Below, in pieces: positions 1 to 64,000 of a stretch of DNA of 64,000 bases. The notes below the pieces were generated by a model. It saw only the letters and a list, made by a program, of their open reading frames with translations, did no database searches and was not told the origin of the DNA. Within the stretch, counting starts at the first letter, position 1. Each line of letters begins with the position of its first letter. Position numbers and translations under genes: made by a program. The DNA is from Planctomycetota bacterium (GTDB lineage: Bacteria; Planctomycetota; SZUA-567): NCBI GenBank assembly GCA_031261425.1, contig JAISJR010000054.1:1-64000 (forward strand), in the 5' to 3' direction.

Positions 1-130
1 TTCGGTCATAATTTTTCGTTCCGCCAGGAGAAATGACGAAGCAATACCGAGTGTATTGCGAGGAATTTTGACGCGGCGGAACGGAAAATTAGCCGAAAAG
101 ATGCCGCGAATTGGTTGTCGAACAGGTCTA
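1..130. repeat. Family H dispersed element, partial copy
   Basis: About 120 bp nearly match positions 45386-45506 elsewhere in the window. The right end is GAACAGGTCTA, the same terminus as the complete copy at 45344-45506; the left end lies outside the window. No coding sense is apparent. Confidence 0.75.
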
Positions 131-148
131 TTAGACGAGGCGCGGATG

Positions 149-180
149 AAAAAACGGCGGACGGGATTTCTCCCGTCCGC
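149..180 (-). terminator. Intrinsic terminator of the gene at 224-1300
   Basis: A perfect GCGGACGGGA stem closes a short loop at 157-180 and, read on the minus strand, is followed by CGTTTTTTC. It lies about 45 bases after the stop codon of the upstream minus-strand gene. A weaker T-run on the other side could make it bidirectional. Confidence 0.8.
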
Positions 181-223
181 TTTGATTTTTCCCGCGTGAA
201 AAATTCCGCGAACCTAAGTCCGC

Positions 224-1300
224 TTATTTGCCGTCGCGTTGGCAAGGACCGGACGCCGGCAGGCAACCGTAGCGCGCCACCGAATCCGCCACCGCTTTGC
301 ATTTGCGAATCGAGTATTGGCGCCAGAGCATTTTCATCGGCTCGACAATCTGGTTGCGGTTAAACGTGCGGAACTGCGCCGGCACTTCGACCCGTTCCGT
401 CCCCGCCGGCGATTTCAAAATAAGGCGGCGCAACTGTTTGTATTCCGCCGGAATCTCCTTGAACTTGATGCATTCCTCGCCGACGCAGTTCTCGACCGGA
501 ATTTCCTGTTCGACCGCCGGCACTTTGATTTCCTGCACGCTCGCCGGTTTTTTCAGTTTGCGCACCATCACGGTTTTGGTAATCGCCGGCACTTTGATTT
601 TGCGCGTCGATTCCGGCACCACGACTTTTTGCACCGGAATAGTCACGCAGCGCGCCGGTTTGTGCGTCATCCCGATACTGCCCGCGACTTTTTCGCCGCT
701 GTTCAATTCGAGGTCGTTCGGCGTTTGCATTCCGCAAAGAACGTCGCGCTCCGGCTCGACCTCAATCGTCAAAATTTCGGTCTTGTATTGCGCCGGCACC
801 GGAATTTCTTTTTCCATCGCGGGGCGGAAAGTAATCGTTTCGCAGACATCTTCCCATTCCGCCGCGGTAACGACGTAGTCGGTGTAGGCCTCCTGCACGA
901 CGACTTTTTTCAGGTCTTTATTGAATTTCGCCGGCTGGTTGTAAGGCACTTTGCGCGGCGGCGCGACCATCACGCGCTCCTCGACCCATTCGTATTTCGG
1001 CGGCGTCGGACGGAGATAAAACGTCGCTTCGCTGACCGGCACTTGCTCGCTGACGCATTTGAACACCGCCGGTTTCGTCACCAACGTCCAGAAATAACCG
1101 CGGCACGGACGCGGCGGGGTTTTGCCCTCTTCAAACGGCAACTCGTGCGGCACCGGCGTTTCGTTACAATTTTCGCCTTCGTAGTAGCGGTTCACCGCCG
1201 CGATGTCTTCCGGCGTGCCTAACGCGGGGTCGTTTTCGACCGCCGACGCGCCGAACGGCAGAGCCAATGCCAATGCCGCCGCGCTCAACCATTTGTTCAT
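224..1300 (-). CDS. Secreted protein with repeated VPA-type beta motifs, function unknown
   Basis: A 358-residue protein. I chose the ATG at 1300 because it follows AAGGAGAAGG and begins with a clear signal peptide (MNKWLSAAALALALPFGASA); an upstream in-frame ATG at 1381 lacks both. The mature part repeats short blocks such as EIPVPAQYKT, KIKVPAITKT, EIKVPAVEQE, EIPAEYKQL and VEVPAQFRT about every 30-40 residues, alternating with paired cysteines (CNETPVPHE, CVGEECIKF). Similar VPAxYKT repeats occur in OmpA-associated envelope proteins of other Gram-negatives, so a cell-surface or periplasmic structural role is likely. No catalytic motif is visible. It is a single gene with its own terminator. 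Confidence 0.75.
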   Translation of the reverse strand: MNKWLSAAALALALPFGASAVENDPALGTPEDIAAVNRYYEGENCNETPVPHELPFEEGKTPPRPCRGYFWTLVTKPAVFKCVSEQVPVSEATFYLRPTPPKYEWVEERVMVAPPRKVPYNQPAKFNKDLKKVVVQEAYTDYVVTAAEWEDVCETITFRPAMEKEIPVPAQYKTEILTIEVEPERDVLCGMQTPNDLELNSGEKVAGSIGMTHKPARCVTIPVQKVVVPESTRKIKVPAITKTVMVRKLKKPASVQEIKVPAVEQEIPVENCVGEECIKFKEIPAEYKQLRRLILKSPAGTERVEVPAQFRTFNRNQIVEPMKMLWRQYSIRKCKAVADSVARYGCLPASGPCQRDGK

Positions 1301-1772
1301 TGTCCTTCTCCTTAAAAAAATGAAAAATAAAATTAAGCCGATATCTCCGTCCGGCATTGATATGCCGACGCCGAACACCATTCACTTACGAGTGTTTCGG
1401 CTATTGTTTTGGCGGCGGCGTATTTTTTTTAGCGGCGGCGTTCGCCGGCAACCGTGGTCGGAGAAACGCGGGCGGCGCGGGAGCGGCGGGAAAGCGCGGG
1501 TTTCGCCGCAGGCGGGGCGCGGCGGCGGGGGACGCGGCAATTATCGGACGCGGCAACCTTGAACGGAAAAGCCGCCGCTTCGATTTTTCCGTTTGTTGGG
1601 TATAGTTAGAGACAATTAAAAATTAAAAATTAAAAATGACGGAGATTGATTGGTCGAACTCCGCGCGCACGCGCGAAGCGAATTTTTGACCGCCAAACTC
1701 CAAAATTTTTAATTTTTAATTTGTAATTTTTAATTGTTCTTCACGGTCTGATTAAAAATTGAGAACTAAACT
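1301..1772. repeat. Gap with GC-rich low-complexity DNA and a family A palindromic element (1608-1740)
   Basis: The first 300 bases are purine/GC-rich low-complexity DNA with no convincing gene. At 1608-1740 tandem AATTAAA words on the left are mirrored by AATTTTTAATT words on the right, around a core with GCGCGAAGCGAA. The element ends about 30 bases before proC. Confidence 0.75.
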
Positions 1773-2585
1773 ATGAACTTCGCCTTTATCGGCGCCGGCA
1801 ATATGGCGGAAGCCATCGCCCGCGCCGTCGTTACCAACGAACTGTCCGCGCCGGCGGAAATTATCGTTTGCGACCCGTCGGCGGAGCGGCGGCAAATTTT
1901 CGCCGCGCTCGGCATACAGACGGCGACCGACAATCTCGCCGCGCTGTCCGCGCCGGTGGTCATTCTCGCGGTCAAGCCGCAACAAATGGACGCCGCGCTG
2001 ACGGCGTTCGCGGGTGTGTCGGGCGTCGCGGACACTCGCGTCGCGGAAAAATTATTTATTTCGATTATGGCGGGCGTGAGCACGGCGGCGTTGGAAAAGC
2101 GTCTCGCGGGGCGCGTGATGCGCGTGATGCCGAATTTGCCGATTGTCGGCGGCGAAGGAATGAGCGCGGCGGCGCGGGGGGCGCGCGCGACGGCGGCGGA
2201 CGAGGAATTAACGCTAAAAATTTTCCGCGCCGGCGGCAAGGCGGTCGCGCTCGCCGAAAAACATTTTGACGCGGTTACGGCGGTGTCGGGGAGCGGTCCG
2301 GCGTATGTTTTTTGGCTGACGGAAATGATGCAAGCGGCGGCGCAAAAATTGGGCTTGCCGGACGACGCGGCGGCGCTCTTGGCGCGGCAAACGGTCGTCG
2401 GCGCGGCGAAAATTCTATCGACGACCGACCTGCCGCCGAACGTCTGGCGCGAGCGCGTAACCAGCCAAGGCGGCACCACGGCGGCGGCGCTGAATTATTT
2501 AGCCGATAATAAAACCGGCGACGCCGTTATCGCGGCAATCGGCGCGGCGGCGGCGCGAAGCGCGGAGTTAGGGAAGAGCAATTAA
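1773..2585 (+). CDS. proC: Pyrroline-5-carboxylate reductase
   Basis: A 270-residue cytoplasmic enzyme for the last step of proline synthesis, NAD(P)H-dependent reduction of pyrroline-5-carboxylate to L-proline. The N-terminal Rossmann fold begins NFAFIGAGNMAEAI (GxGxxA). The C-terminal dimerisation domain carries the family signature AVSGSGPAYVFWL near residue 170 and the block TSQGGTTAAAL near 230. Length is typical for ProC. The start has only a weak ribosome site because a family A repeat ends about 30 bases upstream. It is a single gene between repeats, so no operon partner is visible. Confidence 0.95.
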   Translation: MNFAFIGAGNMAEAIARAVVTNELSAPAEIIVCDPSAERRQIFAALGIQTATDNLAALSAPVVILAVKPQQMDAALTAFAGVSGVADTRVAEKLFISIMAGVSTAALEKRLAGRVMRVMPNLPIVGGEGMSAAARGARATAADEELTLKIFRAGGKAVALAEKHFDAVTAVSGSGPAYVFWLTEMMQAAAQKLGLPDDAAALLARQTVVGAAKILSTTDLPPNVWRERVTSQGGTTAAALNYLADNKTGDAVIAAIGAAAARSAELGKSN

Positions 2586-2587
2586 CA

Positions 2588-2640
2588 ATTCACAATTAAA
2601 AATTAACAATTACGAAATCGAGCGAAGCGGAGGTTAGTGT
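2588..2640. repeat. Family A arm joined to a family C core
   Basis: AATTAACA-type words run straight into the family C core (GAGCGAAGCGGAGGTTAGTGTGC) directly after the proC stop. It looks like a hybrid or remnant of two element families. Confidence 0.55.
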
Positions 2641-2691
2641 GCTTTCCAAATTGTGAAATTTAACAGGTTAGCGTTGTTTACCAACGCGGTG

Positions 2692-2873
2692 GCTCTATTC
2701 AATTGCCACGCCTTTTAAGGCGTGGTGGGCGAGCAAAAAAAGAAAGGGGCTTTAGCCCAAAATAAAAAAATGTGGTCTTATTCCACCGGCTTTAGCCGAA
2801 TTATTGTTTGGGCTAAAGCCCTTTTCAGAGAGACGCTCACCACGCGCTAAAGCGCGTGGCAATTGAATAGAGC
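2692..2873. repeat. Family D inverted-repeat element, copy 1
   Basis: A 182-bp element bounded by the perfect inverted terminus GCTCTATTCAATTGCCACGC. Inside are nested hairpins (GCCACGCC/GGCGTGG, GGGCTAAAGCCC). Copies of 143 bp lie at 13574-13716 and 30768-30910. It is followed by a family F half-arm (CCTCCGTGCCTCGGTGAGA) at about 2895-2925. Confidence 0.85.
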
Positions 2874-2962
2874 ATCCTTGAAATTGATGTTTCTCTGTAT
2901 CCTCCGTGCCTCGGTGAGAAATAAAAAAAGGTCTATAGAAGAAACACGTTGCCGGCGAAATT

Positions 2963-3142
2963 ATGTCTGACGCCAAGAAAAAATTTTTGGGCATTATGTT
3001 TGATTGCTGTCAGGTGTATGCCCGTATCTATCCGAACGCGGCGGGCACGCATTACGAAGGGCGTTGCCCGCGTTGCCGGCGGACGCTGAAAGTTCGCATC
3101 GGCGGCGAAGGCACCGGACAACGATTCTTTCGCGCCCAGTGA
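2963..3142 (+). CDS. Small zinc-ribbon-like protein
   Basis: A 59-residue frame beginning MSDAKKKFLGIMFDCC and ending GTGQRFFRAQ. Two cysteine pairs, DCCQVYAR near residue 15 and CPRCRR near 35, would bind one zinc. The closing GxGTxxRFF motif recalls a family of tiny conserved proteins that I associate from memory with Planctomycetes, Verrucomicrobia and Lentisphaerae; this was not checked by search. Codon use matches the neighbouring genes. Function is unknown. It lies alone between repeats on both sides. The start is preceded only by GGCGAAATT, a weak ribosome site. Confidence 0.7.
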   Translation: MSDAKKKFLGIMFDCCQVYARIYPNAAGTHYEGRCPRCRRTLKVRIGGEGTGQRFFRAQ

Positions 3143-3146
3143 AACG

Positions 3147-3245
3147 CAATTAACAATTAACAATTGTGGAGTTTGATTATCAAAATCGCTTCGCGCAATT
3201 TTGATAATTACTCCGACAATAATTGTCAATTGTTAATTGTTAATT
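3147..3245. repeat. Family A palindromic element
   Basis: AATTAACA words, then GTGGAGTTTGATTATC, a central GCTTCGCGC core, and inverted AATTGTTAATT words. It sits directly after the zinc-ribbon gene. Confidence 0.75.
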
Positions 3246-3274
3246 AAATCAACCCCCGAACCGAGAAAAATACA

Positions 3275-4696
3275 ATGCCAACCCCTCGCGCCGCCGCCGA
3301 AACGGCGATTACTTCGCTCTCCAATCATTTCGTCTTTCGCAAACTCGGTCTTTGCTACGACTACTACGCCGAGGTTACGGCGCTGTTGTCGCCGCCGTTG
3401 CCGGAACTGAAAGATGTCAAAGCCGGACTGCCGAATCCGCGCGGCGTCGGTAGCGGGCTCGCCGACTGCGCGCTGAACGGCGCGTTGCTGTTCGACGGCT
3501 TGGCGACGCGCGTCGAACTCGGCATCGCGGCGGCGGACGAGGGGCTAATCTACGACCGGCTGATTGGCGGCTTGATTCGCTTGGCGACGATTGCGCCGCG
3601 CCACACCGTCATCGCCGGACTGACGCCGGACGGCAAGGGCTACTACCCGCCCGTCGGCTACGAGGCGACTTTATATTGGGCGTATCAGGCGTGGCGCGCC
3701 GGCACGACGCCGACGGGCGCGCTCGACAGTCAAACGAAAATCCGCAGTATCGGCGGGCATTGGGTCGGCGACTTGTGGACGGGTAAATTGCAAACGCTCG
3801 AAACCGACGAAACGGCATTGGTGCGCGGCATCATCAAACCGGCGTTGCTCGCGGTCGGTTACCGTCTGACCGGCGAAGACAAGTGGAAAGACCTCGCGAT
3901 AAATGCGCTGGATGTCGCCGCGCCGCTCGCCGCCGCCACGCCGCTCCGCGAATTATTCAACGCGCAATTGGCGTTGCGGCTGTTGGCGGATATTTTTTAT
4001 CCGTTTAAGCCGCGCCGTTACCCGTCGCCGAATCAAAAGAAAAAAGCGGACGCGGAGCCGGAAGTCAAAGAGCCGCCGGTCATCGACACGCGCTTTGTCG
4101 TCGCACACGAAAAAATTTTGGCGAAGATGAAGGAAATCGCGCCGCTGTTTTTGCCGTCTTTGCGCGCGGGGAAAAATTTTGCGCCGCGTTTTTTAGACGA
4201 GCGCCCGACGCTCGATTGGCGCGAGGTCAAAAACGATATTCCGTGGGGACGCATCGCGCACGAGGCGGACACGCTCGCCGCGCCGCTATTCGCCTGTTTG
4301 GGTTTATTTTGGGCGAACGACAAACAATTCACGGACGCGGCGGCGGCGGCGTTGACGGAAATGCTCGCGGCGTTGCCGGTGGAAAAATTGTGGCTGGCGC
4401 GGGCGCTGACGCCGTTGCCGCTGTTGCACGGCTTGGGCGTCGAAAACGGTTGCTGGGACGCCGACCTGAACGATTACCAATTGGCGTGGAACAAAGACGA
4501 CAGTTTGGTGGAAAAATTTTTAGCGCCGAATTACGACCACGCCAATCCGTTGCAGGCGGGACACAACGAAAAACGGGCGCGGACGCGCGTGGTCGCGCCC
4601 GTCGCGCCGGCGCCCGTCGCGACGCCCGCCGCGGAAACGAAATACGCCGGTAAAAACGCCAACCACCGCCATCACCGCCACCGGCGGCGGCGATAA
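3275..4696 (+). CDS. Uncharacterised 473-aa protein, possibly an alpha/alpha-barrel fold
   Basis: A cytoplasmic protein with no signal peptide or membrane segment. Its many helix-forming stretches and aromatic motifs (CYDYYAEVTALLSPPLP near residue 27, GRGYYPP-like GKGYYPPVGYEATLYWAY near 125, DLWTGKLQT near 168) resemble helical toroid proteins of carbohydrate metabolism, but I cannot place it in a family. A lysine/glutamate linker lies around residues 250-265. The C-terminus is unusual: a proline/alanine/valine stretch followed by a histidine/arginine-rich tail (NHRHHRHRRRR) that could bind nucleic acid or metal. It stands alone between repeats. I do not assign a function. Confidence 0.7.
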   Translation: MPTPRAAAETAITSLSNHFVFRKLGLCYDYYAEVTALLSPPLPELKDVKAGLPNPRGVGSGLADCALNGALLFDGLATRVELGIAAADEGLIYDRLIGGLIRLATIAPRHTVIAGLTPDGKGYYPPVGYEATLYWAYQAWRAGTTPTGALDSQTKIRSIGGHWVGDLWTGKLQTLETDETALVRGIIKPALLAVGYRLTGEDKWKDLAINALDVAAPLAAATPLRELFNAQLALRLLADIFYPFKPRRYPSPNQKKKADAEPEVKEPPVIDTRFVVAHEKILAKMKEIAPLFLPSLRAGKNFAPRFLDERPTLDWREVKNDIPWGRIAHEADTLAAPLFACLGLFWANDKQFTDAAAAALTEMLAALPVEKLWLARALTPLPLLHGLGVENGCWDADLNDYQLAWNKDDSLVEKFLAPNYDHANPLQAGHNEKRARTRVVAPVAPAPVATPAAETKYAGKNANHRHHRHRRRR

Positions 4697-4701
4697 GGCG
4701 C

Positions 4702-4812
4702 GAGTTTAGAGTTGAAAGTTGAGAGTTCAGAGTTGAGAGTTTAGCAGTGGAGTTATTTTTTGATAATGCGCGAAGCGCAACCTTCACTCAACTCTAAACT
4801 CTCAACTCTCAA
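4702..4812. repeat. Family B palindromic element
   Basis: Tandem GAGTTTA/GAGTTGA words are mirrored by AACTCTAAACTC words around the core GCGCGAAGCGCAACC. It separates the 473-aa protein gene from the phosphoesterase gene. Confidence 0.85.
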
Positions 4813-4854
4813 CATTTTGTTATTTTTCAATCATTCCGATTAGGCGGCTTGGCG

Positions 4855-5601
4855 ATGCGCACGGCAATAATTTCCGACGTTCACGGCAATCTTTTGGCGT
4901 TGGAGACGGTATTGGCGGATATTCGGCGCGTCGGCGCGGAGCGGATTATTTGTCTCGGCGACACCGTCGGCTACGGTCCGCAACCGCTCGAATGTTTGCA
5001 ACTGGTCCGCGACTATTGCGCCGTGGTTCTGACCGGCAATCACGAATACGCCGTGTTGCACGGCGCGACGGATTTCACGCCGCTCGCCGAAGACGCGCTG
5101 ACGTGGACGACGCACCGGTTGCGCGCGCCGGAGGTCTTGGCGTATCTACGCCAAATGCCGACGCATTGCCTTGAAGGCGACCAACTGTTCGTGCACGGCA
5201 GTATCTACGACTACACCAACGATTACGTGCGCGAAGCCGACAGTCCGTATCTTTTGGAGCAGTTGGTGAACACCTTGCGCGACGATTTCAACGGTTTCAA
5301 GTGGGTGTTTGTCGGGCATAACCACCGCACGTTTCTCGGCACGACGCTCGGTTTTTTGTTTCCGCACGACGACACCGAGCCGCCGATGACGACGTTTTAT
5401 CTCGCCGGACAAAAGGTCTATGTGTCGGTCGGCTCGGTCGGTCAGCCGCGCGACGGCGACCCGCGCGCGTCGTGGGTGCTGTGGGAAGACGACAACGTTA
5501 CCTATTACCGTTTGGAATACGATTGGCAAAAAACCGCGCGAATGATTTTAGACGTCGGCTTGCCGAAATTTTTGGCGCGACGGTTGCAGTATGGGAATTG
5601 A
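4855..5601 (+). CDS. Calcineurin-like metallophosphoesterase
   Basis: A 248-residue protein carrying the full set of metallophosphoesterase metal-binding motifs in order: SDVHGN (residue 7 on), GDTVGYGP, GNHEYA, FVHGS and GHNHR. These bind two divalent metals and hydrolyse phosphoesters; the substrate cannot be read from the sequence (YfcE/ApaH-like relatives act on phosphodiesters or nucleotides). I chose the ATG at 4855; a TTG at 4849 would add two residues. The last 39 bases of the gene and its flank reappear in inverted orientation at 7222-7260 beyond dnaB, suggesting a local rearrangement mediated by repeats. Confidence 0.85.
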   Translation: MRTAIISDVHGNLLALETVLADIRRVGAERIICLGDTVGYGPQPLECLQLVRDYCAVVLTGNHEYAVLHGATDFTPLAEDALTWTTHRLRAPEVLAYLRQMPTHCLEGDQLFVHGSIYDYTNDYVREADSPYLLEQLVNTLRDDFNGFKWVFVGHNHRTFLGTTLGFLFPHDDTEPPMTTFYLAGQKVYVSVGSVGQPRDGDPRASWVLWEDDNVTYYRLEYDWQKTARMILDVGLPKFLARRLQYGN

Positions 5602-5603
5602 AA

Positions 5604-5723
5604 ACAATTAAAAATTCAAAATTAAAAATTAAAAATGATGGATTGGACTTAAAAATTGCGCGGAGCGAATTTGAGAATCAAACTCCGCCATTTTTAATTT
5701 TTAATTTGTAATTTTTAATTGCT
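5604..5723. repeat. Family A element upstream of dnaB
   Basis: AATTAAAA words and inverted AATTTTTAATT words around the core GCGCGGAGCGAATTTG. Nearly identical, in direct orientation, to 7112-7221 on the other side of dnaB. Confidence 0.85.
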
Positions 5724-5739
5724 CTAAAAAAGGTGAACG

Positions 5740-7110
5740 ATGTCCGACGAATCCCCGCTCGACGCCTCCCTCCCCCGCCAGTCGCCGCACGACTTGGAGG
5801 CGGAATTGTCCGTGTTGGGCGGCTTGTTGTTGTTGCCGGAAAAATTCGTCGATATTGACGGCAAACTCGCCGCCGATGATTTTTTCAATCCGGGTTACGG
5901 CTTGATTTTTTCCGCGATTGCCGCGTTGCAGGGCGAGGGCAAGCCGATTGATATTTTATTGTTGCGCAGTGAGTTGGAGCGGCGCGGCGACCTCGCGAAA
6001 GTCGGCGGCGACGGCGCGCTCGCGGCGCTGACCGACGCCGTGCCGACCGGCGTGCACGTTGACTATTACGCCGACCTCGTGCGCGAAAAATCGCTGTTGC
6101 GGCGGCTCATCGCGGCGGCGGTCGAAATTGTCGAAACCGCGTCGTCCGGCGGCGAGAGCGCGGGCGCCGTGGTTGACCGCGCCGAGCAGGCGATTATGCA
6201 GGTGGCGGAACGAAACGTCCGCGCCGAGCCGCGCGGGATGCGCGAAATTATGCAGTCAACCTTCGACCTGTTGCAAAAACTCGCCGACAAGCACCACGTC
6301 AGCGAGGGCATGGTTCTCACCGGCTACAACGACCTTGACGACAAACTCACCGGCTTGCACGCCGGCGAATTGATTATTATCGCCGGTCGCCCGTCGATGG
6401 GCAAAAGCACGCTGGCGCTGAATCTCGCGCGCAAAGTCGCGCTGAACAACCGGCAGGGCGTGCTGATTTTTTCGTTGGAAATGACCGCGCAAAATATGGC
6501 GACCAACATTTTGGCGGCGCACGCGAAAATCGACGCGGGAAAATTGCGCAAGCCGGAAAACATCACCAACGACGAATGGCAGGAAATCGGGATGATGGTC
6601 GGCGAATTAGGGCAGGCGAACATCATCATCGACGACGCCTCGCTTTTATCCATCGCGGAAATTCGCGGCAAAGCCCGCCGCGTGAAACAGAAGCACGAGG
6701 TCAATCTCATCGTCATCGACTATTTGCAATTGATGCAGGGAAGCGCCACGGCGGCGCGGCGGAGCCGCGAGCAGGAAGTCGCGGAAATTTCGCGCGGCTT
6801 AAAGGCGCTGGCGAAAGAGTTGAGCGTGCCGGTCATCGCGCTGTCGCAGTTGAACCGCAAGGCGGAAGACCGGAGCGGCAACCGCCCGGTGTTGTCGGAC
6901 TTGCGCGAATCCGGCGCCATCGAACAGGACGCCGACGTGGTGATGTTGTTGCATCGTCCGTGTTATTACGACGAAAACGACCACCCGGGCGAAGCCGAAG
7001 TCATCATCGCCAAACAGCGCAACGGTCCGACCGGCACGGTCAACCTGTCGTTCCTCAACCACCAATTGCGCTTCGAGCCGTTAAGCCGGATTCATCAGGA
7101 GGGGGAATGA
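5740..7110 (+). CDS. dnaB: Replicative DNA helicase DnaB
   Basis: A 456-residue hexameric helicase that unwinds DNA at the replication fork. The N-terminal helical domain (about residues 12-115) starts from SPHDLEAELSVLGGLLL. The RecA-like domain follows, with Walker A GRPSMGKST near residue 217, the Walker B region NLIVIDYLQLM near 325, and the DLRESGAIEQDADVV block near 385. Length is normal and no intein is present. An AAAAAAGGTG ribosome site precedes the ATG. The gene is bracketed by two nearly identical family A repeats in direct orientation, so it could be duplicated or lost by recombination. Confidence 0.97.
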   Translation: MSDESPLDASLPRQSPHDLEAELSVLGGLLLLPEKFVDIDGKLAADDFFNPGYGLIFSAIAALQGEGKPIDILLLRSELERRGDLAKVGGDGALAALTDAVPTGVHVDYYADLVREKSLLRRLIAAAVEIVETASSGGESAGAVVDRAEQAIMQVAERNVRAEPRGMREIMQSTFDLLQKLADKHHVSEGMVLTGYNDLDDKLTGLHAGELIIIAGRPSMGKSTLALNLARKVALNNRQGVLIFSLEMTAQNMATNILAAHAKIDAGKLRKPENITNDEWQEIGMMVGELGQANIIIDDASLLSIAEIRGKARRVKQKHEVNLIVIDYLQLMQGSATAARRSREQEVAEISRGLKALAKELSVPVIALSQLNRKAEDRSGNRPVLSDLRESGAIEQDADVVMLLHRPCYYDENDHPGEAEVIIAKQRNGPTGTVNLSFLNHQLRFEPLSRIHQEGE

Positions 7111-7111
7111 G

Positions 7112-7221
7112 AGCAATTAAAAATTCAAAATTAAAAATTAAAAATGATGGATTGGACTTAAAAATTGCGCGGAGCGAATTTGCGAATCAAACTCCACAAT
7201 TTTTAATTTTTAATTGCTCTT
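7112..7221. repeat. Family A element downstream of dnaB
   Basis: Nearly identical to 5604-5723, including the core GCGCGGAGCGAATTTG. It is followed directly by the inverted fragment of the phosphoesterase gene. Confidence 0.85.
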
Positions 7222-7260
7222 AATTCCCATACTGCGACCGTCGCGCCAAAAATTTCGGCA
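7222..7260 (-). other. Inverted copy of the 3-prime end of the metallophosphoesterase gene
   Basis: These 39 bases are the reverse complement of positions 5562-5600 with a single mismatch, covering the last codons and stop of the phosphoesterase gene. It is not part of a reading frame here. It probably records a repeat-mediated inverted duplication. Confidence 0.85.
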
Positions 7261-7292
7261 TTATTACCCCTCACCCCACAAGGAGAAAAATT

Positions 7293-7739
7293 ATGGAACG
7301 CACGCTGTTGATTCTGAAACCGGATTGTGTCGCGCGGGGTTTGTGCGGCGAAGTGTTGGCGCGATTGGAGCGCAAGGGCTTGCGCCTCGTGGCGATGAAA
7401 CTGCTCAACGTGCCGCGCGCGCTCGCCGAAAAGCATTACGCCGAACATCGGGACAAGCCGTTTTTCGGCGAACTGTTGGAATTTATCACCGCCGGCGCGG
7501 CGGCGCCGCTCGTCGTCGAAGGACGCAACGCGGTGGCGGTCTGCCGGAAACTGCTCGGCAAAACCGACGGCGCGGAATCCGAGCCGGGCACGATTCGCGG
7601 CGACTTCGGCAACAGCCGCAGTTTCAATTTAGTGCACGGTAGCGACTCGCTCGCCAGCGCCGAGCGCGAAATCGCGCTCTGGTTCAAACCGGAAGAACTC
7701 GTCGAGAATAAATTATTTGAGACGAAGTTTGCGGTGTAA
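7293..7739 (+). CDS. ndk: Nucleoside diphosphate kinase
   Basis: A 148-residue cytoplasmic enzyme that passes phosphate from ATP to nucleoside diphosphates through a phosphohistidine. The start [15 protein letters not shown] is the family N-terminus. The active-site signature NLVHGSDS places the catalytic histidine near residue 114, and PGTIRGDFG precedes it as in other Ndk proteins. Length is typical. AAGGAGAAAAATT gives a good ribosome site before the ATG. Although dnaB is upstream, the intervening repeats and the 180-base gap argue against a shared operon. Confidence 0.95.
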
Positions 7740-7742
7740 ATC

Positions 7743-7865
7743 AGAGGGAAAAGGTTAAAGGGAAAAGGGAAAAGTTTTAACAAAAAACCTCTCTCCTCTT
7801 CCCTTTTCCCTTTTCCCTTTTCCCTCTTCCCTCTTCCCTTTTCCCTCTTCCCTTTTCCCTTTCTC
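7743..7865. repeat. Family E element of GGGAAAA/CCCTTTT words
   Basis: A short left arm of GGGAAAAGG words faces a longer right arm of CCCTTTT and CCCTCTT words. It fills the gap between ndk and the next gene. Confidence 0.75.
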
Positions 7866-7874
7866 CCAAAAACT

Positions 7875-8693
7875 ATGTCCTCCCGCCACGCTTACTCTTT
7901 ATTAGGTCTGCGCCGACCGGCGTTTTTTCCGCGCGGCGCGCGGATGTTCGTTTTCGCGTGTTGGTTCGGCGGCGGTTTGTTGTTTCTCGGCGGCTGGCTC
8001 GCGGTGTCGTCGCAGTTGGCGGGCGAGGCGCGGCAGGAATGGTTGCTCTCGCAATTCGACGCCGCGTTGCCCGCCGAATTGCCGGCGAAATTGGCGGACT
8101 TGGAAAACGCCGCCACCGGCTTGCCGTATTCGCGCTATTTGCTCGCCACCGGTTTTGCCTACGCCGCCGAGCGTCTGCCCGCGCAACAGGCGCTCCGGCA
8201 ACGCGCGAAATTGGAGGCGGAAACGGCGCGCGCCGGTTTTGCCGACGCCGCGCCGCACTCGTATCTTGAAAATCAGATGCATCAAACGCCGGCGAACGCG
8301 CGGCGCGCCCTGCCGCTGTTGCTCGCGACGTTGCGAATGGAAACCGGCGACGAGACCGGCGCGGAGGCGTTATTATTGACGGGGATTAACGGGCACGGGG
8401 ACGACGCGCCGTTGGCGTTTTTGCCGGATTATTACAACGCGCTCGGCTACCTTTACGCGACGGCAAAATCCGCAACCTTGCGCCAACCGGCAACCGCGTT
8501 GCATTACGCGCAATTGGCGGCGCCGGACTGGGAAAAATGCGACAACGCGGCGTTTTTGGACACGCTGGCGATGGCGTATTTGGCGAACGGCGAAAAAGAA
8601 AAAGCCGCGCCGGTTTCCCGCCGCGCCGTGGCGCTGTCCGCGCCGTCCGCGCTGACGGAGGTCTTGGACAATTTCGCGAAAATCACGGAATAG
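7875..8693 (+). CDS. Membrane-anchored protein with TPR-like C-terminus
   Basis: A 272-residue protein with one strong membrane segment at about residues 24-46 (MFVFACWFGGGLLFLGGWLAV) after a basic N-terminus, so most of the protein is expected in the periplasm. The remainder is helical and alanine/leucine-rich. Its last 100 residues look like tetratricopeptide repeats (DYYNALGYLYATA; DTLAMAYLANGEKEKAAPVSRRAVAL), which usually mediate protein-protein contacts. No enzymatic motif is visible. Family E repeats upstream leave only CCCAAAAACT before the ATG. Specific function is unknown. Confidence 0.7.
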   Translation: MSSRHAYSLLGLRRPAFFPRGARMFVFACWFGGGLLFLGGWLAVSSQLAGEARQEWLLSQFDAALPAELPAKLADLENAATGLPYSRYLLATGFAYAAERLPAQQALRQRAKLEAETARAGFADAAPHSYLENQMHQTPANARRALPLLLATLRMETGDETGAEALLLTGINGHGDDAPLAFLPDYYNALGYLYATAKSATLRQPATALHYAQLAAPDWEKCDNAAFLDTLAMAYLANGEKEKAAPVSRRAVALSAPSALTEVLDNFAKITE

Positions 8694-8696
8694 AAA

Positions 8697-8990
8697 AATT
8701 TGTCCACGAATTACACGAATTAAGAGTTTGTCCACGAATTACACGAATTACACGAAACCGAGCGAAGCGAAGGTTAGTGTGCTTTCCAAATCAAGAGCCA
8801 GAGATTTCTCACCGAGCCGTAGAGGCACGGAGAGAGAAAAGAGAAAAATATAAAATGTTAAAACAATTTCGTTTTTCTCTCTGTGGGACTCTGTGTCTCT
8901 GTGCCTCTGTGAGAAAAAATTCGTGTTAATTCGTGTAATTCGTGGACAAAAGTTCTTTCTTTTTTATGCGTAAAAATTCGCGTCTTTTTG
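8697..8990. repeat. Family C arms enclosing a family F element
   Basis: Outer arms are CACGAATTA words and their complement (TTCGTGGACAAA), with the core GAGCGAAGCGAAGGTTAG. Inside the arms, at about 8805-8925, lies a second inverted repeat of GAGGCACGG/CTCTGTGCCTCTG words (family F). It reaches to within a few bases of the HEAT-repeat gene's stop. Confidence 0.8.
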
Positions 8991-8995
8991 TTGAT

Positions 8996-9982
8996 TTAAA
9001 TAAACCGCTTTCTTTCCGGCGGCAAAACGTCGGCGACGGCTTTTTGCAATTCTTCGTCGGAGCAGTCGTCGCTTAAAAACCGCGCCACGCTGAACTTCGC
9101 CGTCGCGAAAACAATCTGCCGCGCCGGTTCGGGACTATGCAACAACACCGGCGCTTGGTCGTAGCCGCTCCGACGGCGCAAGTCCTCCAACGTCGCCACG
9201 CAAGTCAAATCCGTCGCGTCAATCAGCGTCACCGCCGGGGGCAAGGGTTGCGCGAAAAATTCCGCCGCCGCCGCGAGGTCGGGAAAAAATTCCACCGCAA
9301 ATTGCGGCACGGGAAACAGCCCGTCCAACCGCGCCGCCCAAGCGGGCGCGCCGCCAAGCGCCAAAATCGTGATTTGCCACACCGACGCTTTGATTTTCGC
9401 AATCGGCAAATAATCCGCCGCCGCCATTTCGCCGCGCAAAACCTTAACCGCGTTGACCGCGGCGAGGCGCACGGCGGACGGTTGCGGACTGCGAAGCAAC
9501 TGCGTGATTTTCGGGAGCGAAGTCCCGGACTCGCCAATCGCCGCCAACAAATTCAGCGCGTTTTCGCGCACGTCCTCAATCGGCGAGCGCAACATTCCCT
9601 GCGCGCGCGCGGTCGCCGCCGCCGCCGTGCTTCCCATCCGAATCAACAGCCGCGCCGCCTTGGCGCGAATGCCGAAATTCGCGTCAATCATCTGCCGCGC
9701 CAACTGGTCGGCGGCGCCGGACAAATTGACGCCGCGGTCTAACAGCGATTCGAGTTGATTGAGAAAATCGTGGCGCTCGTTGACGGCTTGCAGGTGCAAC
9801 TGGTCGCTCAAAATCGGAATGAATTTTTCGGCGAATTGCCAACTCGCCCGCAATCGCGCTTCGACTTTTTTTCGTTGAATGAGATTGAATTTTCCGCCGA
9901 CCAATCCTTGCGCCGCCGCGACGGCGGCGTCGGCGCGGATAAAGGGAATCGCGTTTTCCTCGTCGGCGAACGCGGGCGGCAT
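8996..9982 (-). CDS. HEAT-repeat protein with a degenerate receiver-like C-terminus
   Basis: A 328-residue protein. Residues about 70-200 contain HEAT-like helical pairs (NFGIRAKAARLLIRMGS; VRENALNLLAAIGES; AVRLAAVNAVKVL), a scaffold for protein binding. The last 100 residues (VTLIDATDLTCVATLEDLRR, then APVLLHS, then ARFLSDDCSDEELQKAV) have the strand/helix rhythm of a response-regulator receiver but lack a clear acidic pocket, so I infer a pseudo-receiver. The start codon overlaps the stop of the lptE-like gene by one base (TGATG), indicating translational coupling. Role unknown; the coupling links it to the cell envelope. Confidence 0.7.
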   Translation of the reverse strand: MPPAFADEENAIPFIRADAAVAAAQGLVGGKFNLIQRKKVEARLRASWQFAEKFIPILSDQLHLQAVNERHDFLNQLESLLDRGVNLSGAADQLARQMIDANFGIRAKAARLLIRMGSTAAAATARAQGMLRSPIEDVRENALNLLAAIGESGTSLPKITQLLRSPQPSAVRLAAVNAVKVLRGEMAAADYLPIAKIKASVWQITILALGGAPAWAARLDGLFPVPQFAVEFFPDLAAAAEFFAQPLPPAVTLIDATDLTCVATLEDLRRRSGYDQAPVLLHSPEPARQIVFATAKFSVARFLSDDCSDEELQKAVADVLPPERKRFI

Positions 9983-10494
9983 CAGCGGTCTCCCGTTTTG
10001 GTCAGCATTATCGACCGCACGAGCACGCGCGCCAATTCCTGCAACGCCGCGTCCATCGCGTTGTCGCCGCCGTCGCCGCTTGCCGGATAATAACGTCCCG
10101 CCAGCGTGCTGGACTGGCTACTGCTGACTTCGCGGTTTTCAATCAAAAACGAATTGCTGGCGCGGTCGAACAACGAAAATCGCGCGCGAATCGTCGTCTG
10201 CATATTGCGCGGCTGATTGTTGGCGTCGTATTCCAACACCGTTTGCCGCACTTCGATAATCGTGCCGCTCAATTCCGCGTCGGCGTGGTCGTTGACGACG
10301 GTATAGCGCGGCGAGCGCCCGATTTCCGCAATCAAATTGCTCGTCAATTGACCTTCGATGCTCAAATATTCCGTCGAATTGCCGAAAACGCCGACGGAAA
10401 ACGAATGGATGCTCGCCGGCAGGCGCGTCTGCGTCGAGTAAGCGCAACCGGCGACAACCACCAACGCCAGCGTCAGAATTTTTCGGAGTAGCAT
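9982..10494 (-). CDS. lptE: LPS-assembly lipoprotein LptE-like
   Basis: A 170-residue lipoprotein. The signal peptide MLLRKILTLALVVVAGC has its lipobox cysteine at residue 17. The mature part starts AYSTQTRLPASIHSFSV and continues FGNSTEYLSIEGQLTSNLIAEIG and DAELSGTIIEVRQ, the pattern of the LptE family that plugs the LptD barrel and helps deliver lipopolysaccharide to the outer leaflet. This implies an LPS-bearing outer membrane. It is translationally coupled to the downstream HEAT-repeat gene. LptE proteins diverge strongly, so the assignment rests on the lipobox, size and fold pattern. Confidence 0.75.
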   Translation of the reverse strand: MLLRKILTLALVVVAGCAYSTQTRLPASIHSFSVGVFGNSTEYLSIEGQLTSNLIAEIGRSPRYTVVNDHADAELSGTIIEVRQTVLEYDANNQPRNMQTTIRARFSLFDRASNSFLIENREVSSSQSSTLAGRYYPASGDGGDNAMDAALQELARVLVRSIMLTKTGDR

Positions 10495-10534
10495 AGTTCT
10501 TCCTTATTTGGAGAAATTAAAGAGTGGACAGCAA

Positions 10535-10645
10535 GCAGAGTTTAGAGTTGAGAGATTGGAGTTTAGAGAGTGGAGTTTTATTTTTATAAAAAGCGCGAAG
10601 CGCAACCTCTGCTAAACTCTCAACGCTGAACTCTGCTTACCGCTC
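10535..10645. repeat. Family B palindromic element
   Basis: GAGTTTAGAG words facing AAACTCTCAAC words around the core AAGCGCGAAGCGCAACC. The remainder of the gap to 10813 shows no gene apart from a perfect 24-bp GC-only palindrome at 10697-10720. Confidence 0.8.
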
Positions 10646-10813
10646 ACTCTTTATCGGTCAAACGTCGCCGATGACCGCAATTTTTGGCAAGTTTTTGCCG
10701 CGGCGGCGCGCCGCCGCGGCGAGCCGCCGCGCCAACGCGACATTTTTTATTTTCAGATTTGACGCGGCAAAGTCGATAAAGCGGACGTTTTTTCGCGCAC
10801 GGAGGAATGACGA

Positions 10814-11323
10814 ATGCAAGACGGACCTTCTCATAATTTTGCCGCGTTTTTGACGATGCTGTGCGGCGTATTGTTGGCTTTCGGTTTGCTCAGCCAAGTC
10901 GGACGGCGGTCAACGCTCGTCGAGACGTTGCAGACGACGCTCGGCGAACCGTCGCCGCAGGTCGCGATGACGCCCGCGCGGTCGGCGGCAAAGTCGGACG
11001 AATTCGCCCGCGAAAAAACGTTGATGCGCATCGGCGCCGTGCCGGTCGAAAACGCCTACTCGGCGATGCAACCGTCCGCCGACCGCGAGATTTATGCCAA
11101 CCGCGTGCTCCTGTCCGCGAGCGCCTATCCGGCGGCGCGCGAAACCGACGAGCGTGAAAACGGCGCGCGTTATTATCAAGTGCAAGACGGCGACACGCTG
11201 TTTCGCATCGCGAAAAAATTCTACGGCGGCGGCGACCGCTGGCGGCAAATTTGGCGCGCCAACGACCTCGACCCGCAAAAACCGCTCACCGTCGGACAAA
11301 AATTACTTATTCCGGCGCGGTGA
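10814..11323 (+). CDS. Membrane-anchored LysM-domain protein
   Basis: A 169-residue protein with an N-terminal membrane segment at about residues 8-27 (FAAFLTMLCGVLLAFGLLSQV), a linker of about 85 residues, and a C-terminal LysM domain from residue 119 (YYQVQDGDTLFRIAKKFYGG ending LTVGQKLLIPAR). LysM binds the sugar backbone of peptidoglycan, so this is a periplasmic wall-binding protein anchored in the inner membrane. No hydrolase domain is attached. GGAGG lies 8 bases before the ATG, which fixes the start. Confidence 0.85.
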   Translation: MQDGPSHNFAAFLTMLCGVLLAFGLLSQVGRRSTLVETLQTTLGEPSPQVAMTPARSAAKSDEFAREKTLMRIGAVPVENAYSAMQPSADREIYANRVLLSASAYPAARETDERENGARYYQVQDGDTLFRIAKKFYGGGDRWRQIWRANDLDPQKPLTVGQKLLIPAR

Positions 11324-11362
11324 TAACGGCGGGGCGTATTCGCTCCCACAAACCATCAATTC

Positions 11363-12502
11363 TCAACTCCGCTCTATTTCCGCTCGGCAGAACGCGGCGG
11401 CGGCGCGGTCGGCGGACAGGATGTTTTCCAACGTCGCCTCGCCGGACGGGACGCGCTCCAAACATTTTTCGACCGACGCCGCAATTTGCGGGTAGCGGAT
11501 TTCCCCCGCCAAAAACGCCAGCGCCGCCGCTTCGTTCGCCGCGGAAAAAACGGCGGGCGCGAGTCCGCCCTGCCGTCCGGCGGTCAAGCCCAAACGCAAC
11601 AACGGATATTTTTCCGCGTCGGGCGCCGCGAAAGTCAAGTTCGCTATTTGCGCCAACGTCAGCGGCGGCACGCCGTCCGGCAAATGTTCGCCGCCGCTCA
11701 ACGCCTGCAAAATCGGCAGGCGCATATCCGGCACGGCTAACTGCGCGACCAGCGCGCCGTCGATAAATTCCACCGCGCCGTGCACCACCGATTGCGGGTG
11801 AATCCACACCTCTATTTTATCATAGGGCAGGTCGAATAAAAAATGCGCCTCGATGGTTTCGAGCGCTTTGTTGGCGAGCGTCGCCGAATCAATCGTGATT
11901 TTTTTGCCCATCGACCACGTCGGATGATTCAGCGCGGCGGCGGGCGTAACCGCGGACAAGTTTGTCCAATGCAAAAACGCGCCGCCGGACGCGGTGATAA
12001 TCGCGCGGCGGACGCGGCTAATTTCGCATCCCGCCAAACATTGGCGCAAGGCGCTGTGTTCGGAGTCGACCGGCAGAATTTTCACGCCGCGTAATCGCGC
12101 CCGCCGTTTGACGATTTCACCGGCGGCGACGAGCGTTTCTTTATTCGCCAAGGCAATATCCATTCCACAATCCATCGCCGTCAGCGTCGGCAATAAACCG
12201 GCAATCCCGCCAAAGGCGCTGACGCAAATTTCCGCGCCGGACGCCGGCAAACATTCCGCGATGCCGGTTTCGCCGCCGTAAATTTTGGTGCCGGGAAAAT
12301 CGCGCGCTAAGGCGCGCGCCGCCTTTTCGTCGCGCAACGCCGCGACCGGCGGTTGAAATTCCGCGATTTGCGCCGCGAGCGCCGCCGCGTTGCCGCCGCC
12401 AATCAGCGCTGTAACGCGAAACCGCGTCGCGTGGGCGCGAATGACGGAGAGCGCGCTCCGCCCAATCGAACCGGTCGCCCCGATAATCGCGATTTTTTTC
12501 AT
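11363..12502 (-). CDS. dxr: 1-deoxy-D-xylulose 5-phosphate reductoisomerase
   Basis: A 379-residue enzyme converting DXP to 2-C-methyl-D-erythritol 4-phosphate with NADPH, the committed step of the MEP isoprenoid pathway. The start at 12502 gives MKKIAIIGATGSIGRSAL with the NADPH-binding GATGSIG at residue 8; a longer upstream frame lacks homologous sequence. Key blocks are ANKETLV, LPVDSEHSA (metal-binding Asp and Glu), ASGGAF, and HPTWSMGKK followed by TIDSATLANKALE. Length is normal. No other MEP genes are next to it. Confidence 0.96.
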   Translation of the reverse strand: MKKIAIIGATGSIGRSALSVIRAHATRFRVTALIGGGNAAALAAQIAEFQPPVAALRDEKAARALARDFPGTKIYGGETGIAECLPASGAEICVSAFGGIAGLLPTLTAMDCGMDIALANKETLVAAGEIVKRRARLRGVKILPVDSEHSALRQCLAGCEISRVRRAIITASGGAFLHWTNLSAVTPAAALNHPTWSMGKKITIDSATLANKALETIEAHFLFDLPYDKIEVWIHPQSVVHGAVEFIDGALVAQLAVPDMRLPILQALSGGEHLPDGVPPLTLAQIANLTFAAPDAEKYPLLRLGLTAGRQGGLAPAVFSAANEAAALAFLAGEIRYPQIAASVEKCLERVPSGEATLENILSADRAAAAFCRAEIERS

Positions 12503-12554
12503 TAGACCTGTTTCCCTGACTACGCCATTGTCCATGAAAGACACGAAAAAAAAA

Positions 12555-12818
12555 CAAGAGATTTGTCCACGAATTAGCACGAATTAGCACGAATTAAACC
12601 GATTTTCACGAAACCGAGCGAAGCGAAGGTTAGTGGGCTTTCCCAATTTTTTTGTTTCTCACAGAGGCACAGAGACACAGAGTTTCACCGAGAGAAAATG
12701 AAACTATTTAACTATTCGTTTTTTCTCTTTTCTCTCTCCGTGCCTCTGTGGCTCTGTGAGAAAGCGGTTGCTCTTTACATTCGTGTTAATTCGTCTAATT
12801 CGTGAAAATTCGTGGACA
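12555..12818. repeat. Family C arms enclosing a family F element
   Basis: Outer CACGAATTAG words and TTCGTGGACAA complement, core GAGCGAAGCGAAGGTTAG, with a nested inverted repeat of GAGGCACAGAGACAC against CCGTGCCTCTGTGGC at about 12652-12766. The remaining 200 bases before yajC hold only a possible promoter. Confidence 0.8.
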
Positions 12819-12915
12819 AGTTCTTTCTTTGGCGTTTGGTCGCCAACGCCGCGCAGTATAAAGCGGCAACGGAAAACGGTCTATACGCCGCGGCGGAAGT
12901 TTTTGCGCCGGTTGG

Positions 12916-12943
12916 TTGTTTGACGGGAAATTTTTCATATAAA
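12916..12943 (+). promoter_or_regulatory. Possible sigma-70 promoter for yajC-secDF
   Basis: TTGTTT and TATAAA are separated by 16 bases in an AT-rich stretch about 90 bases before the yajC start. The -10 is good; the -35 is poor. Confidence 0.3.
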
Positions 12944-13030
12944 TCGCCGTTTCGTTTTAAGTTGACGGCGTTTTTTCGACGCGCGATGCGTCCGCCGCGC
13001 GATTATTTTTATCCAATGAAAGGATTTATT

Positions 13031-13507
13031 ATGAGCGATGCCGCCGAAATTTCCGCCACACAAACGTCCGCGCCGCAAATCGCCGCCGCGCCCGCCGGCA
13101 ATCAACAGCCGCAGGTCTCCCAATATCAGGAAACCATTGAGATTGACCCCAATGCGTTGCCGGTGGAGCCGCCGCCGTCGATGTTAAATAGCCCGTGGTT
13201 TTTGGTGGCTATCGCCGGTATTTGGATGTTGTTTATTTGGACCAGCCGGCGCAATTCCAAAAAGCAGGAACAGAAACGGCGCGAAGAACTCGGCGGCATC
13301 GCGCGCGGCGACCGCGTCGTAACTATCGGACGGATGCACGGCGTCGTCGTCGGCACGACCGACAAAACCTTCACCGTTCGCCCCGACCCGAACAAGGATT
13401 ATCAGATTACTTTCGACCGCGAAGCGGTGCTCCGCGTCGAAAACAACAAAAAAGACGGCGACAAAGAGGTCGAGGGCGCGGCGGCGCTGGCGCAACCGGG
13501 GAATTGA
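13031..13507 (+). CDS. yajC: Preprotein translocase subunit YajC
   Basis: A 158-residue inner-membrane partner of SecDF in the Sec translocon. The ATG at 13031 is preceded by AAAGGA; the upstream in-frame extension lacks family similarity. The single membrane helix is SPWFLVAIAGIWMLFIW at about residues 55-72, followed by the typical RRNSKKQEQKRREEL basic stretch and a small beta domain (GDRVVTIGRMHGVVVG). Unlike short YajC proteins, there is a 50-residue Ala/Gln/Pro-rich segment before the helix. secDF follows after a repeat, as expected for this pair. Confidence 0.93.
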   Translation: MSDAAEISATQTSAPQIAAAPAGNQQPQVSQYQETIEIDPNALPVEPPPSMLNSPWFLVAIAGIWMLFIWTSRRNSKKQEQKRREELGGIARGDRVVTIGRMHGVVVGTTDKTFTVRPDPNKDYQITFDREAVLRVENNKKDGDKEVEGAAALAQPGN

Positions 13508-13573
13508 GGCAAATTGCCACTCCATATCACCGTCGCATCAATCCGTCAATAGAGTTGTCTCGCAAACGCGATT

Positions 13574-13716
13574 GCTCTATTCAATTGCCACGCCCTTTAG
13601 GGCGTGGTGAGCGTTGAAAAAATGACCGGCTTTAGCCGAATGATTTATTTGGGCTAAAGCCCGTTCTTTTTTTGACCGTCAACCACGCCTTAAAAGGCGT
13701 GGCAATTGAATAGAGC
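13574..13716. repeat. Family D inverted-repeat element, copy 2
   Basis: A 143-bp element with the same 20-base inverted terminus as copies 1 and 3, with inner GGCTTTAGCC and GGGCTAAAGCCC hairpins. It separates yajC from secDF and is followed by a family F half-arm (CCGTGCCTCCGTGCG). Confidence 0.85.
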
Positions 13717-13842
13717 GTTTCCCGATTGAAGTGTCATCCGTGCCTCCGTGCGCAACAAAAAAAAAGAAATTATGAAACATACCTGACGAACCGCCCGAAC
13801 TTAAAAATTTTCACCAATCCACATAGAAAGAGGAACAGACCT

Positions 13843-16800
13843 ATGGAAATGTTGTCTTCGCTTCATTTTTGGCAGTGGACCGTGGTGGTCGCGGTCGGCG
13901 TGTTCGCTTTCGCCGCGTCCGCTAAAAACCGCATCGTCCCCGCCAAACTCGCCGTGATGTTCGGGCTGACCGCGCTCGTTCTGCTCCAAATGTTCAAGAC
14001 CGCCGCGCCCAAAGAAACCCTCCTCGACGCCGGCATCCGCCAACTCGCCGCCAAACTCGAAACCGACGCCCTGCGCCCCGATATGCCGCCGCAGTTCGCG
14101 TCCACCATCGAGCCGCTCGTCGCGCTCAACCTGAAACCCGACCACGGCGGCGACGCCGCGACGCCGCTCCTCGCGGATTTGGAAAAATATCAATACCCCG
14201 CCGACTACCTCAAAGCCCGCGTGGACGAACTCGTGAGCGCGTGGAAAACCCGCGCCGAAAGTTCCCTGCCGGCGCTCAAAGCCCAACTTGCCGCGTTGAA
14301 AAAAATCGACCGCCCGACGCCGGCGCAACAAGCCGAAATCGTCAAACTAAACGCGGTCATTCCGGCGTGGTATGACAACCTGCCGCTGAAATTCGGTCTG
14401 GATTTGCGCGGCGGCACCGAAATGCAGTTGCGCCTGCGCCCCGACACCGCGCGGCTCGAAAAGTTGCGACACGACCTCGCCGAGCGGCAAGCCGCCGGCA
14501 ACAATGACGACGCGCTCAACGAAGAAATCAAAACCGAACGCGAAGCGCTCGCCGAGAATTTCCGCAACGCCGCGAACGTCATTCGCAATCGCTTGAACGC
14601 TTCCGGTCTCGAAGAAATCAGCGTTACCGTGCAGGGCGGCGACAAATTGTTGGTGCAGATTCCGGGGATGAGCGCCGACGGCGCGCAGAGCATCATCGAC
14701 CGCGTCAAGCGCATGGGACAACTCGAATTTCGCATCGCGATGGAAGGCGTCGATAACGAATTGGTTCACGAAATCAAAAATCTCGCCGCCGACAATCCGC
14801 GCGACTTGCGCAATTATTCGCGCGCGGCGCATCGCTTCCTCGACGAAAACGAGGTCTCCATCGACCGCAACGGGCGGCGGCGCGGGACGAGCGGCGAGGA
14901 ACTTTACGATTATCTGCACACCGACGACGGCGCGGCGATGGTGATTTCGCAAGAAATCGAATTGACCGGCGACTACATTTCGACGGCGCGCGCCGCGCCG
15001 GACGCCGAGCATCCCGGCAATTATATGATTAGTTTCACGCTGACGCCGCGCGGCTCGTTTTTGTTTGAGAACATCACGCGCAACAACCTCAAACGCGGCT
15101 TGGCGATTATTTTGGACGGCAAACTCAAAAGCGCGCCGACCATCCAAAGCGTGATTTCGCACAGCGGACAAATCACCGGCAATTTCTCGCGCGAGGAAGC
15201 CGAGTCGCTCGAAGTTATTTTGAAGGATTCGCTGAAAACGCAGGTCGAAGTCGAATTTGAAAACACCGTCGGTCCGTCGCTCGGCGAGGACAACATCCGC
15301 CAAAGCATCGTCGCCGTCGTCGCCGGCATCGCGCTGGTGTTGATTTTTATGTTGGTTTATTACCGCGTCGCGGGCGTTATCTCCGACCTCGTGTTGAGCA
15401 TCAACTTCCTGTTCATCGTCGGCTTGTTGTCGGCGTTCGACGCGACGCTGACGTTGCCGGGCATCGCCGGTTTGGTGCTGACTATCGGCATGGCAATCGA
15501 CGCGAACATTCTGATTTTCGAGCGCATCCGCGAAGAAGCGGGGCGCGGCAACACCTTGCCGCGGGCAATCAAACTCGGCTACGAACGGGCGTTTGTAACG
15601 ATTATCGACGCCAACCTCACCACGCTGATTGTGGCGGTGATTCTCGACCAGTTCGGCACGGAAGCGGTGCGCGGTTTTGCCAAGACGTTGATTGTCGGCA
15701 CGGTGTGTTCGGTCTTCACTTCGGTCGTGCTGACGCGCTGGTGCTTCGACGCGCTCCTTGCGTGGGGCTGGTTGCGCGAACTTAAAATGGCGCAATTTTT
15801 CACCCGTCCGAATATCCAGTTCGTCAAAGTCCGCCGCTATGCGTTCGCGGTGAGCACGGTCTGCATTATCGCCGGTATGGCGTTGTTCGCCGCGCGCGGC
15901 AATAAAAATTTGGCGCAGGATTTCACCGGCGGCGTGTTGGCGCAAATCAGTTTGACGCAACCGCTGACGCTGGCGGAGGCGCGCGCCAAGGCGACGGACA
16001 TCAGCCGCGACCTCGACGTGCAACGTTTCGGCGAACCCGTCAACGGCAAATACGGCGAGTTTATCGTGCGCACCTCGCGGATTAAAGACGACGCGAATCC
16101 CGAATTGGACGGCGCTTACACGGTCGCCGAATTGCGGCAGAAATTGGCGGCGCACTTTGCGTTGCAACCGAACGGCTTGACGGTGAGCGCCGAGCGCGTC
16201 GCCGCCAAATCCACGCCGGAACTCGCGGTGTTCGCGGCGAAAATATCGCTGACCGCACCGCTGTCGGCGGCGGAATTGCATAAAACGCTGACGACCAACA
16301 CGGTGTTGAAAAATATCGAAGTAACGGACGGAGCGAACGGCGAGTTGCAAATTTTCGCCGGTTTGCCGTTGCTCGCGCCGGACGGCGCGCAACGGGGCGA
16401 CGCGGACGTGGCGGCGCTGGTGCGCGACCAATTGCAACGGTTGCGCGATTTGGGCATTTTGCAATTCACCGAGCCGTTCCCGCGTTTCTCGACCGTCGGA
16501 CCGGCGGCGGCGGACGAAATGATTGTTTCGGCCATCGGGGCGTTGGTGTTCGCGATGATTGTCATCAGCGCCTACATCTGGTTGCGCTTCCAATTCCGCC
16601 TGACGTTCGGCATCGCGGCAATCGTCGGCTTGGCGCACGACGTGTTGTTCTGTTTAGGGGCGCTGGCGTTGGTCGATTATCTCGGCTTATTGAACGGACA
16701 AATTTCGTTGGTCGTGGTGGCGGGGTTGCTGACTATGGTCGGTTATTCGATTAACGACACGATTGTCGTGTTCGACCGTATTCGGGAAAATATGCGGTTG

Positions 16801-17085
16801 ACCAGCGGCGTGTCGATGCCGACGCTGATTAACGACGCGATTAACCAAACGCTGACGCGCACGGTCGTTACCTCGGCGTCAACCTTGTTGGTGGTGGTCA
16901 TTCTGCTGTTTTTGGGCGGCGAAGCGTTGCGCGGCTTTTCGTTCGTGTTGTTCGTCGGGATTATCGTCGGCACGTATTCGTCCATCTTCGTCGTCGCGCC
17001 GGTGCTGGTGGAATGGGCGCTCCGGCAAGAGCGCCACAAAGAACGCCAAGCCCAAGCCCGCGTGGAGTCGGCGAAAAAGGGGTGA
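13843..17085 (+). CDS. secDF: Fused SecD-SecF protein translocase subunit
   Basis: A 1080-residue inner-membrane protein combining SecD (to about residue 650) and SecF (after it). SecDF uses the proton gradient to pull secreted proteins through SecYEG. The first membrane helix is FWQWTVVVAVGVFAFAA; the SecD motif GLDLRGGTEMQL is near residue 183 and the SecF motif DFTGGVL near 692. Two sets of membrane helices surround IAGLVLTIGMAIDANILIFERI and MVGYSINDTIVVFDRIREN. The ATG at 13843 follows AGAGGAAC; an earlier in-frame start would run through the repeat. Fusion is normal in several phyla. It forms a functional unit with yajC upstream. Confidence 0.97.
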   Translation: MEMLSSLHFWQWTVVVAVGVFAFAASAKNRIVPAKLAVMFGLTALVLLQMFKTAAPKETLLDAGIRQLAAKLETDALRPDMPPQFASTIEPLVALNLKPDHGGDAATPLLADLEKYQYPADYLKARVDELVSAWKTRAESSLPALKAQLAALKKIDRPTPAQQAEIVKLNAVIPAWYDNLPLKFGLDLRGGTEMQLRLRPDTARLEKLRHDLAERQAAGNNDDALNEEIKTEREALAENFRNAANVIRNRLNASGLEEISVTVQGGDKLLVQIPGMSADGAQSIIDRVKRMGQLEFRIAMEGVDNELVHEIKNLAADNPRDLRNYSRAAHRFLDENEVSIDRNGRRRGTSGEELYDYLHTDDGAAMVISQEIELTGDYISTARAAPDAEHPGNYMISFTLTPRGSFLFENITRNNLKRGLAIILDGKLKSAPTIQSVISHSGQITGNFSREEAESLEVILKDSLKTQVEVEFENTVGPSLGEDNIRQSIVAVVAGIALVLIFMLVYYRVAGVISDLVLSINFLFIVGLLSAFDATLTLPGIAGLVLTIGMAIDANILIFERIREEAGRGNTLPRAIKLGYERAFVTIIDANLTTLIVAVILDQFGTEAVRGFAKTLIVGTVCSVFTSVVLTRWCFDALLAWGWLRELKMAQFFTRPNIQFVKVRRYAFAVSTVCIIAGMALFAARGNKNLAQDFTGGVLAQISLTQPLTLAEARAKATDISRDLDVQRFGEPVNGKYGEFIVRTSRIKDDANPELDGAYTVAELRQKLAAHFALQPNGLTVSAERVAAKSTPELAVFAAKISLTAPLSAAELHKTLTTNTVLKNIEVTDGANGELQIFAGLPLLAPDGAQRGDADVAALVRDQLQRLRDLGILQFTEPFPRFSTVGPAAADEMIVSAIGALVFAMIVISAYIWLRFQFRLTFGIAAIVGLAHDVLFCLGALALVDYLGLLNGQISLVVVAGLLTMVGYSINDTIVVFDRIRENMRLTSGVSMPTLINDAINQTLTRTVVTSASTLLVVVILLFLGGEALRGFSFVLFVGIIVGTYSSIFVVAPVLVEWALRQERHKERQAQARVESAKKG

Positions 17086-17168
17086 GGGGGCGACGCATTA
17101 AAATAATTTTATCGTTAGATTTCATTTCGCGATTTTTGATAATCAAGCGCAAAGACAGGAGAATACCC

Positions 17169-18269
17169 ATGCTGAAAAAATTCGGATTGTTGTCGCTCCT
17201 CGTCGCGGCGTTTTGGGGCGGCGTTAGCGCCGGCGAAACGGCGCCGCCGGCGGTGTTGGTCGCGGTGGACAAGGCGGTTGAATTAGACGAAAGCGGCGTC
17301 AAAAAATATGTCGGCGCGGTCGAGCCGATTGAAGACGTTACGCTCCGCGCGCGCGTCAGCGGACGGTTGGAGTCCATCAACTTCACCGAAGGCGACAAGG
17401 TTAAAGCCGGCGAGTTGTTGTTTGAAATCGAAAAAGACATCTACGAAGCCGAATACAAAGAGGCGCAGGCGTTGCTCGAACAAACCCACGCCGCGCTGAT
17501 TTTCGCCGAACAGAATCACGCGCGGCAGGTTGACCTGTCCAAACAAAAAGTCGTCGCCAAAAAAGAATTGGAAGACGCCGAGCGCGCCCTGCGCACCGCC
17601 ACGGCGGCGGACGCGGCGGCGAAATTCAAACTCGTCGTGGCGGAAAAGAATTTTTCCTATTCGCGCGTCGTCGCGCCGATTAGCGGTCGCATCGGCAAAG
17701 CGGCTTACACGCGGGGCAATTATTTGAACGCGGCGACGACGCCGGAGTTGGCGACCATCGTGCAAACCGCGCCGATTTACGTCCGCTTTGCGATGAGCGA
17801 GCCGGATTTTGCCTCAATGTTCGGCGGCAACGCGGAGAACTGCAAAAAAGAAGCCGTCGTGCGCGCGCGCGCCGCCGACCGGACGCTGTTGAACGAAACC
17901 GGCGCCGTGACGCTCGTCGATAACCGCATCGACCCGACGACCGGCACCATCAAAATCTGGGCGACGTTCGCCAACGCCGATGAAATTCTGACGCCGGGCG
18001 GCATGCTCGACGTGATTATCACCAAAAAGACGGCGCAAAAAGTCGCGGCGGTGAAAGTTACGGCGGTGCTGATGCGCGACGACGGGCATTACGTTTATGT
18101 GGTCAGCGCCGGCAATAAACCGGAGTTGCGAGCGGTCGAAGTCGGCGACGTGATTGGCGATTTGCAAATAATTACTAAAGGCGTCGAAGCGGGCGAAACG
18201 GTCGTCGTCGAAGGCACGCACAAAATAATGCCCGGCGGCGCGATTAGAACGGCGGAGAGCGGCAATTAA
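17169..18269 (+). CDS. RND efflux membrane fusion (adaptor) protein, AcrA/MexA type
   Basis: A 366-residue periplasmic adaptor that links an RND pump to an outer-membrane channel. The signal peptide MLKKFGLLSLLVAAFWGGVSA is followed by the lipoyl-like halves (RVSGRLESINFTEGDKVKAGELL; SYSRVVAPISGRIGKAAYTRG) flanking a coiled coil (residues about 90-150), then beta-barrel and membrane-proximal domains (DPTTGTIKIWATFANADEIL; VKVTAVLMRDDGHYVYVV). AGGAG precedes the ATG. The matching pump lies at 20564, but about 2.3 kb of unrelated DNA (PIN pair, transposon-like repeat, beta-lactamase) now separates the two, apparently by insertion. No outer-membrane factor is present nearby. Confidence 0.92.
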   Translation: MLKKFGLLSLLVAAFWGGVSAGETAPPAVLVAVDKAVELDESGVKKYVGAVEPIEDVTLRARVSGRLESINFTEGDKVKAGELLFEIEKDIYEAEYKEAQALLEQTHAALIFAEQNHARQVDLSKQKVVAKKELEDAERALRTATAADAAAKFKLVVAEKNFSYSRVVAPISGRIGKAAYTRGNYLNAATTPELATIVQTAPIYVRFAMSEPDFASMFGGNAENCKKEAVVRARAADRTLLNETGAVTLVDNRIDPTTGTIKIWATFANADEILTPGGMLDVIITKKTAQKVAAVKVTAVLMRDDGHYVYVVSAGNKPELRAVEVGDVIGDLQIITKGVEAGETVVVEGTHKIMPGGAIRTAESGN

Positions 18270-18348
18270 CGAAAATTACGAATTGCGAAACCGGAAACCG
18301 TAGCGATGGGATTGACGGTCAAAATTGCGCGAAAGGAAACGGTGGAAA

Positions 18349-18840
18349 ATGCTTAGAAAACCGACTATCTATCTTGAAACGTCAATCATCAATTATTTAT
18401 TCGACGATGACAAACCGGAAAAACAACGCGACACGCGGCGGCTGTGGAACGAGATTAAAGCGGAAAAATACACGGTAGTGATTTCCGATGCGGTGATGTT
18501 CGAGATAAACAAGTGTCCGCCGGAATTTGCCGAGAAACAACAAAAAATGATTGATGAAATAGGGCGTATTAATTACAGCGAAATTAAAGTGATGGAAAGA
18601 CCGGAAGCCCTTGATTTGGCCAATGCCTACATTGATGCCGGCGGTTTACCGCCGCGTTGTAAAATGGACACTCTCCATATCGCCGCCGCGACGCTGGCAA
18701 ATTGTGATTTTATTTTGTCGTGGAATTTTACGCACATCGTGAAATTGAAAGCAATGCAAGCCGTGAAAAAAGTCAATGCCGATTGGCTGTGTAAATCGTT
18801 GGAGATTTTGTCGCCGACAATCTTTTTAGGGGAGGAATAA
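18349..18840 (+). CDS. PIN-domain ribonuclease, toxin-like
   Basis: A 163-residue PIN-domain protein. It starts MLRKPTIYLETSIINYLF with the first catalytic acidic residue; others are in ISDAVMFEINKCP, CKMDTLHIAAATL and ILSWNFTHIV. PIN proteins are metal-dependent RNases, commonly the toxin of VapBC-like modules. The ATG at 18349 is preceded by GGTGGAAA. The small gene that starts two bases after its stop is the likely partner, so the toxin comes first, opposite to most VapBC pairs. It lies in the segment that splits the RND efflux genes. Confidence 0.82.
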   Translation: MLRKPTIYLETSIINYLFDDDKPEKQRDTRRLWNEIKAEKYTVVISDAVMFEINKCPPEFAEKQQKMIDEIGRINYSEIKVMERPEALDLANAYIDAGGLPPRCKMDTLHIAAATLANCDFILSWNFTHIVKLKAMQAVKKVNADWLCKSLEILSPTIFLGEE

Positions 18841-18842
18841 CT

Positions 18843-19013
18843 ATGGATGAAACCATTAGAATGTTACACGAAATTCGGCAGAAACTCACTGAACGATGGG
18901 ATAATATGACGCCGGAGGAAGCCCGCGCCGACCGCGAACAACAACTCGCCGAAATGCACCGGCGCATCGGCAAGCCGCCACGCAGAATTATTGAGGTCGA
19001 AGTGCCGGTGTAA
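18843..19013 (+). CDS. Small partner protein of the PIN toxin, antitoxin candidate
   Basis: A 56-residue frame beginning MDETIRMLHEIRQKLTERWD and ending RIIEVEVPV. It is charged and helical, with MTPEEARADREQQLAEMHRR in the middle. Short proteins of this look often follow PIN genes that begin with YLETSxxNY, so I infer an antitoxin. The GGGGAGG at the end of the toxin gene serves as its ribosome site and the 2-base spacing points to coupled translation. No DNA-binding motif can be named with confidence. Confidence 0.7.
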   Translation: MDETIRMLHEIRQKLTERWDNMTPEEARADREQQLAEMHRRIGKPPRRIIEVEVPV

Positions 19014-19033
19014 CACTAAAAAATAAGAATTAA

Positions 19034-19265
19034 AACTCACGTTACGCGCAAAAAAAAGCCACGAATGAACACGAAAAGAACTTAACCCGAATTTTCACGA
19101 ATTAGACGAATTAACACGAAACCGAGCGAAGCGAAGGTTAGTGTGCTTTCCAAATTTTTTGTCCGTTTTCCGGCTCTTTAACTTCGTGTAATTCGTGGAC
19201 AAAAAAATCTCTCTTTTTTATGCGTAAAAATTCGCGTCTTTTTGTTGACCGACGTAAGTCGAGTT
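19034..19265. mobile_element. Family C MITE-like element with 9-bp target duplication
   Basis: A 232-bp element with termini AACTC...GAGTT, inner CACGAATTA arms and core GAGCGAAGCGAAGGTTAG. AAGAATTAA occurs immediately before the left end (19025-19033) and immediately after the right end (19266-19274), as expected for a target-site duplication. No transposase is encoded. Confidence 0.75.
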
Positions 19266-19367
19266 AAGAATTAAAAATTCACGAATTACGAATGACTCTA
19301 ACCTACAAGAAGGAAGCGGCGCAATTGGGCTATCGTGTGTGGAAAATCTCTATGAAGGAGAAGTCCG

Positions 19368-19394
19368 TTGCATTTCATTTCGCCCGATTATAAA
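19368..19394 (+). promoter_or_regulatory. Possible promoter of the beta-lactamase gene
   Basis: TTGCAT and TATAAA are separated by 15 bases, about 45 bases before the start of the metallo-beta-lactamase. The spacing is short. The surrounding 19275-19436 shows no other gene. Confidence 0.3.
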
Positions 19395-19436
19395 AGTGAA
19401 ATATGGATTCCGGTTATTAAACAGGATTAGCATAAA

Positions 19437-20189
19437 ATGAAGACACATCTGTTTTTTCTTTTTATATTGTTCATTCAGTTACCTTTACGGGCGCAATCCG
19501 ATTACCCGAAGATACGGATTTCCGAAGACGTCGAATTGATAAAACTTTCGGAAAAGGCATACGTTCATGTATCTGTTTCTGAAATAGACGGATTCGGCAA
19601 AGTATCTTCCAACGGCTTGATTTTGATAAAGAATGGCGAAGCATTTCTTTTTGATACTCCGGTAACTGACAGTCAAACGGAAACTTTGGTGAAATGGATT
19701 GCCGATTCGTTAAAAGCCGCTGTTTCTACTTTCGTTCCCAACCATTGGCACGAAGACTGTCTCGGCGGCTTGGATTATCTTCATTCAAAGGGTGTAAAAT
19801 CATACGCCAATCAGATGACGGTTGATTTGGCAAAAGAACATGGAAAGCCTGTTCCACAAAACGGATTTACAGATTCCCTGCAATTAAACCTGTATGAAGA
19901 ATATGTTTACTGTTATTATTTGGGTGGCGGTCATTCAACGGATAATATTGTGGTTTGGATTCCTTCCGAAAAAATCCTGTTTGGCGGATGCATGGTAAAA
20001 GACATTCATTCCAAAGGACTTGGAAACCTGTCGGATGCCCAACCGGAAGAATGGGCAAAAACCATTCAAAAAGTGATTGAGAAGTTTCCCGAAGCAAAAA
20101 TTGTCATTCCGGGGCATGGAGGGATTGGCGGAAAAGAATTATTGCAGCATACAAAAGAATTATTACAGCAACATTTAAAAATAAAATAA
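19437..20189 (+). CDS. Subclass B1 metallo-beta-lactamase, CfiA/CcrA-like
   Basis: A 250-residue secreted zinc enzyme predicted to hydrolyse beta-lactams including carbapenems. The signal peptide is MKTHLFFLFILFIQLPLRA. All B1 zinc ligands are present: H103, H105 and D107 in NHWHEDCLGG, H166 in GGGHSTDN, C185 in FGGCMVKD and H227 in PGHGG. Blocks such as YANQMTVDLAKE, NGFTDSLQL and TDNIVVWIPSEKILFGG match from memory the CcrA/CfiA enzyme of Bacteroides, so this is that branch rather than a generic MBL-fold hydrolase. Codon use is clearly more AT-rich than in neighbouring genes, suggesting transfer, probably from Bacteroidota. It lies between the split halves of an efflux operon. Confidence 0.93.
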   Translation: MKTHLFFLFILFIQLPLRAQSDYPKIRISEDVELIKLSEKAYVHVSVSEIDGFGKVSSNGLILIKNGEAFLFDTPVTDSQTETLVKWIADSLKAAVSTFVPNHWHEDCLGGLDYLHSKGVKSYANQMTVDLAKEHGKPVPQNGFTDSLQLNLYEEYVYCYYLGGGHSTDNIVVWIPSEKILFGGCMVKDIHSKGLGNLSDAQPEEWAKTIQKVIEKFPEAKIVIPGHGGIGGKELLQHTKELLQQHLKIK

Positions 20190-20191
20190 TA

Positions 20192-20281
20192 TGGAAACAA
20201 AGAAACAGATTAATCACGTTGGTCTTAACCGCCGGCGCGTTGATGCTATCCGGTAATGCAACCGCTCATCAGGCGGAACTA
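20192..20281 (+). pseudogene. Possible remnant of a secreted-protein gene
   Basis: In one frame this reads WKQRNRLITLVLTAGALM then LSGNATAHQAEL and a stop. That looks like the signal peptide of an exported protein, but it has no start codon and no mature part. It lies directly after the beta-lactamase and before a truncated family G repeat, and may be debris from the same insertion. Confidence 0.25.
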
Positions 20282-20310
20282 TGATGGGGTAGTTACAATA
20301 TTAGGACAAT

Positions 20311-20490
20311 GCCGCGTTTTGGCGAACCGCTCTCGCCGCCGGAGGCGGCGTTTGCCGCCGCAAACCGCGCGGGCGACTGTCGGATGGTTTCATTCAATCA
20401 ATCGCTACCCAGAGGTTGCGGCGCAAAGAATGCGCGCCTTACCCTGGGCTAATATATTTTGCGCTTTCAGCGCGAACCGGCGGAATAAAT
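20311..20490. repeat. Family G element, truncated copy
   Basis: It matches the right-hand portion of the complete element at 43915-44203 (GCCGCGTTTTGGCGAACC, GGAGGCGGCGTTTGCCGCC, CTTACCCTGGGCTAATAT, GCGCTTTCAGCGC). The left arm is missing. Confidence 0.8.
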
Positions 20491-20563
20491 TATCAAAACA
20501 GAACCTGTCGCGTAACACTTAATTCTTAATTAAAAAACCACCCCCTCCAAGGCAGTCCCGACC

Positions 20564-23500
20564 ATGATGATTTCTCAGACCTTTATCGACAAACCGAAGT
20601 TGGCGATGGTGATTTCCATCGTTATCACGTTGCTCGGCATCTTGTGCGTTCTGCAAATTCCGGTGGCGGAATATCCCGAAGTCGCGCCGCCGCAAATCGT
20701 GGTCAGCGCCACTTACCCGGGCGCCAGCGCCGAAGTCATCGCCGACACCATCGGCGCGCCGATTGAGGCGGAAATTAACGGCGTGGACGATATGCTGTAT
20801 TTTTCCTCCGACTCGAACAACAACGGCACGTATTCGCTGTCGATTTCTTTCGAGCCGAATTCCAACGACGACATCGCGCAAGTCAACGTGCAGAACGCCG
20901 TCCGCCGCGCCGAGGCGAAACTTCCCGCCGAAACCCGCGCCCTCGGCGTCAACGTGATTAAGCGCTCCACCGATATTTTGGGGTTGTTCGTCTTCACCAT
21001 CGACGAGACGCAAACTCAAATGTCGATGTTGGAATTGGGCAATTACGTGCGGATGAACGTCAAGGACGAATTGGCGCGCATCCCCGGCATCAGCCAAACC
21101 GAGATTATGGGCGCGAGCGAATACGCGATGCGCATTTGGCTGGACCCGATGAAAATGGCGGAATTGGGCATTTCTCCCGGCGACCTCGCGAGCGCGATTA
21201 AGTCGCAAAATTTACAAGCCGCCTCCGGCACCGTCGGCTCGGAAAACAGCAACGATTATTTGCAACTAAAAGTCAACACGCTCGGACGGCTGAATACGCC
21301 CGAACAATTCGGCGACATCGTCGTGCGCACCACCGCCGACGGGCGGGTCGTGCATTTGCGCGACATCGCCCGCGTGGAACTCGGCGCCGACAGTTATTCG
21401 TGGAACGCGACTTTTAACGGCAAGCCGATGGCGGCGCTGGCGATTTATCGCAACACCGGCGCCAACGCCCTCGCCGCTTCCAACGCCGCCAAAGCGCGCG
21501 TCGCCGAGTTGGCGAAATCGTTTCCCAAAGGCGTGAGCGTGCGCGTCGGCTATGACCCGACGAAATTCATCCGCGCCAGTATGAAAGAAATTATCGAGAC
21601 CTTGGTTTTGACGTTAATTTTAGTCGTCGTCGCCACCTATCTTTTTCTGCAAAGTTGGCGGGCGACGATTGTGCCGGCGCTGGCTATTCCGGTTGCCTTG
21701 ATGGGAACGTTTATCGTTTTGTATTCGTTCGGTTTTTCCGTCAATTTGCTGACGATGTTCGCTTTAATTCTCGTCGTCGGCTCGTTGGTTGACGACGGGA
21801 TTATCGTGGTGGAAAACGTTACCCGCCTGATGCACGAAGAAAAATTGTCGGCGCGCGCGGCGACGATTAAAAGTATGAAGCAAATCACCGGCGCGATTTT
21901 GGCGACGACGTTGGTGAACATCGCCATCTACGCGCCGATTGGTTTTTACGGCGGGATGGTCGGCACGATTTACAAACAATTTTCGGTTACCATCTGCGTC
22001 GGTCTGGTCTTCTCGACCATCAACGCGCTGACGCTCAGTCCGGCGCTCTGCGCGATGATTTTACGCGCCAACGACGCGCCGAGCCGCCTCTTCGCGCCGT
22101 TCAACCAAGGGCTGAATTTTTCGCGCAACGCCTATTTGACCTGCGCGAAATTTTTAGTGCGCAAATCGTTGCTCACGCTCGTTATTTTTCTCGCGGTGTT
22201 AGGGCTGGGGTATGTGACCCACGGCTCGCTGTTTCCTTCGTTTTTGCCGCCCGAAGACAAAGGCGGCGTATTGACCGCGATTGAACTCGCGCCGGGCGCG
22301 ACGTTGGCGCGGACGCGCGATGCCGCCGCCGCCTTTTCCGAAAAAGTGAGGAAAATCGACGGCGTGCAGGATGTCGTCGTCGTCAACGGTTTTAGTTTTA
22401 TGGGCGGACAAGGCGAAAACTTAGGTCTGGCGATTATCGAGATGAAGCCGTGGGCGGAGCGCCAAACGCCGGCGTTGCAAATTGATTCCATTATGCGGCA
22501 GGCGCAAACGGCGGCGGCGCAAGTGCCGGCGGCGCGGATTAACGTCTTTCAGCCGCCGGCGATTATGGGCTTGGGCATCAGCGGCGGCGTTACGTTTATG
22601 ATGCAGGCGAAAGCCGGACAATCGGCGACGGAACTCGAAACCACGCTGAACCGGCTGTTGGTCAAACTGAACGCCGCGCCGGAAACGATGCTGGCTTTCT
22701 CGCCGTATAACGCCAACACGCCGCAGTTGTTCTTGGACATCGACCGCGAAAAAGCCCAAATTATGAACGTGCCGACCGACATTATTTTCTCGACGTTGCA
22801 GGCGAATTTGTCCGATTTTTACGTCAACGATTTCAACCTCAACGGCTTTTCGTTTAAGGTGAAAATGCAAGCCGCGGGCGGCGACCGCTCGAACATCGCG
22901 GACATCGAGAAAATAAATTTAAGTAGCACGACCGGCAAGTTAGTGCCGCTCTCGGCGGTGGCGAGCGTGCGCTACGCGGTCGGTCCGCGGGTGGTTACCC
23001 GTTTTGAGCAAGCGCGAAGCGCCTCCGTTACGGCGATGGCGAAACCGGGCGTCAGTTCGCACCAACTGATGACGCGGATTGAAGAAATTATTCGGCAGGA
23101 TTTTCCCGGATATGGCGTCGCGTGGACGGATATGAGTTTTCAGGAGCGCGGCAACGCCGGGAAAATCGGCTATTTGATGATGTTGTCGATGATTTTCGCC
23201 TATCTGTTTTTGGTGGCGCAATACGAGAGTTGGACGATGCCGCTCTCGGTGGTGGCGTCGGTGGCGGTGGCGTTGCTCGGCGCGGTGGTCGGGTTGAAAC
23301 TCTACGGTATGACCATCAGCATCTACGCGGAATTGGCGTTTATTATGCTCATCGGGCTAGCCGGCAAGAGCGCGATTTTAATGGCGGAATTTGCCAAGCA
23401 GGCGCGCGAAGACGAGGGACTGCCGATTGCGGTGGCGGCGGAAAACGGCGGGCGGGTGCGTTACCGCGCGGTGTTGATGACGGCGTGGTCGTTTTTGATT

Positions 23501-23701
23501 GGCGTGTTCCCGATGGTGGTCGCCACGGGCGCGGGCGCGGGCAGTCGTAAAGCCATCGGCATCCCGACTTTTTCGGGAATGTTGCTGGCGTCGGTGGCGG
23601 GCATCGTGTTGGTGCCGCCGCTCTACGCGATGTTCCAAAAAATGCGCGAGTATTTCAATCCGCTGAAACCGAAACCGGTGAACGAAGGCGCGGAAATATA
23701 A
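20564..23701 (+). CDS. RND multidrug efflux transporter, AcrB/MexB (HAE1) type
   Basis: A 1045-residue inner-membrane proton antiporter that exports drugs from the periplasm in complex with an adaptor and an outer-membrane channel. The start TFIDKPKLAMVISIVITLLG is the first membrane helix. Two periplasmic porter regions and twelve helices follow. The proton relay is intact: paired aspartates in VGSLVDDGIIVVENV (near residue 410) and the lysine in GLAGKSAILMAEFAKQ (near 933). The start motif VAEYPEVAPPQIVV is typical of HAE1 pumps. Two ATGs are adjacent (20564, 20567). Its adaptor gene is at 17169-18269; the pair is split by inserted DNA that includes the beta-lactamase. Confidence 0.96.
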   Translation: MMISQTFIDKPKLAMVISIVITLLGILCVLQIPVAEYPEVAPPQIVVSATYPGASAEVIADTIGAPIEAEINGVDDMLYFSSDSNNNGTYSLSISFEPNSNDDIAQVNVQNAVRRAEAKLPAETRALGVNVIKRSTDILGLFVFTIDETQTQMSMLELGNYVRMNVKDELARIPGISQTEIMGASEYAMRIWLDPMKMAELGISPGDLASAIKSQNLQAASGTVGSENSNDYLQLKVNTLGRLNTPEQFGDIVVRTTADGRVVHLRDIARVELGADSYSWNATFNGKPMAALAIYRNTGANALAASNAAKARVAELAKSFPKGVSVRVGYDPTKFIRASMKEIIETLVLTLILVVVATYLFLQSWRATIVPALAIPVALMGTFIVLYSFGFSVNLLTMFALILVVGSLVDDGIIVVENVTRLMHEEKLSARAATIKSMKQITGAILATTLVNIAIYAPIGFYGGMVGTIYKQFSVTICVGLVFSTINALTLSPALCAMILRANDAPSRLFAPFNQGLNFSRNAYLTCAKFLVRKSLLTLVIFLAVLGLGYVTHGSLFPSFLPPEDKGGVLTAIELAPGATLARTRDAAAAFSEKVRKIDGVQDVVVVNGFSFMGGQGENLGLAIIEMKPWAERQTPALQIDSIMRQAQTAAAQVPAARINVFQPPAIMGLGISGGVTFMMQAKAGQSATELETTLNRLLVKLNAAPETMLAFSPYNANTPQLFLDIDREKAQIMNVPTDIIFSTLQANLSDFYVNDFNLNGFSFKVKMQAAGGDRSNIADIEKINLSSTTGKLVPLSAVASVRYAVGPRVVTRFEQARSASVTAMAKPGVSSHQLMTRIEEIIRQDFPGYGVAWTDMSFQERGNAGKIGYLMMLSMIFAYLFLVAQYESWTMPLSVVASVAVALLGAVVGLKLYGMTISIYAELAFIMLIGLAGKSAILMAEFAKQAREDEGLPIAVAAENGGRVRYRAVLMTAWSFLIGVFPMVVATGAGAGSRKAIGIPTFSGMLLASVAGIVLVPPLYAMFQKMREYFNPLKPKPVNEGAEI

Positions 23702-23764
23702 AGGTTGGCGGCGGGAAAAAGCGAGGAGGAGGCGTCGAAAACAACCGAAGCGAGAGTAAAAATT

Positions 23765-24004
23765 ATGCAAACCTTTAATTTCAGCGAAGTGAAAGCCAAT
23801 TTTGCCGGCTTGCTCGAACAAGTGGGGCGCGGGCAGTCGTTTATTATCGCGAAAGCGGGACGACCGTTGGCGAAAATCGTGCCTTGCGACGTTCCGCGCC
23901 AAGCGTCGCGGCTCGGTTTTATGGAGGGGCAAGCGACGGTCGCGGCGGACATCAAAGAGGTGGGAAAAAAAGAAATTGCGGCAATGTTCGGGCTGAACCG
24001 ATGA
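23765..24004 (+). CDS. Phd/YefM-type antitoxin
   Basis: A 79-residue antitoxin starting MQTFNFSEVKANFAGLLEQV, the standard Phd/YefM N-terminus that forms the DNA-binding dimer, followed by IIAKAGRPLAKIVP. The flexible C-terminal half would wrap and block the PIN toxin encoded next. The stop codon overlaps the toxin start by four bases (ATGA). Such proteins usually repress their own operon. The ATG at 23765 is preferred; an upstream in-frame TTG would add 20 unrelated residues. Confidence 0.9.
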   Translation: MQTFNFSEVKANFAGLLEQVGRGQSFIIAKAGRPLAKIVPCDVPRQASRLGFMEGQATVAADIKEVGKKEIAAMFGLNR

Positions 24005-24396
24005 AAATTCTTCTCGATACGCACATATTGATTTGGGCAACCGCGAACACCGGCTTACTACCGAAAAAAGCCCGCCAACTTATCGAAGACGCCGACAATG
24101 AATTGTATTTTAGCGCGATTAGTATTTTCGAGGTGGCGCTGAAAAACGGTTTGCAAGCGGCGGATTTTCGTTTAGACGCCGCGCGGTTGCGTTCCGGTTT
24201 GCTTGCCGCCGGTTACATCGAATTGCCGGTTACCGGCGAACATGCCGCCGCCATCGGCGGTTTGCCGTTTTGGCATAAAGACCCTTTTGACCGGTTGCTG
24301 TTATCGCAAGCGCAATGTGAAAATATCAAGTTGCTCACCGCCGACCGGCGATTAGCCAAATATGATGTGCCGATGATTTTTGTCCGCCGCCGATAA
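24001..24396 (+). CDS. vapC: VapC-like PIN-domain toxin
   Basis: A 131-residue PIN RNase. Catalytic acidic residues lie in MKILLDTHILIWA (Asp6), ISIFEVALKNG (Glu), HKDPFDRLLLSQA (Asp) and LLTADRRLAKY (Asp). This PilT/VapC branch usually pairs with Phd-type antitoxins, as here. It overlaps the antitoxin gene by four bases, so the two are co-translated. Target RNA is not predictable. Confidence 0.92.
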   Translation: MKILLDTHILIWATANTGLLPKKARQLIEDADNELYFSAISIFEVALKNGLQAADFRLDAARLRSGLLAAGYIELPVTGEHAAAIGGLPFWHKDPFDRLLLSQAQCENIKLLTADRRLAKYDVPMIFVRRR

Positions 24397-24510
24397 CGTC
24401 GAAAAAATGACGAACCGTATCTTTCGCATTTCACTATGGAGAACCCCGATATTTTTTTTGCGTTGGACAAACACGCCGTCTATCGTCGCCGGCGGCGTCA
24501 TCAATGGGAC

Positions 24511-24641
24511 AAACTGAAACGACCAATTTTAATTATCCCATTCACGGGTAACTGAGCCCCGCTTGGGGGCGCTGTTGACGCGTTTCGTGAATGGGCTTTG
24601 GTCGGCCTCAGTTTGGACGCAAAAACGGCGTCCTTTTTTTT
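24511..24641 (+). ncRNA. Structured RNA candidate with intrinsic terminator
   Basis: Three helices stack into one rod: AAACTGA (24511-24517) with TCAGTTT (24608-24614), CGACCAA (24520-24526) with TTGGTCG (24598-24604), and CCCATTCACG (24537-24546) with CGTGAATGGG (24586-24595). The tip has GCCCC/GGGGC. A terminator follows at once: GGACGC, a loop, GCGTCC and eight T. It could be an independent small RNA (6S-like in outline, not shown) or an attenuating leader of the gene at 24697. Confidence 0.6.
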
Positions 24642-24696
24642 ATGCCGGAAATTTGCGCCGTTATTTTTAATTTGGTCTTTTTGGCAAAGGAGAGTT

Positions 24697-25440
24697 ATGA
24701 GAATCGAAATCGGCGAATCGTTGTTTTTTTCGTGGTTGCGGCATGTCAAGGGCTGTCAACTGGTCCAAACCAATTGGAAAACGTCGCCGCAATGGCGCGA
24801 ACTGCAAAACCGCGCCGCGATAGAGCAATTGTTGACCGTTTCGCGCGAATTTTTCCAACGGCAATACGGCTGGGAAATTTACAAAAACAGTTCGCTCGAC
24901 CAGTTGTTGGTGCAGGGTGAAATCGACCTGCTCGGCGGTTGTTTTGCCGGCGACACGGCGAAAATTTACGCGGTCGAGGTCGCGTTTCACGAAAAAGGAC
25001 TGAAATACGGCAACTCGACGCCGGAGATTTGCGCGCAAGTGGTGAAAAAATTGTTGCGCGCGGCGATGGGGCTTGCCGGTTATTTGGGCGTGTCAACCGG
25101 CGAAATAATTTTTGCTTCGCCGAAAATTCATCCCGCCGTCGTCGGCAAATTGACGCCGTGCGTGGCGGAGATTGACCGCTTGTTGCGAGCGGGCGGTTTT
25201 AATTTTACCGCGCGCCTGCTTGCCAATCGGGATTTCGCGGAGCAAGTGATAGAGCCGGTTTTGCTCGCCGGCAAGGAAGTCGCCGACACCACCGACTTTT
25301 TCTTGCGCAGTTACCAATTGCTGAAAATGTTTAAGGTAAAAATTCCGCCCCGCCGCCCGCGGGCGAGTCGCGCACCGACGAGCCGCGCACCGGCAAGCCG
25401 CGCACCGGCAAGCCGCCCGCCGGCGCTACCGGGCGGTTGA
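24697..25440 (+). CDS. Restriction-endonuclease-fold-like protein with repeat-derived tail
   Basis: A 247-residue protein starting MRIEIGESLFFSWLRHVKGC, with AAAGGAGAG before the ATG. The segment GEIDLLGGCF...IYAVEVAFHEKGLKYG has the D...ExA/H pattern of PD-(D/E)xK nuclease-like folds, and GEIIFASPKIHPAV follows. I recall similar proteins of unknown function ending near SYQLLKMF. Here the frame continues for about 30 residues of SRAPA-type repeats made by tandem 15-bp units (25365-25424), so the tail is probably an insertion. It follows a terminated structured RNA that may regulate it. Function unknown. Confidence 0.7.
   Translation: MRIEIGESLFFSWLRHVKGCQLVQTNWKTSPQWRELQNRAAIEQLLTVSREFFQRQYGWEIYKNSSLDQLLVQGEIDLLGGCFAGDTAKIYAVEVAFHEKGLKYGNSTPEICAQVVKKLLRAAMGLAGYLGVSTGEIIFASPKIHPAVVGKLTPCVAEIDRLLRAGGFNFTARLLANRDFAEQVIEPVLLAGKEVADTTDFFLRSYQLLKMFKVKIPPRRPRASRAPTSRAPASRAPASRPPALPGG
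25365..25424 (-). repeat. 15-bp tandem units inside the nuclease-like gene, reverse orientation
   Basis: Four 15-base units (AAGCCGCGCACCGGC type) encode SRAPT/SRAPA. The reverse complement, rotated, is CTTGCCGGTGCGCGG, which differs from the tsaB unit CTTGACGGTGCGCGT at two of 15 positions. Confidence 0.8.
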
Positions 25441-25486
25441 TTTTTTTTGACTTTGTCGGATAAGAGCGGTTTTTGCGGAGACACGA

Positions 25487-26263
25487 ATGTTCTTGGCGTT
25501 AGACACTTCTTCGCCATTCGGTAGCGTCGCGCTACGCGGCGAGCGCGACGACCGCGACGGACGCGACGGACGCGGCGACCGCGAAAAAATCGCGGCGGTC
25601 GCGACGCTCGCCGACGGCTGGCAACACGGGCGGTTGCTCGTTGCCGCGGCGCGGGATTTATTGCGGCAAAATAAAATTGATTTGACGGAAATCACCGCCG
25701 TCGCGGTCGGCGGCGGACCGGGAAGTTACACCGGCACGCGCATCGGCGTGATGGCGGCGAAAACGTTGGCGTGGAGTTTGCAAAAAAAATTAGTCGTCGT
25801 TTCCAGTTTGGCGGCGCTGGCGTTGGCGGCGACGCGGTCGGCGAATCTTGACGGTGCGCGTCTTGACGGTGCGCGTCTTGACGGCGCGGCGAAAATTGTC
25901 GTCTTGCAAACCGCGCGCGCCGACGAATTGTATTGCGGTTTTTACGCCATCGCGCCGGACGGAACGCCGCGGGCGCGAGAAAAAGATGTCGCGCTGTCGC
26001 CGGCGACGGTCGCGCCGATGCTTGATGAGAATACGGTTGTGGTCGGCGGCGGTTGGGAAAAAACGCCGGCTATTTTCGCGCCGCCGCTGGAGCGCGGCGT
26101 CAAATTTTTCCCCTATTCCGGCGAACCGCCGTTAGCGGCGGCGGTGGCGGAAATCGCCGCGCGCGGCGGCGGCGAAATCGCCGAACCGCTGTCTTTTGCG
26201 CCGCGTTACCTGCGCCGCGACGAATCGCCGTGCCGGTTTGAAAGAGCAGAGTTGAGAGTTTAG
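25487..26263 (+). CDS. tsaB: tRNA threonylcarbamoyladenosine biosynthesis protein TsaB
   Basis: A 258-residue ASKHA-fold partner of TsaD in making the t6A37 modification of ANN-decoding tRNAs. MFLALDTSSPFGSVAL and AVAVGGGPGSYTGTRIGVMA (near residue 75) are diagnostic. Two low-complexity inserts sit where loops are expected: RDDRDGRDGRGDRE near residue 20 and a triple LDGAR near 121-135 made of 15-bp DNA units. The final residues AELRV and the stop come from the family B repeat that begins inside the gene. tsaD and tsaE are not in the window. Confidence 0.93.
   Translation: MFLALDTSSPFGSVALRGERDDRDGRDGRGDREKIAAVATLADGWQHGRLLVAAARDLLRQNKIDLTEITAVAVGGGPGSYTGTRIGVMAAKTLAWSLQKKLVVVSSLAALALAATRSANLDGARLDGARLDGAAKIVVLQTARADELYCGFYAIAPDGTPRAREKDVALSPATVAPMLDENTVVVGGGWEKTPAIFAPPLERGVKFFPYSGEPPLAAAVAEIAARGGGEIAEPLSFAPRYLRRDESPCRFERAELRV
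25846..25890 (+). repeat. 15-bp tandem units inside tsaB
   Basis: Two exact units TCTTGACGGTGCGCG and a third partial one encode LDGARLDGARLDGA without disturbing the frame. Related units are found at 25365, 29703, 49546 and 52081. Confidence 0.85.
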
Positions 26264-26366
26264 AGTTGAAAGTTTAGCAAAGGATGCGCTTCGCGCGTCT
26301 TGAAAATAAAACTCCACTCTCTCAATTTTTAACTCTCAACTTTTAACTCTAAACTCTCAACTCTAA
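26246..26366. repeat. Family B palindromic element between tsaB and folE
   Basis: GAGTTGAGAGTTTAG words start inside the last codons of tsaB; the core is GCGCTTCGCGCGTCTT; inverted AACTCTAAACTC words end immediately before the folE ATG. Confidence 0.85.
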
Positions 26367-26367
26367 A

Positions 26368-26925
26368 ATGAACGACGCTCGTGTCGAACAACTAATCGCC
26401 GAACTTTTGCGCGAAATCGGCGAAGACCCCGCCCGCGAAGGGTTGCAGAAAACGCCGGCGCGCGTCGCGCAAGCGTTCAAGTTTTTGACCGCCGGTTACG
26501 GGCAGGAACTCGGCGCGGTCGTCAACGGCGCGGTCTTTACCGCCGCGTCGCACGATATGATTATCTGCCGCGACATTGAAATTTATTCGCTCTGCGAACA
26601 TCACTTGTTGCCGTTTTACGGCAAGTGCCACATCGGCTACATTCCGCGCCAAAAATTGCTCGGCATCAGCAAATTGGCGCGCATCGTCAATATGTTCGCG
26701 CGCCGCTTGCAAATTCAGGAACGCCTCACCGCGCAAATCGCCGACGCGATTCAACAAGTAACCGGCGCCGGCGGCGTCGGCGTGGTGCTGGAATGTCGTC
26801 ATATGTGTATGATGATGCGCGGCGTTGAAAAACAAAATTCCTCGCTCACCACCTCGTCGGTATTGGGTTCGTTCCGCGACGAACTCTCGACCCGCACCGA
26901 ATTTTTGGATTTGATTGGACGGTGA
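26368..26925 (+). CDS. folE: GTP cyclohydrolase I
   Basis: A 185-residue enzyme that converts GTP to 7,8-dihydroneopterin triphosphate, the first step to folate and also queuosine. The zinc and substrate motifs are [20 protein letters not shown] (near residue 72) and [15 protein letters not shown] (near 141), with [10 protein letters not shown] between. Length is typical. No Shine-Dalgarno sequence precedes the ATG, because the family B repeat arm runs right up to it (CAACTCTAAA then ATG); initiation may rely on the leader structure or on tsaB read-through. Confidence 0.97.
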
Positions 26926-26931
26926 AGGAGC

Positions 26932-27030
26932 AGAGTTGAGAGTGGAGAAGCAAGCGGTTAAGAGGTCAAGAAGTTTAAGAGTGCGCCGGTGTTATCTCAA
27001 CTCTCAACTCTAAACTTTCAACTCTACGCT
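26932..27030. repeat. Mixed family B arms and TTAAGAGG words between folE and the TPR gene
   Basis: GAGTTGAGAGTGGAG words, GGTTAAGAGGTCAAG words and inverted CTCAACTCTAAAC words. The right arm lies inside the 3-prime end of the convergent TPR gene. Confidence 0.65.
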
Positions 27031-27688
27031 CTCTTAACTTGCGTTCGACTAACGCGAGGTTGGCGGCGTGGGCGCGGTTGCGCGGGGCGTTCGCCACGGC
27101 GCGGGTGAAGTAATCTTTCGCCGCGTCCAAATTTTCGGCGGCGAGTTCCAAATAGCCGAGATTGTTCAGCGCGGTGGCGTCGTTGGGGTCCAACGCCAAC
27201 GCGGCGGTGAACGCTTCGCGCGCTTCGGTCAGCCGTTCCAACCGCCGCAAGACGACGCCGCGATTGTTATGCGCGATGACCGCGCGCGGCGTGGCGGCGA
27301 TAATTTCGTCCAAAATTTGCAACGCCCCCGCCGCGTCGCCGCCGCGGCTAAGCGCCGTCGCCCAATTCAAACGAATCTCCAAATCCTCCGGCGCGAGTTC
27401 GCGCGCCTGCCGGAAACACGCCGCCGCCGCCGCGTGGTCGCCTTCGTCGAGGTGCAAATAGCCGAGATTGTTGAGCGTTTGCGCGTCGGGCGGGAAATTG
27501 TCGCGCAAGGCGGCGAAGATTTTTTTCGCCTCGACCGTCCGCCCCAAATGAAAACAGACGCAAGCGTAAGCGTTGGCGAGCGCCGCGTTGTCCGGCGCGT
27601 GTTCCCACTTGGCGCGGAGCAACGCCGCCGCGTCGTCGGGGCGACCGGTATTCAACAGCGCGTCGGCTTCGGCTAAAAGCGCTTCCAT
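26975..27688 (-). CDS. Tetratricopeptide-repeat protein
   Basis: A 237-residue soluble protein made of about six 34-residue TPR units (for example TLNNLGYLHLDEGDHAAAAA, NNRGVVLRRLERLTEAREAF, LNNLGYLELAAENLDAAKDY), a scaffold for protein interactions. I chose the ATG at 27688 (MEALLAEADALLNTG); a longer upstream frame translates the family A repeat. The C-terminus RVESLELRVEITPAHS is encoded by a family B repeat that has run into the gene, replacing or extending the natural end. No signal peptide; partner unknown. Confidence 0.82.
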   Translation of the reverse strand: MEALLAEADALLNTGRPDDAAALLRAKWEHAPDNAALANAYACVCFHLGRTVEAKKIFAALRDNFPPDAQTLNNLGYLHLDEGDHAAAAACFRQARELAPEDLEIRLNWATALSRGGDAAGALQILDEIIAATPRAVIAHNNRGVVLRRLERLTEAREAFTAALALDPNDATALNNLGYLELAAENLDAAKDYFTRAVANAPRNRAHAANLALVERKLRERRVESLELRVEITPAHS

Positions 27689-27689
27689 A

Positions 27690-27795
27690 GGGCAATTAAC
27701 AATTAACAATGGCGGTTGTCGCTTCGCTCCATTATCAATTTCGCTTCGCGAATTTGAAAATAAAAATTCCGCCATTGTTAATTGTTAATTGAACT
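27690..27795. repeat. Family A palindromic element with two cores
   Basis: AATTAACA words, two cores (CGCTTCGCTCC and CGCTTCGCGAA), then AATTGTTAATT words, filling the entire gap between two minus-strand genes. Confidence 0.8.
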
Positions 27796-27797
27796 CG

Positions 27798-28025
27798 TTA
27801 CCATCGCCAAAAACCGGCGGCGGCGACGGCGTAGCCGCCCGCCAGCGCGTAACCGTAAATGGCGGTTTTGATGATGAAGCGGCAATGAAGAATTGAATAG
27901 GCGGCGGGCAAAATTTCTTCGTCGCCCGCCGGCATCGCGGGCAGAAATAATTGCGAGGTTTGTCCGAGCGCGTAAGCGAAAGACCACAGCGCGACGACGA
28001 AAAAAATCAGGGCGAGCGCCGACAT
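27798..28025 (-). CDS. Small two-helix membrane protein
   Basis: A 75-residue frame from ATG 28025: MSALALIFFVVALWSFAYAL forms the first membrane helix, and IIKTAIYGYALAGGYAVAAAGF the second, with PAMPAGDEEILPAAY between. It lies between two family A repeats upstream of the TPR gene. No family is recognised. An in-frame TTG four codons upstream follows the repeat. Composition and lack of stops support a real gene but do not prove it. Confidence 0.5.
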   Translation of the reverse strand: MSALALIFFVVALWSFAYALGQTSQLFLPAMPAGDEEILPAAYSILHCRFIIKTAIYGYALAGGYAVAAAGFWRW

Positions 28026-28036
28026 CTTTTTTTTCA

Positions 28037-28162
28037 ATTAACAATTAACAATTAAAAATTAAAAATTGTGGAGTTTGATTTTCAAATTCGCTTCGCGCAA
28101 TTTATAACGGAGCGAAGCGACAACCACCATTGTTAATTGTTAATTATTAATTGTTAATTGCC
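28037..28162. repeat. Family A palindromic element
   Basis: AATTAACA/AATTAAAA words, cores CGCTTCGCGCAA and GAGCGAAGCGACAACC, and inverted AATTGTTAATT words between the small membrane gene and the STAS gene. Confidence 0.8.
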
Positions 28163-28165
28163 TTT

Positions 28166-28540
28166 TTATTCCACCACGCCGCCGGAGCCGCCGGCTTTCG
28201 CCATTTCGGCTTTGGCTTCGTCGTAAGTGTTGACCACGGCGCAGATGTCGGTCAATCCCAATAAATCAAACACTTCGCGCACGGATTCGATAGGTTTCAT
28301 CAGGACGATATTGCCGCCGCTTTCCTGCGCCATCGGTTGATAGCCGATGAACACGCCGATACCCGCCGACGACACGTAAGTCAACTTTTCCAAGTTGATA
28401 ATCAGCCGGTGAAAACCTTTTTTGAACAAGGTCGCGAAGGACTTGTCCAAGTCGTCGAACGACGCGGTGTTCAAGGCGCCGTCCAACGTAACGACGACGT
28501 GGTCGCCCGCGCTTTTCGCCGATATTTTTAACACGTCCAT
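28166..28540 (-). CDS. STAS-domain anti-sigma factor antagonist, SpoIIAA/RsbV-like
   Basis: A 124-residue single-domain STAS protein: VTLDGALNTASFDDLDKSF, RLIINLEKLTYVSSAGIGVF and REVFDLLGLTDIC. The conserved serine of YVSSAGIGVF (residues 58-59) is the site phosphorylated by an anti-sigma kinase and dephosphorylated by a PP2C enzyme. The next gene upstream on the same strand encodes such a phosphatase 60 bases away, so the pair is likely a partner-switching module. The cognate kinase and sigma factor are not in the window. A short Gly-rich tail (GGSGGVVE) follows the domain. Confidence 0.92.
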   Translation of the reverse strand: MDVLKISAKSAGDHVVVTLDGALNTASFDDLDKSFATLFKKGFHRLIINLEKLTYVSSAGIGVFIGYQPMAQESGGNIVLMKPIESVREVFDLLGLTDICAVVNTYDEAKAEMAKAGGSGGVVE

Positions 28541-28600
28541 CTTATATCTCCGTATCCAGAGCGGCGGATAGTAGCGGTAAAGCGGCGGAAAATCAAGGTC

Positions 28601-30706
28601 TCACATTACCCGAAACGTTACCACCGTAATATCGTCGTGTTGCTCGGCGTGTTTTTTGCGCGTGTCGCGGCTGTGGCGGTGGGTGTTTAAGTCCGCCAGC
28701 AGGGCGCCGACAAACTCCTCGCTCGACATTTCGGCGTTTTGGGCGCAGAAAGCGTAAAAACGCTCGTCGGTGTATTCCTCGTTTTCTAAGTTCATCGCTT
28801 CGACCACGCCGTCGGTGTAAAGCACCACGCGGTCGCCTTTTTGCAGTTGGACTTTTTCTTCCTGAATCATCCGGTTGAAAATTTTGCCTTTGTCGAAGCC
28901 GAGCGCGATGCCTTTCGGGTTGATTTTATCGCATTCGCCGTTGGCGTGGACAATCACCATCGGGTTATGCCCCGCCGAGGAGCCGGTGAGTTCGCGGGTG
29001 CGCGCGTTGTAAATCAGGTAATACGCGGTGATGAACATTCCCCGCCGGATGTCCTGCGCGACGAGCGCGTTGGTGCGTTTCATCGCGTCGGCGGTGGACA
29101 GCCGACCGGTTACGATGAACCGCAACACCGTGCGCGCCGTCGCCATCACCACGCACCCCGGCACGCCCTTGCCCGACACGTCGGCGACGACGATGCCGAT
29201 GTGGTCGTGGTCCACCGGAAAAAAATCGTAGTAGTCGCCGCCGACTTCCTTCGCCGGTTTGTAGTCGGCGAAGAGGTCGAGACCTTTGATGCGCGGCAGG
29301 CGCGTCGGCAAAAGTTTGACCTGAATTTCCCGCGCGATGTCGAGTTCCGTGCGGATTGCCGCCAATTTTTTTTCATCGGTCTGCGCGCCGGCGAGTTTTT
29401 CAATCATCGCGTTGAAGTGGCGCGCCAGTTCGCCGAGCAAGCCCGGATTGCGGGCGACGACGCTGGTGTGGCGAAAATTTCCGTCGGCGACTTGCTCGAT
29501 GTCGAGCAACAGCATTTCCAATTTGCGCGTGCCGAAATAACCGACGAAGAGATAAAAAATACTGACCAACAGCACGATGCCGACGCTGACGATTAACGTG
29601 CGCATTTGCACTTGTTTGGCGGCAATCATAATTTGGTCGGCGCCGACGCCCAGCATCACGTAACCGATGGCTTTGCTTGCCGCCAAGTCGGCGGTCGGCG
29701 GACGCGCCCCGTCGAGACGGTCGCCGTCGCGTTGGTTGTCCTCGCCGTCGGGCGCGTCCGCGTTGTTGTAAATATACATCTTAAACAGCAGGACAGCGTG
29801 TTGGCGCAACTGATTGTTGCCGCCGCGTTGCGCCACCAGACCGGGCCAAATTTCGCAGGTGCTTTTCATCGCCTTCATCATCGGCGTTTCAAGCGACAAG
29901 CCGCTCATCCACGCGCCGTTGGCGCGGATTTCCAAGCCGTCGGTTCGACCCTGCCGGTCGCGCTCGTAAGTGGCGAGCGGCGCGTTGTTTTTCGCCGGCG
30001 GCAAAAAACCGTAAATATAGGCGAATTGCACCAACAGCGACGATTCTTCTTCGGTGGCGGCGGTGGGCGTGGCGACGAAATAACTGCTCAACAAATTGCC
30101 GTAGTTCAGCGCGAAGAGATTTTTTTCCACCTCGCTTTTGTCGCGCACTTTCGGGTCGGAGGTCAACTCGCGGTAGTCGGCGGCGGAAATGAGGCGCATC
30201 TGCACGGGCCAGTCGTCTTCGTTGGGCGCCTGCCGGATAATTTGCGAGCCGACGTGAATTAACGACGTGGTTTTCATCACGCCGGCGCGGGCGATTTCTT
30301 CCAATATCACTTGCGAAACGATGCGGAGATTGAAAATCAAAATCAGCGTTACGCCGACGACCATCGCGAGCGAGATGGGCAGGGTTTGCCGCAACGCTTC
30401 GCGCCAACGCCAGCGGCGAAAATTTTTCGCCGACGCCGACAAGTTTTCCTCGCCGTCTTTCACCTTGGCGGTCGCGCCGGTTCCCTGCGTGTTTTCTTCG
30501 CGCCAATTAACCGTGCGCTGGGACTGGGACGCCGCGACCACCGTGTTTTCGTTTTTCAGGGAGCGCGACGGCGCGGGTTGCCAGACGACGTTGGTGTTGT
30601 CGCGGGCGGCGTCGGCGGCGAGCAGTCGCGGCGGCAACGCCGCGGGCGATTTCTTTGGCGCCACGACCGGCAAGGAATTGGTTTTCGGTTTTTGCGGAGC
30701 GCTCAT
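28601..30706 (-). CDS. Membrane sensor with HAMP and SpoIIE/PP2C phosphatase domains, RsbU-like
   Basis: A 701-residue signalling phosphatase. After a 105-residue cytoplasmic, probably disordered N-terminus come membrane helix 1 (about 109-128), a periplasmic sensor region to about 367, helix 2 (368-392), HAMP (IEQVADGNFRHTSVV), a linker helix (ELDIAREIQVKLLPTRLP) and the SpoIIE PP2C domain with metal aspartates in GGDYYDFF, VVADVSGKGVPG, YTDGVVEA and HDDITVV. It should dephosphorylate the STAS protein encoded just downstream. A RLDGARP stretch near residue 332 in the sensor region matches the 15-bp repeat of tsaB. Confidence 0.93.
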   Translation of the reverse strand: MSAPQKPKTNSLPVVAPKKSPAALPPRLLAADAARDNTNVVWQPAPSRSLKNENTVVAASQSQRTVNWREENTQGTGATAKVKDGEENLSASAKNFRRWRWREALRQTLPISLAMVVGVTLILIFNLRIVSQVILEEIARAGVMKTTSLIHVGSQIIRQAPNEDDWPVQMRLISAADYRELTSDPKVRDKSEVEKNLFALNYGNLLSSYFVATPTAATEEESSLLVQFAYIYGFLPPAKNNAPLATYERDRQGRTDGLEIRANGAWMSGLSLETPMMKAMKSTCEIWPGLVAQRGGNNQLRQHAVLLFKMYIYNNADAPDGEDNQRDGDRLDGARPPTADLAASKAIGYVMLGVGADQIMIAAKQVQMRTLIVSVGIVLLVSIFYLFVGYFGTRKLEMLLLDIEQVADGNFRHTSVVARNPGLLGELARHFNAMIEKLAGAQTDEKKLAAIRTELDIAREIQVKLLPTRLPRIKGLDLFADYKPAKEVGGDYYDFFPVDHDHIGIVVADVSGKGVPGCVVMATARTVLRFIVTGRLSTADAMKRTNALVAQDIRRGMFITAYYLIYNARTRELTGSSAGHNPMVIVHANGECDKINPKGIALGFDKGKIFNRMIQEEKVQLQKGDRVVLYTDGVVEAMNLENEEYTDERFYAFCAQNAEMSSEEFVGALLADLNTHRHSRDTRKKHAEQHDDITVVTFRVM
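29703..29717 (-). repeat. 15-bp unit inside the SpoIIE-type gene
   Basis: On the minus strand TCTCGACGGGGCGCG differs from the tsaB unit TCTTGACGGTGCGCG at two positions and encodes the same LDGAR pentapeptide. Confidence 0.6.
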
Positions 30707-30721
30707 CAGACCGGGGTCCTA

Positions 30722-30766
30722 ATTTTTTCTCACACGGAGAGAACACGGAGAAATTCCGATTGGAGA
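30722..30766. repeat. Family F half-arm
   Basis: TTTTTCTCACACGGAGAGAA and ACACGGAGAAATTCCG words beside family D copy 3, the same association seen next to copies 1 and 2. Confidence 0.55.
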
Positions 30767-30767
30767 T

Positions 30768-30910
30768 GCTCTATTCAATTGCCACGCCCTTTAGGGCGTG
30801 GTCAGCGTTAGAAAATGACCGGCTTTAGCCGAATGGTTTAATTTGGGCTAAAGCCCTTTTACTTTTTGACCGCCCACCCCGCCTTAAAAGGCGTGGCAAT
30901 TGAATAGAGC
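30768..30910. repeat. Family D inverted-repeat element, copy 3
   Basis: A 143-bp element, equal in length to copy 2, with the same 20-base inverted terminus and inner GGCTTTAGCC/GGGCTAAAGCCC hairpins. From 30911 to 31050 no gene is seen. Confidence 0.85.
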
Positions 30911-31050
30911 AACCGCATTGAAAACAACCTATGCGGAATCTACCAATCCCCGCGCCGGTTACAAGTTATTTATCCCAACGTTGCCCGTTGCCCCCTTCTT
31001 CTTGACCGTCGCCGGGAATTTTTTACAGTTCGCGCTTTCAACTCGCCCGC

Positions 31051-31136
31051 GCGGAAGTGGCGGAACGGCAGACGCGCCAGATTCAGGTTCTGGTGAGGTT
31101 ACACTCGTGGAGGTTCAAATCCTCTCTTCCGCACCA
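31051..31136 (+). tRNA. tRNA-Leu (anticodon CAG)
   Basis: An 86-base class II tRNA with acceptor stem GCGGAAG/CTTCCGC, encoded CCA, anticodon stem CCAGA/TCTGG around loop TTCAGGT (anticodon CAG, reads CUG), a long variable arm and T-loop GGTTCAAATCC. Confidence 0.97.
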
Positions 31137-31183
31137 ATTCTTTTATCTTTTATTCGCGCCGCCGCTCCCCGCCGGAGCCGACA

Positions 31184-32503
31184 ATGAACTCCGCTCCGCT
31201 CCGTTATTTGCTTGCGTTCGGCGTTCTCGCCGTCATTCTCGCTATCGGCGGCGCGTGGTGGCAGTCGGCGCATCCCGCGACCGCGGGGACGGGCAAGGAT
31301 TCTTTCGGCACGCACTATTACGGTTGGCGCGGACTCTACGACACGCTGGCGCGCTTAAATCAACCCGTCGCGCGCTCGCGGTTGCCGCCGGCGGCAAGCG
31401 GCGACGGCGAGCGCACTTTTATTTTTTGGGAAACGCCGCTCGCCGCGACCGAACGCGAACCGGCGTATCTGCGCCCGCTCCGCCGCTGGGTCGAAAACGG
31501 CGGGACGGTCGTCGTCGCGCCGCCGCGCGGCGCCGGCAACGACCGTTGGTTGCGCGGTCGGCGGGAAAATTTATTGCTGAAAAATTTGCTCGGCGACTTG
31601 GAAGTATTGCCGTTTTTGGCGAACACTTCGCTTGCCGCGCGTGACGGGAACGAGACCGCGCCGCGCGAACGTTCGTTGCTCGCCGATGTCAACCGCCTGC
31701 AACAGGCGGCGACGGAATTGCAAAAAAAGCAAAATTACCAACTGCTCGGCAACGGGCGCTTCGCCCGCCTCGCGGCAAAAATCCCCGTCGTAACTCTGCC
31801 GGAAATTTTGCAGACGATGCGTTTTACCGACGAACCGCCGGGCGGCGAACCGGCGTCGCTGTTGGCGGTGGAGCGGGACGGTCGGTATTTTCTGCTCGGC
31901 GCGGAATTTGCCGTCGGGCGCGGGCGCGTGTTGGTGATTGCCGAACCGGCGCTGATTTACAATTCGTATTTGGGACAAACCGGCAACGCGGCGTTGGCGG
32001 TCAATTTGTTGGCGTCGCCGGCGGGAGCGGCGGTTTTTGACGAATTTTATCACGGGCATATCGCGGTGAAAAAAGCGTGGCAACTGTTCGCGTCCTCGCC
32101 ACAACGGGAAATGCTCGCCGCGCTGTTGTTTTTCGGCTTGCTGGCGGCGTGGCGTTATGGCGTCCGGTTGGGACCGGCGTTGCCGGAACCGGCGCCGTCG
32201 CGCCGGAATTTGTTGGAATATATCGCGGCGTTCGCGCGGTTGTTGCAGAACGGGCGGACGCGCGTCGCGGTGGCGCAGGCGGTGTTCAGCGGCGCGTTGT
32301 GGGACTGCCGGCGGCAATTGCATTTGCGCCCGCGGGACGAAAACCCGGACGCCATCGCCGCCGCGCTGTCTTTGCGGTCGCCGGCGGCGGCGGAAAAATT
32401 CGCGGCGGCGGCGCGACGGATTGAACAAATGCTCGCGGGCGGCGTGAAAAACGAAGGACAATTTTTAGCGGCGTTGCGGGAGTTAAGAGCAATTCACAAT
32501 TAA
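31184..32503 (+). CDS. DUF4350-type membrane protein
   Basis: A 439-residue protein with a membrane helix at residues 7-27 (YLLAFGVLAVILAIGGAWW) and a second at about 309-326 (MLAALLFFGLLAAWRYG). Between them is a periplasmic GATase-like fold typical of DUF4350: GWRGLYDTLARL, RTFIFWETPLAATE, LRRWVENGGTVVVAPPRG and FDEFYHG. The C-terminal helical domain is cytoplasmic. Such genes usually accompany a MoxR ATPase and a DUF58 protein, but neither is present here. A GGAG precedes the ATG. It starts 48 bases after tRNA-Leu. Confidence 0.82.
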   Translation: MNSAPLRYLLAFGVLAVILAIGGAWWQSAHPATAGTGKDSFGTHYYGWRGLYDTLARLNQPVARSRLPPAASGDGERTFIFWETPLAATEREPAYLRPLRRWVENGGTVVVAPPRGAGNDRWLRGRRENLLLKNLLGDLEVLPFLANTSLAARDGNETAPRERSLLADVNRLQQAATELQKKQNYQLLGNGRFARLAAKIPVVTLPEILQTMRFTDEPPGGEPASLLAVERDGRYFLLGAEFAVGRGRVLVIAEPALIYNSYLGQTGNAALAVNLLASPAGAAVFDEFYHGHIAVKKAWQLFASSPQREMLAALLFFGLLAAWRYGVRLGPALPEPAPSRRNLLEYIAAFARLLQNGRTRVAVAQAVFSGALWDCRRQLHLRPRDENPDAIAAALSLRSPAAAEKFAAAARRIEQMLAGGVKNEGQFLAALRELRAIHN

Positions 32504-32504
32504 A

Positions 32505-32751
32505 AACTCGCGTTACGCGCAAAAAAAAATAGAAGCCACAAATGAACACGAAAAGAACTTAACACGAATTAACACGAATTAGACGAATTAACACGAAACC
32601 GAGCGAAGCGAAGGTTAGTGTGCTTTCCCCATTTTTTTGTCCGTTTTCCGGCTCTTTAATTTCGTGTAATTCGTATAATTCGTGGACAAAAAAATCTCTC
32701 TTTTTTATTCGTAAAAATTCGCGTCTTTTGGTTGACCGCGTAACACGAGTT
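32505..32751. mobile_element. Family C MITE-like element with near-perfect termini
   Basis: Left end AACTCGCGTTACGCG and right end CGCGTAACACGAGTT are inverted copies at 14 of 15 positions; inside are CACGAATTA arms and core GAGCGAAGCGAAGGTTAG. Length 247 bp. No transposase and no clear target duplication. Confidence 0.8.
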
Positions 32752-32818
32752 AATTGGTTTAATTCGTGGAAATTCGCGGACAAATAAAATTTCCACCAAA
32801 TTCAAAGGAGCAAAAAAT

Positions 32819-34492
32819 ATGTCTCTGCAATTCACCGCCGTTACGGTTGGGCAATACTTCGACCGGTTGGTTCAAAAACAGCCGGAGAAAGAATTTATCG
32901 TTTATCCCGACCGCGCCCTGCGCTGGACTTACCGCCAGTTCGACGAGCGCGTCAACAACGTCGCCAAAGGATTGTTGTCGCTCGGCATCAAGCGCGGCGA
33001 CCACGTCGGCATCTGGGCGCGCAACGTTCCCGACTGGCTGACGTTTATGTTCGCCACCGCCAAAATCGGCGCCGTGCTCGTTACCGTCAACACCGCCTAC
33101 AAACTGCACGAAGTCGCCTACGTCCTCGAACAGTCCGATATGGTCGCGCTCGGACTTATCGACAGTTTCCGCGACGTGAACTACATCGACATTATGTATG
33201 AACTCGTGCCGGAATTGCGGCGCGGTCAGCGCGAAGAAATTCGCAGTCCGAAATTTCCGTTCCTCAAACACCTGCTTTATCTGGGACCGGAAAAACAGCG
33301 GGGAATGTTCAACATCAACGAATTGATTCTGCTCGGCAAGACCCAGCCCGACGACGAGTTGCGCCGCTTGGTCGCCGCCGGCGACGCGGACGACGTTATC
33401 AATATGCAATACACGTCCGGCACCACCGGTTTTCCCAAAGGCGTGATGTTGACGAGCCGCAACATTCTCAACAACGGTTTTTATATCGGCGAGTGCCAGA
33501 AATTCACCGGCGCCGAGCGCGTCTGTTTGCCGGTGCCGCTGTTTCACTGCTTCGGCTCGGTGTTGGGCATAATGGCGATTTTGACGCACGGCGCGACGGC
33601 GGTGATGGTCGAAGTGTTCGACGCGCTGAAAGTGCTGGCGGCAATCGCCAAAGAAAAATGCACGGCGGTCTATGGCGTGCCGACGATGTTCATCGCCGAA
33701 TTGCAACATCCGCGCTTTCGTGAATTTGACCTGTCGTCGTTGCGCACGGGAATTATGTCCGGCTCGCCGTGTCCGATAGAAACGATGAAACAGGTAGTCC
33801 GCGAAATGCATATGCCGGAAATCACGATTCCTTACGGCTTGACCGAAGCCAGTCCGGTGATGACGCAGACGCGCGTCGAAGACCCGCTCGAATTGCGCGT
33901 CGAAACGGTCGGGCGGGCGTTGCCGGAAATCGAAGTGCAAATTATGGACCCCGAAACCGGCGAATTTTGTCCGCCGGACACGGTCGGCGAAATCGTCTGC
34001 CGCGGCTACAACTCGATGAAGGGCTACTACAAAATGCCGGCGGAAACGGCGAAATGCATCGACGCGAACGGCTGGCTCCACAGCGGCGACCTCGGCACGA
34101 TGGACGCGGGCGGCTACGTGCGGATTACCGGACGGCTGAAAGACCTGATTATTCGCGGCGGCGAAAACATTTACCCGCGGGAAATCGAGGAATTTTTATA
34201 CACGATGCCGGCGGTGCGCGACGTGCAAGTGATTGGCGTGCCGGACGCGAAATACGGCGAGGCGGTCGGCGCGTTTATCATTCCGCACGCGGGACGGGAA
34301 CTGACGCCGGAGAGCGTGCGCGAATTTTGTTTGGATAAAATCGCGCGCTATAAAATCCCGAAACACGTGTTCGTGGTCGAGGCGTTTCCGCTGACCGCGA
34401 GCGGCAAAATCCAAAAATACAAATTGCGCGACCTCGCCAAAGAACGCCTCGCCGTTACCGCGACGGTGTGGGACAGCGAGAAGAAGAGTTGA
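32819..34492 (+). CDS. Acyl-CoA synthetase (AMP-forming)
   Basis: A 557-residue ANL-superfamily enzyme that activates a carboxylic acid, probably a medium- or long-chain fatty acid, to its CoA ester through an acyl-AMP. Motifs: ATP-binding [16 protein letters not shown] near residue 199, [12 protein letters not shown] near 337, [22 protein letters not shown] near 420, and the catalytic lysine in [13 protein letters not shown] near 528. It most resembles FadD-like/acyl-CoA synthetases of the YngI/AcsF type. AAAGGAG before ATG 32819 fixes the start. It is single, with repeats on both sides, so context gives no substrate clue. Confidence 0.93.
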
Positions 34493-34495
34493 GAG

Positions 34496-34797
34496 TTGAG
34501 AGTTTAGAGTTGAGCAGAGGTTGCGCTTCGCGCGTCTTAAAAACTCACGTTACGCGCAAAAAAAAAGAGAAGCCACGAATGACACGAAAAGAACTTAACA
34601 CGAATTTTCACGAATTAAACGAATTAACACGAATTTCTATCCGTTTTCCGGCTCTTTAATTCGTGTAATTCGTGTAATTCGTGGACAAAAAATCTCTTTT
34701 TTTATTCGTAAAAATTCGCGTCTTTTCGTTGACCGCGTAACATCAGTTAAAAAATAAAACTCCACTCTCTAAACTCTAAACTCTCAACTCTAAATTA
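34496..34797. repeat. Family B element interrupted by a family C element (34542-34748)
   Basis: Family B arms (GAGTTGAGAGTTTAG left, AACTCTAAACTCTCAAC right) and half of its core GCGCTTCGCGCGTCTT are split by a family C element with ends AACTCACGTTACGCG and CGCGTAACATCAGTT. Intact family B copies at 26246 and 55940 show the uninterrupted structure. Confidence 0.85.
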
Positions 34798-34816
34798 ACA
34801 TCACGAAAGCGAAAAA

Positions 34817-36025
34817 ATGTTATCCTCCATCGAAGACGCCGTCGCCGATTTGCGCGCCGGAAAAATGGTCGTGCTGATTGACGACGAAAACCGCGAAAAC
34901 GAAGGCGATTTAACGCTCGCGGCGGCGCTGGTTACGCCGGACGCCATCAATTTTATGGCGACGCACGCGCGCGGTTGGATTTGCCTGACGCTCGAAGAAG
35001 AGGCGTGCCGCCGCCTCGATTTGCCGCCGATGACCGCCAACAACGAAGCCGCTTTCGGCACGGCGTTCACCGTTACGATTGAGGCGCGGCGCGGCGTAAC
35101 CACCGGCATCAGCGCCGCCGACCGCGCGACGACTATCCGCCTTGCCGCCGACCCGCAGGCGACGGCGGCGGATTTCGTCCGCCCCGGACACGTGCAACCG
35201 ATTGGCGCGCGCAAAGGCGGGGCGCTGAAACGCGCCGGTCAAACCGAGGGGTCGGTGGACTTGATGAAAATCGCCGGACTGCCGCCCGCCGGCGTGATTT
35301 GCGAAGTGATGAATCCCGACGGGACGATGGCGCGGGTGCCGCAACTCGAAAAATTTTGCGCCGCACACCAATTGAAAATGTGTAGCGTCGCGCAAATTAT
35401 CGAATATCGCCGCCGCCGCGAAAAATTGGTCGCCGCCGTGTCGGCGGCGCAACTGCCGACCGAATTCGGCGAATTTACGTTGCATTGTTATCGCGCCGAA
35501 TTGTTCGGCGAAACCCATCTCGCCGTTACTTGCGGCGACTTGGCGCCGGGCGGCGCGCTGATTGACGAGCCGGTGTTGTTGCGGGTGCATAGCGAATGTC
35601 TGACCGGCGACGTGTTTCATTCGCTCCGGTGCGACTGCGGGCAACAGTTGCTCCGCTCGCTGAAAATGATTAAAGACGCCGGACGCGGCGCGGTGATTTA
35701 TCTGCGGCAGGAGGGACGCGGCATCGGCTTGGAAAATAAAATCAAAGCGTATGCGTTGCAGGAAAAAGGGCTCGACACGGTCGAGGCGAACGTCGCGCTC
35801 GGCTTTCCGCCGGACTTGCGGGATTACGGTTTGGGCGCGCAAATCATCGCCGACCTCGGTATTCGCAAAATAAAACTGCTGACCAACAATCCGCAAAAAA
35901 TCGCGGCGCTGTCGGGCTACGGCTTGACGATTGCCGAGCGCGTGCCGATAGAAATTCCGCCGGTCGCCGAAAATAAAAACTACCTCGCCACCAAAAAAAC
36001 GCGAATGGGGCATTGGTTGAATTGA
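34817..36025 (+). CDS. ribBA: Bifunctional RibBA: DHBP synthase / GTP cyclohydrolase II
   Basis: A 402-residue fusion feeding both branches of riboflavin synthesis. RibB part (1-200): [46 protein letters not shown]. RibA part (205-402): zinc cysteines in [34 protein letters not shown] and LLTNNPQKI. One oddity: the RibB metal-ligand motif normally RxGHTEA reads RAGQTEG, with glutamine 142 in place of the catalytic histidine (His153 in E. coli), so the DHBP synthase half may be weak or inactive. No FMN riboswitch is seen upstream, only repeats. Confidence 0.95.
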
Positions 36026-36026
36026 G

Positions 36027-37016
36027 TTATTCGGCGAGGCGGGCAAAGAGAACGCCGGCGGACGGCGGCGGGCTTGCGGCGACCATTCGGGAAATCGACC
36101 AATAGCCGCGTCCGTAGGTCTGCGACAGTTTTTCGACGGCGGATTTTTTCGACCAACCGCTCGCCGCCATTTCTTGATAATTTTCCACTATCGCCGCCGT
36201 TTCGGTTGCGCTCAGCGGCTTGCCCTTATTCACCAAGCGATTGGGCGGCGGCGCGCGCAAACCCGCCAACAATTCGCCGCGCCGCAACTTCGCCATTTCC
36301 CGCATTTGATAATCAAAAGCGTTTTTGTTGATTTCAAAACCGCAAGCGCGGCGGTTTAAGCCGAGCGCGACTTTCGCCGTCGCAAAACTGCCGAGAAAGA
36401 AATCGCCGATTAAGTCGTTTTCACGGCTTGAATACAACAGCATTTTGGTCAGCAACGCCGCCGGCAATTCGTTTTTGTTTTTAATCTTTCCCGGTTTGTA
36501 TTCGCGATTGATAAGCCAAACATCTTCGCGGTCGAGATAATTTAACGAGCCGCCGCCGGCATTTTTTTCGCTGTCGGCGTAAAAGGCGTTGGGGTTGAAA
36601 GTTCGCTCGCCGCCGCGTTTCGCGTAATACAAAATATGGTAATGCGACGACACGTATTTTCGGCTCGCATACACGCCAAAATTGTATTTCCAAATCAAGT
36701 GATTCACTTCCTGCAATTTGGTCGCCGCCAGCGCGTTCAAAATGTGCCGCAATTGCGTGTAGCCGGAAACCACATAAATCGCGCCGCCGGGGCGCAACGC
36801 CCGCTCGGCTTCTTTGAGCCACTTCGCGCTAAATTCGGGATAGTCCTTTTCCGCCACTTCGACATAGCCGTCGATGACTTTGCTTTCGTCGCGATTGTAA
36901 TGCTTGTGCAATTTATCGCCGCCGATGCCGTAAGGCGGGTCGGTGATAATCAGGTCGAGCGAATTGTCGGCGAGATATTTTCCGGCGCCGGCGATGCAGT
37001 CGCAGTTGTAAAACAT
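36027..37016 (-). CDS. Type II DNA methyltransferase, DPPY (N6-adenine/N4-cytosine) class
   Basis: A 329-residue S-adenosylmethionine-dependent methyltransferase. The catalytic motif ITDPPYGIG is near residue 27 and the SAM-binding block DFFLGSFATAKVALGLNRR followed by CGFEINK near 205-225, the order of the beta class. The C-terminal 70 residues (KPLSATETAAIVENY and GWSKKSAVEKLSQTYG) resemble a helix-turn-helix. The ATG at 37016 overlaps by one base the stop of the adjoining nuclease gene. It protects the host from that nuclease. The recognition site cannot be read from sequence. Confidence 0.9.
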   Translation of the reverse strand: MFYNCDCIAGAGKYLADNSLDLIITDPPYGIGGDKLHKHYNRDESKVIDGYVEVAEKDYPEFSAKWLKEAERALRPGGAIYVVSGYTQLRHILNALAATKLQEVNHLIWKYNFGVYASRKYVSSHYHILYYAKRGGERTFNPNAFYADSEKNAGGGSLNYLDREDVWLINREYKPGKIKNKNELPAALLTKMLLYSSRENDLIGDFFLGSFATAKVALGLNRRACGFEINKNAFDYQMREMAKLRRGELLAGLRAPPPNRLVNKGKPLSATETAAIVENYQEMAASGWSKKSAVEKLSQTYGRGYWSISRMVAASPPPSAGVLFARLAE

Positions 37017-37663
37017 CACAGGTCTATCGCGTAAGAAGTAAATCGGTCGAGCGTTTCCAAGTCGAACATATATTTTTCGGGACGCGGCGCGCCGTTGGAA
37101 TTTCGTCCCTGCCGCATTATCGCCAATTGGTCCAAATCGGCTTCTTGGAGCAACAGCAAAACGATTTGCGTCAATTCGGCTTTGGTTTTGCGATAGCGCG
37201 AAACGGCGGTGCGTTTTTCCCGCGCGACTTCATACGCGGATTTGCCGCCTTTCAATTCCGTGTGCCATTTCTGAAACGAGCGGTTGACATCGTTGTATTC
37301 GACATCGCACAAACCGATAATTTCGCCGTGCCAGCCGTGCCGTTTGATTGACTGCTCCATTGCCGAGCGGTCGTTTAAGATGACCTTATGTTCGTCGGAT
37401 TTGATGGCTTTGGCTTTGATGTCCCAATTGACGCTTCGCTTCAAATCGAAGACGACGCTCGCAAACCGGTCGCCCGGAACGGTGAAACTGTTTTCCAACA
37501 TTTGCTTAACCCGAAACTCAAAATAAAAGCCCCACCACTCCATTTGCCGCCAGTTGTAATCGGCGGCTTGCAATTCCAACACGCATTGTTTGCCGTCCCA
37601 AATTTTCGGGAGTTGCGGCAAGACGCTTTGCAGGATTTCAAGGTCGCCGGCATAAATAGCCAT
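37016..37663 (-). CDS. Putative type II restriction endonuclease
   Basis: A 215-residue protein located directly upstream of and translationally coupled to a DNA methyltransferase, the usual layout of a type II restriction-modification operon. FDLKRSVNWDIKAKAI near residue 75-90 contains a D...DIK pattern compatible with a PD-(D/E)xK active site, and RQGRNSNGAPRPEKYMFDLE near 190 looks like a DNA-contact region. I do not recognise the isoschizomer family. ATG 37663 is preferred over an upstream GTG at 37675. The identification rests mainly on context. Confidence 0.72.
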   Translation of the reverse strand: MAIYAGDLEILQSVLPQLPKIWDGKQCVLELQAADYNWRQMEWWGFYFEFRVKQMLENSFTVPGDRFASVVFDLKRSVNWDIKAKAIKSDEHKVILNDRSAMEQSIKRHGWHGEIIGLCDVEYNDVNRSFQKWHTELKGGKSAYEVAREKRTAVSRYRKTKAELTQIVLLLLQEADLDQLAIMRQGRNSNGAPRPEKYMFDLETLDRFTSYAIDL

Positions 37664-37704
37664 AGTTTTTCTCACGCCGCTAAATGCTAAATAATTCGTA
37701 ATTT

Positions 37705-38655
37705 TTAATTGCCCCTCCTGCTCTCGCGGATTTTGTCGATGACGCGCGTGACGAGCGTTTCGCCGGCGGCGAAGTTGTCTAAGTGCGAGGCGACAAGCAC
37801 GAAGCGGTCGAACGTCGCATAAACCAAATTCTTTTCCCGCGGGTCAACGGCGCGGGCAAAAGCCACCGCCGTTTTGCCGAACTGCCGTTTTTCCCGCGCC
37901 GAGTCGCTCGCGTTGACTTGCAGATAGCGCCAGAAATCTTCGCCGGCTTTTTCCGCCGCCTTCGCCTCGCTGAAATCGATGACGAAAATTCGCGCGTCCG
38001 CGCCGCCGCCCGGCGCGAGCGCCCACACGCCCGGCGGGAAAATATCAAAGTTCAGCGCGTTGCCCGGCGTTACCCGCGCGTATTTGCCCGCCGCGCCCTC
38101 AACGTCGATGTAGGCGAAACCGACGGGCTTGCGGCTTTGCCCCGGCACGCGCGCCGTCAGAAACTGCGCCAACGGCTTTAAGTCCGGCGCCGGTTCTTTG
38201 CCGGTGTAAATCAGCGCGAACAGCCAGCGCCCTTTGTAAAAATACAAATTGCGCCCGCCGTGCGCCGTGTCCAACACGGCTTGCGCGCCGACATCGATTT
38301 CTTCGCCGGTGTTGCGCAACTGTTGTCCGACGTAGTAGTAAAAAATCCCCGCCGCGCCGAGGTCGCTCCCGATTTGATACGCCTCAATCGTCAGGGCTTC
38401 GCCGCCGAGCGCGTAGTCGCGCGAGTAAATCGTGCTTAATCCGTATTGCTTGAAAAACCGCGCCCGCTCCGCGCCCAAATACTTTTCTTTGGGACCGTCG
38501 GTGAAGAGAACTTGCCGTTTGCCGACCGCGCTCAAACCGGCGAACTCGCCGTCCTCCGGCAAAAAGCCGCTACTGTCGCCGGCGAGCGGATTGCCGCAGG
38601 CGGTCAAAACGGAACCGACCAAAACGAAAACGCATAAAATTAAATGCCGGCGCAT
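37705..38655 (-). CDS. Lipoprotein of unknown function (DUF6599-like)
   Basis: A 316-residue predicted lipoprotein; the signal peptide MRRHLILCVFVLVGSVLTAC has its lipobox cysteine at residue 20. The mature protein includes ALTIEAYQIGSDLGAAGIFYYYV, GGRNLYFYKGRWLFALIYTG, and FVIDFSEAKAAEKAG. Repeated alternating strands suggest two related beta/alpha domains. I recall proteins with the YQxxsxxaAyG(I)f pattern being annotated DUF6599, but this was not checked. No enzyme motif. It lies between the R-M pair and a sugar-binding protein gene. Confidence 0.65.
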   Translation of the reverse strand: MRRHLILCVFVLVGSVLTACGNPLAGDSSGFLPEDGEFAGLSAVGKRQVLFTDGPKEKYLGAERARFFKQYGLSTIYSRDYALGGEALTIEAYQIGSDLGAAGIFYYYVGQQLRNTGEEIDVGAQAVLDTAHGGRNLYFYKGRWLFALIYTGKEPAPDLKPLAQFLTARVPGQSRKPVGFAYIDVEGAAGKYARVTPGNALNFDIFPPGVWALAPGGGADARIFVIDFSEAKAAEKAGEDFWRYLQVNASDSAREKRQFGKTAVAFARAVDPREKNLVYATFDRFVLVASHLDNFAAGETLVTRVIDKIRESRRGN

Positions 38656-38675
38656 CGGGAGGGGCTTTCGGAAGT

Positions 38676-38769
38676 TTAGAGTTTAGAGTTTAGAGTTGAG
38701 AGTTGAGAGTTGAGAGTTCGGAGTTGAAAGCGGTTATCTAAACTCTCAACTCTAAACTCTCAACTCTAA
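38676..38769. repeat. Family B palindromic element
   Basis: GAGTTTAGAG words and inverted AACTCTCAACTCTAA words; the right arm supplies the TAG stop codon of the sugar-binding protein gene on the minus strand. Confidence 0.75.
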
Positions 38770-39830
38770 TACTGCACCGCGTATTTTTCGATATTGGCGG
38801 CGTTGTAGAGCATCGGCGCTTCCAGCGCCAAAATTTGACCGTTCGGACGGACGGTGTAGTTGCCCAATTTGCCCGCCGGAAAAGTCGCGCCCGGCTTGAC
38901 GGCGATGCCGAGTTTTTTCTCCGCCCACACCAAATAGCCGGCGATATAACCCTCGTCCGGCGGCGTCCACAAATGAAACGCCTGGCAGGTGCCGCTCCTG
39001 ACAAACCGCGCCATCTCCGACGGCAAGCCCAGTCCGGTAATCGTGATTTTTCCCGCCATTTCTTCCCGCTCAAGCACCGCGCAGGCGGCGGGCAAGCCGA
39101 CCGCCGTCGGCGCGATGACGCCGTTTAAGTCGGGGTATTTCTCCAACAGCGATTTCATCATCACCGTTGACTTGCCCGACTGGTCGTCGCCATAGACAAT
39201 TTCGACCAACTCCATTTTGGCGTAGGCGGGATTATTATCGAGTTGATTTTTGATGGTTTCAATCCACGCGTTCTGGTCCGGCGCCTCGGGCGTCGCGGAG
39301 AGAATCGCGAACTTGCCGGCGTAGCCGAGTTGGCTCGCCAGCAATTCAATTTGCGCGCTCCCCACGGTGGCGAAATTCACCGGCATAATCGCCGCGTCGC
39401 GATGTTGTTTGGTCGCCGGCGCGGTGTCCTGATTGATGAAATAGACCCGCGTGCCGCGGGCGCGAACTTGGTCGAGCAAACCGTCGAGCGCGGTGTCGGA
39501 GTTGATGGCGATAAAAATTGCCGCCGCGCCGGCGTTCGCCGCCTCCTCGATATATGGAACTTGGCTGGTGTCGGTGGCGACGTCCGGTCCGACGTATTTA
39601 TAAGTGAAATTTTCCTCGCCGATTTCCGCGAAAGCGTGGTAAAAACCGGAACTAATCGCGTCGAAATACGGATTGCCCATATTTTTCGGAATGAAATAAA
39701 CGCAAAGATTGTTCGCCGCCGCGACCGGCACCGGCGCCGGCGGATTTTTACCGGCGGACAATTTTACCGCGACGACGGCGACAATCGCCAGCGCGACCGC
39801 GCCGAGAAGTATTTTTATTTTTTTGTTCAT
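38766..39830 (-). CDS. Sugar ABC transporter substrate-binding protein, RhaS/LsrB-like
   Basis: A 354-residue periplasmic-binding protein (type I fold, Peripla_BP_4). An N-terminal membrane segment (ILLGAVALAIVAVVAVKL) is not a classic signal peptide and may stay as an anchor. The mature domain shows FIPKNMGNPYFDAISSGFYHA, AIFIAINSDTALDGLLDQVRARG, RVYFINQDTAP and GVIAPTAVGLPAA, typical of rhamnose or autoinducer-2 binders. AAAGGAAAAG precedes the ATG. No ABC ATPase or permease is nearby; the next gene upstream is a sensor kinase, so a sensing role is plausible. The stop codon lies in a family B repeat. Confidence 0.87.
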   Translation of the reverse strand: MNKKIKILLGAVALAIVAVVAVKLSAGKNPPAPVPVAAANNLCVYFIPKNMGNPYFDAISSGFYHAFAEIGEENFTYKYVGPDVATDTSQVPYIEEAANAGAAAIFIAINSDTALDGLLDQVRARGTRVYFINQDTAPATKQHRDAAIMPVNFATVGSAQIELLASQLGYAGKFAILSATPEAPDQNAWIETIKNQLDNNPAYAKMELVEIVYGDDQSGKSTVMMKSLLEKYPDLNGVIAPTAVGLPAACAVLEREEMAGKITITGLGLPSEMARFVRSGTCQAFHLWTPPDEGYIAGYLVWAEKKLGIAVKPGATFPAGKLGNYTVRPNGQILALEAPMLYNAANIEKYAVQY

Positions 39831-39902
39831 AACGCTTTTCCTTTCGGGTGAATGATAGAAAAAAAACGCCGCGTCCCGACCGGCAAACTCCGCCGCGACC
39901 GG

Positions 39903-42407
39903 CTAACGTTTAAGATATTGGTTTAATTTGGCAAGCACCGCGTCAAAGTCAAGCGGCTTGCCGAGGTGCGCGTTCATTCCCGCCGCCAAACAATTTTCAA
40001 TATCCTCGTTAAACACGTTCGCCGTCATCGCGATAATCGGCACGGTTTTGGCGACGCCCGTTAGCGCGCGGATTTGCCGCGTCGCCTCGTAGCCGTCCAT
40101 TTCCGGCATCTGCACGTCCATAAAAATCAAGTCGTATTTTTCCGGCGCCGCGCCGAATTTTTGCACCGCTTCCGCGCCGTTGACCGCGCAGTCAATCGTC
40201 AGCCCCGTCGGCTCCAACAGCGTCATCACAATTTCGCGGTTGATTTCGGTGTCATCGACCAGCAGGACGCGCCGCCCGGAAAAATCGGCGTCCGCGTCCG
40301 CGGCAATTTCGCCGCCCGCGTCGTTCTCTTTGACCGTCAGCAACTCGTTAATGCCGTCGAACAACGCCGAGGAGAAGAGCGGCTTCGGCAGGAATTTATC
40401 GACCCATTCGCTGTCGGGCGATTTTTCAATCTCGCTCCATTCCGCGCCCGAAATCAGCACGATTTTCGCGCTCGCCGTCAGCATTTTAATCCGCCGCGCC
40501 AATTCCAAACCGTCGATGTCGAGCATCCGCCAGTCGATAAAATAAATGTCGTAATCGCCGTTGCGCTCAATCATCGCCAGCGCCTGTTCGCCGCCGCCGG
40601 CGGTGTCGCAACGAAAGCCGAACTGCCGCGCCATTTCGGTAAAATACTCGCCGACCGCCGGCATATCGTCCACCGCGAGCGCCCGTAAATCCCGCCAATT
40701 AAAGCCCGCCGGTTTCGCCGCCGTCGCCGCCGCCCCGCGCCGCGCCTGCACGGTGGCGGAAAAAGTCGCGCCCCGGTCCGGCTCCGACTGCAACCAAATC
40801 CGCCCGCCCATCATTTCCACAATCCGCTTGGAAATCGCCAAACCCAAGCCCGTGCCGCCGAAGCGCCGCGAGGTGCCGCTGTCCGCCTGCGTGAAAGAAC
40901 TGAACAGGCGCGCCTGCGCTTCTTCGCTGATGCCGATGCCGCTGTCGGCGACTTCGATAAGCAACGTGCAAACGCCGTCGGCTTCGCCGAGCAGGCGCGT
41001 GTCGAGACGAACCGCGCCGCGCTCCGGCGTGAATTTCACGGCGTTGGACAACAAGTTGACAATCACTTGCGCCAACCGCTGGTCGTCGCCGATTAACTCG
41101 CGCGGGATATGGGGGTCTAAAAAAGCGGTGAATTCCTGCTTTTTGGCGCCGACCCGCGGCGCGATAACGTCGGTTACTTTTTGTAGCATCGCCTCAAAAT
41201 TATACGGCTCGGACGCCAACTCAAATTTGTTCGCCTCGATTTTCGAGATGTCTAAAATATCGTTGACCACGCCGAGCAGATGCTCCGAGGCGTTGCCGAT
41301 TTTGCCGAAGCAGTAGTCCTTGCGCTCCAACGTCGGCGCGGACGCGCCGATGGTCGTCATCCCGACAATCGCGTTTATCGGCGTGCGGATTTCGTGCGAC
41401 ATATTCGCCAAAAATTCGCTCTTGGCGCGACTCGCCCGTTCCGCCGTTTCTTTGAGCGTCGTCAACAGCGCGTTTTGCTCGCTGAGTTGCCGATACGGTT
41501 TGACGATGATTTTGGAGGACACGACGGAGGCGGCGACGCCGCACGTCAGAAAAAAGAGCGCCAGCAACCAGAAAGTCCGCCGCGTGCGAATCCACGGACT
41601 TTCGTCGATTAAACCGACCACGCCCAGCGTCCAGCCGTCCGAGCCGCCGACCGGCGTGTAGGCGCAAAAACGCGCCTGATTCTCGTAGGTGTAAACGCCG
41701 TTGCCGTCTTTGCCTTTAATCATTTCGCTCATTACTCTCGCCATCGTCGGCTGTGCTTGCCCGTCGGCGACGCCGTTGTAACGCTCCCGCACCAAACTTT
41801 CGCGGTAATTGGCAATCATAATGCCGGCGCGGTCGAGCATAAAGATATTGCCGCGTTCCCAGATGCGAAAGGAGGCGATGATTTCGTTCAAGTAAGTGCC
41901 GTTGAAAGTCGCGACGAGGATTCGCGCGCCCGCCGGCACGCAGACGCGCATCACTAATTTTTCGTCGGCGTATTCGGTCGAGGTGATGACGCGCTCGCCG
42001 CGCCAGGCGCGTTTGACGGCGGGCGCGGCGGCGAACGTGGCGTCCGGCGCGGCGTCGCCCACGGAGGCGACGACGCCCCGCGCGTCAAGAATCGTCAGCG
42101 ACAGGCATTTGCGGCGGTGGAGTTGCTCGCGCAACACGGCGGTTAATCGTTGTCCCGCCGCGCCGGTTTCGGCGTCGCGCACCATCGCTTCCAAACATTC
42201 GTTCGCCGCCGCGTCAATATCGGTTTTCAGGAAGCGCAAATTCGCGGCGACCATTTTGCCGGCGATTTGGGCAATGGTTTGCAGGTCTTTGACCGTGCTT
42301 TTCGTGAGCGAAGAGCGGTTCAGATAGGCGGTCGCGCCGATGCACAGGACGGTGATAAACGTAACTATCCCGACGATGAGCAACGCCACTTTTACGCGAA
42401 TAGACAC
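39903..42407 (-). CDS. Hybrid sensor histidine kinase with two receiver domains
   Basis: An 834-residue inner-membrane kinase. Helix 1 (about 7-28) and helix 2 (about 285-307) flank a periplasmic Cache-like sensor ([36 protein letters not shown]). No HAMP. HisKA has the phosphoacceptor histidine in [15 protein letters not shown] near residue 336; HATPase has [11 protein letters not shown] and [19 protein letters not shown]. Receiver 1 (about 572-690) has [11 protein letters not shown] and receiver 2 (715-834) [16 protein letters not shown]. No output domain is attached. Flanked by two sugar-binding protein genes, one convergent-upstream and one divergent, it may sense a bound sugar. Confidence 0.93.
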
Positions 42408-42429
42408 GAAAATCTTCCTTCCGAAAGTT

Positions 42430-42660
42430 GACGGCTGAAAGTTTAGATCTTCGGCGGTGATTTTATCGCCGCCGATTGAAACGCGGCGAAGCCGCCGCCG
42501 AAATCAATAGCCCGCCGTTTTAACGGCGGGTCAACGATTGAGAGTTTAGAGTTGAGCGTTGAAAGTTCAACGCACGCCGTCCACTAATCACTGCTCACTT
42601 TCTTAACGCCAAACTCTCAACTCTCAACTCTAAACTCTAAACTTTCAACTCTCACTCGAC
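42430..42660. repeat. Palindromes and a family B element between the kinase and the ChvE-like gene
   Basis: CCCGCCGTTTTAACGGCGGG (42511 region) is a perfect hairpin; family B words follow at about 42538-42655 (GAGAGTTTAGAGTTGAG against AACTCTCAACTCTAAAC). Positions 42661-42815 show no gene. Confidence 0.7.
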
Positions 42661-42815
42661 GCTTGCCGTCCGCCCCACTTTTTCATTCCGCGAAAAAACT
42701 TTGAAATCCGTCGATTCGCCGTTTGCGCGTTATCGCTTTTAGTTGACGAAGCGGTAAGAATCCGCGCTCAGTCCGTTGCGTGGGGCGACGGCAATAATTT
42801 GTGGGAGGGAAAGAA

Positions 42816-43868
42816 ATGAAAAAATTACTGACGGCGGTTCTGTGTGGCGCGTTCGCGATGCTGATGACCGCGGCGGGCGAGAAAGTCGGCGTGGCGATGC
42901 CGACGAAAAATTTGGAGCGCTGGAATCACGACGGCGCCAATATGAAAGCCGTGTTGGAAGCCAAGGGCTACGAGGTCGATTTGCAATACAGCACCAACAA
43001 CGACATTTCCATTCAAGTCAACGAAATCGAAAATCTGATTCAAAACGGTTGCAAGGTCTTGGTCATCGCCGCGATTGACGGCTCGTCGCTCTCGTCCGTG
43101 TTGGCGGGCGCCAAAGCCGCCAACATTCCGGTCATCGCCTACGACCGGCTGATTATGAACACCGACGCCGTCAGTTATTACGCCTCGTTCGACAATTTCA
43201 AACTCGGCGAAATTCAGGGACAATTCATCAAGGACAAACTCGACCTCGACCGCGCCGCCGGTCCGTTCAACGTCGAATTGTTCACCGGTTCGGCGGACGA
43301 CAACAACTCCGAATTTTACTATCAGGGCGCAATGTCGATTCTTAAACCGTTCATCGACAACGGCAAACTGAAAGTGTTGTCGGGACAAACCACCAAAGCC
43401 GAAATCGCCACGAAGAATTGGTCCACCGAAGAAGCGCAAAAACGGATGGAAAATCTGCTCACCGGCAACAACTACGGTCCCGACGACGTGAAACTTTCCG
43501 CCGTGTTAGGCACCAACGACTCCATCGCCAACGGCATTTCGACGGCGTTAATCGACGCGGGCTACACGCCGGACAATTTCCCGATTGTAACCGGTATGGA
43601 TTGCGACGTGATGACGGTGCGCAACTTGCTGAACGGCTCGCAAACGATGTCGATTTTCAAGGACACGCGGATATTGGCGGACAAAGTCGTGGCGATGGTC
43701 GCCGCCATCCTCGAAGGCAAAGAGCCGGAAGTCAACAACACGACCGACTACAACAACGGCGTCAAAGTGATTCCGTCGTATCTGTGCGACTCGATTATCG
43801 TTACCAAAGAAAACATCGCGCCGGTGCTGTTTGACAGCGGCTACTACAAGGCGGAACAGTTCAAGTAA
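42816..43868 (+). CDS. chvE: Periplasmic multiple-sugar-binding protein, ChvE/XylF-like
   Basis: A 350-residue exported protein with signal peptide MKKLLTAVLCGAFAMLMTAAG. The mature start KVGVAMPTKNLERWNHDG, DLQYSTNNDISIQVNEIENL, KVLVIAAIDGSSLSSVL, IAYDRLI and GTNDSIANGI are the ChvE/XylF signature for xylose, glucose or arabinose binding. GGGAGG precedes the ATG at 42816. It normally works with GguAB/XylGH, which are absent here. The gene is divergent from a hybrid sensor kinase; in Agrobacterium, ChvE activates the kinase VirA, so a similar pairing is conceivable. Confidence 0.9.
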   Translation: MKKLLTAVLCGAFAMLMTAAGEKVGVAMPTKNLERWNHDGANMKAVLEAKGYEVDLQYSTNNDISIQVNEIENLIQNGCKVLVIAAIDGSSLSSVLAGAKAANIPVIAYDRLIMNTDAVSYYASFDNFKLGEIQGQFIKDKLDLDRAAGPFNVELFTGSADDNNSEFYYQGAMSILKPFIDNGKLKVLSGQTTKAEIATKNWSTEEAQKRMENLLTGNNYGPDDVKLSAVLGTNDSIANGISTALIDAGYTPDNFPIVTGMDCDVMTVRNLLNGSQTMSIFKDTRILADKVVAMVAAILEGKEPEVNNTTDYNNGVKVIPSYLCDSIIVTKENIAPVLFDSGYYKAEQFK

Positions 43869-43914
43869 TTCACAGTTAACAATTCGTGTTACGCGATTTT
43901 GCTAATTTATTCCG

Positions 43915-44203
43915 ACAGTCGCCCCAACGGGGCGAAATATATTAGCCCAGGGTAAGCGGCGATGTTCTATCAGCCGCGCCACCCTGGGTAAAGACGGCGC
44001 GAAGCGCCAACCGAAATTGGACGGTTCGCCGCGTTTTGGCGAACCGCTCTCGCCGCCGGAGGCGGCGTTTGCCGCCGCAAAACCGCGCGGCGGGACTGTC
44101 GGATGGTTTTATCAATCAACCGCTACCCAGGGTGGCGCGACGATAGAGCGTGTCGCTTACCCTGGGCTGATATGTTTCGCGCTTTCAGCGCGGCTGGCGG
44201 AAG
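43915..44203. repeat. Family G inverted-repeat element, complete copy
   Basis: Left arm GCGAAATATATTAGCCCAGG is mirrored by the right arm CTTACCCTGGGCTGATATG; inside are GGCGCGAAGCGCCAACC and the GGAGGCGGCGTTTGCCGCC hairpin. A truncated copy lies at 20311-20490. Confidence 0.85.
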
Positions 44204-44258
44204 TATCTTCGTTGCAACAGCACCGACACTAACCGCGTAACGCGCCGTTTTTACGATG

Positions 44259-44300
44259 CTTCCTCAATTGTTAATTGTTAATTTTGAATTGTTAATTGCT
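44259..44300. repeat. Family A half-element
   Basis: AATTGTTAATTGTTAATT words immediately before the ROK kinase gene; no matching left arm. Confidence 0.6.
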
Positions 44301-44320
44301 CTTCTGAAAGGGTCAACCTT

Positions 44321-45268
44321 ATGAGCAAAAAATATGTGGTCGGGATTGATTTGGGCGGCACCAACGCGCGCGCGGCGGCGGTGGACCGCGACCTGCATAT
44401 CGCGGCGCGCAATCGTTGCTCGACGCCGGCGGCGGACGGTTTTGCGGCGGTGATGCGGTCGCTCGCGCAATTGACGGACGATATGTTGCGCGACGCCAAA
44501 ATCGACAAAAGCGAAGTCGGCGGCTTGTGCGTCGCGTGTCCCGGACCGCTCGACGGCGACCAAGGAATTGTGATTCACGCGCCAAATCTGCAATGGTTTG
44601 ACGTGCCGGTCGTCAAAACGCTCGGCGACTTGACCGGACTGAAAACCATTTTGGAAAACGACGCCAACGCGGCGGGTTACGGCGAATTTATCGCCGGCGC
44701 CGGCAAGGGCGCGCAAACGATGATAATGATGACGCTCGGCACCGGCGTCGGCGGCGCGGTCGTCATCGACGGACAATTGCGGCGCGGTCCGTCGTGGACG
44801 GGCGGCGAACTCGGACACACCGTAATTCTCGACGGCGGGCGGCAATGCGCCTGCGGACAACGCGGTTGCCTCGAGGCCTACGCCTCCGCCACTTCGACCG
44901 TCGGGCGTTTTGTGGAAGCGCGCCAAGCGGGCAGTCCGTCGAGTTTGACGGCGGCGGCGGTTTCGTGCCGCGAAATTTTTACCGCCGCGAAAGCGGGCGA
45001 CGAACTCGCGAAAGAAATTGTCGCCGGAACGGCGCATTACATCGCGGTCGCCGCGTCGAATTTGGCGAATTTGCTCAATCCCGACCGGTTGGTGATTAGC
45101 GGCGGACCGATTCAAGCCGGCGATTTTCTGTTCGACCAAATTCGCGCCGAATACGTCAATCGCCCCTTTACCCGCCCCGTCCGACATATGCAGATTTTAC
45201 CCGCGACGTTGGGCGAAGACGCCGGCGTCGTCGGCGCCGCCGGTTGCGCGTTGCGGCTGTTGGGGTAA
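44321..45268 (+). CDS. ROK-family sugar kinase, glucokinase-like
   Basis: A 315-residue cytoplasmic kinase. The phosphate loop is GIDLGGTNARAAAVD at residue 8; the catalytic base region is LENDANAAGYGE; the ROK zinc site is ELGHTVILDGG followed by CACGQRGCLEAYAS near residue 175. These fit glucokinase or a related hexose kinase. AAAGGG lies before the ATG. It sits between a sugar-binding protein gene and manA, supporting a hexose-use cluster. A terminator follows at 45307-45341. Confidence 0.93.
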   Translation: MSKKYVVGIDLGGTNARAAAVDRDLHIAARNRCSTPAADGFAAVMRSLAQLTDDMLRDAKIDKSEVGGLCVACPGPLDGDQGIVIHAPNLQWFDVPVVKTLGDLTGLKTILENDANAAGYGEFIAGAGKGAQTMIMMTLGTGVGGAVVIDGQLRRGPSWTGGELGHTVILDGGRQCACGQRGCLEAYASATSTVGRFVEARQAGSPSSLTAAAVSCREIFTAAKAGDELAKEIVAGTAHYIAVAASNLANLLNPDRLVISGGPIQAGDFLFDQIRAEYVNRPFTRPVRHMQILPATLGEDAGVVGAAGCALRLLG

Positions 45269-45306
45269 AAATCAACTACGAATTACGATTAAAAATTACG
45301 AATCAG

Positions 45307-45343
45307 AAACCCCACAAAGGCGTGAGTCCGAGTGGGGTTTTGT
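45307..45343 (+). terminator. Intrinsic terminator of the ROK kinase gene
   Basis: AAACCCCAC (45307-45315) pairs with GTGGGGTTT (45332-45340) and runs into TTGTT, 38 bases after the stop codon. Confidence 0.75.
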
Positions 45344-45506
45344 TAGACCTGTTCTAAACCTACGAGTGAGCAAATTTCCGTGTCTAAGTTTTCGTTTCGC
45401 CAGAAAAAATGACGAAGCCATACCGAGAGTATTGCGAGGAATTTTGACGTAGCGAAACGGAAAATTAGCCGAAAATTTGCCGCGAATTGGTTGTCGAACA
45501 GGTCTA
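45344..45506. repeat. Family H element, complete copy
   Basis: A 163-bp element with 11-base inverted ends TAGACCTGTTC and GAACAGGTCTA; the interior right 120 bp match the partial copy at 1-130. Confidence 0.8.
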
Positions 45507-45543
45507 TTCCCCCGCTAAACCCTTCACGTAACGGAGTCCGCCG

Positions 45544-46347
45544 ATGCTGAAACTGCAACCGTTTATTTCGGAAAAAATTTGGGGCTATGAACGTTGGTTG
45601 GTCTCCGACCATCCGCACGGGTGCGCGAGCGTGGAACTCGACACCGCCGGCAAAATTCCCGCCGGCGCGTCGTTGGCAAGCGTTACCGGCGGCAAATATC
45701 CGTTGCTCATCAAAGTAATTCAAGCCAACGAAACGCTGTCGGTGCAGGTGCATCCCGACGACGATTACGCCGGCAAACACGAAAATTCACGCGGCAAATC
45801 CGAAGGGTGGTTTGTCCTGCAAGCGGCGGCGGACGCTTCGCTCGTCGCCGGTTTCAACGGCAAGCCCGACGCGGCAACATTACGCGCGGCAATCAACGAA
45901 AACCGGCTTGACGGTTATTTGCGCTCGGCGGCGGTGCGGCGCGGCGACTGGCTGTATATTCCGGCGGGCTTGGTGCACGCGATTGGCGGCGGAATGCGAT
46001 TGTTGGAAATTCAGGAATCGAGCGACGTTACTTATCGCTTGTATGATTGGGGGCGCGGGCGCGACGTGCATATCGACCGCGGCTTGGCGGTCATCAAGGA
46101 TTTATCGTCGTCGCCGGTCGCCGTCGCCAAATTTGAATGTCCTTATTTCACGTGGGATATTATTAACGGCGAAACGTTCGCCGGCGCGGACGGCGAAGTG
46201 TTGTTCGTGCTGAACGGCGCAGGATTTTTGCGCGGCGCCACCGGCGCGGAAATTCCGGCGCGCGCCGAAGACGCTTTTTATTGTCCCGCCGCCGAAAAAA
46301 TTTCCCGGCGCGGCGATATAACCGTAATGCGGATTCGCGCGCGGTAA
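45544..46347 (+). CDS. manA: Mannose-6-phosphate isomerase, class I
   Basis: A 267-residue zinc enzyme interconverting mannose 6-phosphate and fructose 6-phosphate. It begins LKLQPFISEKIWGYERWLVS and has the zinc motif LSVQVHPDDDYA near residue 62 and YIPAGLVHAIGGGMRLLEIQ near 140, then SSDVTYRLYDWGR. This is the short bacterial type seen in Bacillus and PVC genomes. It follows a ROK kinase and may share in hexose use. A GTAACGGAG stretch about 9 bases upstream provides the ribosome site. Confidence 0.95.
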   Translation: MLKLQPFISEKIWGYERWLVSDHPHGCASVELDTAGKIPAGASLASVTGGKYPLLIKVIQANETLSVQVHPDDDYAGKHENSRGKSEGWFVLQAAADASLVAGFNGKPDAATLRAAINENRLDGYLRSAAVRRGDWLYIPAGLVHAIGGGMRLLEIQESSDVTYRLYDWGRGRDVHIDRGLAVIKDLSSSPVAVAKFECPYFTWDIINGETFAGADGEVLFVLNGAGFLRGATGAEIPARAEDAFYCPAAEKISRRGDITVMRIRAR

Positions 46348-46375
46348 TTTTTTAGCGTTTAGAGTAGGGCAAATT

Positions 46376-46672
46376 TCGACCATTGCGTCCCTAACGGGAC
46401 GCGACTTTATGGCGGCGACGTTTCTACCGACAGATTGCCCCTAACGGGGCAAACAACCGATTAGTTCGATATTCGGATAGGTTCTTAATCTCAACTTTCA
46501 ATCCTGAACTTTCAACGTTCAAATCTCAACTCTCAATCGCCGTTGCCGAACTTTGGCGGCGGCGATTGCGCCGAGCGGTTTAATTATCAAAATTACGCGC
46601 CGCTGTGCGCCCCGCGAATCTGAAAATCAAACTCCACAATTTTTAATTTTTAATTTTGAATTTTTAATTGAT
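46376..46672. repeat. Mixed hairpin and half-repeat region before the activase gene
   Basis: Hairpins GCGTCCCTAACGGGACGC and TGCCCCTAACGGGGCA, then family B right-arm words (46490-46535) and family A right-arm words (46630-46672). No gene seen. Confidence 0.65.
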
Positions 46673-46702
46673 TGGTTCCCTCGCCATAAAAGGAAAATCG
46701 CT

Positions 46703-49700
46703 ATGTCTTATCTTGGAATTGATGTCGGCAGTATCGGGTTGAGTTTGACGCTACTTGACGACGCCGGAAAAATTTTGCGGCAGGAATACGCGCGGCATCA
46801 CGGCGCGCCGGCGACTTGCTTGCAGGAAACGCTGAAAAAATTCGACCTCGCCGCCATCACCGGCGTCGTCCGCACCGGTAGCGGCGGCGAAAATTTGCCG
46901 GTCGGCGGCGTGTATATCGACTCTATCGTCGCCGGCGTCGAAGGCGCGAAACAACTTGTCCCCGCCGTCCGCAATATCATCTACATCGGCGGCGGCTCGT
47001 TCTCGCTGACGCAACTTGACGAACACGGCAAATACCATTCGTCGCGCATCAACTCCGCCTGCGCCTCCGGCACCGGCGCGTTTCTCGACCAACAGGCGTT
47101 GCGCCTGCAAGTGCCGCCGGAGGAACTCGCCGAACGCGCCGGCGCGTATCAAAAACGTCCGCCGAGCGTCGCGACGCGGTGCGCCGTGTTCGCCAAAAGC
47201 GATATGATTCACTTGCAACAAGAGGGCTTTTCCGTCGAAGCCATCGCCGCCGGTTTATGCGCGGGACTCGGCAATTCGACCGTGGACGGCTTGCTCGGCG
47301 GACGGACGCTGTCCGGCAAAACCGCCGTCATCGGCGGCGTCGCAAAAAATAAAATCGTCATCAACGCCATCGGCGAAAAACTTGGGAGTCCGGTGACTGT
47401 TCCCGACCGCCCCGAACTGGTGAACTCGCTCGGCGCGGCATTGGTCGCCCGCGAAAACCGCGGTCTCGGCGGCGTTACGCTGAACGCTCTGCGCGTCGAG
47501 GACGACACGCAAAAACGCAGTTTCCTCCGCCCGCCGCTCCAACTCGTGTTGAGTAAATACCCCGCTATGAAAACCCATAAACACTGGGTCAACGCCGATA
47601 AATCCGAAATCGCAATCATAAAACCGGCAAGCGGCAAAATCCGCGTCGCGCTCGGCATCGACATCGGCTCGACCTCGACGAAAGCGCTCGTCCTCGACGA
47701 CAAAAAAGAAGTCGTCGGCTGGATTTACCGCAAGACCGCGGGCGACCCGATTCGCGCCGTCCAACTGTTGTTCAAGGCGTTCAGCGAAATGGAGCGCGAG
47801 GGCGGATTTACGCTTGACGTGCGCGGCGTCGGCACGACGGGGTCGGGGCGCAAAATGATTGGCGCGTTAATCGGCGCGGATTTGGCGATGAACGAAATCA
47901 CCGCGCACGCCGAAGCGGCGGCGTTTATCGACCCGCTGGTGGACACGATTATCGAACTCGGCGGGCAGGACGCGAAATTCACGCAACTGCAAAACGGGAT
48001 GGTCTATAATTCGATTATGAATTACGTCTGCGCCGCCGGCACCGGCAGTTTCGTCGAGGAACAGGCGCTGAAACTCGGTATTCCGCTGGAAGAATACGCC
48101 GACCGCGTGATGGGACAGGAATGTCCGCAGACCTCCGACCGTTGCACCGTGTATATGGAGCGCGACCTCGATATTTTACTGGCGCGCGGTTGGACGCGCG
48201 AGCAAGTCGCGGCGGCGGTGCTACATTCCGTCCGCGACAATTATCTGAACAAAGTCGTCGGCGGCTTGCAAATCGGCGAGCATATTTATTTTCAGGGCGC
48301 GACGGCGCGCAATCGCGGGCTGGTCGCGGCGTTTGAAGTCGAATTGCAAAAGCCGATTGCGGTCAGCGAATTTTGCCACGTTACCGGCGCGCTCGGTATG
48401 TGTTTGCTCGCGCAAGACCGCGTGCCGGAAGAGCAAAAATCGGCGAAATTCGTCGGCTTCAAATTCGCCGACGAAAAAGTCAGCGTCGATTACGAGACCT
48501 GCGAACTCTGCCACAACCGCTGTAATTTGTCGCTCATCAAAACCGGCGCCGGAACGCTGGCGTGGGGTTTGAAATGCGGGCGCGATTACCGCGAGCAAAA
48601 AGTCCGCGCCAAGCCGAATGAAAATTTTTCGTTCTGGCGGGAGCGCGAAATCGCGTGGGCGAAACCGCTGAAACCGGCGGGCGCGTTCGGGCGGCGCGTC
48701 GGCGTTTTGCGGTCGCTCGGCACGTATGGCTATTATCCGTTTTGGAATACGTTTTTGACCGAACTCGGTTGCACCGTCGTGTTGAGCGGACGCTCGACCG
48801 AAGAGGTAATGCGCGCCGGCAAGGAAGTCGTGCAAGCCGAATACTGCGCGCCGGTGGTGATGAGCCACGGACACGCGAAATTGATGCTCGACGCCGACCA
48901 GGTCGATTACGTTCTTGTGCCGCATATGTTGCGCGAGCCGGTGCCGGCGGGCTTCACCGACGCGCATTTTTGTTGCTACGTGCAAGCGCATCCGGCGGTG
49001 TTGCGGGCGGCGGAGGGTTTGCCGTGGGGCGATAAATTGCTCGCGCCGCTGATGCAGTTTAATCTCGACGAACGGCAACAAGTGCGGGACTTGACCGCCG
49101 CGCTGTCCGCGCCGCTCGGCGTAAATAGTGAAAAAATCACGGCGGCGTTGCGGCGGGCGAAAACGGCGCAGGCGGAATTTTTGGCGAAAGCGCGGGAACT
49201 CGGCGCGGCGGCGGAGCGGCAGTTGGAGGCGCAAAATCAGTTGGGCATCGTCTGCATCGGGCGTCCGTATAACACGGTGGATTTCGGGATGACGTTGGAA
49301 TTGCCGCGCAAAATCGCCGAAATGGGCTATCCGGTGATTTATCAAGACCAGATTCCATTTGCCGTGAACGCGCTGTTGCCGGAATACAACAATATGTATT
49401 GGCATTACGGGCAGAAAATTTTGGCGGCGGCGAAATACGTCGCCGAACACCCGCGCTGGTTCCCGATTTATTTTACCAATTTTATGTGCGGACCGGACAG
49501 TTACATTCTGACGTATTTCAAGGAAATAATGAGCGGGACGCGCAACGTCGAGACGCATAGCGTCAAGACGCGCGGCGCCGAGATGGACGGCGGCGAGCGC
49601 GATGCGGCGGACAAGTCGGGCAAGCCGTATTTGATTTTGCAATTCGACGGACACGGCGCCGACGCGGGCTACCTAACGCGCATCGAAGCGGCGCTCGAAA

Positions 49701-49756
49701 GTTTCCACCACTACTCCAAAATCCCGCGCCCGAACGTGGCGGTGAATGCGGATTAA
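46703..49756 (+). CDS. 2-hydroxyacyl-CoA dehydratase activase-type protein (tandem BadF/BadG ATPase domains)
   Basis: A 1017-residue protein. Two ASKHA ATPase domains occur in tandem, starting YLGIDVGSIGLSLTLLDD (residue 3) and VALGIDIGSTSTKALVLDD (near 317), with cysteine motifs SACASGTGAFLDQQA and YVCAAGTGSFVEEQA that in activases hold a shared [4Fe-4S] cluster. The rest (DUF2229-type, VGVLRSLGTYGYYPFWNTF, then dehydratase-like GRPYNTVDFGMTLELPRKIA) contains many cysteines. Homologues are oxygen-sensitive ATP-driven electron donors. About 30 residues near 950 (VETHSVKTRGAEMDGGERD) form an insertion built from 15-bp units. The ATG at 46703 follows AAAAGGAAAA. Substrate is unknown. Confidence 0.9.
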   Translation: MSYLGIDVGSIGLSLTLLDDAGKILRQEYARHHGAPATCLQETLKKFDLAAITGVVRTGSGGENLPVGGVYIDSIVAGVEGAKQLVPAVRNIIYIGGGSFSLTQLDEHGKYHSSRINSACASGTGAFLDQQALRLQVPPEELAERAGAYQKRPPSVATRCAVFAKSDMIHLQQEGFSVEAIAAGLCAGLGNSTVDGLLGGRTLSGKTAVIGGVAKNKIVINAIGEKLGSPVTVPDRPELVNSLGAALVARENRGLGGVTLNALRVEDDTQKRSFLRPPLQLVLSKYPAMKTHKHWVNADKSEIAIIKPASGKIRVALGIDIGSTSTKALVLDDKKEVVGWIYRKTAGDPIRAVQLLFKAFSEMEREGGFTLDVRGVGTTGSGRKMIGALIGADLAMNEITAHAEAAAFIDPLVDTIIELGGQDAKFTQLQNGMVYNSIMNYVCAAGTGSFVEEQALKLGIPLEEYADRVMGQECPQTSDRCTVYMERDLDILLARGWTREQVAAAVLHSVRDNYLNKVVGGLQIGEHIYFQGATARNRGLVAAFEVELQKPIAVSEFCHVTGALGMCLLAQDRVPEEQKSAKFVGFKFADEKVSVDYETCELCHNRCNLSLIKTGAGTLAWGLKCGRDYREQKVRAKPNENFSFWREREIAWAKPLKPAGAFGRRVGVLRSLGTYGYYPFWNTFLTELGCTVVLSGRSTEEVMRAGKEVVQAEYCAPVVMSHGHAKLMLDADQVDYVLVPHMLREPVPAGFTDAHFCCYVQAHPAVLRAAEGLPWGDKLLAPLMQFNLDERQQVRDLTAALSAPLGVNSEKITAALRRAKTAQAEFLAKARELGAAAERQLEAQNQLGIVCIGRPYNTVDFGMTLELPRKIAEMGYPVIYQDQIPFAVNALLPEYNNMYWHYGQKILAAAKYVAEHPRWFPIYFTNFMCGPDSYILTYFKEIMSGTRNVETHSVKTRGAEMDGGERDAADKSGKPYLILQFDGHGADAGYLTRIEAALESFHHYSKIPRPNVAVNAD
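49546..49575 (-). repeat. 15-bp units inside the activase gene, reverse orientation
   Basis: Two adjacent 15-base units; the second reads CCGCGCGTCTTGACG on the minus strand and shares GCGCGTCTTGACG with the tsaB repeat. They encode VETHS VKTRG in an apparent loop insertion. Confidence 0.65.
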
Positions 49757-49891
49757 GCGATTTGCAGTAGCCGCCGCTTTTTTTACCATTATGCTTCGTT
49801 TGGTTATTTTTACGCCGCGAATGCGCGTCTCGGACGCGCCGCCGCCGCGATTTGTCAAACGCGCGTCATCTTTTCAAGCGGAGCGACTAAC

Positions 49892-52800
49892 GTGAGTTGG
49901 AAGCCGATATTAAAGCAAAATTACCGCCAACTGATTTTTATCTGGTTGGCGTTTTTGGCGTTGGCGGCGGTCGGCTATTTCTTCGCCGGACGGATGATGC
50001 GGGCGCAACTGACGGCGAACGCCCACGAGATGCTCCGCACCATCGAAGCCAACATCAGGACCTCGCTCCATCAACCCGAAGCGGCGTTGACCGCCGTCGC
50101 GTTCGCCGTGCGAACGATGCTCGACCGCGGCGCCCCGCAAGGCGAAATCCTTGAATACTTGCTCGGTATCACCGATTGGTATCTGGCGCGCGAAGAGAAT
50201 CTCCTCGGTTTCAACGGTCTTTACGGCATCGTGCGCGGCGAATATCTCGACGGACTGGGCTGGAACCCGCCCGCCGATTATGTGCCGAGCGAACGCCCGT
50301 GGCATCGCGTCGCGTTGGAAAAAACCGGCGAGGTCGGCATTAGCCAGCCGTATATCGACGCGGAAACCGGACAGCCGGTGGTTTCGATCGCTCTCGCGTC
50401 GATGCGCGAGGGCGAGTATGTGGTCGCGCTCGACGTTTTATTACGCAAACTTTCGGCGTATGTAACCTCCGTGCGCCTTGCCGAGGGCGGCTACGGTTTT
50501 CTGTTGGACAAGAACTTGGCGTTTATCGCGCATCCCAACCCAAGATACGCCGGCAAACCGCTCCGCCAAATTTCTCCCGAACACGCGGTCGTCGCCGATA
50601 AACTGCAAACCGCGACGAGCGTGGATGCGTGGTTGTCCAAGACCCCCGACGGCACGGAATATGTGATTTTTTTGCGGCGGAACAACGAGCAAGGTTGGTA
50701 TATCGGTTTGGCGACGCCGGTCGCGAGTTATTATAGCGACGTGCGGCGTTTGGCGCTGACGCTGACCGTTGCCGGATTGATATTGGTCTTGGCGTTGTCG
50801 GCGGTGGTGATGCGGTTGCGCGCGACGCAGGCGCGCGCGGAGGAAAAAAGCCGCGCGAAAACCGTATTTTTAGCGCGAATGAGCCACGAAATCCGCACGC
50901 CGATGAACGCGATTTTAGGAATGAGCGAACTCGCCCTGCGCGACTACGGAACGCCGGCGGCGCGGGACTGTATCCGCGACATCAAGGTGTCCGGCGAGAA
51001 TCTGCTCGCCATCATCAACGATATTTTGGACTTCTCGAAAGCCGAATCCGGCAACTTCACCATCAACCCCGCCGCTTACGCCGCCGCCTCGCTGTTCAAC
51101 GACGTGCTGGTGATTATTCGGATGCGCCTCGCCGAAAAAAATCTGGACTTCATCACCGCCGTCGCGCCGGAAATTCCCGCCACGCTCGTCGGCGACGTGG
51201 CGCGCGTCCGGCAGGTCTTGCTCAACGTGCTGTCCAACGCGGTGAAATACACGGCGTCCGGTTTTATCAAATTTGCCGCCGCCTGCGATTTTTTAACGTC
51301 CGGCAAGGCGCGGCTGACTTTTGTCGTCGGCGACAGCGGCGTCGGGATTAAGCCGGAGGACTTGCCCAATCTGTTCGGCGATTTCGTGCGGGTGGACGAA
51401 AAAGCCAACGTCGGCATCGAAGGCGCCGGCTTGGGCTTGGCAATCGCCCGCCAACTCTGCCGGCGGATGGGCGGCGACATTACGGTCGAAAGCGTCTATG
51501 GCAAAGGTAGCGTCTTCACCGCCACGCTGATACAGAACTACGAGAACAATTTGCCGCTCGGCAACCTTGGAGCCCACGCCGTCGCCGAGAAAAGCGGTAG
51601 CGCGCGGTTCACTATGCCGACCGCGCGGGTGCTGATTGTCGATGACATCGCGACGAATCTAAAAATTGTCCAAGGTCTGCTCGCGCCGTTTGCGATGCGG
51701 TTTGACGTCGCGAACAGCGGGCGGCAGGCGATTGACCTCGCGCGGCGAAACGCTTACGACCTGATTTTGATGGACCATATGATGCCGGAAATGGACGGCA
51801 TTGAGGCGACGCGGCAAATCCGCAAACTCGGCAACGAGTCGCGGAAAGTCCCGATTATCGCGCTGACCGCCAACGCCGTCGCCGGTATGCGGGAAGTATT
51901 TTTAAGCCACGGTTTCAACGGTTATTTGAGCAAGCCGATTGAACTCGACAAATTAAACGCCGTCGTCGAAAATTGGATTCCCCGCGCCAAGCGCGTCGCC
52001 CCAAGAACGGTGATTACTCCGTCCCCGCCGACCGACGCGATAGTCGCGCCCAATACGACCAATACGACCAACGCGCCGCGTCCCGACGCTACGCGTCCCG
52101 ACGTTGCGCGTCCCGAAAATCCGCCCGCCGACCCGCTCGCCGGTCTTGCCGTCGCGCTGGCGGGGAAAATCGACGTCGCCGCCGGTCTGCGCGGCACCGG
52201 CAACAAGCCGGCGTTTTATTTAGATATTTTGGACACTTACGCCGAGGACGCGAAAGCGCGGCTGACGAAACTTTTCGCCCCCGCGACGGACGCGGAATGG
52301 AAAAGTTTTATCACGCACGTCCACGCCTTGAAAAGCGCTTCGGCAAGCGTCGGCGCGGCGAAAATTTCGGCGGCGGCGAAGGAATTGGAAAACGCCGGTC
52401 GCGGCGGCGACGCGGCTTTTATTCAAGCGAATTTGCCGGCGTTCACGACGGAATTAGCGGCGGTCGCCGCGGCGATTAGCGCGGCGTTGTCGTCCGACAA
52501 GTCGCCGGCGCCCGCCGAGTCGCCCGCCGAGCCAAACGCCGTCGCCGCGACGAATACGCGCCGCCTGCTTCTCGTCGATGACAATCCCACCAATTTAGAG
52601 GTCGGGCGGGGGGCGCTCGCCGAGGTTTATGAAGTTCTCACCGCGCCGTCCGCCGCGCAAATGTTTGCGTTGCTCAAACAAACCGCCGTCGATTTGATTT
52701 TGCTCGATGTCGATATGCCGGAAATGGACGGCTACGCGGCGATAAAAATTCTGAAAAACGACGAAGCCACGCGGAACATACCGGTAATTTTCCTCTCCGC

Positions 52801-53611
52801 GCAAACCGACCACGCCAGCGAATTGTCCGGGCTGTCGCTCGGCGCGCTCGACTACGTGTCCAAGCCGTTTTCACCGCCGCTCCTGCGCAAGCGCCTCGAA
52901 CTGCATTTGCGAATGAACGACGTCAACAATTATTTGCAAACGATGGTCGCCGAAAAAACCCAGAACGTAACGCGCCTGCAAAATAAAATTCTCCAAACCG
53001 TGGCGAATTTGGTCGAATACCGCGACGGCGAAACCGGCGACCATATCGAGCGCACGCAACGGGTGTTGGAAATTTTAGTGCGGGCGATGCTGGCGGAGGG
53101 CGTGTATCGCGCGGAAGCCGCCGGTTGGGACATCGACTTGTTGTTGCAATCGTCGCAGTTGCACGATGTCGGCAAAATCGCCATCAAAGACAGCATTTTG
53201 CAAAAGCCGGGGAAACTGACGGCGGCGGAATTCGAGGAAATGAAAAAACACGCCAGGTTCGGCGTGGATATTGTCGAGCGCATCGGCGCGGGCGACGGTA
53301 GCGAATTTCTCGGCTACGCGAAAATTTTCGCCGGCGCGCATCACGAAAAATGGGACGGCACCGGCTATCCGGCGGGTTTGCGCGGCGAGGAAATTCCCCT
53401 GCTTGGTCGGTTGATGGCGATTGCCGATGTCTATGACGCGCTGACTTCGGAACGCCCCTACAAAAAACCGTTCAGCCATTCAGAGGCGGTCGGGATTATT
53501 CTCGACGGCGACGGCAAACATTTCGACCCCGTGCTGGTGCGGCTGTTTATGCGCCACAAAGACGAGTTAAGCGCCGGTTTGTCCTCCACGGGGGGGGGGG
53601 GGGTAAATTAA
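49892..53611 (+). CDS. Sensor histidine kinase fused to REC, Hpt, REC and HD-GYP domains
   Basis: A 1239-residue protein holding a whole phosphorelay and its output. GTG start with GGAG upstream. Helix 1 (15-35), Cache-like sensor, helix 2 (about 292-312), HisKA histidine in [15 protein letters not shown] (near 332), HATPase (NVLSNAVKYTASG; GAGLGLAIARQL), REC1 (about 577-695, LILMDHMMPEMDG), linker with RPDATRPDVARP repeats, Hpt (HVHALKSASASVG near 808), REC2 (890-1010, LILLDVDMPEMDG), coiled helix, and HD-GYP with HDVGKIAIKDSI and HHEKWDGTGYPAG (near 1155), which hydrolyses cyclic di-GMP. The gene ends in a run of 14 G. Confidence 0.94.
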   Translation: MSWKPILKQNYRQLIFIWLAFLALAAVGYFFAGRMMRAQLTANAHEMLRTIEANIRTSLHQPEAALTAVAFAVRTMLDRGAPQGEILEYLLGITDWYLAREENLLGFNGLYGIVRGEYLDGLGWNPPADYVPSERPWHRVALEKTGEVGISQPYIDAETGQPVVSIALASMREGEYVVALDVLLRKLSAYVTSVRLAEGGYGFLLDKNLAFIAHPNPRYAGKPLRQISPEHAVVADKLQTATSVDAWLSKTPDGTEYVIFLRRNNEQGWYIGLATPVASYYSDVRRLALTLTVAGLILVLALSAVVMRLRATQARAEEKSRAKTVFLARMSHEIRTPMNAILGMSELALRDYGTPAARDCIRDIKVSGENLLAIINDILDFSKAESGNFTINPAAYAAASLFNDVLVIIRMRLAEKNLDFITAVAPEIPATLVGDVARVRQVLLNVLSNAVKYTASGFIKFAAACDFLTSGKARLTFVVGDSGVGIKPEDLPNLFGDFVRVDEKANVGIEGAGLGLAIARQLCRRMGGDITVESVYGKGSVFTATLIQNYENNLPLGNLGAHAVAEKSGSARFTMPTARVLIVDDIATNLKIVQGLLAPFAMRFDVANSGRQAIDLARRNAYDLILMDHMMPEMDGIEATRQIRKLGNESRKVPIIALTANAVAGMREVFLSHGFNGYLSKPIELDKLNAVVENWIPRAKRVAPRTVITPSPPTDAIVAPNTTNTTNAPRPDATRPDVARPENPPADPLAGLAVALAGKIDVAAGLRGTGNKPAFYLDILDTYAEDAKARLTKLFAPATDAEWKSFITHVHALKSASASVGAAKISAAAKELENAGRGGDAAFIQANLPAFTTELAAVAAAISAALSSDKSPAPAESPAEPNAVAATNTRRLLLVDDNPTNLEVGRGALAEVYEVLTAPSAAQMFALLKQTAVDLILLDVDMPEMDGYAAIKILKNDEATRNIPVIFLSAQTDHASELSGLSLGALDYVSKPFSPPLLRKRLELHLRMNDVNNYLQTMVAEKTQNVTRLQNKILQTVANLVEYRDGETGDHIERTQRVLEILVRAMLAEGVYRAEAAGWDIDLLLQSSQLHDVGKIAIKDSILQKPGKLTAAEFEEMKKHARFGVDIVERIGAGDGSEFLGYAKIFAGAHHEKWDGTGYPAGLRGEEIPLLGRLMAIADVYDALTSERPYKKPFSHSEAVGIILDGDGKHFDPVLVRLFMRHKDELSAGLSSTGGGGVN
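52081..52115 (+). repeat. 15-bp tandem units inside the kinase/HD-GYP gene
   Basis: TCCCGACGCTACGCG and TCCCGACGTTGCGCG are adjacent, followed by a degenerate third; the second differs from the tsaB unit at three of 15 positions. They encode RPDAT RPDVA RPE in the linker before Hpt, after two copies of AATACGACC. Confidence 0.75.
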
Positions 53612-53672
53612 CAATTAACAATTAACAATTAACAATTAACAATTAAAAATTACGAATTGGGGGGGGGCGTTG
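53590..53672. repeat. Poly-G tract, AATTAAC tandem repeat and second G-run
   Basis: Fourteen G (53590-53603) end the kinase/HD-GYP gene; five or more AATTAAC words follow; then nine G at 53659-53667. The G-runs are likely slippage sites or sequencing trouble spots. Confidence 0.8.
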
Positions 53673-53779
53673 AATACGCCCAAATTGCAATAATTTTTTG
53701 GCGTTAAAGAACGCTTATTTTTAAGCCGAAAACGAATACAATGCCACCGGATTACGATTTCTTTGACGAGGTGATGCCG

Positions 53780-54076
53780 ATGCTCCGCCAACACGCCGCT
53801 ACAACTTTTCGCTTCCCCACGCCGGAGTTTCGCGACCTTATCGACTCCGCCGCTCAAATTCGCGGAATGACTAGCGCCGCGTTTATCTTGGCGGCGGCAA
53901 AAAAAGAAGCCGAAAAAATCATCGGCGAGCCACCGCTTGAAAATGCCGGTCGTTGGGAACTCTCCGCCGAGGAATCGAGGCGCGTCGCCGAGGCGTTGCT
54001 AAACCCGCGCCCAATTTCGCCGCGAATGAAATCTCTGACCCGGCACCGCAAAAAATTCACGCGAAGCGCCCAATGA
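53780..54076 (+). CDS. RHH (DUF1778/TacA-like) antitoxin
   Basis: A 98-residue protein whose N-terminal half (TTFRFPTPEFRDLIDSAAQIRG, TSAAFILAAAKKEAEKII) is a ribbon-helix-helix DUF1778 domain that binds operator DNA; the C-terminal half (WELSAEESRRVAEALLNPRP) would neutralise the toxin. I chose ATG 53780 because AGGTGA lies just upstream; ATGs at 53774 and 53741 are possible. Its stop overlaps the toxin start (ATGA). Such pairs repress their own promoter. Confidence 0.88.
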   Translation: MLRQHAATTFRFPTPEFRDLIDSAAQIRGMTSAAFILAAAKKEAEKIIGEPPLENAGRWELSAEESRRVAEALLNPRPISPRMKSLTRHRKKFTRSAQ

Positions 54077-54582
54077 CTATCATCGAATTCATCGCCGACT
54101 TTGACCGCGCCGCTTTCGATTGCGGCGACGAGACGCTTAACTCCTACCTCCGCGAACGCGCCGGACAAGACCGCCGCCGCGGCTTAAACCAAACATATTT
54201 GCTGATTGACGACCAAAAATTAATCGGGTTTTATACCGTTTCGCCCCACACGCTCGCCATGCGCGAATTACCGTCCAAAACGGCGAAAAAGTTTCCCGCC
54301 CATTTGCTTTTACCGTGCTACCTCATCGGTCGCTTGGCGGTGGATAAATCGCGACAAGGACAAGGTTTAGGCAAGTTATTGCTCGGCGAAGCGCTACGTG
54401 TTATCGCCCTAACCGCCCAAAAAGTCGGCGGCTATTGCGCCGTGGTGGACGCGAAAAACGACCGCGCCCAAGCGTTCTACGAAAATTACGATTTCCGCCC
54501 CACTGCGGAAAACTCGCGCCGCTTGTTTTTACCCATCGCTGAAATTGACCCGAAACTTTTGACCTTGCCCCCTCTTGCTTGA
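54073..54582 (+). CDS. GNAT acetyltransferase toxin, TacT-like
   Basis: A 169-residue GCN5-type acetyltransferase. FDCGDETLNSYLRERAGQD at the N-terminus and LIGFYTVSPHTLAM are typical of TacT/AtaT toxins, which acetylate the amino group of charged tRNA and stop translation. The acetyl-CoA loop is IGRLAVDKSRQGQGLGKLLL near residue 95, and the catalytic tyrosine is expected in AQAFYENYDFRP. It overlaps the RHH antitoxin gene by four bases, as in other TacAT modules. Confidence 0.92.
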   Translation: MTIIEFIADFDRAAFDCGDETLNSYLRERAGQDRRRGLNQTYLLIDDQKLIGFYTVSPHTLAMRELPSKTAKKFPAHLLLPCYLIGRLAVDKSRQGQGLGKLLLGEALRVIALTAQKVGGYCAVVDAKNDRAQAFYENYDFRPTAENSRRLFLPIAEIDPKLLTLPPLA

Positions 54583-54672
54583 TACCTAACGCTTGTTTTG
54601 CCGCTTGCATCTCAATTTCACATTACTACGTTGTTTCGCGCCGTTGGCGCGACGGTTCGATTAGGAGCACCT

Positions 54673-55962
54673 ATGAATTACGAGCATCCGCGCGAGTTGT
54701 TGACGCAGACCTTGCGCCGTCTTTACGATTGCGGTATGACCACGACTTCCGGCGGCAATTTGTCGGTGCGCGACGCCGAGGGCAACATTTGGATTACGCC
54801 CAGCCGCATCGACAAGGCGACGTTGCGCCCCGACGACATCGTTAAAATCACGCCGCAGGGCGAGGCGCGCGGTCGCCACGCGCCGAGTTGCGAACTGCCG
54901 TTTCACCGGTTGGTTTATGCGAAACGCGCCGACGCGCGGGCGGTTTTGCACGCCCATTCGCCGGCGATTACCGCGTTTTGCTTGGTCGGACAAACGCCGA
55001 ACGTCGAATTGTTGCCGGGCGGAAAATTGACGTGCGGCAAAATCGCGTCCGTCGGCTACGCCACGCCGGGGTCGGAAAAATTAGCCGAATTGGTCGCCGC
55101 CGAATTGGCGTCCGGCGCCGACGCGGTGCTGATGGCGAACCACGGCGTCGCCGCCGTCGGTAAAAATCTCGCGCAGGCGTTCGCGCGGGTCGAGGCGCTG
55201 AACTTTATCGCGCAAATGCAAATCAACGCGACCAATCTCGGCGAAACCGCGCCGTTTTTGCGCACCTCCGCGCCGGTTGACTGGACGGAATTTGTCCCGC
55301 CGCCGCCGTTGCCGCTTGAATGTGAAATCCGCGCCGACATCGCCGTTTTTTGCGCGCGCGCCTACCGGCAACGGCTGATTTTCAGCGGACATTCGTTTTT
55401 CGCGGCGCGATTGGGCGACGCGGGCGACGACGATTTTTTGATAACGCCGACCGACTACGACCCGCAAAAATTGACGGCGGCGGAAATCGTCCGCGTCAAA
55501 GACGGCAAGCGCGAAGCCGGCAAACGTCCGGCGCGAAGCGCGCGCCTGTTCCGCGAAATTTTCCGCCAACACCCGTGGACGGGCGCGGTCGCCATCGCGC
55601 GCTCGCCGGCGGTAACGACTTTCGCGCTGACGAAAACGCCGCTCGACTGCCGCGCCATTCCCGAAAGTTATATGGTGTTGCGCGACGTGCCGCTCGTGAG
55701 CAGTGAAATCTGCCTCGACCGTCCGGCGGAATTGGTCGCGCAATTAAATCCGGCGCGACCGGCGCTGATGATTGAAAATTACGGCTTGCTCGCGACGGGC
55801 AAAAATTTAGCGGAGGTCTTCGACCGGTTGGAAGTGGCGGAATTTACGGCGCGGGCGTTGCTTGCGGCGCAACGGTTAGGCAAACCGCAAACCATCGGCG
55901 ACGCGCCCATCGCGGAAATCGTGGCGGAGTTCAAACTGCCGAGTTTAGAGTTGAGAGTTTAG
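54673..55962 (+). CDS. Tandem class II aldolase/adducin-domain protein
   Basis: A 429-residue protein with two consecutive class II aldolase domains. Domain 1 (1-215) is complete: TTTSGGNLSVRD, the acidic residue in CELPFHRLVY, zinc histidines in VLHAHSPAITAF and ANHGVAAVG. Members act on fuculose- or rhamnulose-phosphate type sugars. Domain 2 (225-420) keeps RLIFSGHSFFAARL and LMIENYGLLATGKNL but has ARSPAV where HAHSP is expected, so it has lost zinc ligands and is probably structural. AGGAG precedes ATG 54673. The last residues LELRV and the stop come from a family B repeat. Confidence 0.88.
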   Translation: MNYEHPRELLTQTLRRLYDCGMTTTSGGNLSVRDAEGNIWITPSRIDKATLRPDDIVKITPQGEARGRHAPSCELPFHRLVYAKRADARAVLHAHSPAITAFCLVGQTPNVELLPGGKLTCGKIASVGYATPGSEKLAELVAAELASGADAVLMANHGVAAVGKNLAQAFARVEALNFIAQMQINATNLGETAPFLRTSAPVDWTEFVPPPPLPLECEIRADIAVFCARAYRQRLIFSGHSFFAARLGDAGDDDFLITPTDYDPQKLTAAEIVRVKDGKREAGKRPARSARLFREIFRQHPWTGAVAIARSPAVTTFALTKTPLDCRAIPESYMVLRDVPLVSSEICLDRPAELVAQLNPARPALMIENYGLLATGKNLAEVFDRLEVAEFTARALLAAQRLGKPQTIGDAPIAEIVAEFKLPSLELRV

Positions 55963-56039
55963 CAGTGGTTGCGCTTCGCGCGTCTTTAACGTAAAAACTC
56001 CATACACTAAACTCTAAACTTTCAACTCTCAACTCTCAA
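55940..56039. repeat. Family B palindromic element
   Basis: GAGTTTAGAGTTGAGAG words starting inside the aldolase gene, core GCGCTTCGCGCGTCTTTAAC, and inverted CTAAACTTTCAACTC words ending about 12 bases before the PaaK-like gene. Confidence 0.85.
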
Positions 56040-56050
56040 ATGAGGTTCTT

Positions 56051-57391
56051 ATGTCCGAAGAAATGTGGAGCGACCGGAATTCGCCGGTGCATCCGGTCAG
56101 CGCGCCGGATTATTTGCCGCTTGACCAATTGCGCGTGATGCAATTGGCGCGGCTGAAAGCCGTCGTCAAACGCACTTACGACAAAGTCGCGCATTTCCGG
56201 CAGAAATGCGAGCGGCAAAACGTCGCGCCCGACTCGTTGCAAACACTCGCCGATTTGCGGCTGTTTCCGTTCACCGCGAAAACCGACTTGCGCGACACCT
56301 ATCCGTTCGGCTTGTTCGCCAGCGAAATGTCCGACATCACGCGCCTGCACGCCTCGTCCGGCACCACCGGCAAACCGATTGTCGTCGCCTACACGCGGGG
56401 CGACATCGGCGTTTGGGCGGAAGGCGTGGCGCGGGCGCTCGCGGCGGGGGGCGTGCGGCGCGGCGACGTGTTGCACAACGCCTACGGCTACGGCTTGTTC
56501 ACCGGCGGTCTGGGCTTGCACTACGGCGCGGAAAAATTGGGCGCGACGGTCATTCCGGTTTCCGGCGGCAACACCGAGCGGCAAGTGATGCTCCTGCACG
56601 ATTTCGGCGCCAACGCCGTCTCCTGCACGCCGAGTTATTTTCTGCACCTCATCGACGCCGCCGGCAAAATGAAAATTGATTTGCGTCAAGAGCCGTTGCG
56701 GGTCGGCTTTTTCGGCGCCGAACCGTGGACGGACGCAATGCGCGCCCACATCGAAGACGCGGCGGGAATTCACGCGCTCGACATTTACGGCTTGTCGGAA
56801 ATTTCGGGACCGGGCGTCGCGCAAATGTGTTTGCACAAACGCGGAATGCACATTTGGGAAGACCATTTTTATCCCGAAATCATCGACCCGGACACGCTCG
56901 AAGTTTTGCCCGCCGGCGCCGAGGGCGAACTCGTCATCACCACGCTCACCAAAGAGGCGTTCCCGATGATTCGCTACCGCACGCGCGACATCACGTCGTT
57001 GCTGACCGAGCCGTGTCCGTGCGGACGGACGATGCGGCGGATAGCGCGGATTGGACGGCGGTCGGACGATATGTTTATCATTCGCGGCGTGAACGTGTTC
57101 CCGTCGCAGATTGAATCGGGCTTGCTGTCGGTCGAGGGCGTGTTGCCGCACTACCGCATCATTTTACGGAAAGGGGAAAGCGGCTTGGACGAATTGCTCG
57201 TCGAAGTGGAAATCCCCGCCGACGAATTCACCGACCGCGTGCGCGACATTGAGCAGTTGCGGCAACGCCTCGCGAAAGCGATTGAGAATATCATCAACAT
57301 TCGCGCCGACGTGCGCTTAGTCGAAGCCCACTCGCTCCCGCGCAGTGAAGGTAAAATCAAGCGGCTGTTCGACGAGCGGCAGAAAAGTTAA
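56051..57391 (+). CDS. paaK: Phenylacetate-CoA ligase-type enzyme
   Basis: A 446-residue ANL ligase of the PaaK family, forming aryl-CoA via an adenylate. The start YLPLDQLRVMQLARLKAVVKRTYDKV is typical; the ATP loop is LHASSGTTGKPIVVAYT near residue 100; IYGLSEISGPG near 255; MIRYRTRDITSLL near 310; the C-terminal GKIKRLFDER holds the expected lysine. In anaerobes without aerobic phenylacetate breakdown, PaaK homologues often activate phenylacetate or indoleacetate made in amino-acid fermentation; that role is inferred. The start follows TGAGGTTCTT. Confidence 0.93.
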   Translation: MSEEMWSDRNSPVHPVSAPDYLPLDQLRVMQLARLKAVVKRTYDKVAHFRQKCERQNVAPDSLQTLADLRLFPFTAKTDLRDTYPFGLFASEMSDITRLHASSGTTGKPIVVAYTRGDIGVWAEGVARALAAGGVRRGDVLHNAYGYGLFTGGLGLHYGAEKLGATVIPVSGGNTERQVMLLHDFGANAVSCTPSYFLHLIDAAGKMKIDLRQEPLRVGFFGAEPWTDAMRAHIEDAAGIHALDIYGLSEISGPGVAQMCLHKRGMHIWEDHFYPEIIDPDTLEVLPAGAEGELVITTLTKEAFPMIRYRTRDITSLLTEPCPCGRTMRRIARIGRRSDDMFIIRGVNVFPSQIESGLLSVEGVLPHYRIILRKGESGLDELLVEVEIPADEFTDRVRDIEQLRQRLAKAIENIINIRADVRLVEAHSLPRSEGKIKRLFDERQKS

Positions 57392-57420
57392 AGTCGAAAT
57401 AGTGAGCGTGAATCGCGATA

Positions 57421-57462
57421 AAAACAAAAAAAACGCCCTGTCAAGCGAACTTGACAGGGCGT
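57421..57462 (-). terminator. rRNA operon intrinsic terminator
   Basis: A perfect 13-base stem ACGCCCTGTCAAG with a 4-base loop; on the minus strand it is followed by TTTTTTTTG. It begins 8 bases after the 5S gene. Confidence 0.92.
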
Positions 57463-57469
57463 AAATAAG

Positions 57470-57577
<108 letters not shown>

Positions 57578-57810
57578 AAATCCCGTTGAACGATGACTTT
57601 TTATCCACCTTAACCAAACGGCAGACCGCAAAAGTCATTAAAAATCAACAATCAAAACGGTTAGAATTTTTATTCCGCATTCATCAAGAATTAGTTAATT
57701 TAACGCCTGCTCGTGCGAACGTCATATTCGTTAATTCGTTCATACCCACCTAAATCTTAATCTCAAAATGCTCGAAGCCAAATGAGCGGCAAGAGCAAAA
57801 AAGTTGCGAT

Positions 57811-60725
<2,915 letters not shown>

Positions 60726-60989
60726 ACAACATTTTCGCTCTCGCGCTAGGTTGCGATTATCAATTTAGGTAACGATATGAGTTTGCACGTTACAAAATTC
60801 TCAGCGTTTCACTCAACTAATTCTCGATTTATCTTAGGATGGTCGGCTTGCTATCGACAGCAATCCGCATCCTGCACAAGACAAACGCAGAATTTATTTT
60901 TTCTAACCGTTTGATTGTCAAAAAACCATTGCGGCGCAACAAAGGCGCCTGTAACAAAATTATTTAACCCTAAAATTCTTTGGAAAAAC

Positions 60990-61066
60990 TGGTGGGCCTG
61001 AATGGATTCGAACCATTGGCCTCGTCCTTATCAGGGACGCGCTCTAACCAACTGAGCTACAAGCCC
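60990..61066 (-). tRNA. tRNA-Ile (anticodon GAT)
   Basis: A 77-base tRNA including an encoded CCA; acceptor GGGCTTG/CAGGCCC; anticodon loop CTGATAA. It lies between tRNA-Ala and 23S. Confidence 0.97.
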
Positions 61067-61074
61067 GACAACCT

Positions 61075-61150
61075 TGGTGGAGGCGCACGGGTTCGAACCG
61101 AGGACCTCCTGCTTGCAAAGCAGGTGCTCTGCCAATTGAGCTACACCCCC
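61075..61150 (-). tRNA. tRNA-Ala (anticodon TGC)
   Basis: A 76-base tRNA including an encoded CCA; acceptor GGGGGTG/CGCCTCC; anticodon loop TTTGCAA. First tRNA after 16S, so the order is Ala-Ile rather than the more familiar Ile-Ala. Confidence 0.97.
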
Positions 61151-61238
61151 GAAACTGCAATTAACGGTCAACAATCAAATGAACGGAATCATTACTGTTC
61201 ATCGTTAATTAGTTCGTTGCTCACAGCATAAAAAGAAA

Positions 61239-61251
61239 ATGGGTAGCCATA
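61239..61251 (-). other. 3-prime half of the 16S processing stem
   Basis: Thirteen bases here are perfectly complementary in the transcript to 63034-63046 upstream of 16S (ATGGGTAGCCATA on the plus strand here). Together they form the long stem that RNase III normally cuts to release pre-16S RNA. Confidence 0.75.
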
Positions 61252-61347
61252 GTCAGTAAGCATTGTCGATTTCAGCGGCATTAGACCTCGTGGGACGGAT
61301 AATTGCTTATCCGCTATCCCGAGGGACTGTTGCCACCGTCTAAGTTG

Positions 61348-62890
<1,543 letters not shown>

Positions 62891-63033
62891 AAAGATTTGT
62901 AACGCGCTTACGCGCATTTGTTCTGGCTTAAGATGGCGTTTCACCGGCTAAAGTGAAAACCATCGTCGCTTTGCTCATCAAATTGAATTGATGAAGTTTG
63001 TTTCTTTAACTTTTAAAGCATACTTAAAGAACG

Positions 63034-63046
63034 TATGGCTACCCAT
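63034..63046 (-). other. 5-prime half of the 16S processing stem
   Basis: Perfect complement of 61239-61251 in the transcript. Next to it (63010-63030, minus strand) is GTATGCTTTAAAAG, which may be the boxA antitermination site. Confidence 0.7.
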
Positions 63047-63150
63047 CGATTTTCAAAAATCACTCGCCGGAACGAAGCCGGCACGTTTTGCACAATTAAC
63101 TTTTCGGTCAATTTTAACCTTTATCGACCGTTCGCCGCGTTTAGAGAGAG

Positions 63151-63180
63151 AAAAAAAATCGCCCATCCTTTTTGAATGGG
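63151..63180 (-). terminator. Terminator-like hairpin in the rRNA leader
   Basis: On the minus strand CCCATTC, a five-A loop, GGATGGG, then CGATTTTTTTT. It lies about 120 bases after the predicted rRNA promoter and 260 bases before 16S, so it would need antitermination or act as an attenuator. Confidence 0.55.
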
Positions 63181-63309
63181 TGCTTCAAGCAACCTCTACC
63201 GAACTTGATTGTCTTGGCGCGGGGCGATTGGTTAGTCAGCAATCACTGCTGTCGCGTTCGTTTAATCGCACCGTGTTTCTCACGTCCCCTTACCGGCGAA
63301 GTGGCGCAA

Positions 63310-63337
63310 ATGGTATGACTTATTTTTTTCGAGTCAA
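63310..63337 (-). promoter_or_regulatory. Predicted rRNA operon promoter with UP element
   Basis: TTGACT (63332-63337) and TACCAT (63310-63315) are spaced by 16 bases on the minus strand. Immediately upstream (63342-63372) are A-tracts (TAAAAAAAATAAAAAAAACC) like an UP element. The start point would be near 63303. Confidence 0.55.
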
Positions 63338-63371
63338 CAGGAAAATTCGGTTTTTTTTATTTTTTTTAATC

Positions 63372-63630
63372 GCGGGAAAAACCGCGAAAAACCGGCGTTT
63401 TTTGCGCGCGCGAACTTTTTCGTCGCCTTTGCCAACCGCCTTTCCCGCGCGTTTTTTGCGCCGCTTTTTTCGTCGCCGTTATCGCGCTCTCCGCTCTTCC
63501 TTAATTTCCTTTCCTCTCTTAAATCCCTTAATCGCCTTGATGCCGTCGCGCTCGTTGCTTGCGGCGAAACGGCGCATATAACGGCGCTTCCCTTAATCAT
63601 TTTAACCCTCTTAATCCCCTTAAACTCCTT
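63372..63630. other. Intergenic region between the rRNA promoter and the AlkD-like gene
   Basis: It holds a CGCGG/CCGCG hairpin with flanking A/T runs at about 63374-63395, purine/pyrimidine-biased DNA, and CTTAAT(C)CC words at 63500-63630 that look like another repeat family arm. No gene seen. Confidence 0.5.
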
Positions 63631-64000
63631 ATGCCGTCCTTTCATTCCGCCGCTGAAATTAAGCGCTATTTGACCGCCGCCGCCGAACCGCGCTACCGTG
63701 ATTTTCAACTGAAAATTACGCCGGACGCGAAAAATTTACTCGGCGTGCGGACGCCGCAATTGCGCGCGCTCGCCGACGCCGTTGCCCGCGACGAAAACGC
63801 GGCGGCGGCGTTGCTGGCGCGGCAGGATTTTTCAACGTTTGAGGAAACGTTGTTATTCGGTTTTGTCGCCGGTCTGCGGCGCGAACCGCTCGCGACCGTC
63901 GAAAAATATATTGAAACTTACGTCGCGCACATCGACAACTGGGCGCTGTGCGACGGCTTTTGCTCAGCGCTGAAAATCGCGCGGCGCGAGCCGGCGGCGA
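63631..64000 (+). CDS. DNA alkylation repair protein, AlkD-like (truncated by window end)
   Basis: The first 123 codons of a gene that runs off the window. It begins MPSFHSAAEIKRYLTAAAEP and contains LGVRTPQLRALADAVARDE, FEETLLFGFVAGLRRE and HIDNWALCDGFCSALK, matching the AlkD family of HEAT-repeat glycosylases that excise alkylated purines. The LGVRTPxLR and NWAxCDxFCxxLK motifs are diagnostic. No Shine-Dalgarno sequence is visible: the region before the ATG is pyrimidine-rich repeat DNA (TTAAACTCCTT). It is divergent from the rRNA operon. Confidence 0.82.
   Translation, partial: MPSFHSAAEIKRYLTAAAEPRYRDFQLKITPDAKNLLGVRTPQLRALADAVARDENAAAALLARQDFSTFEETLLFGFVAGLRREPLATVEKYIETYVAHIDNWALCDGFCSALKIARREPAA

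Follow-up and report, generated by a model that had tools for sequence, protein, structure and literature searches.

Among the closest known counterparts of the gene considered here is group B1-3 from the large survey by Berglund and colleagues (2017; PMC5637372), which contains CcrA, MYO-1, and ECV-1. Imipenem was hydrolyzed in E. coli by five of the eight members of this group that were tested, and the chromosomal hosts of the group are all Bacteroidetes; its one mobile member is located on a Myroides plasmid (PMC5637372). We analyzed a 64,000-nucleotide stretch of contig JAISJR010000054.1 (the window), taken from an assembly labeled as a Planctomycetota bacterium, which carries an intact B1 metallo-β-lactamase gene of the CcrA branch (bla) at positions 19437–20189 of the plus strand; the assignment draws on the open reading frame, profile matches, fold, and tree. 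Our results suggest that bla was very probably acquired horizontally from Bacteroidales by a host outside Bacteroidota, through capture of a DNA fragment into an RND efflux locus.

The open reading frame extends from an ATG start to a TAA stop and encodes 250 amino acids. Its N terminus, MKTHLFFLFILFIQLPLRAQ, resembles a signal peptide when judged by eye, and the protein should be exported. Against the NCBIfam subclass B1 equivalog NF033088, it scored 290.7 bits, passing the cut-off of 200; the best curated match was blaCcrA at 325.8 bits, below the strict cut-off of 550 for that family, and identity to CfiA2 is 59%. A search of the PDB returned B. fragilis CcrA with E = 1.6e-95, and the nearest solved structures were all CcrA. 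An AlphaFold model built on an alignment of 23 relatives had a mean pLDDT of 91. When this model was compared to known structures with Foldseek, B. fragilis CcrA ranked first (rmsd of 0.8 Å, 58% identity) and the top 14 hits were all CcrA (rmsd of 0.8 to 1.3 Å), which places the model in the αβ/βα B1 fold.

The preliminary description of this DNA had reported six intact B1 zinc ligands, and all six are indeed present: H103, H105, and H166 together with D107, C185, and H227, which correspond to H116, H118, and H196 together with D120, C221, and H263 of the B1 ligand set. Neither these residues nor K188 and N197 vary among 23 aligned relatives. By sequence and model, the encoded protein is a predicted subclass B1 metallo-β-lactamase of the CcrA branch, and, by analogy with CcrA, it should hydrolyze β-lactams, including carbapenems, via a di-zinc site. 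The original label “CfiA/CcrA-like” is thus appropriate as far as the branch is concerned, given the fold and the tree considered below, but not for CfiA proper. Strict CfiA/CcrA identity is excluded by the blaCcrA score and by the 59% identity to CfiA2.

HWHED, found in the window protein where CfiA has HWHGD, had been proposed as a change beside the zinc site that may alter activity. While the motif is truly present, it is the norm of the branch: of the 23 sequences in alignment A1, 22 have Glu between the second His and the Asp (L007 has Asn), and Glu is found in DIM-1 as well; Gly occupies this position in CfiA2 and in the partial sequence L019. Glu is the usual state in this branch, and CfiA is the exception. 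Because HWHED is normal in this branch, the motif does not hint at an altered activity of the window copy, and nothing at this position distinguishes that copy from its relatives. In TMB-1, position 119 affects substrate and inhibitor binding, as the title of PDB entry 5MMD indicates.

Among 84,980 species genomes, 27 loci with related genes were recovered, all 27 titled Bacteroidota. The closest protein matches (L002 to L004) are 94 to 95% identical to the window protein and 96 to 97% identical at the DNA level, and DNA identity to L010, from Bacteroides reticulotermitis JCM 10512, is 97%. Such similarity greatly exceeds what chance could produce. Several other locus titles (Cd354, Nc350, Cc175, and TD116) presumably denote termite-gut bins. 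B. reticulotermitis is a gut isolate from Reticulitermes speratus (PMC3924377). Its bla copy (L010, positions 10001–10749) has a single-base gap that corresponds to window position 19929 and is frameshifted; because the draft genome consists of Ion Torrent data (PMC3924377), the frameshift is perhaps a sequencing error.

A tree was calculated for 35 proteins, with partial and very long rows left out. The window protein (P0001) is located in a set of 7 members (support of 98/99), nested in a set of 9 that includes CfiA2 (97/90), and the enclosing branch, which is Bacteroidota-only, is supported at 100/99. B1-like proteins from the host phylum were placed elsewhere, and a constraint uniting them with P0001 was rejected (p-AU = 4.85e-05). 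Placement among native enzymes of the host phylum, which the preliminary description had regarded as fatal to its reading, is thus not what a phylogeny of B1 enzymes reveals. In the host phylum, B1 matches were detected in 5 of 392 genomes, the window’s own included; those in the remaining 4 of 391 are weak (25 to 35% identity), and a search of the 14 other members of the same family for B1 genes returned none. Overall, the window gene is a member of a CfiA sister lineage from Bacteroidales related to termite-gut species.

In L002, L004, L005, and L010, bla is surrounded by an array of GyrI-like/Cass2, isochorismatase-like, CMD, flavodoxin, DUF3788, methyltransferase, and HAD genes, the order of which after bla varies between these loci. 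Two bla copies are present in genome PG1894_169. In L005 (positions 1959–2711), bla is a mosaic: the first 420 bases are mostly 97 to 100% like the window, the last 31 are 100% identical, and the part between them is 57 to 82% identical. Alleles seem to recombine in the Bacteroidales bla array. Window positions 19626–19667 contain eight substitutions in 42 bases relative to L002, L003, L004, and L010, a cluster that is perhaps due to gene conversion with an unseen allele.

The identity of the host was assessed from the 16S gene of the same window (61355–62890, minus strand), as the preliminary description had advised. This gene is 100% identical to that of the same-genus genome G141, 87% identical to that of a same-family genome, and 79% identical to that of a same-class genome. 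Its identity to the genes of two Bacteroidota is 71 to 72%, and the host is therefore no bacteroidete, the condition that the preliminary description had set for its reading. A comparison of the 16S gene with plasmid records showed no close named relative among them. A site for EUB338-II, the planctomycete probe, occurs in the same-class genomes G032 and G094 and in two others; the ordinary probe site is found in most 16S genes read from the host phylum, including the window’s own; and the EUB338-III (Verrucomicrobia-type) site was absent from all of 149 genomes. PSCyt2 domains reach at least 42 copies in some host-phylum genomes, which fits Planctomycetota without proving it. Judging from these sequence markers, the host is most likely a planctomycete. 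Termite guts are known to harbor planctomycetes, including vadinHA49 and Pirellulaceae (PMC7024585 and PMC12159837), and we infer that the host probably shares this habitat with the donors.

In its codon use, bla is foreign to the host, as had been noted earlier, and two measures agree on this. GC3 is 0.38 in bla versus 0.69 to 0.77 in six neighboring host genes, and the codon-frequency cosine is 0.66 to host genes and 0.88 to genes of the donor loci.

The gene sits in an RND efflux locus of the host, inserted between two genes. On the upstream side, the periplasmic adaptor gene (17013–18269, plus strand; TIGR01730, 220 bits; 95% DNA identity to G141) is followed by a PIN-domain open reading frame (18325–18840, plus strand), a small host open reading frame of 56 amino acids (18843–19013, plus strand; 99.5% DNA identity to G141), and a host dispersed repeat (19025–19280; copies 78 to 92% identical). 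A 484-bp segment spanning most of the PIN-domain frame (18348–18831) is absent from G141, in which the flanks corresponding to positions 18347 and 18832 abut exactly, as if the segment had been cleanly inserted or deleted. On the downstream side, a second host dispersed repeat (20311–20500) precedes the efflux permease gene (20564–23701, plus strand; TIGR00915, 1012 bits; 91% identity to the G141 protein). About 40 copies of each repeat family are listed in the 2.6-Mb host genome. Collinearity with G141 holds at 95% up to position 19024, G141 being without the PIN gene, and at 90% from position 20522. Between these points, G141 contains an intact gene for a 662–amino acid membrane protein and a PD-(D/E)XK transposase-family gene. 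Past the permease gene, positions 23702–25392 of the window are occupied by a Phd/YefM antitoxin gene, a PIN toxin gene, and an open reading frame that has no Pfam match; G141 has ~390 bp there.

Foreign DNA extends from 19297 to 20209 (913 bp) and has host sequence on both sides in the one assembly available. It begins with the 3′ end of an open reading frame of 85 amino acids that belongs to no Pfam family (19297–19378, 82 bp, plus strand; 90 to 93% identical to L002, L005, and L010). After an internal deletion of about 880 to 900 bp relative to L005 and L002, or 1481 bp relative to L010, the 3′ end of a GyrI-like/Cass2 effector-binding gene follows (19379–19430, plus strand). Next to bla, a carboxymuconolactone-decarboxylase-family gene (METKKQ...; 20191–20209, plus strand) is represented by its initial 19 bases, in the same order as in L005 (position 2712) and L010 (position 11305). 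The three donor pieces keep the order of the Bacteroidales array, and no further parts of the array were found elsewhere in this genome. Immediately to the right, scraps of the host 662–amino acid membrane-protein gene are recognizable at 20209–20245, 20266–20279, and 20292–20314 (plus strand) by comparison with L064 (8090–10078). At the insert borders, direct and inverted repeats of 6 or more bases are absent, as is a target duplication. No transposase or integrase open reading frame lies beside the insert, and neither 50,697 phage records nor the viral contigs of IMG/VR yielded a match at the sensitivity used.

These features are best explained by illegitimate capture of a fragment, since the insert is a cut-out piece of an array without transposon ends or a target duplication. 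A broken fragment of the Bacteroidales array, consisting of two small-gene 3′ ends, full-length bla, and 19 bases of the gene that follows, and measuring 913 bp after internal deletion, would have been joined to host DNA nonhomologously rather than by transposition. It would have entered the RND efflux locus, which is, to judge from sequence comparison, a variable spot, with the adaptor gene on one side and the permease gene on the other, and the insertion would have wrecked the host membrane-protein gene located there.

Could the piece instead have been misjoined into the host contig when a mixed metagenome was assembled? Such chimerism, which the preliminary description had named as a finding that would overturn its claim, might be favored by the position of bla between two ~40-copy repeat families, which are error-prone for assemblers, and by the fragmentation of the host genome assembly into 104 contigs. 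However, the foreign part is limited to 913 bp, its right junction directly adjoins unique remnants of a host gene, and the host operon extends to either side of it just as it does in G141. An assembler would have had to make two independent misjoins less than 1 kb apart, and the internal deletion of the donor piece is absent from every donor locus found. Collinearity with G141 and the host scraps thus do not bear out a chimeric contig, within the single assembly considered, and we regard a misassembly as highly improbable. A native host-phylum enzyme that merely resembles CfiA can be given practically no credence: although a few genomes of the phylum (G045, G150, and G179) encode B1-like proteins, these are 32 to 35% identical to the window protein and fall elsewhere in the tree, in contrast to the 94 to 95% identity seen with Bacteroidales, and relatives of the same genus and family have no bla. 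The tree and the AU test both speak against a native origin, which we reject.

It is also unlikely that bla arrived on a transposon, integron, or phage and that the ends of this element have since decayed. Reshuffling of the donor array between loci, including a Cass2-type gene (“integron-associated effector binding protein”), and the difference in the DNA beside the insert between the two same-genus genomes would be compatible with such an element. Yet the insert lacks terminal repeats, a target duplication, and a transposase, it begins and ends inside genes, and neither phage records nor viral contigs matched it. Fragment capture from Bacteroidales therefore remains the preferred reading of how bla arrived.

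The horizontal origin is compatible with bla being dead cargo that is not expressed and is heading for decay, which we consider quite possible, if somewhat short of an even chance. No convincing promoter was found upstream of bla, where three sigma-70–like sites in the region compare with 3.1 expected by chance, and the promoter region of the donor operon was not carried over to the window. Because of these two observations, bla may be silent in the host. The loss of promoter-proximal donor genes, the 1167 bp that separate bla from the adaptor gene, and the poor codon match point in the same direction. On the other hand, bla retains an uninterrupted reading frame, and its dN/dS to the nearest relatives L002 to L004 (0.31 to 0.40) is not above the values among those relatives (0.27 to 0.43); the similar ranges give no sign of decay, yet they are no proof of use. 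Transcription might also reach bla from the upstream efflux adaptor gene. The fuller scenario, in which a termite-gut planctomycete gained a working CcrA-branch carbapenemase on a bare 0.9-kb fragment and cotranscribes it with an RND pump, is conceivable but rather doubtful. If true, a B1 carbapenemase gene would have spread across phyla without the help of a mobile element, and in an ecosystem where exposure to drugs is low.

The horizontal transfer itself is well delimited, since both junctions are readable and a near relative shows the site without bla. It suggests that transfer between phyla is possible without a recognizable mobile element. The idea that the host is an environmental reservoir did not hold: the host is so far a single recipient, the only one among 15 genomes of its family to carry bla, and nothing suggests that the gene moves on from there; the evidence points to insect-gut Bacteroidales as the reservoir of CcrA-branch enzymes. 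With one copy and no mobility seen, a clinical risk is not shown. In the open-licence papers searched, there was no earlier report of a CcrA-branch gene outside Bacteroidota and no paper treating cfiA and termites together.

Compared to CfiA/CcrA of B. fragilis (PDB 1ZNB and 1A7T), the window protein has the same fold, the same six zinc ligands, 58 to 59% identity over the mature protein, and a place in the same B1 branch. It differs in having HWHED rather than HWHGD and in falling below the blaCcrA cut-off, and its gene differs in host and neighborhood, with no IS upstream in the window, unlike on plasmid pBFUK1. The termite-gut type bla genes of Bacteroidales (L002 to L006 and B. reticulotermitis JCM 10512) are closer, sharing HWHED and the genes of which scraps flank the window copy, but there bla is part of a complete array of small-enzyme genes in a Bacteroidota genome. 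Relative to group B1-3, to which P0001 is likened via CcrA rather than by placement on the Berglund tree, the window copy resides in another phylum. The chromosomal hosts of that group are all Bacteroidetes (PMC5637372). The proposed new setting is upheld, and the window’s host is the first outside Bacteroidota found here for this known enzyme branch.
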